Shown here one piece after another: positions 1 through 64,000 of a stretch of DNA of 64,000 bases (position 1 is the stretch's first letter; each line of letters begins with the position of its first letter). Position numbers and translations under genes: made by a program. The stretch comes from Allobosea vaviloviae (lineage in GTDB: Bacteria; Pseudomonadota; Alphaproteobacteria; Rhizobiales; Beijerinckiaceae), in contig NZ_LGSZ01000022.1 in assembly GCF_001298265.1 (NCBI RefSeq), positions 124,001 to 188,000 of the forward strand, written 5' to 3'. Under the pieces are notes generated by a model that saw nothing but the letters and a program-made list of their open reading frames with translations, ran no database searches and was not told the origin of the DNA.

Positions 1-341
1 GACTTCTCGCTTTGGCGCCGGACACGGCGATCTTCGGCCGTGGCGCGCCGCGCCTGCCCAATACCAGCAACTTCGCGACGCCGGGCCTCACGGCCGAGAC
101 GACGCTGATCAAGCTCGATCTCGCCGGGGTTGCGCTGTCATCGGGGTCGGCCTGCTCCTCGGGCAAGGTCAAGCGCTCGCATGTGTTGGCCGCCATGGCT
201 ATAGACCCTGCCATGAGCGCGGGGGCCTTGCGGGCCTCGCTCGGATGGACCACCTGCGAGGCCGACATCGACCTCTTTCTCGCCGCCTATGCGAAAGCGC
301 TGGCTGCGACCTCTGATCGGAACGCCCGGGCTGCCGCCTGA
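1..341 (+). CDS. Cysteine desulfurase, IscS/NifS type (C-terminal part; 5' end outside window)
   Basis: C-terminal third of a PLP-dependent cysteine desulfurase, which takes sulfur from L-cysteine and passes it on as a persulfide for Fe-S cluster assembly. The frame is open to the left edge, so the start lies outside the window. The active-site loop SSGSACSSGK is present, with the cysteine codon at 153-155; this short loop is typical of the IscS/NifS (class I) branch, unlike the SufS encoded at 4312. The gene ends 60 bases before sufB on the same strand, so it is probably the promoter-proximal part of the suf operon. Having both an IscS-like and a SufS enzyme in one operon is common in alphaproteobacteria. 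The family call is secure; which enzyme supplies SufBCD cannot be told from sequence. Confidence 0.9.
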   Translation, partial: LLALAPDTAIFGRGAPRLPNTSNFATPGLTAETTLIKLDLAGVALSSGSACSSGKVKRSHVLAAMAIDPAMSAGALRASLGWTTCEADIDLFLAAYAKALAATSDRNARAAA

Positions 342-370
342 CGCGTTGCGCACGACGAAGACCAAACCGG

Positions 371-385
371 CGGGCCTTGAACCCG
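371..385 (+). promoter_or_regulatory. 15-base element in the sufB leader, shared with the sufA leader
   Basis: The sequence CGGGCCTTGAACCCG begins 31 bases upstream of the sufB ATG. The identical 15 bases begin 33 bases upstream of the sufA ATG (9061-9075). Its ends, CGGG and CCCG, can pair around a seven-base loop. The role is unknown: it could be an RNA hairpin, an operator, or a relic of shared ancestry. Confidence 0.4.
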
Positions 386-401
386 CGACAGGAGAATAGA
401 C

Positions 402-1871
<1,470 letters not shown>

Positions 1872-1890
1872 CGCCCGATCGTTTCCGAGA

Positions 1891-1956
1891 TGCCCGGGTC
1901 AAGCCCGGGCATGACGCCGGGACCCAGTGCGTCATGGTCGGGCCTGACCCGACCAT
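1891..1956. repeat. Pair of intergenic palindromes between sufB and sufC
   Basis: Two perfect inverted repeats stand side by side in the only sizeable gap of the operon: an 8-base stem with 5-base loop (1891-1911, TGCCCGGG/CCCGGGCA) and a 9-base stem with 5-base loop (1934-1956, ATGGTCGGG/CCCGACCAT). They resemble REP-like units of alphaproteobacterial intergenic regions. In the transcript they would form two hairpins between the sufB and sufC coding regions and could affect mRNA processing or stability. Confidence 0.7.
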
Positions 1957-1981
1957 CTCCTGCAGAATGGAACTCTGACCA

Positions 1982-2734
1982 ATGCTCGAAATTCGCAACC
2001 TCGTCGTCAAGATCGCCGACGAAGACAAGCAGATCCTCAACGGCCTCAACCTCACCGTCAACGACGGCGAGGTCGCGGCCATCATGGGCCCCAACGGCTC
2101 CGGCAAGTCGACGCTGAGCTATGTCATCGCCGGCAAGGAGGACTATGAGGTCCTCGACGGCGAGATCCTGCTCGATGGCGAGAACGTGCTGGAGATGGAG
2201 GCCGATGCCCGCGCGGCTGCGGGCATCTTCCTCGCCTTCCAGTACCCGCTGGAGATCCCCGGCGTCGCCACCATGACCTTCCTGAAGGCGGCGATGAACG
2301 CCCAGCGCCGCGCCCGCGGCGAGGCCGAGCTGCTGACGCCCGACTTCATCAAGGCCGTCAACGGCGCCGCCGATCGCTTGAGCATCGACAAGGCCATGCT
2401 GCGCCGGCCGCTCAATGTCGGCTTCTCCGGCGGCGAGAAGAAGCGCATGGAAATCCTGCAGATGGCGTTGCTCGCCCCGTCGATGTGCATCCTCGACGAA
2501 ACCGATTCCGGCCTCGACATCGACGCGCTGCGCATCGTGTCCGAGGGCGTCAACGCGCTGCGCGACGCCAAGCGCGGCTTCCTCGTCATCACCCATTACC
2601 AGCGCCTGCTCGACCACATCATCCCCGACACCGTCCACGTCATGTCGAAGGGCAAGATCGTGAAGACCGGCGGCAAGGAGCTGGCGCTCGAACTCGAGAA
2701 GTCGGGCTATGCGGCCTATGGGGAGGCGGCCTGA
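1982..2734 (+). CDS. sufC: Fe-S assembly ATPase SufC
   Basis: SufC, 250 residues, is the ABC-type ATPase of the cytosolic SufBCD scaffold; ATP hydrolysis drives rearrangement of SufB and SufD during cluster assembly. Walker A is GPNGSGKST at residues 36-44. The ABC signature appears as [14 protein letters not shown] near residue 150, followed by Walker B in [11 protein letters not shown]. The EKKR after the signature is typical of SufC. The stop TGA at 2732-2734 shares its last base with the sufD ATG, so translation of the two is probably coupled. No membrane segments are present, as expected. Confidence 0.97.
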
Positions 2735-4083
2735 TGTCCGTCGTCACCCCGCTGAAGACGGCCGCCGAACAGGCGCTCAGCGCCCAGTTCGCCGCCGCCA
2801 AGGCCGAACTGCCGGGCGCGCTGCCCGTGCGCAAGCTGCGCGAGGACGCCTTCGCCGGCTTCGAGGCCAAGGGCCTGCCGCATCGCCGGCTGGAGACCTG
2901 GCGCTATACCGATCTGCGCTCGCTGCTGCGCGAGGCGCGCCCGCTTGCCGACACGGCCGTGGTCAGCGACGCGGTGCGCGCGCGGCTCGCCGCGCTGGCG
3001 CTCGACGGCATCAGGCTCGTGCTGGTCGACGGCGTCTTCGTGCCTGAGCTTTCCACGCTGGAAGGACTGCCGGAAGGTCTCGCCGTCCACAGCCTCGCCG
3101 ATGCGCTGGTCGCCGGCCGCGACGACATCGCCCGCGTGCTGTCGGGCCCCGGCGTCGCCGACGCCGATGCCGGACTGATGCTCAACACGGCGCTGATGCG
3201 CGACGGCGTCTTCATCGAGATCGCCGCCGGCACCGAGCTGGCAGCCCCCATCGCCATCGTCTCGCTGGCTTCCGGCGAGGATGAGCGCGCGATCTTCCAC
3301 CGCTCGGTCGTGCTGGCCGGAGCCAGTGCCAAGGCGACGGTGGTCGAAATCAGCGAAAGCGCCGGTCCCGCCGCCTCGCAGATCAACGGCGCCATCGTCT
3401 TCGAGACCGGCGACGAGAGCGACGTCCAGCATCTGCGCATGGTCACCCGCCATGCGCCCGAGACGGTGCAGGTCCAGAGCCTGCTCGCGACGGTCGGTGC
3501 GCAGGCGAATTTCGAGTCCTTTGCGCTGGTCCTGAACGCCGGCACACTGCGCCAGCAGTATTTCGTGCGCTATGCCGGCGAGCACAGCTCGATCGGCCTG
3601 CGCGGCGTCAACCTGCTCGGCGGCAGCGAGCATTCCGACGTGACGCTGGTCATGGACCATGAGGTGCCCAACGGCACCAGCCGCGAGATGTTCAAGTCGA
3701 TCATCGGCGGGGAGGGCACCGGTGTCTTCCAGGGCAAGGTGATCGTCCGCCAGCATGCCCAGAAGACCGATGGCAGCATGAAGAGCAATGCGCTGCTGCT
3801 GAACGACGGCGCGACCATGTTCAACAAGCCCGAGCTCGAGATCTTCGCCGACGACGTCGTCTGCGGCCATGGCGCCACCGTGGCGCAGATCGATGGCGAG
3901 CAGCTCTTCTACCTGATGGCGCGCGGCCTGCCGCGCCCGCAGGCCGAGGCGCTGGTGCTTCAGGCCTTCGCCGGCGAGGCGGTCGAGTTCGTCCAGGACG
4001 AGGCGCTGCGCGATCTCGTCATGGGCGAAATCGAGACCTGGCTGAGCCTGCGCGAGGCCTCCTCCGTGGTGAGTGCGATCTGA
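2734..4083 (+). CDS. sufD: Fe-S assembly protein SufD
   Basis: SufD, 449 residues, pairs with SufB in the SufBC2D scaffold and is linked to iron acquisition by the complex. The C-terminal half shows the SufB/SufD beta-helix core (SMKSNALLLNDGATMFNKPELEIFADDVVCGHGAT in pieces around residues 345-385), with the conserved CGHG histidine. The reading frame is open further upstream, but the ATG at 2734 is chosen because it overlaps the sufC stop and gives the usual family length and N-terminus. Its own stop (4081-4083) overlaps the next ATG in the same way. Confidence 0.96.
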   Translation: MSVVTPLKTAAEQALSAQFAAAKAELPGALPVRKLREDAFAGFEAKGLPHRRLETWRYTDLRSLLREARPLADTAVVSDAVRARLAALALDGIRLVLVDGVFVPELSTLEGLPEGLAVHSLADALVAGRDDIARVLSGPGVADADAGLMLNTALMRDGVFIEIAAGTELAAPIAIVSLASGEDERAIFHRSVVLAGASAKATVVEISESAGPAASQINGAIVFETGDESDVQHLRMVTRHAPETVQVQSLLATVGAQANFESFALVLNAGTLRQQYFVRYAGEHSSIGLRGVNLLGGSEHSDVTLVMDHEVPNGTSREMFKSIIGGEGTGVFQGKVIVRQHAQKTDGSMKSNALLLNDGATMFNKPELEIFADDVVCGHGATVAQIDGEQLFYLMARGLPRPQAEALVLQAFAGEAVEFVQDEALRDLVMGEIETWLSLREASSVVSAI

Positions 4084-4307
4084 TGCCCTACGTCAATCTG
4101 CAGATCACCAAGGGTGCGACCCGGGCCCAGAAGGCCGAGATCGTCAAGGAGTTCACGCAGACGCTGGTCCGCGTGCTCGGCAAGAACCCGCAGAACACCC
4201 ATATCGTGATCCAGGAGATCGAACGCGAGGATTGGGGCCATGGCGGCGAATTGGTCGCCGACAAGGCAGCTTTAGACAAGGCCCCTGCCTCGCCGGGAAA
4301 GGCTTGA
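4083..4307 (+). CDS. 4-oxalocrotonate tautomerase family protein inside the suf operon
   Basis: A 74-residue protein of the 4-OT family, starting MPYVNLQIT; after removal of Met, Pro1 would be the catalytic base. Further hallmarks are the helix TRAQKAEIVKEFTQTL and the second strand with HIVIQEIEREDWG. These enzymes usually form hexamers in the cytosol and tautomerise 2-oxo/enol acids. The ATG overlaps the sufD stop codon and sufS begins four bases after the stop, so it is tightly embedded in the suf operon. No Fe-S role is known for this family; it may be a passenger gene or deal with a reactive metabolite. The substrate cannot be inferred. The last ten residues look like a flexible tail. 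Confidence 0.9.
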   Translation: MPYVNLQITKGATRAQKAEIVKEFTQTLVRVLGKNPQNTHIVIQEIEREDWGHGGELVADKAALDKAPASPGKA

Positions 4308-4311
4308 GCCC

Positions 4312-5550
4312 ATGAACGCGCCGGTGAAGCCCTACGACATCGAAGCAATCCGCCGGGATTTCCCGATCCTGTCGCGCGAGGTCTACGGCAAACCGCTCGT
4401 CTATCTCGACAACGCGGCTTCAGCCCAGAAGCCGGAGGTGGTGATAGAGGCGATGTCGCGGCTGATGCGCGAGGACTATTCCAACGTCCATCGCGGCCTG
4501 CATTACCTCGCCAACGCCTCGACCGAAGCCTATGAGGCCGCTCGCGAAAGCGCGCGCCGCTTCCTCAACGCGAAGCATCTCGAGGAGATCGTCTTCACGC
4601 GCTCCTCGACGGGTTCGCTCAACACCGTCGCCTCCTCGCTCGGCCGCCATCTGCAGATCGGCGAGGGCGACGAGATCATCCTCTCGATCCTGGAGCACCA
4701 CTCCAACATCGTGCCCTGGCATTACTGGCGCGAGCGCCACGGCGCCGTGATCAAATGGGCTGGTGTGGATGAGGACGGCAACTTCCTCATCGAGGAATTC
4801 GAGAAGCTGATCACCCCGCGCACCAAAGTCGTGTCGCTGACCCATATGTCGAACGCGATCGGCACCATCCTGCCGATCCCCGAGATCGCCGCGATCTGCA
4901 CGGCGCGCGGCATTCCGCTCGTGGTCGACGGCAGCCAGGGCGCGGTCCATCTGCCGGTCGACGTGCAGGCGCTGGGCTGCGATTTCTACTGCTTCACCGG
5001 CCACAAGACCTATGGCCCGACCGGCTCGGGCATTCTCTGGGGCCGCAAGGAATGGCTGGAGAAGCTGCCGCCCTATGAAGGCGGCGGCGAGATGATCGTC
5101 ACCGTGACCGAGGATACCGTCACCTACAACGATCCGCCGCATCGCTTCGAGGCCGGCACGCCGGCCATCATCGAGGCTGTCGGCCTGGGCGCAGCGCTCG
5201 ACTACATGATGGCGCTGGGGGCTGAGAACATCGCGGCGCATGAAGCGCGTCTTGGCGCCTATGCGATGGAGCGCCTCGGCGCGATGAACTCTATCCGCAT
5301 CTTCGGGAAGGCCAGGGACAAGGGTGCCATCGTCGCCTTCGAGATGAAGGGGGCCCACGCGCATGACGTCGCCACTGTGATCGACCGGGCCGGCGTCGCG
5401 GTGCGGGCCGGCACCCATTGCGCCATGCCGCTTTTGGCACGATATGGGGTGACATCGACGTGCCGGGCCTCGTTTGGCCTCTACAACACGCTGGAAGAGG
5501 TCGATAGTCTCGTCGAAGCCCTGCAAAAGGCCGAGAGCCTGTTCGCCTGA
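4312..5550 (+). CDS. sufS: Cysteine desulfurase SufS
   Basis: SufS, 412 residues, is the class II (group II) PLP-dependent cysteine desulfurase that supplies sulfur to SufBCD. The PLP lysine is K232 in CFTGHKTYGPTG, and the persulfide cysteine is C370 in RAGTHCAMPLL. The N-terminal YLDNAASAQKP and NVHRGLHYLA motifs are also classical. The ATG lies four bases after the tautomerase stop. sufT follows after 16 bases. No sufE is seen in the window; in its absence a transfer partner may be encoded elsewhere. Confidence 0.97.
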   Translation: MNAPVKPYDIEAIRRDFPILSREVYGKPLVYLDNAASAQKPEVVIEAMSRLMREDYSNVHRGLHYLANASTEAYEAARESARRFLNAKHLEEIVFTRSSTGSLNTVASSLGRHLQIGEGDEIILSILEHHSNIVPWHYWRERHGAVIKWAGVDEDGNFLIEEFEKLITPRTKVVSLTHMSNAIGTILPIPEIAAICTARGIPLVVDGSQGAVHLPVDVQALGCDFYCFTGHKTYGPTGSGILWGRKEWLEKLPPYEGGGEMIVTVTEDTVTYNDPPHRFEAGTPAIIEAVGLGAALDYMMALGAENIAAHEARLGAYAMERLGAMNSIRIFGKARDKGAIVAFEMKGAHAHDVATVIDRAGVAVRAGTHCAMPLLARYGVTSTCRASFGLYNTLEEVDSLVEALQKAESLFA

Positions 5551-5566
5551 GTAGGATTGCAAAGCC

Positions 5567-5950
5567 ATGACCGACACCATCGCAGACGAGATCAAGCCGA
5601 ATGCCCCGACCATGGGCGCCGGTGCCGGACTGCCGCCGGAAGAGATCGACAGGTTGACCGACGACATCGTCGCGGCGCTGAAGACGGTCTATGATCCCGA
5701 GATCCCCTCCGACATCTACGAGCTCGGCCTGATCTACAGGGTCGACATCGCCGACGACCGCCAGGTCTCGATCGACATGACGCTGACGGCGCCGGGCTGC
5801 CCCGTGGCGGGCGAGATGCCGGGCTGGGTCGAGAACGCCGTGTCGACGGTCCAGGGCGTCGCCTCGGTGACCGTCAACATGACCTTCGACCCGCCCTGGG
5901 ACCAGTCGCGCATGTCCGACGAGGCGAGGGTCGCGCTCGACATGTGGTGA
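5567..5950 (+). CDS. sufT: SufT-type DUF59 (MIP18 family) Fe-S maturation protein
   Basis: A 127-residue protein with a DUF59/MIP18 domain from about residue 24 to the end: YDPEIPSDIYELGLIYRVDI, then DMTLTAPGCPVAGEMPGW with the conserved cysteine, and the closing FDPPWDQSRMSDEARVAL. SufT proteins assist Fe-S cluster maturation and are commonly encoded at the end of suf operons; the paralogous PaaD acts in phenylacetate degradation, but the operon context favours SufT. It is the last gene of the contiguous suf cluster. In related genomes sufA usually follows directly, but here it is 3.1 kb away. Confidence 0.9.
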   Translation: MTDTIADEIKPNAPTMGAGAGLPPEEIDRLTDDIVAALKTVYDPEIPSDIYELGLIYRVDIADDRQVSIDMTLTAPGCPVAGEMPGWVENAVSTVQGVASVTVNMTFDPPWDQSRMSDEARVALDMW

Positions 5951-5965
5951 GCGCCGAAGGCGGCG

Positions 5966-6199
5966 CTAGTCCTGCGCTGTCTTCGAGCCGTCCCTGTCGC
6001 GGCCATGGCCGTTGCCGCTCGTGGCATCGCCATCCTCCGACAGGACCACGGGATTGGCACTGGTCAGTCCGTCCTTGTTCGGGCTGGTCGTCGCTTCGCC
6101 ATATTGCCCCGCGGCATCCCGCTTGATGCGCTGCGCCGCTCGACTTGAATCCGGGCTGGCGCCGGGATGGTCCTTCGTGTCGCCGGTACGGTCCGTCAT
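5966..6199 (-). CDS. Small, highly charged hypothetical protein, probably a general-stress gene
   Basis: A 77-residue protein, very hydrophilic and rich in Asp, Gly, Ser, Lys and Arg, with no membrane segment, no cysteine and little predicted hydrophobic core, so it is probably disordered. I do not recognise a family. It is called as a real gene because a GGAGGAG ribosome site sits six bases before the ATG and because a GGAAC-N16-GGTT EcfG-type promoter ends 35 bases upstream. Such small charged proteins are frequent members of the alphaproteobacterial general stress regulon. It is convergent with sufT, 16 bases away. Confidence 0.75.
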   Translation of the reverse strand: MTDRTGDTKDHPGASPDSSRAAQRIKRDAAGQYGEATTSPNKDGLTSANPVVLSEDGDATSGNGHGRDRDGSKTAQD

Positions 6200-6233
6200 G
6201 ATGTTCTCCTCCGATCGCTGTTCGTCTCGGGAG

Positions 6234-6258
6234 AACCGGAGGCCGCACCGTTCGTTCC
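6234..6258 (-). promoter_or_regulatory. EcfG-type (general stress) promoter
   Basis: On the minus strand GGAAC (6258-6254) is followed after exactly 16 bases by GGTT (6237-6234). The alphaproteobacterial EcfG consensus is GGAAC-N16/17-cGTT, so only the first base of the -10 differs. Transcription would start about 25-30 bases before the ATG at 6199. Confidence 0.65.
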
Positions 6259-6372
6259 GCGCCGTCGATCAGCGGCGATGATCGATCGCATCTGCGAGCT
6301 TGATTATCCCCGGCGTCGGATCGATGGCATCAAGGCATCCGGGCCGCGTCAGCGCGCGGCGGGGAGCCTGTC

Positions 6373-7260
6373 ATGCGCACATACGCCTATGAGACCGTCG
6401 ATGTCTTCACGGAAGAGCGTTTCGGCGGCAACCAGCTTGCCGTGTTCACCGATGCGCGCGGCCTGAGCACCAGCGAGATGCAGTCGCTCGCCGCAGAGAT
6501 GAACTACAGCGAGACGACCTTCGTCTTGCCGCCCGACGATCCCGCCAACACGGCCCGCGTGCGCATCTTCACCCGCGTGCATGAAATGCCCTTCGCCGGC
6601 CATCCCAATGTCGGCACCGCCTTCGTGCTGGCGCGCCATGGCCGCGACCGCGACGGCGTGCTGCGCTTCGAGGAGATCGCAGGCCTCGTGGAGGTCAAGG
6701 TGGCCATGAATGCCGGCGGCGAGGTCTCCGGCGCCACCATCGCCGCGCCGCAGCCGCTCTCGACGGGTATCGAACTGCCCGCCGGGGCGATTGCCGCCTG
6801 CACGGGGCTGACGCCCGCCGACATCGTCGTGACCAACCACCGGCCGGTGCGCGCCTCCGTCGGCGTGCATTTCGTCCTCGCGGAGGTGACGGGCGAGGCG
6901 CTGTCCCGTGCAACGCCCGATCTCAGCCATTTCCGCGCCGTCCGCGATGCGGCGCCCGAACTGGAGGGACGCTTCTCGCTGTTCGTCTATGCCCGCGACG
7001 GCGCGAAGATCAGGGCGCGGATGTTCGCGCCGATCGGCGGCACCTGGGAGGACCCTGCAACGGGAAGTGCCAGCGCCACGGTCGCCGCGCTCCTGCTGTC
7101 GCTCGACGGCGGCGACAGCGCCGCCTTCACGCTGACTCAAGGCGTCGAGATGGGGCGCCCGAGCCTGCTGCACCTGACCGCGCGGCGCGGCGAGGACGGC
7201 ATCCGCGCGACCGTCGGCGGCTCCTGCGTGCCGGTATTTCGCGGCGAGGCCCTGCTGTGA
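6373..7260 (+). CDS. PhzF family isomerase/epimerase-like protein
   Basis: A 295-residue member of the PhzF family (diaminopimelate-epimerase-like fold, two similar domains). Signature stretches are FGGNQLAVFTDA near residue 17, NYSETTFVLPP (the glutamate corresponds to the catalytic E45 of PhzF), GHPNVGTAFVL and, in the second domain, DPATGSASATVAALL. PhzF itself isomerises a phenazine precursor, but no phenazine genes are nearby, so the substrate is unknown. The gene is monocistronic, divergent from the small stress gene and followed by a palindromic repeat. It is one of four genes separating sufT from sufA. Confidence 0.92.
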   Translation: MRTYAYETVDVFTEERFGGNQLAVFTDARGLSTSEMQSLAAEMNYSETTFVLPPDDPANTARVRIFTRVHEMPFAGHPNVGTAFVLARHGRDRDGVLRFEEIAGLVEVKVAMNAGGEVSGATIAAPQPLSTGIELPAGAIAACTGLTPADIVVTNHRPVRASVGVHFVLAEVTGEALSRATPDLSHFRAVRDAAPELEGRFSLFVYARDGAKIRARMFAPIGGTWEDPATGSASATVAALLLSLDGGDSAAFTLTQGVEMGRPSLLHLTARRGEDGIRATVGGSCVPVFRGEALL

Positions 7261-7295
7261 CGGCAGACTGACCTGGCACCCTGAGAGGTGGCGGC

Positions 7296-7408
7296 GGTCA
7301 TCCCGGGCGCAGTGCAGCGAAGACCCGGGATCCATTCCGGAGCTTCTCCGATCGATGCTCCGGAATGGGTCCCGGATCGGCGCCGCTGCGCGGCTTGTCC
7401 GAGACGAC
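7296..7408. repeat. Long palindromic intergenic repeat, copy 1
   Basis: The centre is a perfect 12-base inverted repeat CCATTCCGGAGC/GCTCCGGAATGG (7332-7343 and 7357-7368) with a 13-base loop. Flanking arms read GGTCATCCCGGGCGCAG and, at the other end, CGGCTTGTCCGAGACGAC. A second copy lies at 44289-44402 in the opposite orientation. Confidence 0.85.
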
Positions 7409-7420
7409 GCGCGGATGCGG

Positions 7421-7804
7421 TTACGCCTGGCGGGAACGGGTTGGAGCGTCGAGCCCCAGCTCCGCCCGTACCCGTTTCGTCAGCCCCGCCGCCACCAGCC
7501 TGTGGCTCTCGCGCAGATAGTCCGTCAGGGCATCGTCCGGCATGCTCTCATCCGTCAGCCGCTGGATCCAGCTCATGCCGCGCGAGGCGAGATAGGGGGC
7601 AGGGCGCAGGCCGGGCTGCTCCTTTAGAATGTCGAAGCTTGCCCAGGAGCACTTGAAGGTGACGGAGAGGCCGACGCCGTCATCGGTCCGCGCGATCGCG
7701 AAGACCTTGTCGCCGACCTTCCAGACATGGGCGCCGCCCCACTGCACGACTGTGCGCGTGGCGGGGAGGCTGGCGCAGAACGCATTGTAGTCGTCGAGCG
7801 TCAT
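7421..7804 (-). CDS. MmcQ/YjbR family DNA-binding-like protein
   Basis: A 127-residue protein of the MmcQ/YjbR (CyaY-like fold) family. It shows the family pattern FCASLPAT, then VVQWGGAHVWKVGDKVFAI, the cysteine-bearing VTFKCS, and APYLASRGMSWIQ followed by a C-terminal helix (LTDYLRESHRLV). Family members are often annotated as DNA-binding, but their role is not established. It is transcribed after the Ldh-family gene (21-base gap), so the two may form an operon. It converges with phzF across the repeat element. Confidence 0.88.
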   Translation of the reverse strand: MTLDDYNAFCASLPATRTVVQWGGAHVWKVGDKVFAIARTDDGVGLSVTFKCSWASFDILKEQPGLRPAPYLASRGMSWIQRLTDESMPDDALTDYLRESHRLVAAGLTKRVRAELGLDAPTRSRQA

Positions 7805-7825
7805 GCGGGTCGGTCGCTCCCGTCG

Positions 7826-8902
7826 TCAGTAGCTCTCGGCATCGATGCCATGGGCGGCCGCCGCCGCCTTGATCTGCGACCAGGTTTCGTCGTCGAGCGG
7901 AATGCCGTTCGCAGCCCGCTCGATCCGCATTGCACGCTCCTTGTCGCCTGGAGCGAGGACGGGATGGGCCTCGTCCTGCGGCTTGGCTGCCCGGACGAAG
8001 GCGAGATAGCTCTCGATCCGGCTCTTGCGGAGCTCGGCATCGGGCTCGAGCCGCGCCGGATCGATCAGCACGCCGAAGAGCGAGTTGATGATCCAGCTCT
8101 TCGCTGGCTTCTCGTCGATGCGCGCCGCGCCCATCAGCCCGGCCGACAGCAGTTCGGCGATCAGCGAGAGTCCCGCGCCCTTGTGGTCGCCGAAGGGCAG
8201 GAGCGCGCCGAGCGCCTCATCGCCGACGAGCCCATGCTGGAAGACGTGCCGGGGCTCAGTCGTCGGCCGCCCCTCGCCGTCGATGATATAGCCCGGCGGC
8301 ACCGGCTCACCCTTGTTCAGCGCGACCCGGGCCTTGCCATGGGCCATGCGGCTCGTGGCGAAGTCGAGGATGATCGGATCGCCGCCGGGCACCGGAATGC
8401 CGATCGCATGCGGATTGGTACCGAAGCGCGCCTCTTTCGCGGCATGGGGCGCGACGATCGGCGGTCGGCCCGCGACATTGACCCAGAACGTCGAGATCAG
8501 CCCCTGCGCGGCAGCGGCCTCCGCATAATGGCCGATGCGGCCGATATGATGGGCGTCGAGCAGATTGAGGATCGCGACGCCGCCTGTCTTTGCCATGGCG
8601 GCCGCCTGCTCCACCGCGTTGCGCGCGGCGGGTTGGCCGAGCGAGACCTGCGCATCGACGATTAGGAAGGGCGCCGCGTCGAGCCGCGTCTTCGGCTGCG
8701 AGCGCGGCGACAGGTTGCCGTCCGCCAGCGACTGGAAATAGAGCGGCAGCATGCCGACGCCATGGCTGTCATGGCCGCTGAGATTGGCCAGGACCAGGTG
8801 CTCGGCGGTTTCGCGCGCCTCGTCTTGGGTCCAGCCGGTCTTCACGATCATGTCCTGGGCGAGGCGGCAAAGCGTTTCGGGACGGTGCGTGCGATAGGCC
8901 AT
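7826..8902 (-). CDS. Ldh family (malate/L-lactate/ureidoglycolate type) NAD(P)-dependent oxidoreductase
   Basis: A 358-residue protein of the Ldh/YlbC/AllD dehydrogenase family, which reduces or oxidises 2-hydroxy acids with NAD(P) in the cytosol and is unrelated to Rossmann-fold LDH. The conserved GHDSHGVGMLPLYFQSL near residue 40 carries the catalytic histidine. Other family features are FGTNPHAIGIPVPGG, LDFATSRMAHGKARV and GDHKGAGLSLIAELLS. The ATG at 8902 (MAYRTHRPETL) is chosen because the open frame upstream (to 9028) looks non-coding and would add an atypical 42 residues. Substrate cannot be fixed by sequence: malate, lactate, ureidoglycolate and delta1-piperideine-2-carboxylate are all known in the family. 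Confidence 0.92.
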   Translation of the reverse strand: MAYRTHRPETLCRLAQDMIVKTGWTQDEARETAEHLVLANLSGHDSHGVGMLPLYFQSLADGNLSPRSQPKTRLDAAPFLIVDAQVSLGQPAARNAVEQAAAMAKTGGVAILNLLDAHHIGRIGHYAEAAAAQGLISTFWVNVAGRPPIVAPHAAKEARFGTNPHAIGIPVPGGDPIILDFATSRMAHGKARVALNKGEPVPPGYIIDGEGRPTTEPRHVFQHGLVGDEALGALLPFGDHKGAGLSLIAELLSAGLMGAARIDEKPAKSWIINSLFGVLIDPARLEPDAELRKSRIESYLAFVRAAKPQDEAHPVLAPGDKERAMRIERAANGIPLDDETWSQIKAAAAAHGIDAESY

Positions 8903-9060
8903 GAGATCTCGTCGCCAGATGGTGATGTCGGTTTGCGAGCCGCCACAGTGCATGAGCACGCCTGCCATGCAATATGTCGCGCCGACAGGACGGTCTGCGC
9001 GCCGGCATCTCGACCTTTCGCTCAGCAATCCTTATGTAGTTGCCTGCAATCTTGCTTCAT

Positions 9061-9075
9061 CGGGCCTTGAACCCG
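9061..9075 (+). promoter_or_regulatory. 15-base element in the sufA leader, identical to the sufB leader element
   Basis: CGGGCCTTGAACCCG begins 33 bases before the sufA ATG; the same 15 bases are at 371-385 before sufB. The surrounding sequences are not alike, so the match is not part of a longer duplication. Confidence 0.4.
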
Positions 9076-9093
9076 ACTGGGGAGGGACGTGGA

Positions 9094-9480
9094 ATGTTTT
9101 CGATACCCGGCCTGAAGGTCGTTTCGCTCACCGACGCGGCGGCGGCCCGCATCCGAGAGATCATGGCGCAATCGGCCGGCGACGAACCGGCGCTTGGCCT
9201 GCGCGTCGGCGTCAAGAAGGGCGGCTGCGCTGGCATGGAGTACACCTTCGAGGTGGCGCGCGCTGCCGCAAAGGGCGACGAGATCGTCACCGAGAAGGAT
9301 GCCACGGTGATCGTCGACGCCAAGGCCGTGCTGTTCCTGCTCGGGACGGAGCTCGATTTCAGGACCGACCGCTTCTCCTCGACCTTCGTGTTCAACAACC
9401 CCAACCAGGTCTCGGCCTGCGGCTGCGGCGAATCCGTCGAGATCAAGCCGCGCGCCGAGGCCGCTGTCGCGGCGCACTGA
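9094..9480 (+). CDS. sufA: A-type Fe-S carrier SufA/ErpA family
   Basis: A 128-residue A-type carrier that receives Fe-S clusters from the SufBCD scaffold and delivers them to apoproteins. The three cluster-binding cysteines are present: one in KKGGCAGMEY and the CGCG pair in SACGCGESVEI near the C-terminus. The ATG at 9094 is preceded by GGGAGGG, and the resulting N-terminus (MFSIPGLKVVSLTDAAAARI) is typical. The gene is on the same strand as the suf operon but detached from sufT by about 3.1 kb holding four unrelated genes, three of them on the other strand, so it must use its own promoter. Confidence 0.94.
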   Translation: MFSIPGLKVVSLTDAAAARIREIMAQSAGDEPALGLRVGVKKGGCAGMEYTFEVARAAAKGDEIVTEKDATVIVDAKAVLFLLGTELDFRTDRFSSTFVFNNPNQVSACGCGESVEIKPRAEAAVAAH

Positions 9481-9526
9481 GCCGATCTGCTGCCAATAAC
9501 GGATCGATCGCGTCAGCGAGCAGCGG

Positions 9527-10582
9527 TCAGGCGACGCGGCTCGTTGCCTCGATCGCGTCCTCGGTGACGGTTCGATTGCGGCCGCTGCGCTTGGCCAGCA
9601 TCAGCGCCTGATCGGCGCGGTCGGTCAGCGATGCGGCGGTGTCGCCACGGGAATAGCTGGCGACGCCGAGCGAGATCGTGATGCGGCCGAGATTCTCATT
9701 GGTCGAGCGCTTGACGAGTTCGCGCGTCAGCAGCGCCTGGCGCACCGTCTCCGCGCCGAACTTGCCGGCGATAACGTCGGCATCGGGCAGGATGATCGCG
9801 AATTCCTCGCCGCCGAAGCGCGTGATCACGGCCTTGTCCTTGAACTTGTCCTTCATGGTGCGCGCGACGAGGCGCAGCACCTGATCGCCCGTCAGATGGC
9901 CATGGGCGTCGTTGAACTGCTTGAAGAAATCGATATCCGCCATCACCAGCGCGAAGGGTTCGCGACGCAGCGTCGCCTGGTCGATCGACTTCTGCAGCAT
10001 CTCCTCGAAATGGCGGCGGTTGGCGAGGCCGGTCAGCGGATCGGTCAGGGCCTCGGCCCGTGTCGATTCGAGCGCCTCGCGCAGGTTGCGGATTTCGTTC
10101 GAGCTGTCGCGCAGCTGAGCCTCGAGCTTGGTCTTGCGCGTCACCTCCTCGCGCGTCGACATCACCAGCGCCTCGACCCATTCGCGCAGCTTCTGGCGAT
10201 CGGCCGGGGGCGGGACATCCTCCGACATCGCGCAGAGCCGGCCATGGTAGCGCTCGCTCGAATCCAGGGCCTTGTCGACCAGCGACATCAGACCATCGAT
10301 CTCGCCCAGCACCTGCAGGCTTGTGCGCTCGGCATGGCGTGCCAGGCGCTCCGTGCCGATGAAGCGGTCATAGAGCGTGTCGATGTCGGCTGCGCCGACC
10401 TTGCCCTCGCTGGAGGCGATGATCGCGCTCATGGCCATGCTGACCGCCGGCATCTCTCCGCTGAGATGGGCGTACCAGACCTCGAAAGCGCGCGGATAGC
10501 TTGGAGAGCCATGCTCGCGCATCGCCAAGACCACGCGCTCTGCGAGGTCATCCGACGGGGAGGGAGGCGCGTGGTCGCTCAT
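9527..10582 (-). CDS. GGDEF-domain diguanylate cyclase without an inhibitory I-site
   Basis: A 351-residue protein (up to 366 if an upstream start at 10627 is used). The C-terminal 165 residues form a GGDEF domain with an intact active motif, RFGGEEFAIILPD, plus the family features DPLTGLANRRHFEE and DIDFFKQFNDAHGH. It is therefore expected to make cyclic di-GMP from two GTP. The allosteric RxxD site that normally precedes the motif reads KDKA here, so product inhibition is probably lost. The N-terminal half is soluble and mostly helical, with no recognised sensor and no membrane segment, and ends in a likely coiled coil (TKLEAQLRDSSNEIRNLREALE in pieces). The ATG at 10582 (MSDHAPPSPSD) is preferred on N-terminal appearance only. 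Confidence 0.9.
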   Translation of the reverse strand: MSDHAPPSPSDDLAERVVLAMREHGSPSYPRAFEVWYAHLSGEMPAVSMAMSAIIASSEGKVGAADIDTLYDRFIGTERLARHAERTSLQVLGEIDGLMSLVDKALDSSERYHGRLCAMSEDVPPPADRQKLREWVEALVMSTREEVTRKTKLEAQLRDSSNEIRNLREALESTRAEALTDPLTGLANRRHFEEMLQKSIDQATLRREPFALVMADIDFFKQFNDAHGHLTGDQVLRLVARTMKDKFKDKAVITRFGGEEFAIILPDADVIAGKFGAETVRQALLTRELVKRSTNENLGRITISLGVASYSRGDTAASLTDRADQALMLAKRSGRNRTVTEDAIEATSRVA

Positions 10583-10766
10583 GCCTTCGACAATCCGGAC
10601 GTGAAGCCGACTCATGGCTTGAGCCATGACAGCCTCGATTGAAAATCGAAGCGGGACATCCTGTCCGTCTCAACGGCGGCATGCGCCCGTCCGTGATCAC
10701 GACCTTCGTCGCGTCCACCACATGACCCTACGCAAGGGTAGTTAAAATGCCGTTGATGCGGGAAAC

Positions 10767-12365
10767 TTATCCGACACGAACCGGACGCAGTAGGAAGGCC
10801 GGAACATGATCGCCGAGGCCCTTGACCTTGGGCCCGTCATCATCGTCGCGACGGCGCGGTTCCGAGGAGCGCTCGGGGCGGGCCGAGCGCGGCTCGGCTG
10901 TGCGCTCAGGCGGTGCCGCGCGCTCGGGACGGGGTGCGCGCTCGGGCCTGGAGGCAGGCGCAGCCGGTGCAGCGGCAGCCACCGGGGCGGCGGCCTCGCC
11001 GCGGATCTTGGTGCGCGTCGGCTCGTCGGATGCGGCGCGACGGCGGCGCGGCGTGGCATCCTCCTCCGTCGCAGGGCGCTCGACCCGGATCGGGCGCGGA
11101 GCGGTTTCGGGCTCGGCACGCGGGCCGCGCTCGGTGCGTCCACGCCCGCGCTCGCCGCCACGCCCGCGACGCTCTTCACCGCGACCACCACGGCCACCGG
11201 ACCGTTCCTCACGCGGTGCGCCGGGGGGCAGGGCATCGAGGCCGCGGCCCTCGTCCCAGGAGATCGCCTGGCCCATCAGCTTCTCGATCGCGGCGACGAG
11301 CTTCTCGTCATGGCGCGTGACAATGGTGAAGGACGCGCCCTCGCGGCCGGCGCGGCCGGTGCGGCCGATGCGGTGGACATAATCCTCGGCATGGGTCGGG
11401 ACATCGTAGTTGAAGACATGGCTGACGGCGGGAATATCCAGGCCACGTGCCGCGACATCGCTCGCGACCAGGATCGGGTTCTCGCCGGTCCGGAAGGATT
11501 CGAGCGCGGCCATGCGGGCATACTGGTCCATGTCGCCATGCAGGGAGACGGCCGGGAAGCCGTGGTTCTGCAGCGACTTGTGCAGTGTCGCGACATCGCG
11601 CTTGCGGTTGCAGAACACGATCGCGTTCTGCAGGTCCTTGGCGCCCTTGATGAGGTTGCGCAGCGTCTCGCGCTTCTCGAAATCCTGGCCGTTGGAGGCG
11701 ATCAGCCGCTGCGTGATGGTGGTCGCGGCGGTCGCCGGACGCGAAACCTCGACGCGCACCGGATTGTGCAGGAACTGCTCGCTGATGCGCGTGATCTCGG
11801 GCGGCATCGTTGCGGTGAAGAACAGGGTCTGCCGGGTGAACGGAACGAGTTTGCAGACGCGCTCGATGTCGGGGATGAAACCCATGTCCAGCATGCGGTC
11901 GGCCTCGTCGATGACGAGCAGCTCGACGCCGGTGAGCAGTAGCTTGCCGCGCTCGACATGGTCGAGCAGGCGGCCGGGCGTAGCGATCAGCACATCGACG
12001 CCACGCGTGATCTTGGCGTCCTGGTCACCGAAGGAGACGCCGCCGATCAACAGCGCCACCGAGAGCTTCTGGTTGACGCCGTAGCGGGTGAAGTTCTCCT
12101 CGACCTGCGCTGCGAGCTCTCGCGTCGGCTCGAGGATCAGTGTCCTCGGCATCCGGGCGCGGGCGCGGCCGTTCTCCAGGATGGTCAGCATCGGCAGGGT
12201 GAAGGCGGCGGTCTTGCCCGTGCCGGTCTGGGCGATGCCCAGGACGTCGCGGCGGGCGAGCACATGCGGAATGGCCTGTGCCTGGATCGGGGTCGGGGTG
12301 TTGTAGCCTGCGGTCGTGACGGCTGTCAGAACCTTTTCACTCAGGCCGAGTTCGGCGAATGACAT
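10767..12365 (-). CDS. rhlE: DEAD-box RNA helicase, RhlE type
   Basis: A 532-residue ATP-dependent RNA helicase. Motifs in order: Q motif with PTPIQAQAIP, motif I AQTGTGKT, Ia PTRELAAQ, II DEAD in VIDEADRMLDMGF, III TAT in FFTATMPPEI, V ARGLDIPAV and VI HRIGRTGRAG. The helicase core ends near residue 380. The last 140 residues are an Arg/Gly/Glu/Pro-rich tail with RG repeats, which probably binds RNA non-specifically. RhlE-like helicases act in RNA turnover, ribosome assembly and cold adaptation. A 162-base leader separates it from the divergent hydrolase gene. The RhlE assignment rests on the core motifs and the tail. Confidence 0.93.
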   Translation of the reverse strand: MSFAELGLSEKVLTAVTTAGYNTPTPIQAQAIPHVLARRDVLGIAQTGTGKTAAFTLPMLTILENGRARARMPRTLILEPTRELAAQVEENFTRYGVNQKLSVALLIGGVSFGDQDAKITRGVDVLIATPGRLLDHVERGKLLLTGVELLVIDEADRMLDMGFIPDIERVCKLVPFTRQTLFFTATMPPEITRISEQFLHNPVRVEVSRPATAATTITQRLIASNGQDFEKRETLRNLIKGAKDLQNAIVFCNRKRDVATLHKSLQNHGFPAVSLHGDMDQYARMAALESFRTGENPILVASDVAARGLDIPAVSHVFNYDVPTHAEDYVHRIGRTGRAGREGASFTIVTRHDEKLVAAIEKLMGQAISWDEGRGLDALPPGAPREERSGGRGGRGEERRGRGGERGRGRTERGPRAEPETAPRPIRVERPATEEDATPRRRRAASDEPTRTKIRGEAAAPVAAAAPAAPASRPERAPRPERAAPPERTAEPRSARPERSSEPRRRDDDDGPKVKGLGDHVPAFLLRPVRVG

Positions 12366-12527
12366 CGAATGTTGCGCTTCTTTAGGGTCGGTTACGCGTA
12401 GCGGGATGACCTACTCAACCGCGACGGTGGCGCGACTTCTCTTTCCAGCGCGCCTTCGGACTCGTGTGCAATGCAGAAAAAGTAGGGCAAAGTCAATAAA
12501 CTAGCGCTTTGAGGAGCCCGCCTGCCG

Positions 12528-13223
12528 ATGACCGAACCGCTTGTCCTGATTCCGGGCCTGGGTTGCGATGCCAGCCTCTATGGGCCGCAATGGCCCGCGC
12601 TCGCGCCCGGCCGGCCGATCATGGTCGCGCAGCACGACCGCGACGAGAGCCTCCCGGCGCTCGTGGCGCGGCTGCTCGCATCCGCGCCGGAGCGTTTTGC
12701 ATTGTGCGGGCTCTCGATGGGCGGCTATGCCGCCTTCGAGGTGCTCAGGCAGGCGCCACAGCGCGTGACGCGGTTGGCCCTGCTCGATACCAGCGCCAAG
12801 CCGGCGACGCCCGAGTCCAACGTCCCGCGCGAGCAGATGATCGCGCTGGCGGAAAAGGGCGCCTATGACAACGTCACCACGCTGCTCTGGCAGAGGCTGG
12901 TCGCACCGGCGCGATTGACCGACGAGCCGTTGCGGCTGCTGGTGCGGGCGATGGCCGAACGGATCGGCGCGGATGGCTTCGTGCGCCAGCAGCGGGCCAT
13001 CATGGGCCGCCCGGATTCGCGCCCGGGCCTCGCCGCGATCACGGTCCCGACGCTGGTGCTGGTCGGCGAGGAGGACGTGATCACACCGCCGGCGGAAGCG
13101 CAGGACATTGCCGCCGGCATTGGGAGCCATGCCCGGCTCGTGACGGTGCCGGGCTGCGGCCATCTTTCGACGCTGGAGGCGCCTGAGACCGTGACGGCTG
13201 AACTGCTGGCGTGGCTTGGCTGA
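12528..13223 (+). CDS. Alpha/beta hydrolase
   Basis: A 231-residue alpha/beta hydrolase with a minimal lid. The nucleophile is S63 in CGLSMGGYAAFEV, the acid is in LVGEEDVITPPAEA, and the histidine is in PGCGHLSTLEAPETV near the end. It opens with LVLIPGLGCDASLYGPQW, the oxyanion-hole region. No signal peptide is visible, so it is cytosolic. It is probably an esterase; the substrate is unknown. It is divergent from the helicase and 120 bases ahead of the SDH-family protease gene. Confidence 0.9.
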   Translation: MTEPLVLIPGLGCDASLYGPQWPALAPGRPIMVAQHDRDESLPALVARLLASAPERFALCGLSMGGYAAFEVLRQAPQRVTRLALLDTSAKPATPESNVPREQMIALAEKGAYDNVTTLLWQRLVAPARLTDEPLRLLVRAMAERIGADGFVRQQRAIMGRPDSRPGLAAITVPTLVLVGEEDVITPPAEAQDIAAGIGSHARLVTVPGCGHLSTLEAPETVTAELLAWLG

Positions 13224-13343
13224 TGGTCATCAGCGTCGGGACCGGAGGCGGCTTGACGGATCGAGCAAATTTGCAACTCTGCCGGGGAAAGCGGTCGCCG
13301 CCCGGCGGACTACCTCCCTGTCATTCTGTGAGACGAGGCTGAG

Positions 13344-14378
13344 ATGAATGATGTTGCGGCCGAGGCCGTGGTCGAGGCGAAAAAGAAACTCATCAATCAG
13401 CCGCCCCTGTTGTTTGACGAGACGCAGGCGAAGATCGAGGCGCTCGAAAACATCGTCGGAATGCCGGTTGTGACCTATTGGGGTTCGGGGAGGGGAAACC
13501 TTTGCGACAACGACGCAGTCGCACTGTTCGATCTGCTGCGCCGGATCGGCCCTATGGGAGAGATGGCGCTTTACCTCAAATCACCCGGAGGTTTTGTCGA
13601 GTCCTCGCTGAAATTCGTCCATGTGCTGCGGCGCTATGCCGAGCGGATCACCGTCCTGGTTCCCGCGCAATGTGCTTCGGCGGCCACGATCGTTGCACTG
13701 GCCGCCGACCGAATAATCATGAGTCCGATCGGTCATCTGACACCGATCGATACATCGATGCGGCACGAACTTTCACCCATCAACCAGATTACCAATAATC
13801 TGGTGAGTGTGAGCAGCGACGAGATTACCCGGATCGTGCGCCTATGGCTCTCAAACGCCAAAGACCACCATGAAAACCCGCATTCCGACCTGTTCAAATA
13901 CATCCATCCGCTGGTGATTGGCGCAATAGACAGATCGATGTCGCTATCGGTGAAGATTTGCGTGGAGGTTCTGACGTACCACATGACGGATCTGGCACAG
14001 ATTGATGAAATCAGCCGCCGCCTGAATTCGGACTACCCTTCACACAGCTATCCAATCACCAGCCGCGAAGCGAAGGCGATCGGATTGCCCGTAGAAGAAT
14101 CCGACGATGCCACCACCGAATTGATGCTCGAACTCAATGCGATGTATTCAGAAACGGCCCAGCGATCACTGACCGATTTCGATCCGCAGAACTACCACGA
14201 TAACGAAATCCTGAACATCATCGAGGCCCGCGGCGCCAAGACGTATTGGCAAAACGAGAGTGACAAAAACTATATCGTCAACGAGCGTCGCTGGCAGACG
14301 CTGAACGACCGTAGCTCTTGGCGCAAGGCGTCGATGGTCGACGGCACGCGCCTGATTCAGGACCTGCATATCCGCTGA
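13344..14378 (+). CDS. SDH family ClpP-fold serine proteinase
   Basis: A 344-residue protein of the SDH (serine dehydrogenase proteinase) family, with a ClpP/SppA-like crotonase fold. LKSPGG at residues 78-83 forms the oxyanion loop. The probable nucleophile is S112 in PAQCASAATIVALAADRIIMSP, which matches the ASA(G/A) pattern of ClpP-type active sites. No signal peptide or transmembrane helix is seen. The base composition is clearly lower in G+C than in the neighbours: the 60 bases at 13861-13920 hold 29 G+C, and A/T-ending codons are frequent. This suggests recent acquisition. No recombinase or toxin partner is adjacent. Substrate and role are unknown; related proteins turn up in accessory and defence-rich regions. 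Confidence 0.85.
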   Translation: MNDVAAEAVVEAKKKLINQPPLLFDETQAKIEALENIVGMPVVTYWGSGRGNLCDNDAVALFDLLRRIGPMGEMALYLKSPGGFVESSLKFVHVLRRYAERITVLVPAQCASAATIVALAADRIIMSPIGHLTPIDTSMRHELSPINQITNNLVSVSSDEITRIVRLWLSNAKDHHENPHSDLFKYIHPLVIGAIDRSMSLSVKICVEVLTYHMTDLAQIDEISRRLNSDYPSHSYPITSREAKAIGLPVEESDDATTELMLELNAMYSETAQRSLTDFDPQNYHDNEILNIIEARGAKTYWQNESDKNYIVNERRWQTLNDRSSWRKASMVDGTRLIQDLHIR

Positions 14379-14414
14379 TCCAAATATGCGCGCGACGATC
14401 GCGGGTGGGTCGGG

Positions 14415-14675
14415 TCAGCGCGGTACCACGCAAGGGTCGAGCTTGGTCTCGCTGATCGCCTTGCGGATCGAGCCGGTGATCATCGGATCTGTCGGCTTGC
14501 CCTTGCTCGCCGCAGCTGAGACGTCGGCGAGGCGTTGCTTGTCGAAATACGCCGTATGGCTCGAGACGAAATTGGCGGCAATGACCGAGAGGAACGCGAT
14601 CGCCGCGGCCGCCTTGGCGATGTTGGCGACCATCGCGCCCCGCTCGTTCTTCCAGAAAAGATCCACGAGCCGCAT
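14415..14675 (-). CDS. Small single-pass membrane protein, function unknown
   Basis: An 86-residue protein: a short basic/acidic N-terminus (LFWKNERG), one transmembrane helix at about residues 14-37 (Ala/Ile/Val-rich), then a polar C-terminal domain with one cysteine near the end (LDPCVVPR). AGGAGGG precedes the ATG by seven bases, which supports translation. The N-terminus is faintly reminiscent of Flp/TadE-like pilins, but the typical cleavage site is not evident. It converges with the SDH protease gene, 36 bases apart. Confidence 0.7.
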   Translation of the reverse strand: MRLVDLFWKNERGAMVANIAKAAAAIAFLSVIAANFVSSHTAYFDKQRLADVSAAASKGKPTDPMITGSIRKAISETKLDPCVVPR

Positions 14676-14809
14676 CGGGCCCTCCTGCGTCAGAGGGGCG
14701 GCATGGACGCCCCTGAGAGCGCATCCTGCGCATGCAGCCGTAAAAAGATGGTTAGCGAAACCTTGCAGCCTATCGTCGGCGATCGCGCAAACGCCGGCTC
14801 GATCAGGAT

Positions 14810-15721
14810 CTACGGCGCTTGTCCCTCCAGCAGTGCCCTGTTCTCGCGGAACAGTTTGCGCAGCGCGGCCAGGACCGCGATCACCGCCGGGCGCTGGCGC
14901 GAGACCTCATGAGTCACCAGGAAGATCTCGTCGGCCGTCCGGTCGGGCGGCGGCGCCAGCCGCAGCAGCGTCTCGTCGGCATCGCCCATGAAGCACGGCA
15001 CCATCGACACCGCGCCGGCCGAACGCACGCTCTCGTAGCGCGCCGCCGAATCCCCGACGCGCGCTGCGATCGGCCGCCCCTGCGCAAAGGCGAGGATGTG
15101 TTCGTCGATCCGCGACGAGGTCTCGCGGCTGACGGAGATGATCGGCGCGGTCGTTGGATCGACATCGCGCCGGACATAGAGCGCCTGCACCAGCCGCCCG
15201 ACCTTCTGGCCGTAATAGCCGGGCTCGTCGGGGATCCTGTGCATCCGCACGGCGATGTCGGCATCGCCACGCGCCAGATCGAGCCGGTCGCGCGTGCTGA
15301 TGATCACCAGCTCGACCCCACCCGCGCCGGCCGAAATCGCCGTCGCATTCCGGGTCAGGAACAGGCTGATCGAGGTCGTCGCCGTCACGCGCACGGGCGC
15401 ATCGGCCAGCGGCCGCGTGGCGCGCGCGCAACTGGCGAAGCGCCCGGCCGCCGCCGCGACAAGGCTGGCCTCGCGGGCGAGTTCGGCGCCTGCCGCCGTC
15501 AGGCTCAGGCGGTTCGCGCCGCGCCGGAACAGCAGCAGGCCCAGCTCTCGCTCGAAGGCCTTGAGCCTTCGCGCAATGGTGGCTTCGCTCAGGCCGAGCC
15601 TGACCGCCGCCAGGGCCAGCGACCCACATTCGGCGATGGTGTGGAAGATGCCGATGTCGTCCCAGCCCGGCGCTGCCAGATCGCCGTCGCGTCGAGATGA
15701 AGCGGGAGCAGGCTGCCCCAT
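14810..15721 (-). CDS. LysR family transcriptional regulator
   Basis: A 303-residue LysR-type regulator. The winged helix-turn-helix lies at about residues 22-80 (FHTIAECGSLALAAVRLGLSEATIARRLKAFE in pieces, then LGLLLFRRG), followed by the linker helix and a periplasmic-binding-like effector domain. These proteins usually act as tetramers and control a divergent gene, but the nearest divergent gene start here (parE side) is a convergent end, so no target is obvious. The recognition helix has ATIARRL where many LysR proteins have PAVSRRI. The effector is unknown. The next 198 bases (15722-15919) hold nothing I recognise. Confidence 0.92.
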   Translation of the reverse strand: MGQPAPASSRRDGDLAAPGWDDIGIFHTIAECGSLALAAVRLGLSEATIARRLKAFERELGLLLFRRGANRLSLTAAGAELAREASLVAAAAGRFASCARATRPLADAPVRVTATTSISLFLTRNATAISAGAGGVELVIISTRDRLDLARGDADIAVRMHRIPDEPGYYGQKVGRLVQALYVRRDVDPTTAPIISVSRETSSRIDEHILAFAQGRPIAARVGDSAARYESVRSAGAVSMVPCFMGDADETLLRLAPPPDRTADEIFLVTHEVSRQRPAVIAVLAALRKLFRENRALLEGQAP

Positions 15722-15919
15722 GAGATCAGCGGCCAGGATTGGATGGGATGGCCGGGGGATGCTGGTCGGTCATGCTGGCACGGGCGAGGAGAATGGCGCG
15801 GTTCGTTCGACATGGCCCGAGCATGCCGGTCTCCAGTCGCGGTGGCAGCCCGGCAGGATTGCCGCCCAACCCCGCAGGAATGCCGGGGTCGGCGCGAATC
15901 TGCGGGTGCGCCTCAGCCG

Positions 15920-18067
15920 TCACAGGTCGATCAGCTCGCCTGCGAAGGCCGCTCGCTCCTGGATGAACAGGAAGCGCGCCTCCGGCTTGTTGCCCATCAG
16001 CCGCTCGACGACGTCGGAGGTTTCGTCGCGGGCCTCGTGCTCGACCATGACCTTGAGCAGGATGCGCTTGCTCGGGTCCATCGTGGTTTCCTTGAGCTGC
16101 GCCGGCATCATTTCGCCCAGGCCCTTGAAGCGGCTGATCTCGGGCTTCTTGCCCTTGAAGACCGAGGCGATCAGCTCGTCCTTGTGGAGGTCGTTGCGCG
16201 CATAGACCGACTTGCCGCCGTGTTGGAGCCGGTAGAGCGGCGGCACGGCGAGATAGAGATGCCCCTTCTCGATCAGCCGTGGCATCTGGCGCCAGAAGAA
16301 CGTCACCAGCAGCGAGGCGATATGGGCGCCGTCGACATCCGCGTCGGTCATCACGATGACCTTCTCGTAGCGCAGCTCCTCCTCGCGGAACTGGCTGCCG
16401 ATGCCGCAGCCGAGCGCCAGGATCAGGTCGGCGAGTTGCTGGTTGGCGTTGAGCTTCTCGCGGGTGGCGTTGGCGACGTTCAGGATCTTGCCGCGCAGCG
16501 GGAGGATCGCCTGCGTGGCGCGGTTGCGCGCCTGCTTGGCCGAGCCGCCGGCGGAATCGCCCTCGACGATGAAGATCTCGGAGCCGGCGGCGCCGGCATT
16601 GCTGCAATCGGCGAGCTTGCCGGGGAGCCTCAGCTTCTTCGTCGCGGTCTTGCGCGAAACCTCCTTTTCGAGCCGGCGGCGCAGGCGCTCATCGGCGCGA
16701 TCGACCGACCAGTCGAGCAGCTTCAACGCCTGCTGGGGCGCCTGGGCGAGCCAATGGTCGAAGGCGTCGCGCACCGCGTTCTCGACGATGCGGGAGGCCT
16801 CGACGGTGGCGAGCTTGTCCTTGGTCTGACCCTGGAACTCCGGCTCGCGGATGAAGACCGACAGCATCGCGGCACAGGTCGCCATCACGTCGTCGGAGGT
16901 GACCTGCGCCATCCGCTTGGACTGGCCGATGCGTTCGGCATGGTCGCGCAAGCCCCGCAGCAGCGCGATGCGCAGGCCCTGTTCATGGGTGCCGCCCTCA
17001 GGCGTCGGGATCGTGTTGCAATAGGAGGAGGAGAAGCCGTCCTCGCCCGTCGCGAGCCAGGCGATCGCCCATTCCAGCGAGCCGTGGCTGCCGTCCTTGG
17101 TGATCTTGCCGGAAAAGATCGGCTCGGCGACGAGGTCCTTGCCCTCGATCTCGCGGCCCAGATAGTCGCGCAGCCCCCCGGGGAAGCGGAACACGGCTTC
17201 CGCCGCGACATCGCCCTCGGGCTTCAGCAGCGCAGGGGCGCAGCGCCAGCGGATCTCGACGCCACCAAACAGATAGGCTTTCGAGCGCGCCATACGGAAC
17301 AGGCGGGCGGGCACGAAATGCGCACCCTCGCCGAAGATCTGCGCGTCCGGATGGAAGCGCACGCGGGTGCCGCGCCGGTTGGCGACGGCCCCGACCGTCT
17401 CCAGCGGCCCCAGCGGCAGGCCGCGTGAGAAACGCTGGCGATAGAGCGTTTTGCCGCGTGCGACCTCGACCTCGAGATCGTCGGACAGCGCGTTCACCAC
17501 GGAGACGCCGACGCCGTGCAGGCCGCCGGAGGTCTCATAGGCCTTGGAGTCGAATTTTCCGCCGGCATGCAGCGTCGTCATGATGACTTCGAGCGCCGAC
17601 TTGCCCGGAAATTTCGGATGCGGATCGACCGGGATGCCGCGGCCGTTGTCGGTCACCGCGATGGAGCCGTCGTCGAGCACCTCGACATCGATGAAGCTGG
17701 CATGGCCGGCGACGGCCTCGTCCATGGCGTTGTCGATCACCTCGGCGAAGAGATGGTGCAGGGCGCGTTCGTCGGTGCCGCCGATATACATGCCTGGCCG
17801 CCGCCGCACCGGCTCCAGCCCTTCGAGGACTTCGATGGCGGACGCATCATAGCCCGTCTCAGACAGGGTGCCGTTGCGCTGCGGCGCAGGCGCCGCGGGT
17901 TGAGCGAGCCTGTTCAAGGACTCGCCCGCCTGCGTGCCGGGGCGGGTGGGAGTGGCGCGGGTCGCAGCCTGGGCGCGCGACGGCTGAGGCACCGGCGCGG
18001 CAGTCCGCGGCGCCGCTGCCGCCGGCAGCGCCGGCTCCGAGCCGAATAGATCGCCATTCTCCGCCAT
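15920..18067 (-). CDS. parE: DNA topoisomerase IV subunit B
   Basis: ParE, 715 residues, is the ATPase subunit of topoisomerase IV, which decatenates daughter chromosomes. GHKL ATPase motifs: EVIDNAMDEAVAG, DNGRGIPVDPHPKFP and SGGLHGVGVSVVNALS. The TOPRIM domain shows EGDSAGGSAKQARNRATQA and the metal-binding DADVDGAHI. The protein begins MAENGDLFGSE and then carries about 50 residues rich in Ala, Pro and Arg before the conserved YDASAIEVLEGLEPVRRRPGMYIG, so it is longer than many ParE proteins. The ATG at 18067 is preferred to a TTG at 18100. No parC is in the window. TOPRIM and ATPase details separate it from GyrB, which has an insert in the TOPRIM region. Confidence 0.95.
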   Translation of the reverse strand: MAENGDLFGSEPALPAAAAPRTAAPVPQPSRAQAATRATPTRPGTQAGESLNRLAQPAAPAPQRNGTLSETGYDASAIEVLEGLEPVRRRPGMYIGGTDERALHHLFAEVIDNAMDEAVAGHASFIDVEVLDDGSIAVTDNGRGIPVDPHPKFPGKSALEVIMTTLHAGGKFDSKAYETSGGLHGVGVSVVNALSDDLEVEVARGKTLYRQRFSRGLPLGPLETVGAVANRRGTRVRFHPDAQIFGEGAHFVPARLFRMARSKAYLFGGVEIRWRCAPALLKPEGDVAAEAVFRFPGGLRDYLGREIEGKDLVAEPIFSGKITKDGSHGSLEWAIAWLATGEDGFSSSYCNTIPTPEGGTHEQGLRIALLRGLRDHAERIGQSKRMAQVTSDDVMATCAAMLSVFIREPEFQGQTKDKLATVEASRIVENAVRDAFDHWLAQAPQQALKLLDWSVDRADERLRRRLEKEVSRKTATKKLRLPGKLADCSNAGAAGSEIFIVEGDSAGGSAKQARNRATQAILPLRGKILNVANATREKLNANQQLADLILALGCGIGSQFREEELRYEKVIVMTDADVDGAHIASLLVTFFWRQMPRLIEKGHLYLAVPPLYRLQHGGKSVYARNDLHKDELIASVFKGKKPEISRFKGLGEMMPAQLKETTMDPSKRILLKVMVEHEARDETSDVVERLMGNKPEARFLFIQERAAFAGELIDL

Positions 18068-18161
18068 CGTGTCCGCAGGCCCTATGATTCGCGACTTCAA
18101 ATGATAGCCCAGATGCAGCCCAGCCGCGCTGCGGCTCTTCCTACAGGGCCAGGCGCGGCGA

Positions 18162-18186
18162 GGGAACCGGCCGCTTGTCGGTTCCC
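18162..18186. promoter_or_regulatory. Perfect inverted repeat between parE and a small gene
   Basis: GGGAACCG (18162-18169) and CGGTTCCC (18179-18186) are a perfect 8-base inverted repeat with a 9-base spacer, 39 bases upstream of the ATG at 18225 and 95 bases upstream of parE on the other strand. It looks like an operator for one or both divergent genes. The GGAAC inside it lacks a CGTT at EcfG spacing. Confidence 0.4.
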
Positions 18187-18224
18187 GTCATCGGGCCGTC
18201 ACGCAACTCCGCAAAGGGACGTCG

Positions 18225-18548
18225 ATGGAACGAAACCCTTCAGCCCGCATTAATGCTGCGGAGCGCACACTGCCTGCAACGATCGAAGGGCTGGGCGCCG
18301 CGCCGCCGGCTGTTATGATCGCCGAAAAATGGGGGGAGACTGTCGTGGCGTATGGTGCGTTTGTCCCGAATGTCAGAGTGGCCGGCCTCGAGCGGGCCGC
18401 GCGTCTTGCCGGCGAGGCTTTTGGCCATGAGGAGCCGGCTCCGCTGTCGCCTCTGAGCCGCGCTGCGTTTCAGCCCTCGCGCTGGCTCCTCTGGCTCGCT
18501 GCCGGGCTGGCGAGCCTGGTGGGGCTGCTGGTGATCAGCACCCGCTGA
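18225..18548 (+). CDS. Hypothetical protein with C-terminal membrane anchor
   Basis: A 107-residue protein. A polar cytosolic part (residues 1-84) is followed by one transmembrane helix at about residues 85-105 (WLLWLAAGLASLVGLLVI) and only two residues after it, so it has the topology of a tail-anchored protein. AAAGGGA precedes the ATG by six bases. It is divergent from parE across an inverted repeat. No family was recognised. Confidence 0.65.
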   Translation: MERNPSARINAAERTLPATIEGLGAAPPAVMIAEKWGETVVAYGAFVPNVRVAGLERAARLAGEAFGHEEPAPLSPLSRAAFQPSRWLLWLAAGLASLVGLLVISTR

Positions 18549-18655
18549 TTGGTCCGCGCTCCGGCGCATCGCAGAAATATCAACCTTTTGGCCCTACGCA
18601 GGACTGCGGAGGGCTCTTCGGTGCGCATCATCACCAGCGATTTCGGTCTCGGCGA

Positions 18656-20107
18656 ATGAGCCGGATCGCCGCGCTCGGCGCCTATGTCTATCAGGCCGCA
18701 CTCGCCTTCGGCCTGCTGATCGCGGTGTCGCATGTGCTGGCGCCATCCGACTATGCGGCCTATTCGATCTTCATCTCGGTCACGCAATTCGTCGCGATTG
18801 CCTGCTTCGAGTGGATACGCTTCGCCTGCAGCCGCTTCTATCCGGGCTCCGATGCCGTCAGCGAAGCGATCGAGCGCGGAACCATGCGTGTCGAACTCGC
18901 GGTCTGTTCGGGACTGTGCGGTGTCATCGCGCTCGGCGCGATCGCGCTTGGCATCCCGCCAGTCATCGCCAGCGCTGCGGCGCTGATCGCGATCGGCCAG
19001 GGCGCGACCGAACTCCATCTCACCATGCTGCGGTTCCGTCAGGATTTCCGGACCTTTTCCTGGCTCCAGGGCGCGCGCGCGACGCTTGTCACTGGCGCAA
19101 CGCTGGCCGGTACGCTGATGCAACCCAGCCTCGTCGGCGCGGCAGGCGGATCGCTGCTGGGCTACCTGGTCTATCTCGGCATTGCGCTGGCCGTACCTCG
19201 GCCCGCACCGCTCGAACGCGCCCATTGGCAACGCCAGGTGGTGCGCCGGCATCTCGTCTATGGCGGCGTCTCGGCTTTCGCCTCCGTCATCGGCCTGCTG
19301 GCGCCGCTTGGGCTGAAAAGCCTGTTGACGGCTCTTCTGGGCGCGCAGGCGGCCGCGGGCGCGCTGCTGGCGCTCGACCTCCTGCAACGCCCCTTCGTGC
19401 TGGTCGTCAACGCGCTGCATTCGGTGCGCTATCCCGACATCGTCGCGATCTTCGACCGCGATCCGGCGGGCCGTGAGCTGCGCCGATCGCTGGGGAATTA
19501 CTATGGGCTGCTGGCCAGCCTGGCGCTGCTCACGGCGGCCGGCATCATCGCCTGCCTGCGTCCCGTCGCCGGGATCGTCGTGCCGTCCGACCTTCAGATA
19601 GCCTTCCTGCGGACGGCGCCTGTCCTCGTCCTGCTCGCCTTGCTGCGGTCGATGACCCAGACGCTGATGCCGACGCCGGCGCATCTGCGGCAGAACCTCG
19701 TCGCGATCATCGTCCTGGCCGGCATCGACTGCGTGCTCATGAACCTCGGCGCCGTGCTTGCCGTGACCCTGCACGGCGTCTCCGACCTCGGCATCACCGT
19801 CGGCGCAACCATGGGCGCTGCAATGGCGATGATGGCCGGGCTCAGGGTCGTGCGCTCGCTGCCCTTCGAGATGGACGCACGCCCTGTCATCGCCGCGCTT
19901 GCGGCCGCGCTGGTGCCCGGCGCCGCCTATCTCGTATCGGCCAACGGCTCCCTCACGGGGCTTGCGATCGGCATTGCGGGGGCGGCCGGCTTCGGCCTGC
20001 TCTCGCTGAATGGCCTCTACCGGGCAAGTCGCGGACCGAGCATTCCTGTCTCCTCGGACGAGAGCGCGCTGGCCCTCGCGGAGGCACAGCGGCGGCATCT
20101 CGACTGA
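18656..20107 (+). CDS. Flippase-like polysaccharide export membrane protein (Wzx/MATE-type)
   Basis: A 483-residue integral membrane protein with about 12-14 hydrophobic helices and few charged loops. The N-terminus (YVYQAALAFGLLIAVSHVLAPSDYAAYSIFISVTQF in pieces) has the layout of oligosaccharide flippases, which move lipid-linked sugar units across the inner membrane. It converges with a glycosyltransferase gene whose end is only seven bases away, consistent with a cell-surface glycan function, although the two are not co-transcribed. Sequence alone does not give the glycan. Confidence 0.8.
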   Translation: MSRIAALGAYVYQAALAFGLLIAVSHVLAPSDYAAYSIFISVTQFVAIACFEWIRFACSRFYPGSDAVSEAIERGTMRVELAVCSGLCGVIALGAIALGIPPVIASAAALIAIGQGATELHLTMLRFRQDFRTFSWLQGARATLVTGATLAGTLMQPSLVGAAGGSLLGYLVYLGIALAVPRPAPLERAHWQRQVVRRHLVYGGVSAFASVIGLLAPLGLKSLLTALLGAQAAAGALLALDLLQRPFVLVVNALHSVRYPDIVAIFDRDPAGRELRRSLGNYYGLLASLALLTAAGIIACLRPVAGIVVPSDLQIAFLRTAPVLVLLALLRSMTQTLMPTPAHLRQNLVAIIVLAGIDCVLMNLGAVLAVTLHGVSDLGITVGATMGAAMAMMAGLRVVRSLPFEMDARPVIAALAAALVPGAAYLVSANGSLTGLAIGIAGAAGFGLLSLNGLYRASRGPSIPVSSDESALALAEAQRRHLD

Positions 20108-20114
20108 CTCCGCT

Positions 20115-21224
20115 TCAGGCGCCCGCGGGCGCGATGGACTGAAGCCGCGCGATCATGGCGAGCAAGGCGTCGGCGCTGCCGGCCCAGGAAAAGCGTTTCG
20201 CATTGGCATAGCCCTCCGCGATCAGCCTGTCGCGCCGGGCGGGTTCATCGAGCACCTGCCGCATCGCCTCTACCAGCGTCGTCGCGTTCGAGGGGTCGAA
20301 ATACAGCGCAGCCTCGCCGCAGGCCTCCCGCACGGGTGGAATATCGGAGGCCAGCACGGGACAGCCCTGCGACATCGCCTCCAGCGGTGGAATACCGAAG
20401 CCCTCATAGAGGCTGGGAAAGATGAAGGCCGTAGCGTGCCGCTCGAGCGCCGCGATCTCGGCATCGCTCAGGCGCCCGGCGAAGATCAGATCGTCTCCCT
20501 CGCCATATTCGCCGCCCTTGAAAACGCGCGCATGGATGCCGCCGACGATGACGAGTTTTTGTCCGGGTGCCGCCAGCGTCTCGAAGGCCTTGATCGCAAA
20601 GCCGATGTTCTTGTTGGGCTTGAGCGTGCCGACGAGGAGGAAATAATCGCCGCCCGCGAGGTGCAGCCTCTCGAGAATGGCCTCGTCCGGCGCCAGCCCG
20701 GCGAAATGGTCCGTGGCATTGTAGACGACGGAAATCCCGTCCGGATCGACCCGAAAAATCTCGCCCAATTCCCGCCGCGAGAAATGCGAGACGGTCGCGA
20801 TCGTCGCCGTGCGGGTCAGGACAAAGCCGAGCAGGCTGTGGAAGAGCCGATAGGAGCGGCTGAAGGAGTCCGGGTGGCGAAAGATCGTCGCGTCATGGAT
20901 GACGGTGAGTTGGCGACGGTGGAGCAGCGGGCCACTCCCGCCGAAGCCGACGAGCAGGTCGTTGCGCGTCCGCCAGGCGAGCGCGGTCTGCTCCCAGAGA
21001 TGGCCCGAGCCGCCGCCGAGACGCTCCATCCGGATGGCCGAGAGATCGAGTTCGGCCCGGGCATCGCGGGGCACGACCAGCCGCCAGTTTGCGCTCCGCA
21101 GGGCAGGGGGCACGTCGCCTGCGGCGATCTTGCGATCCAGAGCCTGCGTCAACTCGCGGGCGAAGCGCTGCACCCCGGTGACGGGCTGCGCCAAGAAGCG
21201 GCCATTGATGCTGATCGTCTTCAA
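20115..21224 (-). CDS. Glycosyltransferase, GT-B fold (family 4-like)
   Basis: A 369-residue glycosyltransferase. The N-terminus (ISINGRFLAQPVTGVQRFARELTQAL in pieces) has the GxxR/GVQRF pattern of GT4 mannosyl- or related transferases. The C-terminal domain carries the nucleotide-sugar site with PSLYEGFGIPPLEAMSQGCPVLAS, the E-x7-E motif. LVGTLKPNKNI is the hinge strand. It is soluble or membrane-peripheral. It probably builds a surface polysaccharide together with the neighbouring flippase-like protein. Donor and acceptor are unknown. Confidence 0.9.
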   Translation of the reverse strand: MKTISINGRFLAQPVTGVQRFARELTQALDRKIAAGDVPPALRSANWRLVVPRDARAELDLSAIRMERLGGGSGHLWEQTALAWRTRNDLLVGFGGSGPLLHRRQLTVIHDATIFRHPDSFSRSYRLFHSLLGFVLTRTATIATVSHFSRRELGEIFRVDPDGISVVYNATDHFAGLAPDEAILERLHLAGGDYFLLVGTLKPNKNIGFAIKAFETLAAPGQKLVIVGGIHARVFKGGEYGEGDDLIFAGRLSDAEIAALERHATAFIFPSLYEGFGIPPLEAMSQGCPVLASDIPPVREACGEAALYFDPSNATTLVEAMRQVLDEPARRDRLIAEGYANAKRFSWAGSADALLAMIARLQSIAPAGA

Positions 21225-21343
21225 GAACCGGCGTCCCCGCGCGCAAGCTTGACCATGCGCATCCCGGCGACTGTGGCAACGCGCGCGTAAAGACGGCGTT
21301 TCCGACGCCTGCCCGTGGCTCGCGGCCCGCCGACGGTGCGCGC

Positions 21344-21373
21344 AAAAAAACCGGGGCGTTGCCGCCCCGGTTT
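21344..21373 (-). terminator. Rho-independent terminator of glnB-glnA
   Basis: Read on the minus strand, AAACCGGGGC and GCCCCGGTTT form a 10-base stem with a 6-base loop, followed by TTTT. It lies 82-111 bases after the glnA stop. Confidence 0.9.
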
Positions 21374-21454
21374 GTCAGGTGGACCGCGCGGACGCGGTCG
21401 GGAGGAAACTCGCGGCGGCCGCCAGGCCAGCCGAAACCCTCGGTGGGTGTGATC

Positions 21455-22864
21455 TCAGTACGAGTAGTACATCGCGAACTCGACCGGGTGCGGCGTCATC
21501 TCGAAGCGCGCCACATCCTGCATCTTGAGTTCGATATAGCTCTCGATGAAGTCGTCGTTGAAGACGCCGCCGGCCTTGAGATAGGCGTTGTCCTTCTTGA
21601 GCGAGTCCAGCGCTTCGCGCAGCGAGCCGCAGACGGTGGGGATCTTCTTCAGCTCGCGCGGCGGCAGGTCGTAGAGATCCTTGTCCATCGCCGGGCCCGG
21701 ATCGATCTTGTTGATGATGCCGTCGAGGCCGGCCATCAGCAGGGCGGAGAAGGCGAGATAGGGGTTCGCCATCGGATCGGGGAAGCGAACCTCGACGCGC
21801 TTGGCCTTGGGCGAGTTCGTCCACGGGATACGGCAGGACGCCGAGCGGTTGCGCGCCGAATAGGCGAGCAGCACGGGGGCCTCATAGCCCGGGACCAGGC
21901 GCTTGTAGGAGTTGGTCGACGGGTTGGTGAAGGCGTTCAGGGACTTGGCGTGCTTGATGATGCCGCCGATGTACCAGAGGCACTCCTGCGACAGGTCGGC
22001 ATATTTGTTGCCGGCCATGATCGGCTTGCCGTTCTTCCAGATCGACTGGTGGACGTGCATGCCCGAGCCGTTGTCGCCATAGATCGGCTTCGGCATGAAG
22101 GTCGCGGTCTTGCCGTAGCTCTGGGCGACGTTGTGGATGGCGTATTTGTAGACCTGCATGGTGTCGGCCATGTGGGTCAGGGTGTCGAACTTCAGGCCGA
22201 GCTCGTGCTGGGCCGAGGCGACCTCGTGATGGTGCTTCTCGACCTTGGCGCCCATGGCCGCCATGGCCGCCAGCATCTCGCCGCGCATGTCCTGCGCCGA
22301 ATCCTGCGGCGGGACGGGGAAATAGCCGCCCTTGGTGGCGATGCGGTGGCCGAGATTGCCGCCCTCATATTCGGTCGAGCCGTTGATCGGCAGCTCGACG
22401 TTGTCGAGCTTGAAGCCGGTGTCGTAGGGGTCGGCGGAAATCTTGACGTCGTCGAAGACGAAGAATTCGGCTTCAGGACCGACATAGCAGGTGTCGCCGA
22501 TGCCGCTGGACTTGAGGTAGGCCTCGGCCTTCTTGGCGATGCCGCGCGGATCGCGGCCATAGGGCTCGCCGGTGGCCGGCTCGAGCACGTCGCAGGTGAT
22601 GACCATGGTCGCCGCCGAGAAGAACGGGTCCATGACGGCCGTCGTCGGATCGGGCATCAGCAGCATGTCGGACTCGTTGATCGCCTTCCAGCCGGCGATC
22701 GAGGAACCGTCGAACATCGTGCCCTCGGCGAAGATGTCCTCGTCGATCATGGTGATGTCGAACGTCACGTGCTGCCACTTGCCGCGCGGGTCAGTGAAGC
22801 GGAAATCGACATATTTGACGTCGTTGTCCTTGATCGCCTTGAGGACATCCTTGGCGTTCTTCAT
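21455..22864 (-). CDS. glnA: Glutamine synthetase type I
   Basis: GlnA, 469 residues, makes glutamine from glutamate, ammonia and ATP in a cytosolic dodecamer and is the main ammonium-assimilation enzyme. The length equals that of typical GSI-beta enzymes. [17 protein letters not shown] carries active-site residues, and the adenylylation tyrosine lies in [15 protein letters not shown], so control by GlnE is expected. The ATG at 22864 ([12 protein letters not shown]) follows AGAGGA. The gene is downstream of glnB (93-base gap), the standard alphaproteobacterial pair, and ends at a strong terminator. No sigma-54 site was found before glnB or glnA. Confidence 0.98.
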
Positions 22865-22957
22865 CTCAGCATTCCTCTTATGGTCGTTTCTCAACTCATA
22901 CGATCCGCGGGGTCGCCTGACCGCCGGGACGCCGAACTTTTGGGTCGGGATGAGCCC

Positions 22958-23608
<651 letters not shown>

Positions 23609-25267
23609 ATGAACCCGGCGCATCCAACCGAACTTGCGTTGCTCGATGTCGCCGGCATGGCGTTGGCCGATCAGGCTGCGATCTCAGGCGGCACACCGGG
23701 CCTGCTCCTCATGGAGAAGGCGGGCCAGGCCGTGGCGGACGCCGTCCTCAGACGGGCCAAGCCGGGCGCCGGCGTCCTCGTCCTGTGCGGCCCCGGCAAC
23801 AATGGCGGCGATGGCTTCGTCGCCGCGCGGCTGCTGGCGGAGCGGGGCCTGCGCGTGACGGTGGCCCTCGCGTGCCCCCGTTCGCACTTGGCCGGTGATG
23901 CGGCGGCGATGGCGCAGCGCTGGACGGGTGCGATCGATCCGATCGCCGGGCTGCGGCCGGAACGATTCGACCTGATCGTCGATGCGCTGTTCGGCGCCGG
24001 GTTGAGCCGGCCTCTGGAGGGCGAGGTCGCCGCGCTGGTCTGCGCGGTCAATGCGTCCGGCCGGCCGGTCGTTGCGGTCGATGTTCCCAGCGGCCTCTCC
24101 GGCGATACCGGCGCGAGCCATGGGGAGGTGGTTCGGGCCGTGCAGACCGTCACCTTCTTCCGCCTGAAGCCGGGCCATCTGCTGCAGCCAGGCCGCACGC
24201 TCTGCGGCACGGTCACGCTCGCTGATATCGGGATAGCGCCCGAGCTCGTCTTCACGGCCGATCGACCGCCCACGACCTTCCGCAACGCGCCGGCGCTCTG
24301 GCGCGAGACCTGGCCCGCGCACGCCACGGACACCCACAAATATCGGCGCGGTGCGGTGCTCGTCGTCGCGGGCGGACTCACCGGCGTCGGAGCGCCGCGT
24401 TTGGGCGCGCGCGCAGCGCTGCGGATCGGCGTGGGTCTGGCGACCATCGCCTGTCATCCTGAGGCGTTGGCGGCCCATGCCGCGCGAGGCCCCGATGCGC
24501 TGATGCAGCGCGCGATAGCCGATAACGAAGCGCTCGAGCGCCTGCTGGCGGAGCCGCGTCTTTCGGCGGTCCTGATCGGCCCGGCGCTCGGGCTGGATAC
24601 TCGGGGCCGCGACGCGGTGACGACAGTCCTGCGCGCAGGCGTTCCTGCCGTATTCGATGCCGATGCGCTGACGATCCTGGCTGCGCGCACCGGCAGCCTG
24701 AAGCGGCTCTTCGAGCGGCGTGGCGGACCCTGCGTGCTGACGCCGCATGAGGGAGAATTCGATCGCCTCTTCCGCACTGTGCCCGAGATTGCCCAGGCTC
24801 CGTCCAAACTTGAACGGGCGCGTCGTGCTGCCGGCCAGACCGGCGCGACCATCGTCCTAAAGGGCCCCGACACGGTGATCGCCTCGCCTGACGGTCGCGC
24901 CACCATCAACACCACCGGCTCGCCCGCTTTGGCGACGGCGGGCTCAGGCGACGTACTCGGCGGGCTGATCGCGGGCCTGCTGGCCCAGGGCATGCCGATT
25001 TTCGAGGCGGCCTGCGCCGCCGTCTGGCTGCATGGCCGCGCGGGCGAGGATGCCGGCATCGGGCTGATCGCCGACGATCTGCCCGAGGCGGTCTGGCGCC
25101 TGCTGGGCGAGGACGCCCCTAACGGAGCGCCACGCTATGGCACGAAGAATGGCCCGCCTTCCGGAGAAGGCGGGCCGCGACGCGACTTGAAACTCAACTC
25201 ACGCAACGAAGTCGGTCAACCTCGGGCGATCAGCTGCCGGAGTAAGTCACGGCCGGAGCGCTGGTGA
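23609..25267 (+). CDS. nnr: Bifunctional NAD(P)H-hydrate epimerase/dehydratase
   Basis: A 552-residue fusion that repairs damaged NAD(P)H hydrates. The N-terminal YjeF epimerase domain (about 10-215) shows LCGPGNNGGDGFVAARLL and DVPSGLSGDTG. The C-terminal ribokinase-like dehydratase (about 235-510) shows VLTPHEGEFDRLF and TAGSGDVLGGLIAGLLAQG. The conserved domain ends at about 510; the last 40 residues are read through a perfect 10-base hairpin (25151-25176) and the stop lies 38 bases inside the convergent PRC-barrel gene. That tail is probably not functional. Confidence 0.93.
   Translation: MNPAHPTELALLDVAGMALADQAAISGGTPGLLLMEKAGQAVADAVLRRAKPGAGVLVLCGPGNNGGDGFVAARLLAERGLRVTVALACPRSHLAGDAAAMAQRWTGAIDPIAGLRPERFDLIVDALFGAGLSRPLEGEVAALVCAVNASGRPVVAVDVPSGLSGDTGASHGEVVRAVQTVTFFRLKPGHLLQPGRTLCGTVTLADIGIAPELVFTADRPPTTFRNAPALWRETWPAHATDTHKYRRGAVLVVAGGLTGVGAPRLGARAALRIGVGLATIACHPEALAAHAARGPDALMQRAIADNEALERLLAEPRLSAVLIGPALGLDTRGRDAVTTVLRAGVPAVFDADALTILAARTGSLKRLFERRGGPCVLTPHEGEFDRLFRTVPEIAQAPSKLERARRAAGQTGATIVLKGPDTVIASPDGRATINTTGSPALATAGSGDVLGGLIAGLLAQGMPIFEAACAAVWLHGRAGEDAGIGLIADDLPEAVWRLLGEDAPNGAPRYGTKNGPPSGEGGPRRDLKLNSRNEVGQPRAISCRSKSRPERW
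25151..25176 (-). terminator. Hairpin between convergent genes, probable terminator of the PRC-barrel gene
   Basis: GGCCCGCCTT and AAGGCGGGCC form a perfect 10-base stem around a 6-base loop, 54 bases past the minus-strand stop at 25230. The following minus-strand bases (ATTCTTCG) are only moderately T-rich. The hairpin lies within the 3' end of the nnr coding frame. Confidence 0.5.
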
Positions 25268-25763
25268 GCTGCTCCTTCGTCATGGTGATCTTGCCGTGGT
25301 CCGGATACATCGCCGGGGCCTTCTGAGCCGATGCGGCGGGGGCCGTGGCCGTCGTGCCGCTGGCCGAACTGCCGCCCGCCGACGGGGCCGGCGCTGCCGC
25401 AGCCATCGGCTGGTCGCTCCAGTTGACCTGCTCGAACGGGATCGCGACATCCTTCGAGCCCAAGCCGAGGAATCCGCCGACGCCGACCGTCACCATCTCG
25501 ATCTTGCCGGTCTTGTCGAACAGGACCTCGGTGATGTCACCCACCTTCTTGTCGTCGGGACCATAGATGTCGACGCCGATCAGCTTGGTCGCGCGCCACT
25601 TGCCCTGGCCCGCGAGATTGGTGGCAGGGGCCTTCATGGCATCCGTTGCCGGAGCAGGCGTGGCGGCCGGTGCGGTCGGCGAGGGGGCGCTGGTCTGGGC
25701 GATGGCGGTGGCGGTCAGCAGGGCGAAACCCAGCGACGTCGCTGCAATATGACGTTTGAACAT
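25230..25763 (-). CDS. Secreted PRC-barrel domain protein
   Basis: A 177-residue exported protein. A Sec signal peptide spans residues 1-22 (MFKRHIAATSLGFALLTATAIA), followed by a Pro/Ala/Thr-rich linker and a PRC-barrel domain at about residues 56-115 (ATKLIGVDIYGPDDKKVGDI, VTVGVGGFLGLGSKDVAIPFEQV). The C-terminus is an Ala/Ser-rich stretch ending in a short conserved-looking segment. PRC-barrel proteins in the periplasm are frequent members of the general stress regulon; the molecular role is unknown. AAGGAGG precedes the ATG by six bases, and a near-consensus EcfG site lies 44-68 bases upstream. Confidence 0.88.
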   Translation of the reverse strand: MFKRHIAATSLGFALLTATAIAQTSAPSPTAPAATPAPATDAMKAPATNLAGQGKWRATKLIGVDIYGPDDKKVGDITEVLFDKTGKIEMVTVGVGGFLGLGSKDVAIPFEQVNWSDQPMAAAAPAPSAGGSSASGTTATAPAASAQKAPAMYPDHGKITMTKEQLTSAPAVTYSGS

Positions 25764-25806
25764 GATGTCCTCCTTAAGTATCCGCGTGACAGCGGCTTGC
25801 AGAGGA

Positions 25807-25831
25807 AACGCTTGGTCCCGCGTTTTGTTCA
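25807..25831 (-). promoter_or_regulatory. EcfG-like promoter of the PRC-barrel gene
   Basis: On the minus strand TGAAC (25831-25827) is followed after 16 bases by CGTT (25810-25807). One base differs from GGAAC-N16-CGTT. Position fits a leader of about 36 bases before the ATG at 25763. The whole gap 25764-26114 (351 bases) holds this site and the opposite one at 25970, and no gene. Confidence 0.5.
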
Positions 25832-25969
25832 CGATCATCATCGACAAAATCGCGCCGAGCCAGCGGTAGGCAGTATTGAACGTCGCCGACCTCCCGCGGC
25901 AGTGCTGGCGTCTGGCGAGTGCCAGCGCGTCCCGCCGATCGATCGCGAAGCAGCATGGGCTTGCAGCGG

Positions 25970-25994
25970 AACGCAACCCCGCCCCTCGCGTTCG
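25970..25994 (+). promoter_or_regulatory. EcfG-type promoter of the small gene at 26115
   Basis: GGAAC (25970-25974), 16 bases, then CGTT (25991-25994): a perfect match to the EcfG consensus. The first gene downstream on this strand starts at 26115. Confidence 0.65.
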
Positions 25995-26114
25995 ATGCCA
26001 GAACGGATTCACGTTCTGGACGCCCGGACAGGGCGCCCTTGACGGTTCGCGACCTATCTTTGCAGCCAAGCCGCGTGGTCCAGTCTCAGATGGACCGTAT
26101 CAAGGGAGAATCAG

Positions 26115-26324
26115 ATGCCTGCTACCACCGTGACGATCGCCCTGGAAGAAGCGGAACTGGCAGCGCTCGACCGCTCGATCCGTCATGCGATGCCCGCGCT
26201 GACGCGCGAACAGGCGCTATCGAGGATCATTGCACACTGGGCCCGGGCTCAGCTGCGCGCAGGTCATCCAGAGATCGATCAAGGTCTACGGCCTGAGGAA
26301 CTCAACGCCAGCAACGATGAATGA
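26115..26324 (+). CDS. Small hypothetical protein, possibly ribbon-helix-helix-like
   Basis: A 69-residue protein opening with a short beta-like stretch (TVTIALEEAELAALD) followed by two amphipathic helices (TREQALSRIIAHWARAQL). This order resembles CopG/Arc-type ribbon-helix-helix proteins, but the match is only by eye. AAGGGAG lies seven bases before the ATG. A perfect EcfG site upstream suggests expression under general stress. Confidence 0.65.
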   Translation: MPATTVTIALEEAELAALDRSIRHAMPALTREQALSRIIAHWARAQLRAGHPEIDQGLRPEELNASNDE

Positions 26325-26396
26325 GCAGGCAGGCGCGCCTTGCAGGCGAAGGCTCGGCAAGGCTTTTACGGGTCCGGACGCAGAGGATTGCTGCCT

Positions 26397-26564
26397 TCAG
26401 TCGAGAGCCTCGTCGCGCCTGAGTTCGAACGCCAGCATCGCCTCGGCAAGCGCCTGGAGCTCGTGCTCCTTGTCGCCGCTGTCAGGCGCTGCGTTCAGCT
26501 CTTCGACGCGTTGCTGGGCGCGCTCGTAGTCTTCCTCGGTATGGATGGCGATCGGCTCTCTCAC
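26397..26564 (-). CDS. Small HigA-N-like protein, paralogue B (GTG start)
   Basis: A 55-residue acidic protein (VREPIAIHTEEDYERAQQRV...). It resembles the N-terminal helical part of HigA-type antitoxins (DYExAxxRIExL followed by xxELxxLAxAVxxxE) but has no helix-turn-helix. It shares this layout with the gene directly upstream (26561-26785); they are tandem paralogues. The GTG at 26564 overlaps the upstream stop as GTGA and is preceded by GGAAGG, so translation is coupled. No toxin gene is adjacent. Confidence 0.7.
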   Translation of the reverse strand: MREPIAIHTEEDYERAQQRVEELNAAPDSGDKEHELQALAEAMLAFELRRDEALD

Positions 26565-26785
26565 GGTCGGTCCTTCCAATGCGTCGCGTCGTCGTGCTTG
26601 CGGTCCCATTGCTCGACCGCCTTGACCAGAGCATCGCGCTCGCGCTCCTCATCCTCGCCGCGTGGAGAGGAGTCGAGTGCGGCGATCCGCTGCGTCGCCA
26701 GTTCGTAGTCTTCGATCGTCTCGATCCTGAAGCGGGCTCGGTCGTCTTCGCCGGAATGCGGCGCGTGTTCTATCGTTGCTCGCAT
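26561..26785 (-). CDS. Small HigA-N-like protein, paralogue A
   Basis: A 74-residue protein with a 20-residue variable start and then IETIEDYELATQRIAALDSS, a Gly/Glu/Asp turn and ERERDALVKAVEQWDRKH. This matches paralogue B position by position (DYE-A-QRI, then a DALVKAVE-type helix). The fold is expected to be a helical hairpin. Such modules precede the HTH in HigA antitoxins, but here they stand alone. It is first in a two-gene unit in a region of stress-type genes. The function is unknown. Confidence 0.72.
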   Translation of the reverse strand: MRATIEHAPHSGEDDRARFRIETIEDYELATQRIAALDSSPRGEDEERERDALVKAVEQWDRKHDDATHWKDRP

Positions 26786-26974
26786 CGCTAACTCTCCCGG
26801 ACATAGGCGCTCCTGGTCAAGGCTATACCTTTGGCGCGCCGTTCGGTTCCGCGTCGCGGCACGATGCTGTCCGGTTCGGCCGGTTTAAGCCTTCCTCAAG
26901 TTTTCGCTGCGTGATTCGTTGTCGAAGCAGCCCCAGAACCGGGCGCCGCCGCGAAGCCGATGCCAGAAGGCGAC

Positions 26975-27265
26975 ATGACAACAAAACCCTTTGTCACCAA
27001 AGCCCTGTTCGCGTTGGCGCTGACCTGTCCCGCGATCACGCTGCCGTCGCCGTCGCAGGCCTTCTGGCAGCGCTCCCAGGCCTCGATATGCGCCGATGCG
27101 ACAACCGCGCGGGAACTGGCCCGCCATCGCTGCGATGAGTTGCTGGGATATTCCGACCCGGGCTGGCCGGCGCTCGGCCTCGGCCAGGCTGGCTATCGGG
27201 CCTACCGGCCCTCTACACCGGGGCCTGCGCCGGCAGCCCGACCTCCGGTGCGTCGTCTCGGCTGA
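26975..27265 (+). CDS. Small secreted protein with Sec signal peptide
   Basis: A 96-residue protein. The signal peptide spans residues 1-29 (MTTKPFVTKALFALALTCPA, then ...SPSQAF with a probable cleavage after SQA). The mature part has two cysteines about 20 residues apart (SICADATT and RHRCDELL) that could form a disulfide, followed by a Pro/Ala-rich tail. AGAAGGCG precedes the ATG at 26975. No family was recognised. tRNA-Lys follows on the other strand. Confidence 0.65.
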   Translation: MTTKPFVTKALFALALTCPAITLPSPSQAFWQRSQASICADATTARELARHRCDELLGYSDPGWPALGLGQAGYRAYRPSTPGPAPAARPPVRRLG

Positions 27266-27318
27266 GGGGGGCCGGTCGATGCGACGTTCGCTTGCGGGAG
27301 ACGGCGGCGGAGCCAAAA

Positions 27319-27393
27319 TGGTGAGCGGGGAGGGGATCGAACCCTCGACCACATGATTAAAAGTCACGTGCTCTACCACTGAGCTACCCGCCC
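27319..27393 (-). tRNA. tRNA-Lys (anticodon TTT)
   Basis: On the minus strand, a full cloverleaf: acceptor GGGCGGG pairs with CCCGCTC (one G-U), D arm GCTCAGTGGTAGAGC, anticodon loop CTTTTAA, T loop GTTCGATC, and an encoded CCA end. Length is 75 bases including CCA. Confidence 0.98.
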
Positions 27394-27529
27394 TCACTGG
27401 GCCGCTGACATACGGACGCGCCGCGCGCGGGTCAACCGTCGCGAGCCGACGCGGCGGGGAAAGCTGCGAAGGAGGCCGTCGCTGCAGATCGTTAACCCGT
27501 GATAAACCAACGCGTCCTAGCGTGACGCC

Positions 27530-27841
27530 ATGGTCATCCGCCGTGGCGTCAGATCCGTCTTCATCACGCTCGCGCTCTACCTCGTGTCGGGTGCGGCGGT
27601 GAGCTATTTCATGTTCCACGCCCAGCACGGCGCGCGCGGTCTCGATGCGCGCGACACCCTGCAGGGGACGCTGCGCGAAATGGAGACCGAACTCGCCGGC
27701 CTGACCGCCGAGCGCAAGCTCTGGGAGCAGCGGCTTTCGCTCGTCCGCGATGAGGCCGTCGACCGGGACGTCCTGGAGGAGCGCGCTCGCGACACGCTTG
27801 GCCGGGTCCATCGCAATGATGTCATCCTGATGGGGCGTTGA
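27530..27841 (+). CDS. ftsB: FtsB/DivIC family septum formation initiator
   Basis: A 103-residue FtsB-like protein of the divisome. It has a short cytosolic N-terminus, one transmembrane helix (about 8-28) and a periplasmic coiled coil (about 35-75, GTLREMETELAGLTAERKLWEQRL in pieces), ending in the conserved ARDTLGRVHRNDVILM. It links FtsL and FtsQ at the division site. Its location directly upstream of the pdh operon is the standard arrangement in Hyphomicrobiales. A 180-base gap with inverted repeats separates it from pdhA. Confidence 0.92.
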   Translation: MVIRRGVRSVFITLALYLVSGAAVSYFMFHAQHGARGLDARDTLQGTLREMETELAGLTAERKLWEQRLSLVRDEAVDRDVLEERARDTLGRVHRNDVILMGR

Positions 27842-27887
27842 GGGCAGCAGCGCGGCAGCCGGCAAATAGTCCCGGACGTATCGATTA

Positions 27888-27928
27888 ACTGGAATCAAGT
27901 TGATTTGTGAAATCTGCATGATTCCAGT
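27888..27928 (+). promoter_or_regulatory. Cluster of nested inverted repeats upstream of pdhA
   Basis: The outer arms ACTGGAATCA (27888-27897) and TGATTCCAGT (27919-27928) are a perfect 10-base inverted repeat. Between and overlapping them are ATCAAGTTGAT (27894-27904) and GATTTGTGAAATC (27902-27914), each a perfect dyad. The cluster ends 93 bases before the pdhA ATG. It looks like operator DNA for a regulator of the pyruvate dehydrogenase operon; the regulator is unknown. Confidence 0.6.
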
Positions 27929-28021
27929 GGCTTGGGTCATGCTGCAATGCGAGATAGCCTTCTCGCCAAGGGTTTTGCGATCCTCTACAACCAAGGTTGA
28001 ATGATCCTTGGAGGACCGCCC

Positions 28022-29113
28022 ATGGCCGTTGCCGCGCGCAAGACGAAAGCTCCCGCCCAAGCCAAGGCCGCCGCCAAGCCGGCCAAGACGCGTTCCCCGA
28101 AGCCGGGAAGCGAGAAGGGGGCCGCCCCCGCGCCCAGCAATGTTCCGGTCTTCACCAAGCAGGAAGATCTCGACGCCTATCGCGAGATGCTGCTGATCCG
28201 CCGCTTCGAGGAGAAGGCCGGCCAGATGTACGGCATGGGCCTGATCGGCGGCTTCTGCCATCTCTACATCGGCCAGGAAGCCGTCGTCGTCGGCATGCAG
28301 ATGGCCTCCAAGGATGGCGACCAGGTCATCACCGGCTATCGCGACCACGGCCATATGCTGGCCTGCGGCATGGAATCGCGCGGCGTGATGGCCGAGCTGA
28401 CCGGCCGGCAGGGCGGCTATTCCCGCGGCAAGGGCGGCTCCATGCACATGTTCTCCCGCGAGAAGAACTTCTATGGCGGCCACGGCATCGTCGGCGCGCA
28501 GGTCTCGCTCGGCACGGGCCTGGGCTTCGCCAACTGGTACCGCGAGGACGGGCGCGTCTCGATGGCCTATTTCGGCGACGGCGCCGCCAACCAGGGCCAG
28601 GTCTATGAGAGCTTCAACATGGCCCAGCTCTGGAAGCTGCCGGTCGTGTTCGTGATCGAGAACAACCGCTATGCGATGGGCACCTCGGTCAACCGCGCCT
28701 CGGCCCAGACCGATTTCTCGCGCCGCGGCGTGTCGTTCGGCATCCCCGGCGAGCAGGTCGATGGCATGGATGTTCGCGCCGTTCGCGACGCCGCCAATCG
28801 CGCGATCGAGCATGCCCGCACCGGCAAGGGCCCCTACATCCTGGAGATGCAGACCTATCGCTATCGCGGCCACTCGATGTCGGATCCCGCGAAGTACCGC
28901 TCCAAGGACGAGGTCCAGCGCATGCGCGAGGAGCACGATCCGATCGAGCAGGTCAGGGGGCGTCTGACCCGCGATTTCAAGGTTGGCGAGGACGAACTCA
29001 AGGCGATCGACGCAAAGATCCGCGAGATCGTCAACGATGCGGCCGAGTTCGCGACGCATGATCCCGAGCCCGATCCGTCGGAGCTGTACACCGACATCCT
29101 GCTGGAGGCCTGA
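28022..29113 (+). CDS. pdhA: Pyruvate dehydrogenase E1 component, alpha subunit
   Basis: A 363-residue E1-alpha subunit, which with PdhB decarboxylates pyruvate on thiamine diphosphate. The ThDP/Mg motif is YFGDGAANQGQVYESFNMAQ...VIENN near residue 180-215, and the phosphorylation-loop region RYRGHSMSDPAKYRSKDE is present. The first 40 residues are Ala/Lys/Pro-rich and probably flexible. ATG at 28022 follows TTGGAGGAC. It opens the operon pdhA-cupin-pdhB-pdhC-membrane protein-lpdA. Confidence 0.97.
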   Translation: MAVAARKTKAPAQAKAAAKPAKTRSPKPGSEKGAAPAPSNVPVFTKQEDLDAYREMLLIRRFEEKAGQMYGMGLIGGFCHLYIGQEAVVVGMQMASKDGDQVITGYRDHGHMLACGMESRGVMAELTGRQGGYSRGKGGSMHMFSREKNFYGGHGIVGAQVSLGTGLGFANWYREDGRVSMAYFGDGAANQGQVYESFNMAQLWKLPVVFVIENNRYAMGTSVNRASAQTDFSRRGVSFGIPGEQVDGMDVRAVRDAANRAIEHARTGKGPYILEMQTYRYRGHSMSDPAKYRSKDEVQRMREEHDPIEQVRGRLTRDFKVGEDELKAIDAKIREIVNDAAEFATHDPEPDPSELYTDILLEA

Positions 29114-29116
29114 GCC

Positions 29117-29494
29117 TTGGCCTCCGGGAAATCGCTCGATGCGGAATTCGCTGCCGTCACAGAGCACTGGTCGCCGCGCGTGATCGCCGAGGCGAACGGA
29201 CAATATGTCAAGATCGCCCGTGTCGAAGGGGAACTGGTCTGGCATGCCCATGCCGAGGAGGATGAATTCTTCCTCTGCCAGCGCGGCGTCTTCGGGCTGC
29301 GTTTCCGCGATGGCTCGCAGGTGCTGCTAAATCCCGGCGATTTCCATGTCGTGCCCAGAGGCGTCGAGCACCTTCCGTTCACGGTCGGTGGCGAGGCGCA
29401 GGTTCTGTTCGTCGAGCCCGCCGCAACCAAACACACCGGTGAGGTCGAGAGCGAGCGCACGCGCTCCATCGCCTCGCAACTCGCCCATATCTAA
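29117..29494 (+). CDS. Cupin-domain protein inserted between pdhA and pdhB
   Basis: A 125-residue single-domain cupin. Motif 1 reads [15 protein letters not shown] (with the two histidines and the glutamate of the metal site), and motif 2 [16 protein letters not shown] provides the last histidine. The TTG start at 29117 lies three bases after the pdhA stop and uses the TGGAGG at the end of pdhA. pdhB begins 26 bases later, so the gene is fully within the pdh operon. Metal-binding residues are present, so it may be an enzyme (isomerase or dioxygenase) or a sensor. The substrate is unknown. Confidence 0.88.
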
Positions 29495-29520
29495 ACGCTC
29501 TCACCGTTCAGGGTCTGCTC

Positions 29521-30954
29521 ATGCCGATCGACATTCTCATGCCTGCCCTTTCGCCCACGATGGAGCAGGGCAAGCTCGCCAAATGGCTGAAAGCCGAGGG
29601 CGACACCGTCAAGGCCGGCGACATCATCGCCGAGATCGAGACCGACAAGGCCACGATGGAGGTCGAGGCTGTCGATGAGGGCATCCTCGCCAAGATCCTG
29701 GTCGCGGATGGCACCGAAAACGTCGCGGTCAACACGCCGATCGGCGTGATCGCCGCCGAGGGCGAGGACATCAACGCCGCCGCAAGCGGTGGCGGGGGCA
29801 AGTCGGACAAGCCGGCTGACACCGCTCCCCAGGCCGCCCAGTCGGCACCGCCCGCAGCTGTGGGGGAGGCGCCCAAGGTCGCCGCCGCGCCGAAGGCGGA
29901 ATCGGCCGTCGCCAACCCGCCGGCCACCGCCAAGAGCTACGATTCATCGGCCGAATTCCCCGCCGGGGCCGAGATCGTCAGCATGACCGTGCGCGAGGCA
30001 CTGCGCGACGCCATGGCCGAGGAAATGCGCCGCGACGGCGATGTCTTCGTCATGGGCGAGGAGGTCGCCGAGTACCAGGGCGCCTACAAGGTCACGCAAG
30101 GGCTGCTGCAGGAATTCGGCCCCAAGCGCGTCATCGACACCCCGATCACCGAGCATGGTTTTGCCGGCATCGGCGTCGGCGCCGCGCTGACGGGGCTTCG
30201 CCCCATCGTCGAGTTCATGACCTTCAATTTCGCCATGCAGGCGATCGACCAGATCATCAATTCGGCGGCCAAGACGCTCTATATGTCCGGCGGCCAGATG
30301 GGTTGCCCGATCGTCTTCCGCGGCCCCAACGGCGCGGCCGCCCGCGTCGGCGCCCAGCACAGCCATGATTACAGCGCGTGGTACTCGAACGTGCCGGGCC
30401 TCAAGGTCGTGGTGCCCTACAGCGCCTCGGACGCCAAGGGTTTGCTCAAGAGCGCGATCCGCGACCCCAACCCGATCATCTTCCTCGAGAACGAAATCCT
30501 CTACGGCCGCCAGTTCGACGTGCCCAAGGGCGACGACTTCCTGATCCCGATCGGCAAGGCCAAGGTCGTGAGGCCGGGCAGCGACGTCACCATCGTCTCC
30601 TTCGGCATCGGCATGACCTATGCGCTGGGCGCCGCCGAGGCGCTGGCCAAGGACGGCATCGACGCCGAGGTCATCGACCTCAGGACGATCCGCCCGATGG
30701 ACATCGAGACGGTCATCGCATCCGTGCAGAAGACCCATCGCTGCGTCGCGGTCGAGGAGGGTTTCCCCCAGTCCGGCGTCACCGCCGAGATCGGCATGAA
30801 GATCATGGAGGCGGCGTTCGACTATCTCGACGCGCCGGTCGCCCGCGTCACCGGCAAGGACGTGCCGATGCCCTATGCGGCGAACCTCGAGAAGCTCGCC
30901 CTTCCGAATGTCGGCGAGGTCGTCGCGGCGGCCAAGGCCGTCTGCTACCGCTGA
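29521..30954 (+). CDS. pdhB: Pyruvate dehydrogenase E1 beta subunit with N-terminal lipoyl domain
   Basis: A 477-residue protein with a lipoyl domain at residues 1-78 (lysine K43 in ETDKATMEV), an Ala/Pro linker to about 145 and the E1-beta transketolase-like domain to the end ([45 protein letters not shown]). The lipoylated E1-beta is characteristic of alphaproteobacterial complexes. It forms the pyruvate dehydrogenase E1 heterotetramer with PdhA. pdhC follows 11 bases later. Confidence 0.97.
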
Positions 30955-30965
30955 GAGGCTGACCG

Positions 30966-32330
30966 ATGCCAACCAACATCCTGATGCCCGCGCTCTCTCC
31001 CACCATGGAGAAGGGCAATCTCGCCAAATGGCTGAAGAAGGAAGGCGATACGATCAAGTCCGGCGACATCATCGCCGAGATCGAGACCGACAAGGCGACG
31101 ATGGAGGTCGAGGCCGTCGACGAGGGCATCCTGGCCAAGATCGTGGTGCCGGAAGGCACGGCCGATGTCGCGGTCAACGAGATCATCGGCGTGATCGCGG
31201 CCGAGGGCGAGGACGTGAAGGCCGCTGCGGCCCCGCCCAAGGCTGCCGAGGCTCCCAAGGCTGCCGAGGCCCCCAAGGCTGAAGCCGCCAAGGCCGAGGC
31301 GCCGAAGCCGGCACCGGCCGCTGCCGCTCCTGTCACCTCCGCGCCGTCCGCGTCCTCTGGCGAGCGCGCCTTCGCCTCGCCGCTGGCGCGACGCCTCGCC
31401 AAGGAAGCCGGGCTCGACCTCGCGAAGGTTCAGGGCTCGGGTCCGCATGGCCGCATCGTCGAGAAGGACATCGAGGCGGCCAAGGCCGGTGGCGGTGCCA
31501 AGGCGGCGTCGGTGGCTGCGCCCGCAACGGCGGCAAGCGGCCCTGCTGCTGCGGCAGCGCCCAAGCCTGCCGCTGCCCCGGTCGCCTCGGGCATGTCCGA
31601 CGACGCCGTCAGGAAGCTGTTCGAGCCGGGCTCCTATGAGGAGATTCCGCATGACGGCATGCGCAAGACGATCGCGCGTCGCCTGACGGAATCGAAGCAG
31701 ACGATCCCGCATTTCTACCTGACGGTGGATTGCGAGCTCGATGCCCTGCTGAAGCTGCGTGGCGAGCTCAACGATGCCGCCCCGCTGATCGACGGCAAGC
31801 CGGGCTACAAGCTCTCGGTCAACGACATGGTCATCAAGGCGCTGGCGCTGGCGCTGCGCGCCGTGCCCGACGCCAATGTCAGCTTCACCGAGACGGCCCT
31901 GCTCAAGCACAAGCATGCCGATGTCGGTGTCGCGGTCGCGATCCCCAATGGGCTGATCACGCCGGTGATCCGCGACGCCTGCCACAAGGGCCTGAGCCAG
32001 ATCTCCAATGAGATGAAGGACCTGGCCAACCGCGCCAAGAACCGCAAGCTCAAGCCCGAGGAGTATCAGGGCGGCACCTCGTCGGTCTCCAATCTCGGCA
32101 TGTTCGGCACCAAGGACTTCACCGCGATCATCAACCCGCCGCATGCGACGATCATCGCGGTCGGTGCCGGCGAACAGCGCGCCGTGGTCAAGAACGGCGC
32201 TCTCGCCATCGCCACGGTGATGTCGGTGACGCTCTCGGCCGACCACCGCGCCGTCGACGGCGCGCTGGGCGCGCAGCTGATGCAGGCCTTCAAGGGCTAT
32301 ATCGAGAAGCCGCTGGCGATGCTTGTGTGA
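30966..32330 (+). CDS. pdhC: Dihydrolipoamide acetyltransferase (E2) of pyruvate dehydrogenase
   Basis: E2, 454 residues. Lipoyl domain 1-78 with K43 in ETDKATMEV, nearly identical to the one in PdhB; Ala/Pro/Lys linker; peripheral-subunit-binding domain at about 135-172 (ASPLARRLAKEAGLDLAKV, GRIVEKDI); second linker; catalytic core from about 225, with H427 in SADHRAVDG. It passes acetyl groups to CoA and forms the core of the complex. The gene overlaps no neighbour, and the membrane-protein gene follows 13 bases on. Confidence 0.97.
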   Translation: MPTNILMPALSPTMEKGNLAKWLKKEGDTIKSGDIIAEIETDKATMEVEAVDEGILAKIVVPEGTADVAVNEIIGVIAAEGEDVKAAAAPPKAAEAPKAAEAPKAEAAKAEAPKPAPAAAAPVTSAPSASSGERAFASPLARRLAKEAGLDLAKVQGSGPHGRIVEKDIEAAKAGGGAKAASVAAPATAASGPAAAAAPKPAAAPVASGMSDDAVRKLFEPGSYEEIPHDGMRKTIARRLTESKQTIPHFYLTVDCELDALLKLRGELNDAAPLIDGKPGYKLSVNDMVIKALALALRAVPDANVSFTETALLKHKHADVGVAVAIPNGLITPVIRDACHKGLSQISNEMKDLANRAKNRKLKPEEYQGGTSSVSNLGMFGTKDFTAIINPPHATIIAVGAGEQRAVVKNGALAIATVMSVTLSADHRAVDGALGAQLMQAFKGYIEKPLAMLV

Positions 32331-32343
32331 GCGGGCGGTCCTG

Positions 32344-32829
32344 ATGGTGTCGTCGACCGAGACGCGCTCCGGCACAAGCCGGCTGGCGCTTGTCTCGGTC
32401 GTCATCGCCTTGTTCTCGCTCGGCGCATCGGTGTTCCAAAGCGTCAACTACCTGCACAGCATCGACAATATGCAGCGCAACATCCTTCGGACCGAGAGCT
32501 TGCGGACCTGTCGAGACCTGATCGACACGTTCTTCCGCTTCCGGCTCAAGGCCGAGGTCGCCAACGCCGCCGGGGCGGTCGCGATGGACGGCGTCGAGCT
32601 CAAGGCCATTGCCTACCAGTTCGGTGCGCTTGGCACCTTTCTGGCGAATTTCCACGCCGAGGTCGCGCGGCAACGCTACACCGCGCTGAGCTGGCAGCTG
32701 AACACGATCGCCGAAAAGATCGGCGGCATGCCGAGGGAGGAGTTCGAGAAGCTCTTCGCCGAGGCCGACCGCCAGTTCGGCGCGATCAACGAGGATTGCG
32801 TCAAGGCCGCGACCGGCCATCTTCTCTAA
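32344..32829 (+). CDS. Membrane-anchored hypothetical protein between pdhC and lpdA
   Basis: A 161-residue protein with one N-terminal transmembrane helix (about residues 13-32, LALVSVVIALFSLGASVF) followed by a predominantly helical soluble domain with cysteines in RTCRDLID and NEDCVKAATG. No family was recognised. The ATG at 32344 is 13 bases after the pdhC stop, and lpdA starts 24 bases after its end, so it is co-transcribed with the pdh genes. The soluble part has the look of a four-helix sensor-type domain, but no motif proves this. Confidence 0.75.
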   Translation: MVSSTETRSGTSRLALVSVVIALFSLGASVFQSVNYLHSIDNMQRNILRTESLRTCRDLIDTFFRFRLKAEVANAAGAVAMDGVELKAIAYQFGALGTFLANFHAEVARQRYTALSWQLNTIAEKIGGMPREEFEKLFAEADRQFGAINEDCVKAATGHLL

Positions 32830-32853
32830 AGACGCCCGAGCAGGAGCGCTTCC

Positions 32854-34293
32854 ATGGCTGACTACGACATCATCATCATCGGCTCCGGCCCCGGCGGCTA
32901 TGTCGCTGCCATTCGTGCCGCGCAGCTCGGCTTCAAGACGGCGATCGTCGAGCGCGAGCATCTTGCCGGCATCTGCTCGAACTGGGGCTGCATCCCGACC
33001 AAGGCGCTGCTGCGCTCGGCCGAGATCCTGCATTACGGCCAGCATGCCAAGGATTACGGGCTCGTGCTCGAAGGCTCGTTCAAGGCGGACCTGGCGGCGA
33101 TCGTTGCGCGCTCGCGTGGCATCGCGGCGCGGATGAACAACGGCGTCCAGTTCCTGATGAAGAAGAACAAGGTCGACGTGATCTGGGGCGAGGCCACGCT
33201 GACCAAACCCGGCACCGTTTCGGTCGTGCCGACCAGGAAGCCGGCGATGCAGCCGCAGGTGCCACCGCCCAAGAACGCCAAGGGCGAGGGCACCTATACC
33301 GCCGACCACATCATCATCGCGACGGGCGCGAGGCCGCGCGCCCTGCCGGGCCTGGAGCCGGACGGCAAGCTGATCTGGACCTATTTCGAGTCCATGGTGC
33401 CGGCGAAGATGCCGAAATCCCTGCTGGTAATGGGCTCGGGTGCGATCGGCATCGAGTTCGCCTCATTCTACCGCACGATGGGTGTCGAGGTGACCGTCGT
33501 TGAGGTGATGTCGCAGGTCGTCCCCGTCGAGGATGCCGAGATCGGCGCCTTCGCGCGAAAAGCCTTCGAGAAGCAGGGCATGAAGATCCTGACCGGGGCC
33601 AAGGTCACCAAGGTCGAAAAATCCGCGGATTCGATCACCGCCCATATCGAGGACGAGAAGGGCGGCAAGCAGACGATCACCGCCGATCGCATGATCTCGG
33701 CCGTCGGCGTCGTCGCCAACATCGAGAACATCGGGCTGGAGGCGCTCGGCGTGAAGACCGATCGCGGCTTCATCGCGATCGACGGCTTCTGCAAGACCAA
33801 CGTCAAGGGCATCTACGCCATCGGCGACGTCGCCGGCCCGCCGATGCTGGCCCACAAGGCCGAGCATGAGGCCGTGGTCTGCGTCGAGGCGATCAAGGGC
33901 CTGCACCCGCACCCGATGGACAAGGCGATGGTGCCGGGCTGCACCTATTGCCACCCGCAGATCGCCAGCGTCGGCCTGACCGAGGCCAAGGCCAAGGCCG
34001 CCGGCCACGAGCTCAAGGTCGGCCGCTTCCCCTTCGTCGCCAATGGCAAGGCGGTCGCGCTCGGCGAGGACTCAGGCCTGGTCAAGACGATCTTCGATGC
34101 CAAGACCGGCAAGCTGCTCGGCGCTCACATGGTCGGCGCGGAAGTGACCGAGCTGATCCAGGGCTTCGTCGTGGCGATGAACCTCGAGACCACCGAGGAA
34201 GAGCTGATGCACACGATCTTCCCGCATCCGACGCTGTCGGAGACGATGAAGGAAAGCGTGCTGGATGCCTATGGCAAGGTGCTGAACGCCTGA
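32854..34293 (+). CDS. lpdA: Dihydrolipoyl dehydrogenase (E3)
   Basis: E3, 479 residues, a homodimeric FAD enzyme that reoxidises the lipoyl groups. FAD-binding GSGPGGYVAAIRAAQ at the N-terminus; redox-active C41 and C46 in GICSNWGCIPTK; NAD-binding GSGAIGIEF; catalytic HPHPTLSE at the C-terminus. Residues about 125-148 (PTRKPAMQPQVPPPK...) are an insert also found in the PDH-specific E3 of other rhizobial relatives. It closes the pdh operon. A small inverted repeat lies downstream (34318-34338). Confidence 0.97.
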   Translation: MADYDIIIIGSGPGGYVAAIRAAQLGFKTAIVEREHLAGICSNWGCIPTKALLRSAEILHYGQHAKDYGLVLEGSFKADLAAIVARSRGIAARMNNGVQFLMKKNKVDVIWGEATLTKPGTVSVVPTRKPAMQPQVPPPKNAKGEGTYTADHIIIATGARPRALPGLEPDGKLIWTYFESMVPAKMPKSLLVMGSGAIGIEFASFYRTMGVEVTVVEVMSQVVPVEDAEIGAFARKAFEKQGMKILTGAKVTKVEKSADSITAHIEDEKGGKQTITADRMISAVGVVANIENIGLEALGVKTDRGFIAIDGFCKTNVKGIYAIGDVAGPPMLAHKAEHEAVVCVEAIKGLHPHPMDKAMVPGCTYCHPQIASVGLTEAKAKAAGHELKVGRFPFVANGKAVALGEDSGLVKTIFDAKTGKLLGAHMVGAEVTELIQGFVVAMNLETTEEELMHTIFPHPTLSETMKESVLDAYGKVLNA

Positions 34294-34317
34294 GACCACG
34301 CTGAGCCCCAGGGCGCT

Positions 34318-34338
34318 CGTCCCATCCATCCTGGGACG
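34318..34338. repeat. Short palindrome downstream of lpdA
   Basis: CGTCCCA and TGGGACG form a perfect 7-base inverted repeat around a 7-base loop, 25 bases after the lpdA stop. There is no T-run on either strand. It resembles the arms of common alphaproteobacterial intergenic repeats and may still help to terminate or protect the transcript. Confidence 0.5.
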
Positions 34339-34376
34339 ACAGACCGCAAGGATGGGTCCGGGAACGCGGCGCTGAG

Positions 34377-34613
34377 CTAGAGCCCGGACGCACGCCGCAA
34401 GGCGTCGTTGATGCGCTCCTGCCAGCCAGGACCGTCCTCCTGGAAATGCGCCAGCACGTCGCTGTCGATGCGCAGGGAGACGAGCTCCCGCGCTCCCGGC
34501 ACGCTCGGACGCACCGTCGCCTCCGGGGCGGGTCTCGTCGCAGTGGCCTTGCCGAAGAGCGCTTCCGCCTTGTCGCGGGCGCTGACGGGACGGCGGGGCC
34601 GGTCGATGCTCAT
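34377..34613 (-). CDS. BrnA-like antitoxin, orphan
   Basis: A 78-residue protein whose C-terminal half (VSLRIDSDVLAHFQEDGPGW, then QERINDALRRAS) matches the ribbon-helix-helix pattern of BrnA antitoxins: a strand LVSLRID, helix DVLAHFQ, then GPGWQERIN. The N-terminal half is basic and proline-rich. BrnA normally neutralises and represses BrnT, an RNase toxin encoded just upstream, but the neighbours here are rpmG and lpdA and no brnT is seen. It could be a solitary regulator or the remnant of a system. AGGAACG precedes the ATG at 34613. Confidence 0.78.
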   Translation of the reverse strand: MSIDRPRRPVSARDKAEALFGKATATRPAPEATVRPSVPGARELVSLRIDSDVLAHFQEDGPGWQERINDALRRASGL

Positions 34614-34661
34614 GGGAAGCGTTCCTGATTGATGCCGTTCGCCCGCGCCACGCCCGCCAAT

Positions 34662-34687
34662 AAAAAACCGCCCGGCAAGGGCGGCTT
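34662..34687 (-). terminator. Rho-independent terminator of rpmG
   Basis: Read on the minus strand: GCCGCCC, loop TTGCC, GGGCGGT and then TTTTT, 66 bases after the rpmG stop. It separates rpmG from the BrnA-like gene. Confidence 0.88.
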
Positions 34688-34752
34688 TCAATCGCGATCC
34701 GGTGTCAACAGCGAGATCGCTTTATGACCCGGGATCAGCAGGCGAAACCGCC

Positions 34753-34920
34753 TTACTTGATCTTGGTTTCCTTGAACTCGACGTGCTTGCGCGCGACGGG
34801 GTCATACTTCTTCATCGACATCTTTTCCGTCATCGTGCGGGAGTTCTTCTTCGTCACGTAGAAGTACCCGGTGTCAGCGGTCGACAGCAGCTTGATCTTG
34901 ATGGTCACGGCCTTGGCCAT
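34753..34920 (-). CDS. rpmG: 50S ribosomal protein L33
   Basis: L33, 55 residues, of the large ribosomal subunit. The sequence [21 protein letters not shown] is standard, and there are no CxxC pairs, so it is the zinc-independent (C-minus) form. The frame is open upstream, but the ATG at 34920 gives the canonical N-terminus. It ends at a clear terminator. In this clade it commonly lies downstream of rnr and DUF983, as here. Confidence 0.97.
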
Positions 34921-35085
34921 GGGGATATCCTCGAACCATGAGGGGCTGGTGAGGCCCACGTTAAATGAGAAAGGCCGGGCGAACCCGGCAAACCGTCGGG
35001 CGTCGGAATGCCGCAAAGGCCCGTTGAAGTCAAGAAAGAATGGCGCGGCGCGGTGGATTTCGCGACTGGGCGGCTGCGCCCGCCC

Positions 35086-35820
35086 TCAGAGTTCCTCGCG
35101 CACGAAGCTGCCGTTCTTCTCCCAGAAGAAGGGCACCGGCAGATAAGGCGCGAAGCCGCCCGCAATGCGGGCCTCGACCTCCTGGATGATGACCTTGGTG
35201 ATGGTCGGCAGGTCGAGCAGCTTGGCCTCCTCGAAATCGACCCAGACGAGGTCGATCAACTCCGAATCGGGGCCGACCACATTCTCGATTCGCTTGGCCG
35301 AGGCCGAAGCGTCGACCGTGAAGAAGCGGGTGTCGAAGCGCTTCGGCCGGCGCGGCGGCGTGATCGCGCGCGCGACGAAGGAAACCGCGGAGAGATCGGG
35401 ATAGATGCCATGGCCGGCGAATTCGCTCCAGCTCCCGGCGGGGGGCTTCTCGGGCGCCCCGTATTCGCTGGAGCCGAAGAGCAGCCCGGTCTCCTCGAAG
35501 GTCTCGCGGATGGCGGCGAGAGCCAGCGCCCGGGCCTTGGAAGCGGTGGGCCGCACGGTGCGGGCGCAGAGCCTGTCCTCGCAGATCTGTGCGAGCGCGC
35601 CGGTCGCCGTCATCCGCCGGTCGCCCGGATCGACGCGTCCGCCCGGGAAGACATATTTGCCCGGCATGAATTTGTGGCTCGGGTGGCGCTTGCCCATCAG
35701 GATGCGCGGCTTGGACGCGCTGCGATCGAGGATCATCATCGTCGCGGCATCCCTGGGGCGGATGTTGCTGGCGACGCGCACCCTCTCGGCCTGGGTCAGT
35801 GTGACGGCGTGATCGTTCAT
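35086..35820 (-). CDS. Nudix hydrolase
   Basis: A 244-residue Nudix-fold protein. The Nudix helix is RETFEETGLLFG with KYVFPGGRVDPGD upstream. The glycine and glutamate that usually open the box are replaced by an alanine-rich helix, and a roughly 25-residue insertion separates the two parts, as in the NUDT8/NUDT19-like group. It should cleave a nucleoside diphosphate linked to another moiety, possibly a CoA-type substrate; this is not certain. The start codon overlaps the DUF983 stop as ATGA. Confidence 0.88.
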   Translation of the reverse strand: MNDHAVTLTQAERVRVASNIRPRDAATMMILDRSASKPRILMGKRHPSHKFMPGKYVFPGGRVDPGDRRMTATGALAQICEDRLCARTVRPTASKARALALAAIRETFEETGLLFGSSEYGAPEKPPAGSWSEFAGHGIYPDLSAVSFVARAITPPRRPKRFDTRFFTVDASASAKRIENVVGPDSELIDLVWVDFEEAKLLDLPTITKVIIQEVEARIAGGFAPYLPVPFFWEKNGSFVREEL

Positions 35821-36263
35821 GATGGACGCACCGTTGGAGGAAGGGGCTGGCGCTCCGGCAGATCGGGAACGCCACCGAAGCCGTGCATTCGCATGGCCCA
35901 TTGCAGGCCGATGACGCCACCCTTGACCGGCTGCATCAGCAGCAGCGACAGGATGACGGTCAGCGCGGGCCAGATCGCCATGTGCATGCCCATCGACCAG
36001 TCGGCATATTTCTCGGCGAGCAGGATGCCGCCCACGATGATGTGGCCGACGATGGTGATGACGACATAGGGCGGCAGGTCGTCGGAGCGCTGATGATGCA
36101 TCGGCTCGCCACATACGGCGCAGGCATCGACCGGCTTGAGGAAGCCCTTGAACAGCTTGCCTTGGCCGCAATGCGGACAGCGGCCGCGCAGGCCGTTGCC
36201 GATCGCCATGCGCCAGTCGCGTTCCGGCGGCGTGCGGGCGGATGTGTGAATCTGGATCGCCAT
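35817..36263 (-). CDS. DUF983 membrane protein
   Basis: A 148-residue DUF983 protein. Two CxxC pairs (RCPHCGQGKLF and CAVCGEPMHH) suggest a small zinc-binding module, followed by two transmembrane helices at about residues 65-110 (YVVITIVGHIIVGGILLA and MAIWPALTVILSLLL). The function is unknown. It overlaps both rnr (upstream) and the Nudix gene (downstream) by a few bases, giving a tight rnr-DUF983-Nudix operon. Confidence 0.92.
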   Translation of the reverse strand: MAIQIHTSARTPPERDWRMAIGNGLRGRCPHCGQGKLFKGFLKPVDACAVCGEPMHHQRSDDLPPYVVITIVGHIIVGGILLAEKYADWSMGMHMAIWPALTVILSLLLMQPVKGGVIGLQWAMRMHGFGGVPDLPERQPLPPTVRPS

Positions 36264-38641
36264 CAGCGCCTCTTGCCTGTCTTTGGCTTGCCGGATTTGC
36301 CGCGTCCGGGCTTGCCGGCGCCGGCTCGGCCGGGTCCGCCTTTGCCTGCACCGCCACGGCCCGGCCCGAAGGGCGAACCCGGCCGACCGCCTCCAGAGAA
36401 GGCCCCACGGCTTGCCCGGACAGCGGACCGCACCGAGCCCTGGCGCCCCTCGGAGAGCAATTCGAACCGCAGAGCCCCCGCGACGGGAGCCGCCTCGACC
36501 AGCTTGACATGGACCCGGTCGCCGAGCCGGAAGCTCTCGCCGGTTCGCTCGCCGATCAGGGCATGCGCAGCCTCGTCATAGCGGTAGTAATCGGCGCCGA
36601 GCGTCGAGGCCGGCACGAACCCGTCGGCGCCTGTGCCGTCGAGCTTGATGAAGAGCCCGGCGCGGTTCACCCCGCCGATGCGCCCGTCGAATGAGGAGCC
36701 GATCTGGTCGGCGAGGAAATGCGCGATCAGCCGGTCGGTCGTCTCGCGTTCCGCCGCCATGGCGCGCCGCTCGGCCGCCGAAATCCGGGTCGAGACCTCG
36801 CGCAGCGCCTCGAGGGTCGTGCCTTTGGGCAGGCCGTCATCGCCGAATTTCTGCGAGGAGATCAGGGCGCGATGCACGATCAGGTCGGCATAGCGCCGGA
36901 TCGGCGAGGTGAAATGCGCATAGCGGCGCAGGTTCAGGCCGAAATGCCCGTAATTCTCCGCGACATATTCGGCCTGCGCCTGCGTCCGCAGCACGACCTC
37001 GTTGATGAAGGTCTCGTTTTCGGAACCCTTGATCATGCCCAGGATGCGGTTGAACAGCACCGGCCTCAGCGCGCCCTCCTTGGGCAGCTTGATCCCGATC
37101 GAGGCCAGAACCTCGCCGAGAGCCCGCATCTTCTCGACCGAGGGTTCGTCATGGCAGCGATAGATCAACTGGCTGCCGGCCTTCTCCAGCGTCTCGGCCG
37201 CCGCGACGTTGGCGAGGATCATGAACTCCTCGATCAGCTTGTGGGCCGCCAGCCGCTCGGGGACGATGACGCGATCGACCGAGCCGTCCGCCTTGAGGAT
37301 CAGCTTGCGCTCCGGCAGGTCGAGATCGAGCGGCTGGCGCGCATCGCGGGCCCGCGAGGCGACGCCATAGGCCGCCCAGAGCGGCATCAGGATCGCATCG
37401 CGAACCGCTGCCGCCTTCTCGTCGCCCTGGCCGTCGATGCCGGCCTGCGCCTGCTGGTAGGAGAGTTTCGCAGCCGAGCGCATCAGGATGCGATGGAAGG
37501 AGTGGCTTGCCTTCGAGCCGTCCGCCTTGAGCACGAGCCGGACCGCCAGCGCCGGCCGATCCTCGCCCTCGCGCAGCGAGCAGAGATCGTTCGAGATCCG
37601 CTCCGGCAGCATCGGCACGACGCGGTCGGGGAAATAGACCGAATTGCCGCGCTCCAGCGCCTCCCGGTCGAGCGCAGAGCCCGGCCGGACATAGGCCGCG
37701 ACATCGGCGATCGCCACCGTCACGACATGGCCGCCGGGATTGCCCGGGTCGTCGTCGGGCGCGGCATGGACCGCGTCGTCATGGTCCTTGGCGTCGGCCG
37801 GGTCGATCGTGATCAGGGGCAGCGCGCGCCAGTCCTCGCGGCCCGCTGTTCCGGCCTGGCGCACGGCTTCCGCTTCGGCCAGCGTCGCCGGCTGGAAGAT
37901 GTTGGGGATCCCGTGGGCATGGATCGCGATCAGGCTGACGGCGCGCTCCGACTTGATCGAGCCCAGCCTCTCGCGCACCTGCGCCTCCGGCGGGCCGAAC
38001 CGGCTCTCGCTGCGCAACGCGACGGAGACCAGGTCGCCATCCTGCGCGTCGCCGGTCTGGCCCTTCGGAATCAGCGCCTCGCGACCTTGCGACTTCTTGT
38101 CGATCGGGATCAGCCGGCCTGAACCGTCGGGCAAGGCGCGGAAGATACCGAGCACCTGCGCCTTGCCCTTGCCCATCACCTTGAGCACGCGGCCGGAATA
38201 GGAAAAGCCGTCGACGCCCTTCAGCCGCGTCAGCTTGAGCAGGACATGGTCGCCGATGCCGGGCGCGGGCGCGGCATGGCGCTTGGCCCGGAACTCGCGC
38301 TGCCGCTCGATCAGGATCTTGGGGGCTGCACCCTGATCCGCCTCGTTCCACTCGAGCGGCGCGGCGTAAGGGTCGCCGTCACGGTCCTTGCCTTTGATCT
38401 CGCAGAGCATGACGGGGGGCAACGCGCCGCGCAGATGTACAGGGTGCTCGTCGCCGTCGCCGCTGATGGCGCCGTCCTCGGCGATCTCCTTCAGCAGCCG
38501 CTTCAGCCAGATCTTGCCACCGGAATCGAGGCCGAAGGCCCGCGCGATCTCGCGCCGACCGGCCTCGCGCCCGGCCTGCCGCTCGGTTTCGATGAAGTCG
38601 AGGATGGCCTCGCGGCTCGGTTCAGGCGCGGAGACTGGCAA
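36263..38641 (-). CDS. rnr: Ribonuclease R
   Basis: RNase R, 792 residues, a 3'-5' exoribonuclease that degrades structured RNA, including rRNA and mRNA fragments. Order: N-terminal winged-helix region, cold-shock domains, the RNB catalytic domain (LITIDPADAKDHDDAVHA with the metal-binding aspartates), an S1 domain near the C-terminus (RIGGVNRAGLFIKLDGTGADGFVP) and a 70-residue Gly/Lys/Pro/Arg tail. It heads the operon with DUF983 and the Nudix gene. The 5' region upstream contains a mini-ORF and a hairpin. Confidence 0.95.
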   Translation of the reverse strand: MPVSAPEPSREAILDFIETERQAGREAGRREIARAFGLDSGGKIWLKRLLKEIAEDGAISGDGDEHPVHLRGALPPVMLCEIKGKDRDGDPYAAPLEWNEADQGAAPKILIERQREFRAKRHAAPAPGIGDHVLLKLTRLKGVDGFSYSGRVLKVMGKGKAQVLGIFRALPDGSGRLIPIDKKSQGREALIPKGQTGDAQDGDLVSVALRSESRFGPPEAQVRERLGSIKSERAVSLIAIHAHGIPNIFQPATLAEAEAVRQAGTAGREDWRALPLITIDPADAKDHDDAVHAAPDDDPGNPGGHVVTVAIADVAAYVRPGSALDREALERGNSVYFPDRVVPMLPERISNDLCSLREGEDRPALAVRLVLKADGSKASHSFHRILMRSAAKLSYQQAQAGIDGQGDEKAAAVRDAILMPLWAAYGVASRARDARQPLDLDLPERKLILKADGSVDRVIVPERLAAHKLIEEFMILANVAAAETLEKAGSQLIYRCHDEPSVEKMRALGEVLASIGIKLPKEGALRPVLFNRILGMIKGSENETFINEVVLRTQAQAEYVAENYGHFGLNLRRYAHFTSPIRRYADLIVHRALISSQKFGDDGLPKGTTLEALREVSTRISAAERRAMAAERETTDRLIAHFLADQIGSSFDGRIGGVNRAGLFIKLDGTGADGFVPASTLGADYYRYDEAAHALIGERTGESFRLGDRVHVKLVEAAPVAGALRFELLSEGRQGSVRSAVRASRGAFSGGGRPGSPFGPGRGGAGKGGPGRAGAGKPGRGKSGKPKTGKRR

Positions 38642-38783
38642 GGGCAGGGCTCATCGACGGGGAGGAAAAATGGATGATCACATCCCTGTCTGCCACGCGC
38701 GGCGCTTCGGCGCCAGAAGCCGGGGCCGTGGCCCGGTGCGTGCCGCAGGCAAGCCGGAACCGAGAGCCGTGCCCGAAACGGAA

Positions 38784-38811
38784 GAAGGGCCGCCCTTTCG
38801 GGCAGCCCTTC
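38784..38811 (-). terminator. 12-base-pair hairpin with GAAA loop upstream of rnr
   Basis: On the minus strand GAAGGGCTGCCC pairs with GGGCGGCCCTTC (one T-G pair) around a GAAA tetraloop; the next bases are TTCCGTTTC, a weak T-run. It lies 143 bases upstream of the rnr ATG and about 48 bases after the stop of the mini-ORF. It could terminate a short transcript or attenuate rnr. Confidence 0.6.
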
Positions 38812-38858
38812 CATTGCCGAACCGCAGCCCCGGTAACCGGGCCTGAAGATTCAAAAGC

Positions 38859-38936
38859 TCACGCGTAACAAGAACCCCACGTGGAAAGAGCCCAGGTCCG
38901 CCCGCTTTGAACCAGCGGTTGATGACAATGAGACAC
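38859..38936 (-). CDS. Candidate 25-codon mini-ORF with an ideal ribosome-binding site
   Basis: GTG at 38936, seven bases after a GGAGG that is part of a 17-base stretch complementary to the 3' end of 16S rRNA. The product would be 25 residues (MSHCHQPLVQSGRTWALSTW, then GSCYA), with two cysteines and a histidine. It is called mainly because of the exceptional ribosome site and because a stable hairpin follows. It may be a leader peptide of rnr or an independent small gene; alternatively the region may act as an RNA. Protein conservation is unknown. Confidence 0.35.
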   Translation of the reverse strand: MSHCHQPLVQSGRTWALSTWGSCYA

Positions 38937-38952
38937 TGGATCACCTCCTTTC
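38936..38952 (+). other. 17-base match to the 3' end of 16S rRNA
   Basis: The plus strand reads CTGGATCACCTCCTTTC, identical to the last bases of alphaproteobacterial 16S rRNA (anti-Shine-Dalgarno included). The identity stops on both sides, so this is not a longer rRNA fragment. Read on the minus strand it is an extended perfect ribosome-binding site. Upstream on the minus strand a TTGACA lies at 39007-39002, a possible -35 box, though no good -10 is visible. Confidence 0.55.
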
Positions 38953-39228
38953 AGTTGTTACCGACGAGATGAGGCTAGGGCGATTCTCGTTGCCACGTAA
39001 ATGTCAAAAAACGCGCTGCCGAAAGAGCCGCAACCGACGGCTGGCACGGCGGATTTGTCGCATCGCGCCACCCTGCTCATTTTGGCGCCGTCGTGCATGC
39101 CTAAAATATAACCAAAAGCCGAGGCGTCGCATGATTTTTGCGTATCACTGGGCTGCAGCGGCAGGAAATGCCGTCAGAAGGTCACGGCTGGCAGAGACTT
39201 GTCGTACCCTGACGTCCGGTCGTGCGGT

Positions 39229-39243
39229 TGGCACGTCGCTTGC
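39229..39243 (+). promoter_or_regulatory. Sigma-54 (RpoN) promoter of urtA
   Basis: TGGCAC (39229-39234), 5 bases, TTGC (39240-39243): a perfect -24/-12 promoter, preceded by T as in the extended consensus. It lies 78 bases before the urtA ATG. NtrC-dependent activation under nitrogen limitation is the expected control; a clear NtrC site was not found. Confidence 0.85.
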
Positions 39244-39320
39244 GAGCCGTCTGCCTCGGGCCGGGGAGGCCCGCCGCTGCCCGCTCAAGGGCGCGGCAAA
39301 CCAGGGATGGTTCGGGGGAT

Positions 39321-40607
39321 ATGTCCGTGAACACCACACGTCGCGTTATTTTGGGTGCCGCTCTCGCCGGCGCCACGGTTCTGGGCTCCTGGCTGCCGGC
39401 TTCGGCGCAGGAGACCATCAAGGTCGGCATCCTCCACTCGCTCTCCGGCACGATGGCGATTTCGGAGACGACGTTGAAAGACGTCATGCTGATGCTCATC
39501 GACGAGCAGAACAAGAAGGGCGGCGTGCTCGGCAAGAAGCTCGAGGCCGTCGTGGTCGATCCCGCTTCGAACTGGCCGCTCTTCGCCGAGAAGGCCCGCG
39601 AGCTCATCACCAAGGACAAGGTCTCGGCCGTGTTCGGCTGCTGGACCTCGGTCTCGCGCAAGTCGGTTCTGCCGGTCTTCAAGGAGCTGAACTCGATCCT
39701 GTTCTACCCCGTGCAGTACGAGGGCGAGGAGAGCGAGCGCAACGTGTTCTACACCGGCGCCGCCCCGAACCAGCAGGCGATCCCCGCCGTCGACTATCTC
39801 GCCAAGGAGGAGAAGGTCCAGCGCTGGGTTCTCGCCGGTACGGACTATGTCTACCCGCGCACGACCAACAAGATCCTCGAGGCCTATTTGAAGTCGAAGG
39901 GCGTGAAGCAGGAAGACATCCTGATCAACTACACCCCGTTCGGTCATTCCGACTGGCAGACGATCGTCTCCGACATCAAGAAGTTCGGCACCGCCGGCAA
40001 GAAGACCGCCGTGGTCTCGACCATCAACGGTGACGCCAACGTGCCGTTCTACAAGGAACTCGGCAACCAGGGCATCAAGGCGACCGACATCCCGGTCGTG
40101 GCCTTCTCGGTCGGCGAGGAAGAGCTCGCCGGCATCGACACCAAGCCGCTGCTCGGCCATCTCGCCGCCTGGAACTACTTCCAGTCGGTCAAGACCCCCG
40201 AGAACGACGCCTTCATCAAGCAGTGGAAGGCCTACAAGAAGAACGACAAGGCCGTCACCAACGACCCGATGGAGGCCCATGTCATCGGCTTCGCCATGTG
40301 GGTGAAGGCTGTCGAGAAGGCCAAGAGCTTCGATCCCGACAAGGTCATCGACGCACTGCCCGGCATCGAGGCGCCGAACCTGACCGGCGGCATCTCGAAG
40401 ATGCTTCCCAACCACCACATCACCAAGCCCGTCCTGATCGGCGAGATCAAGGCCGACGGCCAGTTCGACGTGGTCTCCAAGACCGGACTGGTGGCTGGCG
40501 ACGCCTGGTCCAAGGAACTCGACGGCTCCAAGGACCTGGTCGGCGACTGGGTCGAGAAGAAGTGCGGCAACTTCAACGTCAAGACCGGCAAGTGCGGCGG
40601 CGCGTGA
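39321..40607 (+). CDS. urtA: Urea ABC transporter, periplasmic substrate-binding protein
   Basis: UrtA, 428 residues. The first 30 residues are a signal peptide (RRVILGAALAGATVLGSWLPASAQ; the twin Arg could also suggest Tat). The mature protein starts ETIKVGILHSLSGTMAISE and carries the UrtA signatures GCWTSVSRKSVLPVF, PVQYEGEESERNVFY and DANVPFYKELGNQG. It captures urea (or short amides) in the periplasm. It is the first gene of urtABCDE, under a sigma-54 promoter. The 138-base gap to urtB contains a stem-loop typical of the more abundant binding-protein transcript. Confidence 0.95.
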   Translation: MSVNTTRRVILGAALAGATVLGSWLPASAQETIKVGILHSLSGTMAISETTLKDVMLMLIDEQNKKGGVLGKKLEAVVVDPASNWPLFAEKARELITKDKVSAVFGCWTSVSRKSVLPVFKELNSILFYPVQYEGEESERNVFYTGAAPNQQAIPAVDYLAKEEKVQRWVLAGTDYVYPRTTNKILEAYLKSKGVKQEDILINYTPFGHSDWQTIVSDIKKFGTAGKKTAVVSTINGDANVPFYKELGNQGIKATDIPVVAFSVGEEELAGIDTKPLLGHLAAWNYFQSVKTPENDAFIKQWKAYKKNDKAVTNDPMEAHVIGFAMWVKAVEKAKSFDPDKVIDALPGIEAPNLTGGISKMLPNHHITKPVLIGEIKADGQFDVVSKTGLVAGDAWSKELDGSKDLVGDWVEKKCGNFNVKTGKCGGA

Positions 40608-40667
40608 AAGTTTGAGGGGGAGGGGCGGCACGGGCTCATAAGACCTGGCCGTCCCTCGAATGAGACG

Positions 40668-40694
40668 ACGCCCCCAGCCCAGTGCCGGGGGCGT
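40668..40694 (+). promoter_or_regulatory. Stem-loop between urtA and urtB
   Basis: ACGCCCCC (40668-40675) and GGGGGCGT (40687-40694) form a perfect 8-base stem with an 11-base loop. There is no T-run after it. Such hairpins often stabilise the upstream mRNA or cause partial termination, which would give more binding protein than permease. Confidence 0.65.
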
Positions 40695-40701
40695 TCGACA
40701 C

Positions 40702-40733
40702 CGCCGACCTGCAAAGCCGCCGACCTGCAAAGC
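40702..40733 (+). repeat. Perfect 16-base tandem duplication before urtB
   Basis: CGCCGACCTGCAAAGC occurs twice head-to-tail (40702-40717 and 40718-40733), 12 bases before the urtB ATG. The copy number could change by slippage and alter the distance from the stem-loop to urtB. Confidence 0.9.
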
Positions 40734-40745
40734 CGAAACGAGCCC

Positions 40746-42347
40746 ATGCGGATTGTCTCCTGCCTTCTGCGCATGATTGCGCTCGCGACCCTGCTTGCGC
40801 TCCAGCCGGGCGTCGCCAGCGCACAGGGCGCCGACGAAGCCTTCACCAGGCTCGGCGCCGATAGTTTCTCCGATACCAACCGGGCGATCGAACTGTTGAT
40901 CGTAAACGCCCATCCGCAGGCGGCTGCGATCATCGAGGCTCTGGCCGCCGGCCGGCTGCTGGCGGGCGCCGGCGCGGTCGTCATCAAGACGACGGACGGC
41001 AAGATTCTCGACGCCAGGACGGGCTCGGCCCTCGCGGCCGAACCGGCTGGACTGGCTCCCGTGCGCCTCAACAACGGCGTTCGCCGGACCATTCAGGGCG
41101 CGCTCGGCGGTCTCGGACTGCTCAATCCCGACCCGGCCAAGCGCATTTCCGCCGCCGAGGCCGTCTTCAAGTCGCGCGACGTCGCCCTGCTGCCGGTGCT
41201 GGAAGGCGCCATCGCCAAGGAGACGGACGCCAAGGCCAAGGCCGCGCTGCGCCAGGCCCAGGCGGCGATCCTCGTCGCAAAATCCGATGCGCCGCCCTTC
41301 GATCGCATCGCCGCCATCGACGTGCTGCGCGAGCGTGGCGACCAGGATGCGCTGGCGACGCTGCGTTCCCTGCCCGCCGATTCCTCGCCTGCGCTGAAGG
41401 AGGCGCAAGGCCGCGCCGTCTCGGCCATCGAGGGCAAGCTTGCCTTGTGGCGGGCCGGCCAGAACCTCTGGTACGGCCTCTCGCTCGGCTCCGTGCTCCT
41501 GCTGGCCGCGATCGGGCTGGCGATCACCTTCGGCGTGATGGGCGTCATCAACATGGCCCATGGCGAGATGGTGATGCTGGGGGCCTACACCACCTTCATC
41601 GTGCAGGAGGTCATCCGCACGCGCTTTCCCGGCCTGTTCGACTATTCGCTGCTGATCGCGGTGCCGCTGGCCTTCATGGTGGCTGGGCTGGTCGGCATTG
41701 CGATCGAGCGCGGCGTCATCCGTTTCCTCTATGGTCGCCCGCTGGAGACGCTGCTCGCGACCTGGGGCATCAGCCTGATCCTGCAGCAGGCGGTGCGCAC
41801 CGCGTTTGGGCCGACCAACCGCGAGGTCGGCGCACCGAACTTCATGTCCGGCGCGGTCGAGATCGGCCAGCTCGCCATCACCTGGAACCGGCTCTGGATC
41901 ATCGTCTTCGCCGGCCTCGTCTTCGCCGCGCTGCTGGCGATCCTGAAGCTGACGCCGATCGGCCTTCAAATGCGCGCCGTCACCCAGAACCGCCGCATGG
42001 CCTCGGCCATGGGCATCCGCACAGGGCGCGTCGATGCGCTCACCTTCGGGCTCGGCTCCGGCGTCGCTGGGCTGGCCGGTGTCGCGCTGTCGCAGATCGA
42101 CAATGTCAGCCCCAATCTCGGCCAGAGCTACATCATCGACAGCTTCATGGTCGTGGTCTTCGGCGGCGTCGGCAATCTCTGGGGCACGCTGATCAGCGCG
42201 ATGACGCTCGGCGTCGCCAACAAGCTGCTCGAGCCCTATGCCGGGGCGGTGCTCGGCAAGATCGCGCTGCTCGTCTTCATCATCCTGTTCATCCAGAAAC
42301 GCCCGCGCGGCCTGTTCGCGCTCAAGGGCAGGGCGGTGGAAGCATGA
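40746..42347 (+). CDS. urtB: Urea ABC transporter permease UrtB
   Basis: UrtB, 533 residues. A signal peptide (1-26) is followed by a periplasmic domain of about 200 residues, Ala-rich and helical with short repeats, and then the LivH-type permease with about eight membrane helices from residue 240 (SLGSVLLLAAIGLAITFGVMGVINMAHGEMV in pieces). The long N-terminal extension is common to UrtB proteins of this clade. It forms the membrane channel with UrtC. Its stop overlaps the urtC ATG. Confidence 0.94.
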   Translation: MRIVSCLLRMIALATLLALQPGVASAQGADEAFTRLGADSFSDTNRAIELLIVNAHPQAAAIIEALAAGRLLAGAGAVVIKTTDGKILDARTGSALAAEPAGLAPVRLNNGVRRTIQGALGGLGLLNPDPAKRISAAEAVFKSRDVALLPVLEGAIAKETDAKAKAALRQAQAAILVAKSDAPPFDRIAAIDVLRERGDQDALATLRSLPADSSPALKEAQGRAVSAIEGKLALWRAGQNLWYGLSLGSVLLLAAIGLAITFGVMGVINMAHGEMVMLGAYTTFIVQEVIRTRFPGLFDYSLLIAVPLAFMVAGLVGIAIERGVIRFLYGRPLETLLATWGISLILQQAVRTAFGPTNREVGAPNFMSGAVEIGQLAITWNRLWIIVFAGLVFAALLAILKLTPIGLQMRAVTQNRRMASAMGIRTGRVDALTFGLGSGVAGLAGVALSQIDNVSPNLGQSYIIDSFMVVVFGGVGNLWGTLISAMTLGVANKLLEPYAGAVLGKIALLVFIILFIQKRPRGLFALKGRAVEA

Positions 42348-43483
42348 TCTCGCGCTTTCTCCTCCAGAACATGGACAAGCGGGGCTACGCCTTCCTCGCC
42401 ATCGTCGCCGCCATCGGCATCCTGGTGCCGCTGCTCAACTTAGCTGTGCCGGCGGGCTCGCCATTGCACGTCCCGACCTCGACCATGTCGCTGTGGGGCA
42501 AATATCTCTGCTACGCGCTGCTGGCGATCTCGCTCGATCTCGTCTGGGGCTATTGCGGCATCCTCTCGCTCGGCCATGGCGCCTTCTTCGCGCTCGGCGG
42601 CTATGCGATGGGCATGTATCTGATGCGCCAGATCGGCTCGCGCGGCACCTATGGCAACCCGATCCTGCCGGACTTCATGGTCTTCCTGAACTGGCAGGAA
42701 TTGCCCTGGTACTGGTACGGCTTCTCCTCCTTCCCCTTCGCCATGCTGATGGTGCTGCTGGCGCCGGGCCTGCTCGCCTTCATCTTCGGCTGGTTTGCCT
42801 TCCGCTCGCGCGTCACCGGCGTCTATCTCTCGATCATCACCCAGGCGCTGACCTATGCGCTGCTGCTGGCCTTCTTCCGCAACGACATGGGGTTCGGCGG
42901 CAATAACGGCCTGACCGATTTCAAGGACATCCTTGGCTTTAACGTCCAGGCGCAAGCGACTCGCGCGGCTCTGTTTTCCATGACCTGCGTCATGCTGATC
43001 GCCGGCTTCCTGATCGCGCGCGGCATCGTCGTCTCGAAGCTCGGCAAGGTGGTGATCGCGATCCGCGACGCCGAATCCCGCACGCGCTTCCTCGGCTACC
43101 GGGTCGACCGTTTCAAGCTCTTCGTCTTCACCGTCTCGGCCTGCATGGCGGGCGTGGCGGGCGCGCTCTACGTCCCCCAGGTCGGCATCATCAACCCCAG
43201 CGAATTCGCGCCCGCGAACTCGATCGAGACCGTGATCTGGGTCGCCGTCGGCGGGCGCGGCACGCTGGTCGGCGCCGCGCTCGGCGCCGTCGTCGTCAAC
43301 TACGCCAAGACGGTGTTCACCTCGGGCTTCATGGCGCCATACTGGCTGTTCGCGCTCGGAGCGCTCTTCGTCTTCGTCACCATCTTCATGCCCAAGGGAA
43401 TCCTCGGCACGGCGCAGCAGCTCTGGGAGAAGCGCCGCAAGCCCGCGCCCACCGCCACCCCCGAACCGGCACCGGCGGAGTGA
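42344..43483 (+). CDS. urtC: Urea ABC transporter permease UrtC
   Basis: UrtC, 379 residues, a LivM-type inner-membrane permease with about 9-10 helices. Characteristic stretches are DLVWGYCGILSLGHGAFFALGGYAMGMYLM and IRDAESRTRFLGYRVDRFK. The C-terminal 30 residues are charged and proline-rich. The ATG overlaps the urtB stop (ATGA), although the frame is open much further upstream. The stop overlaps the GTG start of urtD. Confidence 0.95.
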   Translation: MISRFLLQNMDKRGYAFLAIVAAIGILVPLLNLAVPAGSPLHVPTSTMSLWGKYLCYALLAISLDLVWGYCGILSLGHGAFFALGGYAMGMYLMRQIGSRGTYGNPILPDFMVFLNWQELPWYWYGFSSFPFAMLMVLLAPGLLAFIFGWFAFRSRVTGVYLSIITQALTYALLLAFFRNDMGFGGNNGLTDFKDILGFNVQAQATRAALFSMTCVMLIAGFLIARGIVVSKLGKVVIAIRDAESRTRFLGYRVDRFKLFVFTVSACMAGVAGALYVPQVGIINPSEFAPANSIETVIWVAVGGRGTLVGAALGAVVVNYAKTVFTSGFMAPYWLFALGALFVFVTIFMPKGILGTAQQLWEKRRKPAPTATPEPAPAE

Positions 43484-44253
43484 CTGCGATGAACGCTTCA
43501 AACCCCGGAGCCCTGACCTCCTCGCTGCTCTATCTCGACGGCGTCAGCGTCTCCTTCGATGGCTTCAAGGCCATTCGCGGGCTGTCGCTGACGATCGAAC
43601 CCGGCGAGATGCGCGCCATCATCGGCCCCAATGGCGCCGGCAAGACCACCATGATGGACATCATCACCGGCAAGACCAAGCCCGATGTCGGCACGGTGAT
43701 GTTCGGCGGGTCGATCGATCTCACCAAGCTGGATGAGGCCGCGATCGCCAATCTCGGCATCGGCCGCAAATTCCAGAAGCCCACCGTCTTCGATTTCCAC
43801 ACCATCGAGGACAACATCCTGCTGGCGCTGAAGGCGCCGCGCTCCGTCGCCAAGACGCTGTTCTGGAAGACGGCGGCCGCCCAGGCGAAGCGCATCGACG
43901 ACATCCTCGGCATCATCAAGCTCGGGGACGCCCGCGACCGGCTCGCCGGCTCCCTCTCGCATGGCCAGAAGCAGTGGCTCGAGATCGGCATGCTGCTGGC
44001 GCAGGATCCCAAGCTGCTGCTCGTCGACGAGCCCGCCGCGGGCATGACCGACGGTGAGACCGCCGAGACGGCGGTGCTGCTCAAGGAGATCGCGAAGGAC
44101 CATTCGGTCATCGTCGTCGAGCACGACATGGGCTTCATCCGCGAACTCGGCGTGAAGGTCACGGTGCTGCACGAAGGTTCGGTGCTGGCCGAAGGCCCGC
44201 TCGATGTCGTCAGCGCCAATGAGCGCGTCGTCGAAGTGTATCTGGGGCGATGA
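43480..44253 (+). CDS. urtD: Urea ABC transporter ATP-binding protein UrtD
   Basis: UrtD, 257 residues, LivG-type ATPase. Walker A GPNGAGKTTMMD near residue 48, signature LSHGQKQWLEIGMLL and Walker B LLLVDEPAAGMTD. The signature has LSHGQ instead of LSGGQ, normal for UrtD. The GTG at 43480 overlaps the urtC stop; an ATG three codons later is a possible start. A palindromic repeat of about 114 bases separates it from urtE. Confidence 0.95.
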   Translation: MTAMNASNPGALTSSLLYLDGVSVSFDGFKAIRGLSLTIEPGEMRAIIGPNGAGKTTMMDIITGKTKPDVGTVMFGGSIDLTKLDEAAIANLGIGRKFQKPTVFDFHTIEDNILLALKAPRSVAKTLFWKTAAAQAKRIDDILGIIKLGDARDRLAGSLSHGQKQWLEIGMLLAQDPKLLLVDEPAAGMTDGETAETAVLLKEIAKDHSVIVVEHDMGFIRELGVKVTVLHEGSVLAEGPLDVVSANERVVEVYLGR

Positions 44254-44288
44254 GGATGTTCGCGCTCAACCCCTCGGTTCACCTCCGC

Positions 44289-44402
44289 GGTCATCCCGGA
44301 CAAGCCGCGAAGCGGCGCCGATCCGGGATCCATTCCGGAGCCTTTCCGGTACGCGCTCCGGAATGGATCCCGGGTCCCCGCTTCGCTGCGCCCGGGATGA
44401 CA
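44289..44402. repeat. Long palindromic intergenic repeat, copy 2 (inverted relative to copy 1)
   Basis: The core is CCATTCCGGAGC (44330-44341) and GCTCCGGAATGG (44355-44366) with a 13-base loop. The reverse complement of this element aligns end to end with 7296-7408, including both asymmetric arms. It lies inside the urt operon, between urtD and urtE. Confidence 0.88.
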
Positions 44403-44446
44403 CGCGTTTGCTCATGCGAGGTCGCCACCAAGATCGGAACGCTTCC

Positions 44447-45142
44447 ATGCTGACCGTCGACGCCATCGATCTCCACTACGGCGCAGCCCAGGCGTTGCGC
44501 CGCGTCTCGATCACGGCGCAAGCCGGCAAGGTCACCTGCGTGATGGGCCGCAACGGCGTCGGCAAGACCACGCTGATGCGCGCCATCGTCGGTCAGCAGG
44601 CGATCAGCGCCGGCTCGATCTCCTTCGGCGGGCAGGACATCTCGACGCTGCGCACCGAAGACCGCGCGCGGGCCGGAATCGGCTTCGTGCCGCAGGGCCG
44701 CGAGGTCTTTCCGCTGCTGAGCGTGAAGGAAAACCTCGAAACCGGCTTTGCCCCCTTGCCCCGCAAGGAGCGCTACGTTCCCGACGAACTCTTCGACCTA
44801 TTCCCTGTGCTCAAGTCCATGCTGGGCCGACGCGGCGGAGACCTCTCGGGTGGCCAGCAACAGCAACTCGCCATTGCGCGAGCGCTGGTCACCCGGCCCA
44901 AACTGCTGGTGCTGGACGAGCCGACCGAGGGCATACAGCCCTCGATCATCAAGGACATCGGCCGCGCGATCGACTATCTGCGCTCCAAGGGCGATATGGC
45001 GATCGTCCTGGTCGAGCAGTATTTCGACTTCGCCCGCGACCTCGCCGACACGATGTTCGTGATGGATCGCGGCGAGGTCGTGCTCTCGGGCGCGATGGCG
45101 GACCTCGACGCCAACCAGGTGCAGCGCCTGATCCAGGTCTGA
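44447..45142 (+). CDS. urtE: Urea ABC transporter ATP-binding protein UrtE
   Basis: UrtE, 231 residues, LivF-type ATPase. Walker A GRNGVGKTTLMR, signature LSGGQQQQLAIARAL, Walker B LLVLDEPTEGIQPS and switch VLVEQYFDF. The ATG at 44447 (MLTVDAIDLHYGAAQ) is the usual start. It is the last urt gene. No urease genes follow in the window. It lies after an interposed repeat but is presumably still co-transcribed. Confidence 0.95.
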   Translation: MLTVDAIDLHYGAAQALRRVSITAQAGKVTCVMGRNGVGKTTLMRAIVGQQAISAGSISFGGQDISTLRTEDRARAGIGFVPQGREVFPLLSVKENLETGFAPLPRKERYVPDELFDLFPVLKSMLGRRGGDLSGGQQQQLAIARALVTRPKLLVLDEPTEGIQPSIIKDIGRAIDYLRSKGDMAIVLVEQYFDFARDLADTMFVMDRGEVVLSGAMADLDANQVQRLIQV

Positions 45143-45197
45143 GCGTCAGTGTGTCGGCCTGGGGTGGTGCCCCTCCGGCGGTGCCGGCCGCGGCGGA

Positions 45198-45211
45198 TTG
45201 ATCCAGATCAA
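45198..45211 (+). promoter_or_regulatory. FNR/FixK-type anaerobox upstream of ppk2
   Basis: TTGATCCAGATCAA is a perfect TTGAT-N4-ATCAA dyad. It lies 70 bases before the TTG start of the polyphosphate kinase 2 gene, a distance that fits activation from around -41.5. It implies induction at low oxygen by an FNR or FixK protein. Confidence 0.8.
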
Positions 45212-45280
45212 GGCGACGCCGCGGCGCTTGCAGGGACACTCCCAAGATCGGGCCAACGGCCCATCCGAAGGAGATTGATC

Positions 45281-46390
45281 TTGGCGACCCGTCGACAGCC
45301 CTCTTCCGGCGCCATGCGTCGGCAGCCGAGTCCAGAGCCGACCACGGTCGAGCCGGCCCCGACATCAGAGGGAATCGAGGCCGGGCTGGCGGCGGAGCGG
45401 ACGGAAGCGGTCCAGGAAGCGCAGATCGCCGCGATCTCCTCGGTGGCAGGAGATGCCGATACGGCGGGAGGCATCGATGCGATCCTTGCCGGCGCCGCTC
45501 CCGACGACGCTCGCCGGCTGCGCAGCGCGCTCGGCTTGCCGAAGGCGCAGGGGAAGCCGCGCGAAACCAGCGACGAATTGTCGGGCGACTGGCGCAATGG
45601 CGCCTACCCCTATCGCTACAAGATGCTGCGCAAGGACTACGAGCGCGACAAGTTCAGGCTCCAGTCCGAGCTTCTCAAGCTCCAGACCTGGGTGAAGGAA
45701 TCGCGCCAGCGCGTCGTCATCCTGTTCGAGGGCCGCGACGCGGCCGGCAAGGGCGGTGCCATCAAGCGCTTCATGGAGCATCTCAATCCGCGCGGCGCCC
45801 GCGTGGTCGCGCTGGAGAAGCCCAGCGAGGTCGAGCGCGGCCAGTGGTATTTCCAGCGCTATGTCCAGCATCTGCCGACGACGGGCGAGATCGTGCTGTT
45901 CGATCGCAGCTGGTACAACCGCGCCGGCGTCGAGCGCGTCATGGGCTTCTGCTCCGACCCCGAGTACCGCGAGTTCCTGCGCCAGGCGCCGGAGTTCGAG
46001 CGCAACCTGGTGCGCAGCGGCATCCACCTGATCAAGTTCTGGTTCTCGGTCAGCCGCGACGAGCAGCATCGGCGCTTCAAGGAGCGCGAGGCCCATCCCT
46101 TGAAGCAGTGGAAGCTCTCGCCGGTCGATCTCGCCAGCCTCGACAAATGGGACGACTACACGGCGGCCAAGGAGGCGATGTTCTTCGCCACCGACACAGC
46201 CGACTCGCCCTGGACGGTGGTGAAGTCCGACGACAAGAAGCGGGCGCGCCTCAACGCGTTTCGCTATGTGCTGCGCTCGCTGCCCTATGCCGGCAAGGAC
46301 GTCGACCGCATTGGAGCCGTCGATACCCTGCTCATCGGCCGCGCCAATTTCGTCTACGAGCGCGACGAGCAGGTTCCGGGTCAATCCTGA
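45281..46390 (+). CDS. ppk2: Polyphosphate kinase 2
   Basis: PPK2, 369 residues, transfers phosphate between polyphosphate and nucleoside di- or monophosphates. Walker A FEGRDAAGKGGAIKR at about 150-163, and the lid and Walker B region LFDRSWYNRAGVERVMGF. The core begins near residue 110 (GAYPYRYKMLRKDYE); the first 100 residues are low-complexity. The TTG at 45281 is chosen because AAGGAG lies nine bases upstream; an ATG at 45314 is an alternative. It is downstream of a perfect FNR/FixK box. Whether it prefers ADP or GDP cannot be told. Confidence 0.93.
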   Translation: MATRRQPSSGAMRRQPSPEPTTVEPAPTSEGIEAGLAAERTEAVQEAQIAAISSVAGDADTAGGIDAILAGAAPDDARRLRSALGLPKAQGKPRETSDELSGDWRNGAYPYRYKMLRKDYERDKFRLQSELLKLQTWVKESRQRVVILFEGRDAAGKGGAIKRFMEHLNPRGARVVALEKPSEVERGQWYFQRYVQHLPTTGEIVLFDRSWYNRAGVERVMGFCSDPEYREFLRQAPEFERNLVRSGIHLIKFWFSVSRDEQHRRFKEREAHPLKQWKLSPVDLASLDKWDDYTAAKEAMFFATDTADSPWTVVKSDDKKRARLNAFRYVLRSLPYAGKDVDRIGAVDTLLIGRANFVYERDEQVPGQS

Positions 46391-46397
46391 TCGCAGG

Positions 46398-46862
46398 TCA
46401 AAACGCCAGCGGCGCGTTGTCGACGACCTCTTTCATTACGAAAAAGGTGCGGGTCTGGCGCACGCCGGGCAGCGCGATCAGCTTGTCGGCGTGGAGTTTG
46501 TTGAAATCCGCCATGTCGCGGACCCGGATCTTGAGGATGTAGTCGAAATCGCCGGCGACGATGTGGCAGTCGAGGATCGCCGGCATGCCCCGGATCGCCG
46601 TCTCGAAATCGCCGAAACTCTCGGGTGTCGAGCGGTCCAGCACCACGCCGACGAAGGCGAGCGTGCCCATCTCGACCTTTTGCGGCGAGATTTGCGCCCG
46701 CACACCGCTGACATAGCCCTCCGCGAACAGACGCTGGATCCGCCTGTGGCAGGTCGCGGCGCTGGTGTTCACGCGCTTGGCGATTTCGGCATTGCCCATC
46801 CGCCCGTCGCTTTGCAGCAGCCGCAGAATCTTGAGGTCGGTCCGGTCGAGTTTGGGCTCCAT
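46398..46862 (-). CDS. acdR: Lrp/AsnC family regulator, probable regulator of acdS
   Basis: A 154-residue Lrp/AsnC protein: HTH at about residues 5-55 (LDRTDLKILRLLQSDGRMGNAEIAKRV in pieces) and a RAM effector domain (VLDRSTPESFGDFETAIRGMPAILDCHIVAGDFDYILKI in pieces). It is divergent from the ACC deaminase gene with 158 bases between, which matches the AcdR/acdS arrangement of Pseudomonas and rhizobia, where AcdR activates acdS when ACC is present. The symbol rests on context. Confidence 0.85.
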   Translation of the reverse strand: MEPKLDRTDLKILRLLQSDGRMGNAEIAKRVNTSAATCHRRIQRLFAEGYVSGVRAQISPQKVEMGTLAFVGVVLDRSTPESFGDFETAIRGMPAILDCHIVAGDFDYILKIRVRDMADFNKLHADKLIALPGVRQTRTFFVMKEVVDNAPLAF

Positions 46863-47020
46863 GAAAGGATCTTCCGAAAAAGGGGATCAATCTGAGAGCC
46901 ATAACAGGAGGTAGGATCAAACGTGGCGTCAAGACACCTTTCCGTGCCCCAACTTCGGAAGTACCTTTCAGGCGATTTTCGCTAGCTTTTCCGGAGTTCA
47001 ATCCGGAGCAAGCAAGAACC
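46863..47020. promoter_or_regulatory. acdR/acdS divergent control region
   Basis: The 158-base gap contains a perfect 11-base dyad ACTTCGGAAGT (46952-46962), two TCCGGA palindromes spaced by six bases at about 47000, and the near-repeats ACACCTTTCC and GTACCTTTCA. They are candidates for binding sites of the Lrp-type regulator. Confidence 0.5.
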
Positions 47021-48031
47021 ATGCTGTCGAAATTCGAGCGTTACCCGCTGACCTTCGGTCCTACGCCGATCGAGCCGCTGCCGCGTCTCTCCGCCCATCT
47101 CGGCGGCCAGGTCGAGCTCTACGCCAAGCGCGAGGACTGCAATTCCGGCCTCGCCTTCGGCGGCAACAAGCTGCGCAAGCTCGAATACATTGTGCCGGAC
47201 GCGATCGCCTCGGGCGCCGATACGCTGGTCTCGATCGGCGGCGTGCAGTCCAACCACACCCGCATGGTCGCCGCGACCGCTGCCAAGATCGGCATGAAGT
47301 GCCGCATCGTCCAGGAGAGCTGGGTGCCGCATGAGGATGCGGTCTATGACCGCGTCGGCAACATCCTGCTGTCGCGGGTGATGGGCGCCGACGTTCAGCT
47401 CGTCGACGAGGGCTTCGACATCGGCATCCGCCAGAGCTGGGAGAATGCGCTGGAGGACGTGAAGGCCAAGGGCGGCAAGCCCTATCCGATCCCCGCCGGC
47501 GCCTCCGTCCACAAATTCGGCGGCCTCGGCTATGTCGGCTTTGCCGAGGAGGTGAGGGCGCAGGAGGCGCAGCTCGGCTTCCAGTTTGACTATATCGTCG
47601 TCTGCACCGTGACGGGCTCGACCCATGCCGGCATGGTCGTCGGCTTCGCCAAGGACGGCCGCCAGCGCAACGTCATCGGCATCGACGCCTCCTTCACCCC
47701 GGCCCAGACCAAGGCGCAGGTGCTCGACATCGCCCAGAAGACCTCGGCCCTGGTTGGCGGCAAGGACATCGTCAAAGACGATATCGTCCTGAACGAGGAT
47801 TACGCCTATCCGGTCTACGGTGTCCCCTCGAAGGAGACGATCGAGGCCATCCGGCTCTCGGCCCGGCTCGAGGGCATGATGACCGACCCCGTCTATGAGG
47901 GGAAATCGATGCAGGGCATGATCGACCTGGTGAAGAAGGGCTTCTTCCCGGCGGGCTCGAAGGTGCTCTACGCCCATCTCGGCGGCGTGCCTGCGATCAA
48001 CGGCTACAGCTACACCTTCCGCAACGGCTGA
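47021..48031 (+). CDS. acdS: 1-aminocyclopropane-1-carboxylate deaminase
   Basis: A 336-residue PLP enzyme that converts ACC, the ethylene precursor of plants, to 2-oxobutyrate and ammonia. The PLP lysine is K50 in [11 protein letters not shown]. The residues that distinguish true ACC deaminases from D-cysteine desulfhydrases, Tyr and Glu, are Y292 and E293 in [13 protein letters not shown]. The serine motif GGVQSNHTR is also present. A divergent Lrp regulator supports the assignment. It suggests a plant-associated lifestyle. Confidence 0.95.
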
Positions 48032-48036
48032 CGGCG

Positions 48037-48342
48037 ATGGAGGTCGTCGTCCTGGTGGAGTTCGGGGCGGGCACGGCGCCCGCCCGCGCCGCCCTGCTGG
48101 AGCGCGTCGGCGCGCTGGCGCTGTCCGGACAGGGACGGCTGAGCTTCGTCGCAACGGAAGCTGGCGGTCCTGACGCGCGTGAGCGCGACGTCGTCGCGAT
48201 CGGCCTGACGCGGGCCGCCGCGGCGGCCGGGCTGATCGAGCGCTGGCGCGGCGAGGGCATTCTCACGGATGCGACCCCTGCGCGCGTCCTGCGCGTCCAG
48301 CCGATCTGGTCGATGGAGCCGCTCGCGCTGATGTTCCCTTGA
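48037..48342 (+). CDS. Hypothetical protein downstream of acdS
   Basis: A 101-residue protein with no membrane helix; it has alternating beta-like and Ala-rich helical stretches ([42 protein letters not shown] in pieces), giving a ferredoxin-like outline. It starts five bases after the acdS stop without an obvious ribosome site, so it depends on translation of acdS. No family was recognised. Confidence 0.55.
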
Positions 48343-48464
48343 TGGCAGGCCGAGGCGGTGCGGGGTGCCCTGCGCCGCAGCGGCTTGCCGCCATGGCGGA
48401 GAGGATGCAACAACGCCGGCAAAGGCTCGGCGGCATTCCCGCCGGCACGTCAGGAGTTTGCGCG

Positions 48465-49517
48465 ATGCAGCTGGGAGTGATCGGCCTCGGCCGGATGGGT
48501 GGCAATATCGTGCGTCGCCTGATGCGCGCCGGCCATGACAGCGTGGTCTATGACCGCGATCCGAAGCCGGGTGTGGCGCTCGCCGCCGATGGCGCCGTGG
48601 TGGCGTCGGACCTCAAGGACATGGTCGCCAAGCTCACGGCCCCGCGTGCGATCTGGGTCATGCTTCCCGCCGGCAAGATCACCGAGGGGACGCTGGCCGA
48701 GCTCGCCGGCCTGCTTTCGCCCGGCGACACGCTGATCGACGGCGGCAACGCCTTCTGGAAGGACGATGTCCGGCGTGGGCGGGAACTCGCGGCGAAGGGC
48801 ATCCATTACATGGATGTCGGCACGTCGGGCGGCGTGCATGGGCTCGATCGCGGCTATTGCCTGATGATCGGCGGCGACAAGCAGGCCTTCGACCGGCTGG
48901 AGCCGATCTTCGCGACGCTGGCTCCGGGCAAGGGCGACATCGAGCCGACGAAGCATCGCGACGGTCGCAATCCGACCAGCGAACAGGGCTATCTGCATTG
49001 CGGCCCGGTCGGCGCCGGGCACTTCGTCAAGATGGTCCATAACGGCATCGAATACGGCATGATGCAGGCCTTCGCCGAGGGTTTCGACCTGCTGCGCAAC
49101 GCCTCCGCCAAGGAGGGCCTGCCGCCCGAATACGAATTCGATTTCGACACCGCCGAGATCGCCGAGGTCTGGCGCCGGGGCTCGGTGGTGACGTCCTGGC
49201 TGCTCGACCTGACGGCCGAGGCCCTGGCCGCCGATGAGGAACTCGCCGCCTATTCCGGCACCGTCTCCGATTCGGGTGAGGGCCGCTGGACGGTCGATGC
49301 CGCCGTCGAGACGGCGACGCCCGCCGAGGTGCTGACCTCGGCGCTGTTTGCCCGCTTCCGCTCCCGCGTCGACCATACCTTCGGCGAGAAGGTGCTCTCG
49401 GCCATGCGCGCCGGCTTCGGCGGCCATGTCGAGCCCAAGCCCGGCACGGTCCTGCCGACGGGCCCCGTCGCGGTCGGCGCGGCACCGATTCCGGTCGTCT
49501 CCGGCAAGCAGGGCTGA
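48465..49517 (+). CDS. gnd: 6-phosphogluconate dehydrogenase, decarboxylating (short type)
   Basis: A 350-residue 6PGDH of the short (GndA/YqeC-like) group. The NAD(P)-binding site is [39 protein letters not shown] and [19 protein letters not shown] carry the substrate and catalytic lysine residues. It oxidises 6-phosphogluconate to ribulose 5-phosphate and CO2. The ATG at 48465 follows CAGGAG. gntK starts three bases after its stop, so the two act together in gluconate use. Confidence 0.93.
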
Positions 49518-49520
49518 GCC

Positions 49521-50051
49521 GTGGTGACACAGCAGATGTCGCATGTGAGGCCGGCTGTCGTCGTCGTCATGGGCGTCGCCAGCTCGGGCAAGACCTCGCT
49601 GGGCGAGCGTCTCGCCGGCCAGCTCGGCTGGCCCTTCCGCGACGCCGACTCGTTCCATCCGCCTGAGAACGTCGCCAAGATGGCGGGCGGAACGCCGCTC
49701 AATGACGAGGATCGCAAGCCCTGGCTGACCGCGATCGCCGCCTGGATCGACGATCTGCGCGCGTCCGGCGGCAATGGCATCGTCACCTGCTCGGCGCTGA
49801 AGCGCGCCTATCGCCGTGTCATCATCGGCGACAGGCCCGATGTCGCGCTGGTTTATCTCAAGGGATCGCGCGAGTTGATCGGTGCCCGGATGGCACAGCG
49901 CCAGCATCACTTCATGCCGCCGGCCCTGCTCGACAGCCAGTTCGCGGCGCTCGAGGAGCCGGGGGAGGACGAGGGTCCGCTCGTCGTCTCGGTCGAATCC
50001 TCCAAGGAGGCGATCGTCTCCGACGTGATGACAAGGCTCGGGCTGGCCTGA
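49521..50051 (+). CDS. gntK: Gluconokinase
   Basis: A 176-residue gluconate kinase. P-loop GVASSGKTSLGERLA, substrate-binding FRDADSFHPPENVAKMAGGTPLNDEDRKPWL and CSALKRAYRRVI. It phosphorylates gluconate to the substrate of the adjacent dehydrogenase. The GTG at 49521 gives the longest form; the ATG at 49536 is an alternative. Confidence 0.94.
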   Translation: MVTQQMSHVRPAVVVVMGVASSGKTSLGERLAGQLGWPFRDADSFHPPENVAKMAGGTPLNDEDRKPWLTAIAAWIDDLRASGGNGIVTCSALKRAYRRVIIGDRPDVALVYLKGSRELIGARMAQRQHHFMPPALLDSQFAALEEPGEDEGPLVVSVESSKEAIVSDVMTRLGLA

Positions 50052-50069
50052 AGGACTGACGTTAAGCGG

Positions 50070-50474
50070 TCACGGCCGACGCCATGGCCAGTCGATGACG
50101 CCGCCGACATAGAGCGCCCACCAGATCAGAACCGGCTGCAGCGCCAGGCGCGGCGCATGATACCACCAACTCGACGGAAGCCCTGCCAGCGTAATGCCTT
50201 CGATCGCATGCTTGATGTTGGCCGGGAAGACGCACAGCGCGTAAAGCGCGAGCCCGATCCCTGCCGCCCGGCGCAGCTGCGGCACGAACAAGCCGATCGC
50301 GCCGAGAACTTCCGCGACGCCGGTGGCGATCACCACCAGGCGCGGTTCGGGGACCCATGCCGGCACGATCGGCAGGAAGGCGTCGGGCGAGCGCAGATGC
50401 AACAGCCCGGCGCCGAGATAGAACGCCGCCATCAGCCAGCGCATCGCGAGGCGATGGTGCGGCAGGAGCGTCAC
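50070..50474 (-). CDS. DoxX family membrane protein
   Basis: A 134-residue DoxX-like protein with four predicted membrane helices (RWLMAAFYLGAGLLH, LVVIATGVAEVLGAIGLFV, AAGIGLALYALCVFPANI, LQPVLIWWALYVGG). The HLRSPDAFLPIVP stretch after helix 1 is typical. A GTG at 50474 overlaps the stop of the upstream cupredoxin gene as GTGA, so the two are translationally coupled; an ATG at 50444 is an alternative. Function is unknown, often linked to redox stress. Confidence 0.85.
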   Translation of the reverse strand: MTLLPHHRLAMRWLMAAFYLGAGLLHLRSPDAFLPIVPAWVPEPRLVVIATGVAEVLGAIGLFVPQLRRAAGIGLALYALCVFPANIKHAIEGITLAGLPSSWWYHAPRLALQPVLIWWALYVGGVIDWPWRRP

Positions 50475-51913
50475 GTTACCTCGAACCAGGTCCACAGGCC
50501 GCGGTCGAAGCGCTCCAGCACGGTCGAGGAGATTAGCCAGCGGCCCGGATTCTCGGCGATGAAGGCGATGTGCAGCCGCTTGCCTTCGGGGATTTGCACG
50601 GTATCGAGGAAATAGGGCTCCCAGCCATCGTCGAGCGGATGCAGCAGGCGGAAGCAATGGCCGTGGACATGGATCGGCTGGAAGAACGCCGTCCTGTTCT
50701 CGATGGCGAGCACGATCGGGGTGCCGCGCTTGACGCTGAACAGCGGCTTGGCGCCGGCCTCGCCAAGGCCGCCATTGATGCGCCAGGGGCGGGCGGGGTC
50801 GAGTCCCGTCAGATCGAGCTTGAAATCGGCCGCGACCTTCGCTCCGCCCTCGATCACGATGGCGGGGCGAACCGCGTCCTGGAGACGGACGGCCGCGGGC
50901 AGGGTCGGGTTCGCCTTCAGCGCCATCGGAGCCGTCGAGGTCGGCTTGGCGGCCCCCTCGGCGACGAGCCGGACAAGCGGCACGCCTGAGCCGATCAGGG
51001 CCGTCACCATCGCAGTGGCGCCGATCTCCGTGGGCATGTCGATCAGCAGGTCGTAGCGGGTGCCCGGAGCGAAAGGCAGTTGCGCACGCACGGGCTCGAA
51101 GGACTCGGTCGGCTGGCCGTCGACCGCGACGACGACCGCCTTGATGCCGTCGAAGCGCAACCGCATGATCCGGGCATTGCAGGCATTGGCGAGGCGCAGG
51201 CGCACCCGCGCACCGGGCGCGACCGCGACGCGCTGCGGCGGCGAGCCGCCATTCACCGTGATCCAGCTTCCCAGCCGCCCGGCCGCAGCGCCGTCGGGGC
51301 TGCTGGCGGAGAAAGCCTGAATCGCGTGGTCGTCGCCGAGCAGCCAGTCCGTCACCAGGACGGGAAGGTCGAGATCGACCGGCGGCGGTTCGGGCTCCTC
51401 GACCACCAGCAGGCCGCTCAACCCGCGCCCGGCCGGCTCCGAGGAGCCGCCGATGACGAGCGGGCGATACAGGATCGTGCCGGAGTCGGTTGGCTTGAGC
51501 CGGTATGTGAAGCTCTCGCCCGGCGCGATCGCCGGCTGGCTGAAGCCGCCGACGCCATCCATCGCCGCATCGCCCCGCAGGCCCTGCCAATGCAGCGACA
51601 GCGGGCTCGTCGTCCTGTTCGCCAGGGTCAGCCGAAGCGTCTCGCCAAGCTTGATTCGCAGGGGCGGACCCGGCGTCACGCCATCGAAGCTCCAGATCTC
51701 GGTCTCGGCCGCGGGCGTCGGCCTGAGCCGGACCTTGGCCGGCCCGGCTGTGAGGATACGCGGCGCCACTTCGGGCGCTGCGGCCGGCGTCTGTGCCGCT
51801 GCCGCTCCGGTCAACGCCAGCGTCGTCACAGCGCCAAGGCCGGCGAGCGCCGCGCGGCGCGTCGGGGCGGCAGGGCGTTCATGGGCTTCGTTGCGTTCGT
51901 TCGCTGTGCTCAT
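50471..51913 (-). CDS. Multicopper-oxidase-like cupredoxin protein with degenerate copper sites, Tat-exported
   Basis: A 480-residue three-domain cupredoxin protein. A twin-arginine signal (TRRAALAGLGAV) precedes an Ala-rich cleavage region near residue 40. The fold pattern of laccases is present, but the copper motifs are mostly lost: HWHG reads HWQG, the usual WYHPH position reads LYRPL, HPxHLHG reads QPIHVHG, and the C-terminal HCHxxxHxxxGM is absent (WLISSTVLERF). This resembles SufI/FtsP, a cupredoxin without copper. It is unlikely to be an active oxidase. It is followed by the coupled doxX gene. Confidence 0.88.
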   Translation of the reverse strand: MSTANERNEAHERPAAPTRRAALAGLGAVTTLALTGAAAAQTPAAAPEVAPRILTAGPAKVRLRPTPAAETEIWSFDGVTPGPPLRIKLGETLRLTLANRTTSPLSLHWQGLRGDAAMDGVGGFSQPAIAPGESFTYRLKPTDSGTILYRPLVIGGSSEPAGRGLSGLLVVEEPEPPPVDLDLPVLVTDWLLGDDHAIQAFSASSPDGAAAGRLGSWITVNGGSPPQRVAVAPGARVRLRLANACNARIMRLRFDGIKAVVVAVDGQPTESFEPVRAQLPFAPGTRYDLLIDMPTEIGATAMVTALIGSGVPLVRLVAEGAAKPTSTAPMALKANPTLPAAVRLQDAVRPAIVIEGGAKVAADFKLDLTGLDPARPWRINGGLGEAGAKPLFSVKRGTPIVLAIENRTAFFQPIHVHGHCFRLLHPLDDGWEPYFLDTVQIPEGKRLHIAFIAENPGRWLISSTVLERFDRGLWTWFEVT

Positions 51914-52101
51914 GGCCACCGGCATAATTGCCGGCGCGCCCGATGGCGAGGGGGGCGCGGCGCGGAACCAAGCCCGGCATTGCTTGGCGTGTTTTGCAGA
52001 ACCGTCATTTTTTTGCTGCATGGCGCGGCACAAATGCGTATAGCACCGGCGCCCAATGATGGCCGCGCTGCGTATTCTCGCGCGCTGGCGCCATCGGGCC
52101 G

Positions 52102-52186
52102 GCGGGCGTGGCGGAACTGGTAGACGCACTGGTTTTAGGTACCAGCGGCGAAAGTCGTGGGGGTTCGAGTCCCTCCGCCCGCACCA
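52102..52186 (+). tRNA. tRNA-Leu (anticodon TAG)
   Basis: Acceptor GCGGGCG pairs with CGCCCGC; anticodon loop TTTTAGG in CTGGTTTTAGGTACCAG; long variable arm typical of Leu; T loop GGTTCGAGTC; encoded CCA. Length 85 bases. Confidence 0.97.
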
Positions 52187-52270
52187 TCGAATTGGCTTTC
52201 GCGAGCGCGGCGGCGGTAACGACGTCGCGCTTTGGACATTGCATAACGAGCTGTTGGCGGATCGAAAAAG

Positions 52271-53713
52271 ATGAACGTGACCGAAACCCTCTCGCAGGGC
52301 CTCAAGCGCGAATTTCAGGTGGTGCTGAACGCTGCCGACCTCAAGACGCGGCTCGATGACGGCCTCCAGGGCCTCCAGGGCAAGGCCAAGATCAACGGCT
52401 TCCGGCCCGGCAAGGTGCCGGTCGGCCATCTGCGCCGGCTCTATGGCCGCTCGGTCATGGCCGATGTGCTGCAGAACGCGGTCAACGAGGCCAACCAGAA
52501 GATCGTCGCCGACAACGGCCTGAAGCTCGCCTTCGAGCCGCAGATCAAGTTCCCCGAGAACAAGGACGAGATCGAGGCCGCGATGGAGGCCAAGGGCGAT
52601 CTCGCCTTCACGGTCGCGCTCGAAGTGCTCCCCAAGATCGAGCTCGCCGATCTCTCGGACGTAGCGCTGGTCAAGCCGGTCGCCGAGGTGCCCGACGCCG
52701 ATGTCGATTCCTCGCTGGAGCGCATGGCTGCGTCGAACCGCACCTTCGCCGACAAGGGCGAGGGCGCCGTCGCCGCCAGCGGTGACCGCCTGCTGATCTC
52801 CTTCGTCGGCACGCTCGAGGGCAAGCCCTTCGACGGCGGCACGGGCGAGGGCATTCCGCTCGATCTCGGCGCCGGCCAGTTCATTCCCGGCTTCGAGGAG
52901 CAGCTCGAGGGCGCCAAGGCCGGCGAGATCCGGACCGTCAAGGTCACCTTCCCGGAGAACTACACCGCCGAGCAGCTCGCCGGTAAGCCGGCCGAGTTCG
53001 AGGTCACCGTCACCGAGGTCCAGGCCCCGGAAGCGGTGAAGATCGATGACGAGCTCGCCAAGGCCTTTGGGCTGGAGTCGCTGGATGCGCTGAAGTCTGC
53101 TATCCGCGAGCAGATCGGCCGCGATTTCGGCACCCAGTCGCGCCGCAAGCTCAAGAAGAGCCTGCTCGATGCGCTCGACGGCAAGTACACCTTCGAGCTG
53201 CCCCCGACCTTGGTCGAGCAGGAGTTCGCCAGCGTCTGGAGCCAGGTCGAGGCCGACATGAAGGACGCCAAGAAGTCCTTCGAGGACGAGGGCACGACCG
53301 AGGAGACCGCCAAGGCGGACTACCGCAAGATCGCCGAGCGCCGCGTGCGGCTGGGCCTCGTGCTGGCCGAGATCGGCGAGCAGGCCAAGGTCCAGATATC
53401 GGATGACGAGGTCACCCAGGCGCTTGTCGAGCGCGCCCGCCAGTTCCCGGGCCAAGAGAAGCAGGTCTGGGAGTTCTACCGCAAGAACCCGCAGGCGCTG
53501 GCCGAGATTCGCGCCCCGATCTTCGAGGAGAAGGTCGTCGACCATCTGCTCGGCCAGGTGAAGGTCGAGGACCAGACGGTCTCCCGCGAGGCGCTTTATG
53601 CCGACGAGGACGCCGACGAGGCGGCCGGGGCGAAGCCGAAGAAGGCTGCCGCCAAGAAGGCGAAGAAGGCCGACAAGGCTGACGAGACGGCTGCCGACGA
53701 CGCCTCCGCCTGA
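52271..53713 (+). CDS. tig: Trigger factor
   Basis: A 480-residue ribosome-associated chaperone. The ribosome-binding signature GFRPGKVP is at residues about 43-50, the FKBP-type PPIase domain at about 165-245 ([36 protein letters not shown]) and a C-terminal helical chaperone domain to about 430. The last 40 residues are Lys/Ala/Asp-rich. It precedes clpP-clpX-lon, as in many bacteria. A strong terminator follows. Confidence 0.96.
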
Positions 53714-53742
53714 GCGGCGCGGAAACCTTAATCGCAACATTC

Positions 53743-53780
53743 GCGCCGCTCGGCCCCGTGCCGGGCGGCGCTTCTCTTTT
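53743..53780 (+). terminator. Rho-independent terminator of tig
   Basis: GCGCCGCTCGGC and GCCGGGCGGCGC form a 12-base stem (one T-G pair) with a 5-base loop, followed by TTCTCTTTT. It begins 30 bases after the tig stop. Confidence 0.85.
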
Positions 53781-53874
53781 CAGCCGCCTTTGCCGTGCTT
53801 ATGTGGTGTCTTCTCAAGACAGCCGCGATTCGACCAATGCCGGTTCCCGGCCTCCATCATCCAAGGACATTTTC

Positions 53875-54501
53875 ATGCTGCGCGATCCGATCGAGACCTA
53901 CAACAATCTCGTCCCGATGGTGGTCGAGCAGTCGAGCCGCGGCGAGCGCGCCTTCGACATCTATTCGCGCCTGCTGCGCGAACGCATCATCTTCCTGACC
54001 GGCCCGGTCGAGGATTACTCTGCCTCGCTGATCGTGGCGCAGCTCCTCTTCCTCGAGGCCGAGAACCCGAAGAAGGAGATTTCCTTCTACATCAACTCGC
54101 CCGGCGGCGTGGTGACCTCGGGCATGTCGATCTACGACACCATGCAGTTCATCCGCTGCCCGGTCACGACGCTCTGCGTCGGCCAGGCCGCCTCGATGGG
54201 CTCGCTGCTGCTGACCGCCGGCGCCAAGGACATGCGCTTCGCGCTGCCCAACGCCCGCATCATGGTTCACCAGCCCTCTGGTGGTTTCCAGGGCCAGGTC
54301 ACCGACATCCTGATCCATGCCCGCGAGGTCGAGAGCCTGAAGCGCCGGCTCAACGAGATCTATGTCAAGCACACCGGCCGCTCCTACGCGGACATCGAGG
54401 CCGCGCTCGAGCGCGACAATTTCATGACCGCCGAACAGGCCCGCGAGTTCGGCCTGATCGACAAGGTCATCGACAAGCGGCCCGAGGAACTCGCTGCCTG
54501 A
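53875..54501 (+). CDS. clpP: ATP-dependent Clp protease proteolytic subunit
   Basis: ClpP, 208 residues, forms the two-ring serine protease chamber that works with ClpX and ClpA. The catalytic serine is S107 in [11 protein letters not shown] and the histidine H132 in MVHQPSGG. The ATG at 53875 ([16 protein letters not shown]) is preceded by AAGGACA. Between clpP and clpX, bases 54502-54786 (285) contain no gene. Confidence 0.97.
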
Positions 54502-54786
54502 GCGGCTGCGACCAGCGGGCGCGCCGCCTGTGGGTTGGCGCGGCCGCATCCCGCGCCCATATTGCATGAGAACCGGCCCCGTGTTTGCATGGGGAATCGG
54601 ACAGGCCCCGGGATGATCCCGAAGGTGTCCCAGCCTGATCCTGTTGTGGATCAGCCGCAAATTCGGGCGTGCCGGAACGGCGCGTTAACCAGATGAGCGT
54701 GAACTGGGCGCCTATTATGACGGAGAGACGACGGTTGCATCCGCTAACGCTGGTGTGGTCTCCGGCTCCGAGAATGGAGATGGACG

Positions 54787-56055
54787 ATGAGTAAGGTCAG
54801 CGGCGGCGATTCGAAGAGCACGCTTTACTGCTCCTTCTGCGGCAAGAGCCAGCACGAGGTTCGCAAGCTGATTGCGGGCCCGACCGTGTTCATCTGCGAC
54901 GAATGCGTCGAGCTCTGCATGGACATCATCCGCGAGGAATCCAAATCCGCGCTGGTGAAATCGAAGGACGGCGTGCCGACTCCCAAGGAGATCCGCAAGG
55001 TCCTGGACGACTACGTCATCGGCCAGGAGCACGCCAAGAAGGTGCTCTCGGTGGCGGTCCACAACCATTACAAGCGCCTCAGCCACGCGACGAAGCACAA
55101 CGACGTCGAGCTGGCGAAGTCGAACATCCTGCTGATCGGGCCGACCGGCTCGGGCAAGACGCTGCTCGCGCAGACGCTCGCCCGCATCCTCGACGTGCCC
55201 TTCACCATGGCGGACGCGACGACGCTGACCGAGGCCGGCTACGTCGGCGAGGATGTCGAGAACATCATCCTCAAGCTGCTCCAGGCCTCCGACTACAATG
55301 TCGAGCGGGCGCAGCGCGGCATCGTCTATATCGACGAGATCGACAAGATCAGCCGCAAGTCCGACAACCCGTCGATCACCCGCGACGTTTCGGGCGAGGG
55401 CGTGCAGCAGGCGCTGCTGAAGATCATGGAGGGCACGGTCGCCTCCGTGCCGCCTCAGGGCGGGCGCAAGCATCCGCAGCAGGAATTCCTGCAGGTCGAC
55501 ACCACCAACATCCTGTTCATCTGCGGCGGCGCCTTCGCCGGCCTCGACAAGATCATCTCGGGCCGCGGCAAGGGCACGTCGATCGGCTTCGGCGCGACCG
55601 TGAAGGGGCCCGATGATCGCCGCACGGGCGCGATCTTCCGCGAGGTCGAGCCCGAGGATCTGCTGAAGTTCGGCCTGATCCCTGAGTTTGTCGGCCGTCT
55701 GCCGGTCCTGGCGACGCTCGAGGATCTCGACGAGGCCGCGCTGAAGACGATCCTGACCGAGCCGAAGAACGCCCTGGTCAAGCAGTATCAGCGTCTCTTC
55801 GAGATGGAGGACACCGAGCTGACCTTCACCGACGAAGCGGTCGCGATGATTGCCCGCAAGGCGATCGACCGCAAGACCGGCGCGCGCGGCCTGCGCTCGA
55901 TCATGGAGGGCATCCTGCTCGAGACCATGTACGAATTGCCGGGGCTGGAAGGCGTCGAGCAGGTCGTGATCGGTCCCGAGGCCGTCGAGTCCAAGTCCCG
56001 TCCGCTCTTCATCTATTCGGAGCGCGAGGACGAGGCCAAATCCGCTTCCGCGTGA
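54787..56055 (+). CDS. clpX: ATP-dependent Clp protease ATP-binding subunit ClpX
   Basis: ClpX, 422 residues, the unfoldase of ClpXP. The N-terminal zinc-binding domain has [12 protein letters not shown] and [10 protein letters not shown]. Walker A is [15 protein letters not shown] and Walker [11 protein letters not shown]. The pore loop GYVGEDVEN and the RKH loop are conserved. It has its own 285-base upstream gap and a terminator at 56105. Confidence 0.97.
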
Positions 56056-56104
56056 GCATCGGGCCTTGTTCGATTCGCTTGACGGCAGTGTTCGAAACAG
56101 CAAG

Positions 56105-56128
56105 CGCGCGCCGATTGGCGCGCGTTTT
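56105..56128 (+). terminator. Rho-independent terminator of clpX
   Basis: CGCGCGCC and GGCGCGCG form a perfect 8-base stem with a GATT loop followed by TTTT, 50 bases after the clpX stop. The rest of the 56056-56460 gap holds a RpoH-like promoter and no gene. Confidence 0.8.
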
Positions 56129-56290
56129 GCGTATCAAGCCAGCATAGCGCGCTTTTTGCTTCACAGTTCAGCGATCGGATTTGATCGGAATCTCGATACG
56201 ATGTGTTGCCCCGGCTCGATATCCTGCCCTCGACTGGGCTGGAGAAAATCGACGCGGATGAAACTTCTGGGGGCAGGCCGCGGCGGCTCG

Positions 56291-56319
56291 CTTGAAAGCC
56301 GGCGAGGAAGTCTCCACTT
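56291..56319 (+). promoter_or_regulatory. RpoH (heat-shock) type promoter candidate upstream of lon
   Basis: CTTGAAA (56291-56297), 14 bases, then CTCCACTT (56312-56319). The -35 is a full match to the sigma-32 consensus and the -10 matches CCCCATNT in most positions. The lon ATG is 142 bases downstream of it. Confidence 0.5.
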
Positions 56320-56460
56320 TAGCATCACTCGCGAGAGTCGCATGCCTGTTCAGGGTGCGATGCGCGGGGGCGGACGGGGTGAATGGTCGCTCCGGTCGCT
56401 TACGTCCGATCGCTTCGCCCATTATGGGGATGCTCCGGGCGCAACCACAAAGGAAAAGTC

Positions 56461-58887
<2,427 letters not shown>

Positions 58888-58910
58888 GCATCGCCTCGGA
58901 TGCAATCAAC

Positions 58911-58942
58911 AAGGCCGCCGGGCAACCGGCGGCCTTTGTTTT
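58911..58942 (+). terminator. Rho-independent terminator of lon
   Basis: AAGGCCGCCGG and CCGGCGGCCTT form a perfect 11-base stem with a GCAA tetraloop, followed by TGTTTT, 24 bases after the lon stop. Confidence 0.92.
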
Positions 58943-58959
58943 GACGTAACGTTAATCAA
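58941..58959 (+). promoter_or_regulatory. Dyad upstream of the chemoreceptor gene
   Basis: The 19 bases TTGACGTAACGTTAATCAA read almost the same on both strands (15 of 19, with TTGA/TCAA ends and TAACGTTA core). They start right after the lon terminator and end 44 bases before the ATG at 59003. The TTGACG could also be a -35 box. Confidence 0.4.
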
Positions 58960-59002
58960 AAGGGTTCCATTGTCCGACTGTCTGTAACAGCGAAATCCCA
59001 GC

Positions 59003-60787
59003 ATGTCGGATCCGGCGCCGAGTCCCGATTCCGTCGCGTATGTGACGGCGGGGCGTTCACTCGTTTGGTCGATCATTTTTCCCGTCGCCGCCGTGACCTG
59101 CCTCCTGCTGGCGGCGTTGGTGGTGTATCTGCCGGATACGATCGTCGGGATCGAAATTCGCGCGGCCCGCGCGAGAGCGATCGCCTGGGGCGCGCAACTG
59201 ACCGAGTTGCGCGCGATGTATTCCGGGAACGTCGTCGCCAAGTTGTCGTCGGGCGGCGAGACGAAGGCGACGGCCGACTATATCGGGCAGCCGCATGCGA
59301 TCCCCGTCCCGACGACCTTCATCCTCGACTATGCGGCGCGGATCTCTGGGCCGGGCAACGAGATCAGGCTCATTAGCCCCTTTCCCTGGCCGCAGCGTCA
59401 GGGGCGGCCAGCCTTCGACGGTTTCCAGGCCGATGCATGGAAGGCCCTCTCGCAAGGCGGCGTCGGCTCCTTCAGCAGCATCGAGGGCAGCGGTCCCCAG
59501 GCCGTTCTGCGCGTCGCTGTTCCCGATCGAATGGCGCAGAGCTGTGTCGATTGTCACAATTCGCATCCCCAGTCCCCGAAGAAGGACTGGAAGCTCGGCG
59601 ACGTGCGCGGCCTGGTCGAGATCAAGCAGCCCCTCGCGGTCGTCACCCAGGAGGCGCGCGAGATCGTCTGGCGGCTGACCTTTTGGGGGGCGGCTGCAAC
59701 CCTGGTCCTGCTGCTCGTCTTCGCGATCGTCGCGATGCGCGTGGTGCGGCCGCTGCGTGACCTGACGGGAACGATCGGCCAGTTGGCGCGTGATCGCAAC
59801 GACGTGACCGTGCCCTATGTCGAGCGTCGCGATGAATTGGGGATCGTCGCGCGTGCTCTGCAGATGCTCAAGCGCGAGCGTGAAACCTTCCTGCATCTGC
59901 GGCGCGAAGCTGACGAGGAGGCGCGAAGCCGGCTGGCGCGCGCCGGACGCCTGCATGAGTTCAACGCGGGGCTGGGGCAGGACCTCGACAGACTTCGCTC
60001 TGAGGTGGCCTCGTCCTCCAGCGCGATCCGAGCCGCCACCGCAGAAGTCGCCACGCTGTCTGCCGTCAGCGGCGACCTGGTGAGGGATGCCGAGCAGCAC
60101 GCCGACAAGCTCGCCCATGCCGGCCAGTCGGTCATCGGTCTGGCGGATGCGATCGGCACGGCGGTCAGCGCGGTCGAGACGCACCTGACCACGGTCGGTG
60201 ACCACGCCGTCTGGAACATCCAGCGATCGCGCGATGCCGAGGAGCGGACACTGCGCCTCGCATCGGAGGTGGCGGGGATCGGAGACGTCGTCGGCGTGAT
60301 CCGGGACATCGCCGAGCAGATCAACCTGCTCGCTCTCAACGCCACGATCGAGGCGGCCCGTGCCGGTCTCGCCGGGCGAGGATTTGCCGTCGTTGCCGCC
60401 GAGGTCAAGGCCCTCGCCTCGCGGACGGCATCGGCGACCGAGGACATCGCGCATCGAATCGCGACGATCCAGACGGCGTCAGGCGAGGTCGCCGCTCAGA
60501 TCACCAGCATGACCGATGGGCTGGCGGGAGAGGGAGAAAGGGCAGGGCAGTTGGCGCACAGGCTGCGCGAGGACGTTGCGGTCTCCGGCGACATCGGCCG
60601 GCACATGCGCACCGTGTTCGACGAGGCGCGCGCCATGCTCGACGCCCTCGATCGAATCAGAACGGAGACCAAGGCCGCCCGTGGCAGCTTCGAAGCCCTG
60701 GACGAGGCGTCCCGGAGGGTCGACGCGACGGTCGAGGTTCTGGACAAGCACGCCTGCGCCTTGTCGCGGGAGATCGCCTCGCCCTGA
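59003..60787 (+). CDS. Methyl-accepting chemotaxis protein with a periplasmic haem-binding motif
   Basis: A 594-residue receptor. Membrane helix 1 is at about 20-43, a periplasmic domain at 44-220 (DUF3365/Tll0287-like) carries a c-type haem motif CVDCHNSH (C181, C184, H185), membrane helix 2 at about 225-247, then HAMP, a long coiled coil and a signalling tip ([31 protein letters not shown] in pieces). The haem suggests sensing of redox state, oxygen or NO. It sits between lon and tRNA-Val. Confidence 0.9.
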
Positions 60788-60792
60788 GGCGC

Positions 60793-60868
60793 TGGTGGGC
60801 GGTGACGGGCTCGAACCGCCGACCCTCTCGGTGTAAACGAGATGCTCTACCGACTGAGCTAACCGCCC
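60793..60868 (-). tRNA. tRNA-Val (anticodon TAC)
   Basis: On the minus strand: acceptor GGGCGGT pairs with ACCGCCC, anticodon stem-loop CTCG-TTTACAC-CGAG, T loop GGTTCGAGCC, encoded CCA. 76 bases. It runs against the chemoreceptor gene. Confidence 0.97.
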
Positions 60869-61059
60869 GGTGCAGCAGGATGTAAGCTCTGGTGCCCCGG
60901 CCATCAAGCATTGAGTCGCTGCCGATCGGCGATGCAGCTCGATCCGTCCACGGCCGTTTTAGCGCATTGCCGTTTTATCCGCTGACACACGCTTGACACT
61001 TCCGGCCCATCGCCATAATCCACACCTCGCTGACGGCCACCGCGTCGCAGCCGCCCTGC

Positions 61060-61136
61060 GCGGGCGTAGCTCAGTTGGTTAGAGTGCCGGCCTGTCACGC
61101 CGGAGGTCGCGGGTTCGAGCCCCGTCGCCCGCGCCA
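61060..61136 (+). tRNA. tRNA-Asp (anticodon GTC)
   Basis: Acceptor GCGGGCG pairs with CGCCCGC, D arm GCTCAGTTGGTTAGAGT, anticodon stem-loop CCGGC-CTGTCAC-GCCGG, T loop GGTTCGAGCC, encoded CCA. 77 bases. The following 253 bases hold no gene and no integrase or attachment duplicate. Confidence 0.98.
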
Positions 61137-61389
61137 TATAAATCAGATAGTTGAAGTCCTCCCGAACTCATGATGCCAGCACGAGTCGACACCGTGATGT
61201 CGATGGATGCGAGGGTCTGTCCAAGCTGGACGAGGGCACAAGCGCTCGTCGAGGCAGGCTTCTGTGCCCTCGTTGATCGGCAGGTGGGAGTGGCCTTGCC
61301 AAGGGCCTGATGAGGCCTGCCTGGCGGCGGGCGAGAGCTTGCGACCGGCGTGAAACTCCGGCGCGCAAACCACCGGCCGCATGCCGGCT

Positions 61390-62229
61390 TCAGCCCTTGA
61401 TGAAGGCGAGCAGGTCGGGGTTGATCACCTCCGCATGAGTTGTGAGCATCCCGTGCGGATAGCCCTTGTAGACTTTCAGCGTGCCGTTCTTGAGGAGCTT
61501 CACCGATTTCAAAGCGGAATCGGCGATCGGGACGATCTGGTCGTCGTCGCCATGCATGACGAGGGTCGGGACGGTGATCGCCTTCAGATCCTCGGTCTGG
61601 TCGGTCTCCGAGAAGGCTTTGATGCCCTCGTAATGCGCCTTGGCAGAGCCCATCATGCCCTGCCGCCACCAGTTTTGGACAACGCCCGGATAGACCGTCG
61701 CGCCTTCGCGATTGAAGCCGTAGAATGGGCCTGAAGCCACGTCGAGGAAGAGCTGAGCGCGATTCTCGGCCGTGCCCTGGCGGAAGCCGTCGAAGACCTC
61801 GATCGGTAGACCCTCTGGATTGGCTGCCGTTTTCAGCATGAGCGGGGGCACGGCGCTCACCAGGACCACCTTGGCGACGCGGCCGGCGGGCTGGCCGTGC
61901 CGGGCGACGTAACGGGCGACCTCGCCGCCGCCGGTGGAGTGGCCGATATGCACGGCGTTGCGCAGGTCGAGATGCTCGGCGACCGCAAAGGCGTCGGCTG
62001 CGTAATGATCCATGTCGTGGCCATCGCTGACCTGCGTCGAGCGACCGTGGCCGCGGCGATCATGCGCGACGACGCGATAGCCGTTCAAGACGAAGAACAG
62101 CATCTGTGCGTCCCAATCATCCGACGACAGTGGCCATCCGTGATGAAACATGATCGGCTGGGCGTTCTTCGGTCCCCAGTCCTTGTAGAAGATGTCGAGC
62201 CCATCCTTGGTCTTCACGAAGCCGGTCAT
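61390..62229 (-). CDS. Alpha/beta hydrolase, non-haem chloroperoxidase/arylesterase type
   Basis: A 279-residue alpha/beta hydrolase of the cofactor-free haloperoxidase group. Oxyanion region [14 protein letters not shown], nucleophile serine in [19 protein letters not shown], the aspartate in [14 protein letters not shown], and the histidine in [12 protein letters not shown]. It is cytosolic, with no signal peptide. Such enzymes hydrolyse esters and can form peracids. It stands alone. The start [19 protein letters not shown] is typical. Confidence 0.93.
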
Positions 62230-62824
62230 CCGGGAAACTCCTTGCTGGTCGTGCGCGGGAGGGGGGATGGGCGTGGTCCCGGCCCGGCAAGACGGTGCCG
62301 GCCGCGACGGCGCCCATGCCGATTGGCGCGTCGTGCTGCGTTTGCGCGGTCTCGATCATGCCTCACCTCGCATCATCCCGCTACCGAACGTCCAGGCACC
62401 CCTGTGGCCATGTCATGCGCTGGAAGGCCGAGCACGGCATACTGGTGATCGATTGCGTGACCGTGACGTTGTGTGGCGCCTTGCGGGCCGCAGGCTGGGC
62501 CGCCACTTTTCCCGCAAGCTTCGGCAGGCTCTTCGCCGCCTGAGGGCAGCCTGCAGACGATTCGATCGCCAGCAGCCATGCGGCGCGTTCGATCAGCCTC
62601 CGGCGCCCGATGTTGCCGATCGTGGGTGGCGCTGCCTGCGTCGGAAGGCATCGGCGAAGCCTCATCGCCTTTGTCAGTGTCCCGTTCCGTGAAGTGCCTG
62701 CTCACAGTTGTGTGAACCGTGACCGGCGCCGATGGCAGCGTTCGATCCCTTGCCCTCGCGAAAACCCATCCTCGCCGAGAAAAGCATGGAGCCGGCGCTC
62801 GAGTGAGCGCACGCCTCTCGCCTT
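62230..62824. other. Intergenic stretch without a supported gene
   Basis: 595 bases between the hydrolase start and the end of the DUF882 gene. Several short open frames occur on both strands (for example 62381-62665 on minus), but none has a convincing ribosome site or a recognisable product. No terminator with a T-run or clear promoter was identified. Confidence 0.6.
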
Positions 62825-63460
62825 TCACCAGGGCCGGCGCGGCCCCGTATCCACATGGAGGATGCCGTTCCAGTAGACCTTGTGCCCACCGACCTCGGGC
62901 AGGGCGCGCACCCATTCGATGACGCTGCGTGGGCGCACGCCGGGAACGCGAAAATCCATCGCCTCGCAGCGCTTGTGGAAGGAGCCGCGCCGCGCGCGCC
63001 AGGGGGGGCGCCAGGTCGACGTCACCTTCACCGCGCCGTACTTGTCGGAAATCTTCGCCAGGATCAGCTTCAGCCGCTGCGGCAGGCAGGCGGTCGACGT
63101 TCCCGGATCGGTCGATATGCCTGGCCTGTCGGGTTTCTCGTTCGGGTCGAACTCCGGCTCGGCGCCGGCTTTCTGGCCGGGCGTCAATTGCGGCCATTCA
63201 GGCCCTTCATCTTCGTCGGGTTCGGCCGTCACCGGCGAGGTGGCGTCGGAGGACACGTCGCGGGAGGCGTTCTGCGGCTCAGGCGCGGGGGGCGGCACGA
63301 CGATCGCGGGCAATGCCGGGTTGCCCGGCAGTTCGAGGTCGAAGGGCCGCTGCGGGGGAAGCGGGGAGCGGATCATCTGCCCGTCCTGCGCCCAGGCGAC
63401 GGCAGGATTCAGGGCGCCGGCGAGCGCCAGCCCCAATGCGACGTGGAGGCACGGCTTCAC
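62825..63460 (-). CDS. Exported DUF882/peptidase M15-like protein
   Basis: A 211-residue protein with a signal peptide (residues 1-24, LHVALGLALAGALNPAVAWA), a Pro/Glu/Asp-rich linker and a C-terminal DUF882 (YcbK, M15_3) domain with metal ligands: GSFHKRCEAMDFRVPG (His, Asp) and ILHVDTGPRRPW (His, Asp). It probably hydrolyses or remodels peptidoglycan in the periplasm. The GTG at 63460 lies five bases after the HdeA-like gene, so the two form an operon. Confidence 0.85.
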   Translation of the reverse strand: MKPCLHVALGLALAGALNPAVAWAQDGQMIRSPLPPQRPFDLELPGNPALPAIVVPPPAPEPQNASRDVSSDATSPVTAEPDEDEGPEWPQLTPGQKAGAEPEFDPNEKPDRPGISTDPGTSTACLPQRLKLILAKISDKYGAVKVTSTWRPPWRARRGSFHKRCEAMDFRVPGVRPRSVIEWVRALPEVGGHKVYWNGILHVDTGPRRPW

Positions 63461-63465
63461 GGCAT

Positions 63466-63804
63466 TCAGGGAGCAGTGGGCGGCATGAAGATGTCCCGCG
63501 CTTCGGGGCCGACAAGGGGCAGTTGCGGGGATTTGGTGCAAAGCGCGGTGAGCCCCGCGGGAGCGGCGGTGATCTTCTCGAGGTCGAGCACCGGACGGGT
63601 TGCGCTGCCGGCGAAGTAGCCAGCCAGCCACAGCGAGAGCTGGCTCTGGTCGCCCTCGGTCATCGCGATGAAATCGGCGCACCGCGCGCGAGTCAGATCG
63701 ATGCCCTCGGCGCGGACGCTGGACGGGGCGAACGCCGTCATGACGATGAGGCTTGCTGCCGTGAGAGCGGGGACTGTCGGGAAAATCGTGGAACGCGTGC
63801 GCAT
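63466..63804 (-). CDS. HdeA/HdeB family periplasmic protein
   Basis: A 112-residue secreted protein: signal peptide (1-31), then the HdeA/HdeB pattern DLTRARCADFIAMTEGDQSQLSLWLAGYFAG and a second cysteine in LTALCTKSPQLPL, which would form the disulfide. HdeA-type proteins are periplasmic acid-stress chaperones. The ATG at 63804 is preceded by GAGAAGGGCGG. It is the first gene of a unit with the DUF882 gene. The last 196 bases of the window carry nothing I recognise. Confidence 0.86.
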   Translation of the reverse strand: MRTRSTIFPTVPALTAASLIVMTAFAPSSVRAEGIDLTRARCADFIAMTEGDQSQLSLWLAGYFAGSATRPVLDLEKITAAPAGLTALCTKSPQLPLVGPEARDIFMPPTAP

Positions 63805-64000
63805 TGAGCCGCCCTTCTCGAATGCGACATGCGCCGCGCGGAAACCGATTCGCCGCAAGTGTGTCGCGTCATGGCCGCCTTCGCCAGTCGGAAGCCGGCG
63901 AGAAGCGGCAAAAATCCGGCACAGTCGGACGCCGATCCGGTGACGAGCGCCGAACTCCGCCGCGCCTGCGTCAATTTCAACCCGGCTGCGCGATGCTGCG

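Follow-up and report, generated by a model that had tools for sequence, protein, structure and literature searches.

What is encoded by a short stretch of DNA in which one strand spells out the 3′ end of 16S rRNA and the other an ideal ribosome site in front of a very small open reading frame? The question is raised by the region upstream of rnr in Allobosea vaviloviae, within the 64,000 nucleotides of contig NZ_LGSZ01000022.1 that were analysed here (the window). The initial annotation had drawn attention to 17 plus-strand bases, 38936-38952 (CTGGATCACCTCCTTTC), as identical to the 16S 3′ end, and they are indeed the same as the end of the 16S gene of L277, from the same order (...GCGGCTGGATCACCTCCTTTCTAAGG), a gene that scores 1574.8 bits against RF00177 in a covariance match. 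A search of 225 genomes with GAAAGGAGGTGATCCAGCCGC, the reverse complement together with the preceding 16S bases, gave 28 places, putatively 16S genes. The match in the window is not due to chance, because only about 4e-6 exact copies of the tail are expected per 64 kb when bases are treated as independent and GC is assumed to be 66%. By exact search of the host genome sequence the 16S tail occurs only at the minus-strand element, the genome sequences searched being partly masked (650 N in L277, for example).

Read on the minus strand, the same bases form part of a compact and ordered set of features (Table 1). The perfect extended ribosome site, the GTG seven bases beyond its GGAGG and the 25-codon ORF were all recovered at the coordinates first proposed, and the GC hairpin with its GAAA loop (38811-38784) is present upstream of rnr, which lies on the same strand. 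The hairpin is consistent with an intrinsic terminator; a shortened version of it appears in a simple terminator scan, which found two terminator-like sites against 0.8 expected from shuffles. A consensus promoter scan of the window found none, and judging from the weaker promoter-like hexamers transcription of the element would begin near 38965.

Table 1. Features of the element, and of its neighbour, in the Allobosea vaviloviae window
Feature	Position	Strand	Remarks
-35-like TTTACG	38996..39001	-	weak
-10-like TAGCCT	38972..38977	-	18 nt from -35
Rfam RF01867 (CC2171) match	38786..38960	-	84.8 bits, model 1-159
Extended SD GAAAGGAGGTGATCC	38938..38952	-	complementary to 16S tail GGATCACCTCCTTTC
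Mini-ORF (VSHCHQPLVQSGRTWALSTWGSCYA)	38859..38936	-	GTG 38936-38934, 25 codons, TGA 38861-38859
5′ arm of long-range helix P1/P2	38908..38933	-	from nt +4 of the ORF
ORF-internal segment GGACCUGGGCUCUUUCC	38883..38899	-	anti-SD mimic, predicted to be able to pair with SD and start codon
3′ arm of P1/P2	38809..38831	-	up to the terminator
Terminator-like GC hairpin	38784..38811	-	GAAA loop, then T-rich sequence
rnr (RNase R)	36263..38641	-	neighbour outside the element, longest ORF; RNB, CSD2, S1 domains

The initial annotation knew of no described element with this layout, but one exists: the minus strand from about 38965 to 38784 is a member of Rfam family RF01867, named CC2171, a Caulobacter sRNA. 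The match exceeds the curated cut-off of 75 bits and covers all 159 positions of the model, and the copy shares with the family its 5′ motif, the P1 helix and the terminal hairpin. There is one RF01867 match in the host genome, and among 14 control genomes Caulobacter vibrioides alone matches, over the cut-off. A search for conservation had been recommended at the outset, and it returned family matches in 85 of the 385 genomes sampled from the class at E <= 0.001, 14 of them over the curated cut-off. The exact motif AAAGGAGGTGRTCNNDTGTC is found in 84 of the 385, its reversed control in none, and within the order in 84 of 199 genomes; a spacing control with the spacer one base longer has no exact copy in the 385 genomes. 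In a phylum-wide draw the looser pattern AAGGAGGTGATCNNDTG gave raw matches in 70 of the 135 alphaproteobacteria and in 10 of the 263 genomes from elsewhere in the phylum; at least one match (G726, L295) is not the element, and most of the ten have different bases preceding the start codon. Allowing up to two mismatches in 225 genomes yielded 55 places (28 exact, 17 with one mismatch and 10 with two, the control covering all mismatch classes together), of which one, in G168, resembles noise. Single mismatches fall at the edges or change one inner A to G, with two exceptions, G051 and G009. Within 10 nt upstream of the SD an AAC is present in 145 of 155 loci, against 1 of 155 in the control. 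Both search methods miss homologues with a degenerate SD.

Copy number is mostly one per genome; two copies of the motif were seen in Methylobacterium tarhaniae (L158 and L193, on two contigs) and in genome G012. A mobile origin was considered with a 51-nt query, which found no match among phage records and partial matches on five plasmid records, three of Azospirillum and two of Methylobacterium. The 5′ part may thus exist in plasmid-borne form (H22-H25, partial matches to Azospirillum and Methylobacterium radiotolerans plasmid records).

For closer comparison two sets of loci were assembled. The class sample started from 92 places, of which 90 were taken and two weak ones left out; dropping the 7 of 90 without an anchor left 83 loci. 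A further 80 named loci were chosen, among the matches listed, by an exact 29-nt match, and one of these ends inside the ORF. Counts of ORFs and folds exclude duplicates, shortened loci and the long-ORF loci L034 and L085.

The position of the element directly ahead of rnr had suggested an attenuator or leader of that gene. The two share a strand, the terminator lies about 140 nt ahead of the rnr ORF, and the arrangement is kept in Bosea, to which the host is close, since its nearest mini-ORF peptide among the matches listed, that of Bosea sp. AAP35, differs by one residue; rnr also adjoins the element in the same-genus genome G902, whose peptide is identical to that of Bosea sp. CS1GBMeth4. 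Beyond this group the association dissolves. With flanks of 1.5-2 kb, some of them cut, rnr borders only this window's copy in the class sample and was not found at the other 82 of 83 loci; among the matches listed it stands beside 14 of the 80 named loci (11 named Bosea, 3 with Bosea-type peptides) and was not found at 66, 52 of the 80 having more than 1.7 kb of downstream sequence. A leader of rnr is accordingly very unlikely. Nor does any other neighbour recur, the largest neighbour cluster comprising at most 4 of the 83 class-sample loci. Promoter-like sequence is associated with the element itself: over 155 loci the score is 8.9, compared with 7.0 at a point 100 nt farther upstream, and in 94 of the 155 the best -10 begins 25-27 nt before the SD. 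Most simply, the gene is its own transcription unit. In four related genomes of one taxonomic family (f24; loci L050, L061, L062 and L069) the element lies, by eye, between genes resembling a queuosine-precursor transporter and arfB (GGQ motif), and here an anti-SD-like segment follows directly past the stop of an 18-codon ORF.

The start codon, ORF, terminator and promoter-like sequence are thus all conserved on the minus strand. A 16S-tail mimic made from the plus strand and able to mask SD sequences was also put forward in the initial annotation, and would make use of the 17 identical bases; with every conserved signal read from the opposite strand, it is scarcely credible.

A stand-alone gene filed by Rfam as an sRNA may be pictured as an ordinary trans-acting sRNA, in which the strong SD would only seat a 30S subunit that shields the 5′ end and the ORF would be incidental. 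Stabilising SDs are a feature of Gram-positive mRNAs. The Mesorhizobium huakuii member is also listed as a 215-nt sequencing product, outside the blotted set, in Table 1 of PMC5596092. Against this stands the conservation of frame, start codon and stop far beyond that of other frames, and, besides the SD, inspection by eye found no conserved unpaired seed. We consider this alternative unlikely, although it is the strongest of the rivals.

The kept frame can be described in numbers. Beside the 15 nt complementary to the 16S tail, a start codon lies 7 nt from GGAGG in 81 of the 83 class-sample loci and 6 nt from it in the other 2; at the 81, the codon is ATG in 40, GTG in 34, TTG in 7 and CTG in none. 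The SHC-type ORFs number 100: 21 come from the class sample, all with 21-26 codons, and 79 from named loci among the matches listed, in which selection by the exact 29-nt match fixed the start codon and the codons right after it. Of the 100, 98 have a length of 19-28 codons, whereas the two alternative frames give 13 of 97 and 18 of 96; the ORFs end in TGA (62), TAA (25) or TAG (13). Two loci, L034 and L085, share the 15-nt SD and its distance to the start codon but have ORFs of 55 and 56 codons which, by eye, have a signal-peptide-like start and resemble secreted small proteins; perhaps a gene has there captured the start of the RNA. In L167, from Microvirga guangxiensis, a palindrome-rich insertion separates the stop from the 3′ arm, and by eye the peptide is as in its relatives.

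Such an ORF could simply encode a micropeptide of about 24 residues with a function of its own, the RNA being a small mRNA. Its initiation site is ideal, its length is kept, the residues SHC, PRS and TW recur in the SHC type, and codons with a single difference are synonymous in 38 cases and not in 65, the other frames giving 27:70 and 37:67. Across 27 ORF pairs, however, the differences are spread over the codon positions as 61/77/78 (chi-square p 0.28), without the third-position excess expected of a selected peptide, whereas in the rnr positive control the third position takes a share of 0.58-0.74 (9 Bosea-type pairs). When this window is compared with Bosea sp. AAP35, 329 of the 2385 bases of rnr differ, and 1 of the 72 of the mini-ORF. 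The recurring residues coincide with paired RNA segments, the peptides of other lineages are unrelated, and no NCBIfam match was found for four peptides and no Pfam match for three. A functional micropeptide is therefore improbable; the even distribution of differences, unlike that of rnr, points to constraint on the nucleotides together with the frame and the stop. An RNA in which frame and stop are conserved but not the peptide looks like a switch that is worked by the ribosome.

How such a switch might work is suggested by complementarity between the SD with its start codon and the interior of the ORF. Against dinucleotide shuffles the predicted pairing has a mean z of -1.7 in 92 SHC-type loci and -1.8 in 58 others, and falls within the best 5% of shuffles in 47% and 48%, respectively. 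The helix has the form GACCUGGAUC-nnn-GCCUC in the SHC type and GAC..GGAGCA-ACCUC in the others. When bases -2, -1 and +1 of each locus are compared with those of other loci for their fit to that locus's ORF interior, the locus's own bases have a mean rank of 0.12 in SHC loci (n=96) and 0.31 in non-SHC loci (n=57, p 1e-4, p-values here being optimistic because the statistics ignore kinship among loci), 0.5 being expected, and all 6 TTG loci fit too. Own bases are best or tied in only 54 of 96 SHC and 16 of 57 non-SHC loci, and among ATG variants in 0 of 15 with CAA and 2 of 13 with CGA. In 19 of 96 SHC and 12 of 57 non-SHC loci the best site for this pairing is not within the ORF. In 113 of 153 loci the stop falls 0-22 nt past the pairing site; 2000 permutations give a mean of 79 and a maximum of 93, and each of the other frames gives 16 of 153. 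In the copy studied here the SD/anti-SD duplex is predicted to be weak, being interrupted and spread over 38883-38918 at -16.0 kcal/mol, against -20 to -25 kcal/mol in many relatives; pairing of its SD with the 16S tail is predicted at -35.0 kcal/mol.

Masking of an SD from within the ORF brings to mind hok and AapA1, type I toxin mRNAs in which metastable folds hide the SD (PMC6733600). The likeness would extend to the ORF-internal anti-SD, whose masking is predicted for the family and weak in this copy, to a competing long-range helix and to a predicted change with RNA length. The present RNA differs in that its SD is complementary to the whole 16S tail and its peptide is neither conserved nor, by eye, hydrophobic; it is also mostly single copy per genome. 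A type I toxin mRNA is on these grounds highly improbable.

The competing helix, P1/P2, is predicted to pair the sequence from nt +4 of the ORF with that directly before the terminator. Its own arms give -28.6 kcal/mol against -25.3 for swapped arms (n=95), and -23.6 against -19.8 (n=58), with own-arm mean ranks of 0.25 and 0.20; no more than 31 of the 95 and 27 of the 58 own-arm pairs reach the best tenth. The arms change on both sides across lineages, as in L030 (UCUAAUGAGAUU with AAUCUCAUGGAG) and L033 (CAUGGUUCAG with CUGACCAUG). The predicted P1/P2 and SD/anti-SD helices cross, and judged from their lengths they would form as alternatives. In folding predictions on growing RNAs of the SHC type, the unpaired fraction of the SD has its minimum of 0.17 at length +60, rises to a maximum of 0.40 at +130 and is 0.28 at +200; in non-SHC loci the predicted change is smaller, from 0.21 at +75 to 0.32 at +130. 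Pairing of the SHC-type SD is thus predicted to peak while the RNA is of nascent length and to ease after the 3′ arm has been made, a modest change. The covariation and opening results are uneven.

Comparison of sequences and modelled folds has shown, at the level of the family, the layout, the kept frame and stop, the absence of peptide selection, the SD/anti-SD complementarity, P1/P2 and the want of a conserved neighbour. The reading that we prefer, at a little under an even chance, is of a stand-alone small-RNA gene whose product would be a ribosome-gated switch. Its 5′ tail, comprising the whole-16S-tail SD and the start codon, would pair either with a 30S subunit, through its 16S tail, or, in a closed form, with the anti-SD inside the ORF, and P1/P2, whose 5′ arm follows right after the start codon, would cross the closed form and compete with it. 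Ribosomes would traverse the anti-SD segment and halt just past it, so that translation itself may hold the SD open; where loading fails, the RNA would close. Because a loaded ribosome would clear the internal copy and stop beyond it, the act of translation is taken as the function of the ORF, with the peptide a by-product. The initial annotation had supposed that a minus-strand RNA could titrate ribosomes, and the conserved ribosome site and mini-ORF could engage 30S subunits. Under the ribosome-gated reading the RNA would be translated in vivo and would switch between the two folds, and its output would be its own state (stability or exposure) or its hold on 30S subunits.

Published work can be set beside this reading at several points. 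SgrS is a dual-function sRNA. So is rnTrpL/peTrpL (PMC10117765, in part), and both resemble the present case in being small RNAs that carry a short ORF; here the peptide is not conserved, no codon-position signal of peptide selection appearing in the mini-ORF pairs, and the downstream gene does not recur. The same paper, in its available text, describes a 23-residue peptide of S. meliloti with the top translation efficiency among new ORFs. Extended SD sites in Staphylococcus aureus, where pairing likewise reaches towards the start codon, are described as a property of many mRNAs (PMC13009471, in part), whereas here a dedicated site of about 15 nt occurs mostly once per genome. In the available portion of PMC11701678, CC2171/RF01867 gained one covarying pair. 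Evidence that weighs against the ribosome-gated reading comes from Caulobacter, where the intergenic regions bearing most ncRNAs are untranslated according to the accessible part of Schrader 2014 (PMC4117421), which also states that two earlier predicted ncRNAs are translated, in that part giving no names. The available parts of PMC5082802 and PMC4287350 hold nothing on the element.

What is new here is the reading of RF01867 as an ORF with an extended SD and an internal anti-SD, and its spread below the Rfam cut-off. In what the literature searches listed, which were main texts other than Landt 2008, reportedly the founding paper for CC2171, no account of this layout appeared. The family is widespread in Alphaproteobacteria, yet that literature offers a database name and one line in an sRNA table. 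If the ribosome-gated reading is true, an RNA catalogued as non-coding undergoes translation because the act itself matters, has the ribosome's own tail for a ligand and is a naturally occurring gauge for free 30S subunits. More speculatively, and with perhaps a one-in-four chance in our judgement, the RNA may be dedicated to the ribosome: by presenting a sequence complementary to the entire 16S tail, against which a tail copy within the ORF would compete, it would sense, buffer or capture free 30S subunits (or check the mature 16S 3′ end), with peptide-neutral translation as the read-out.
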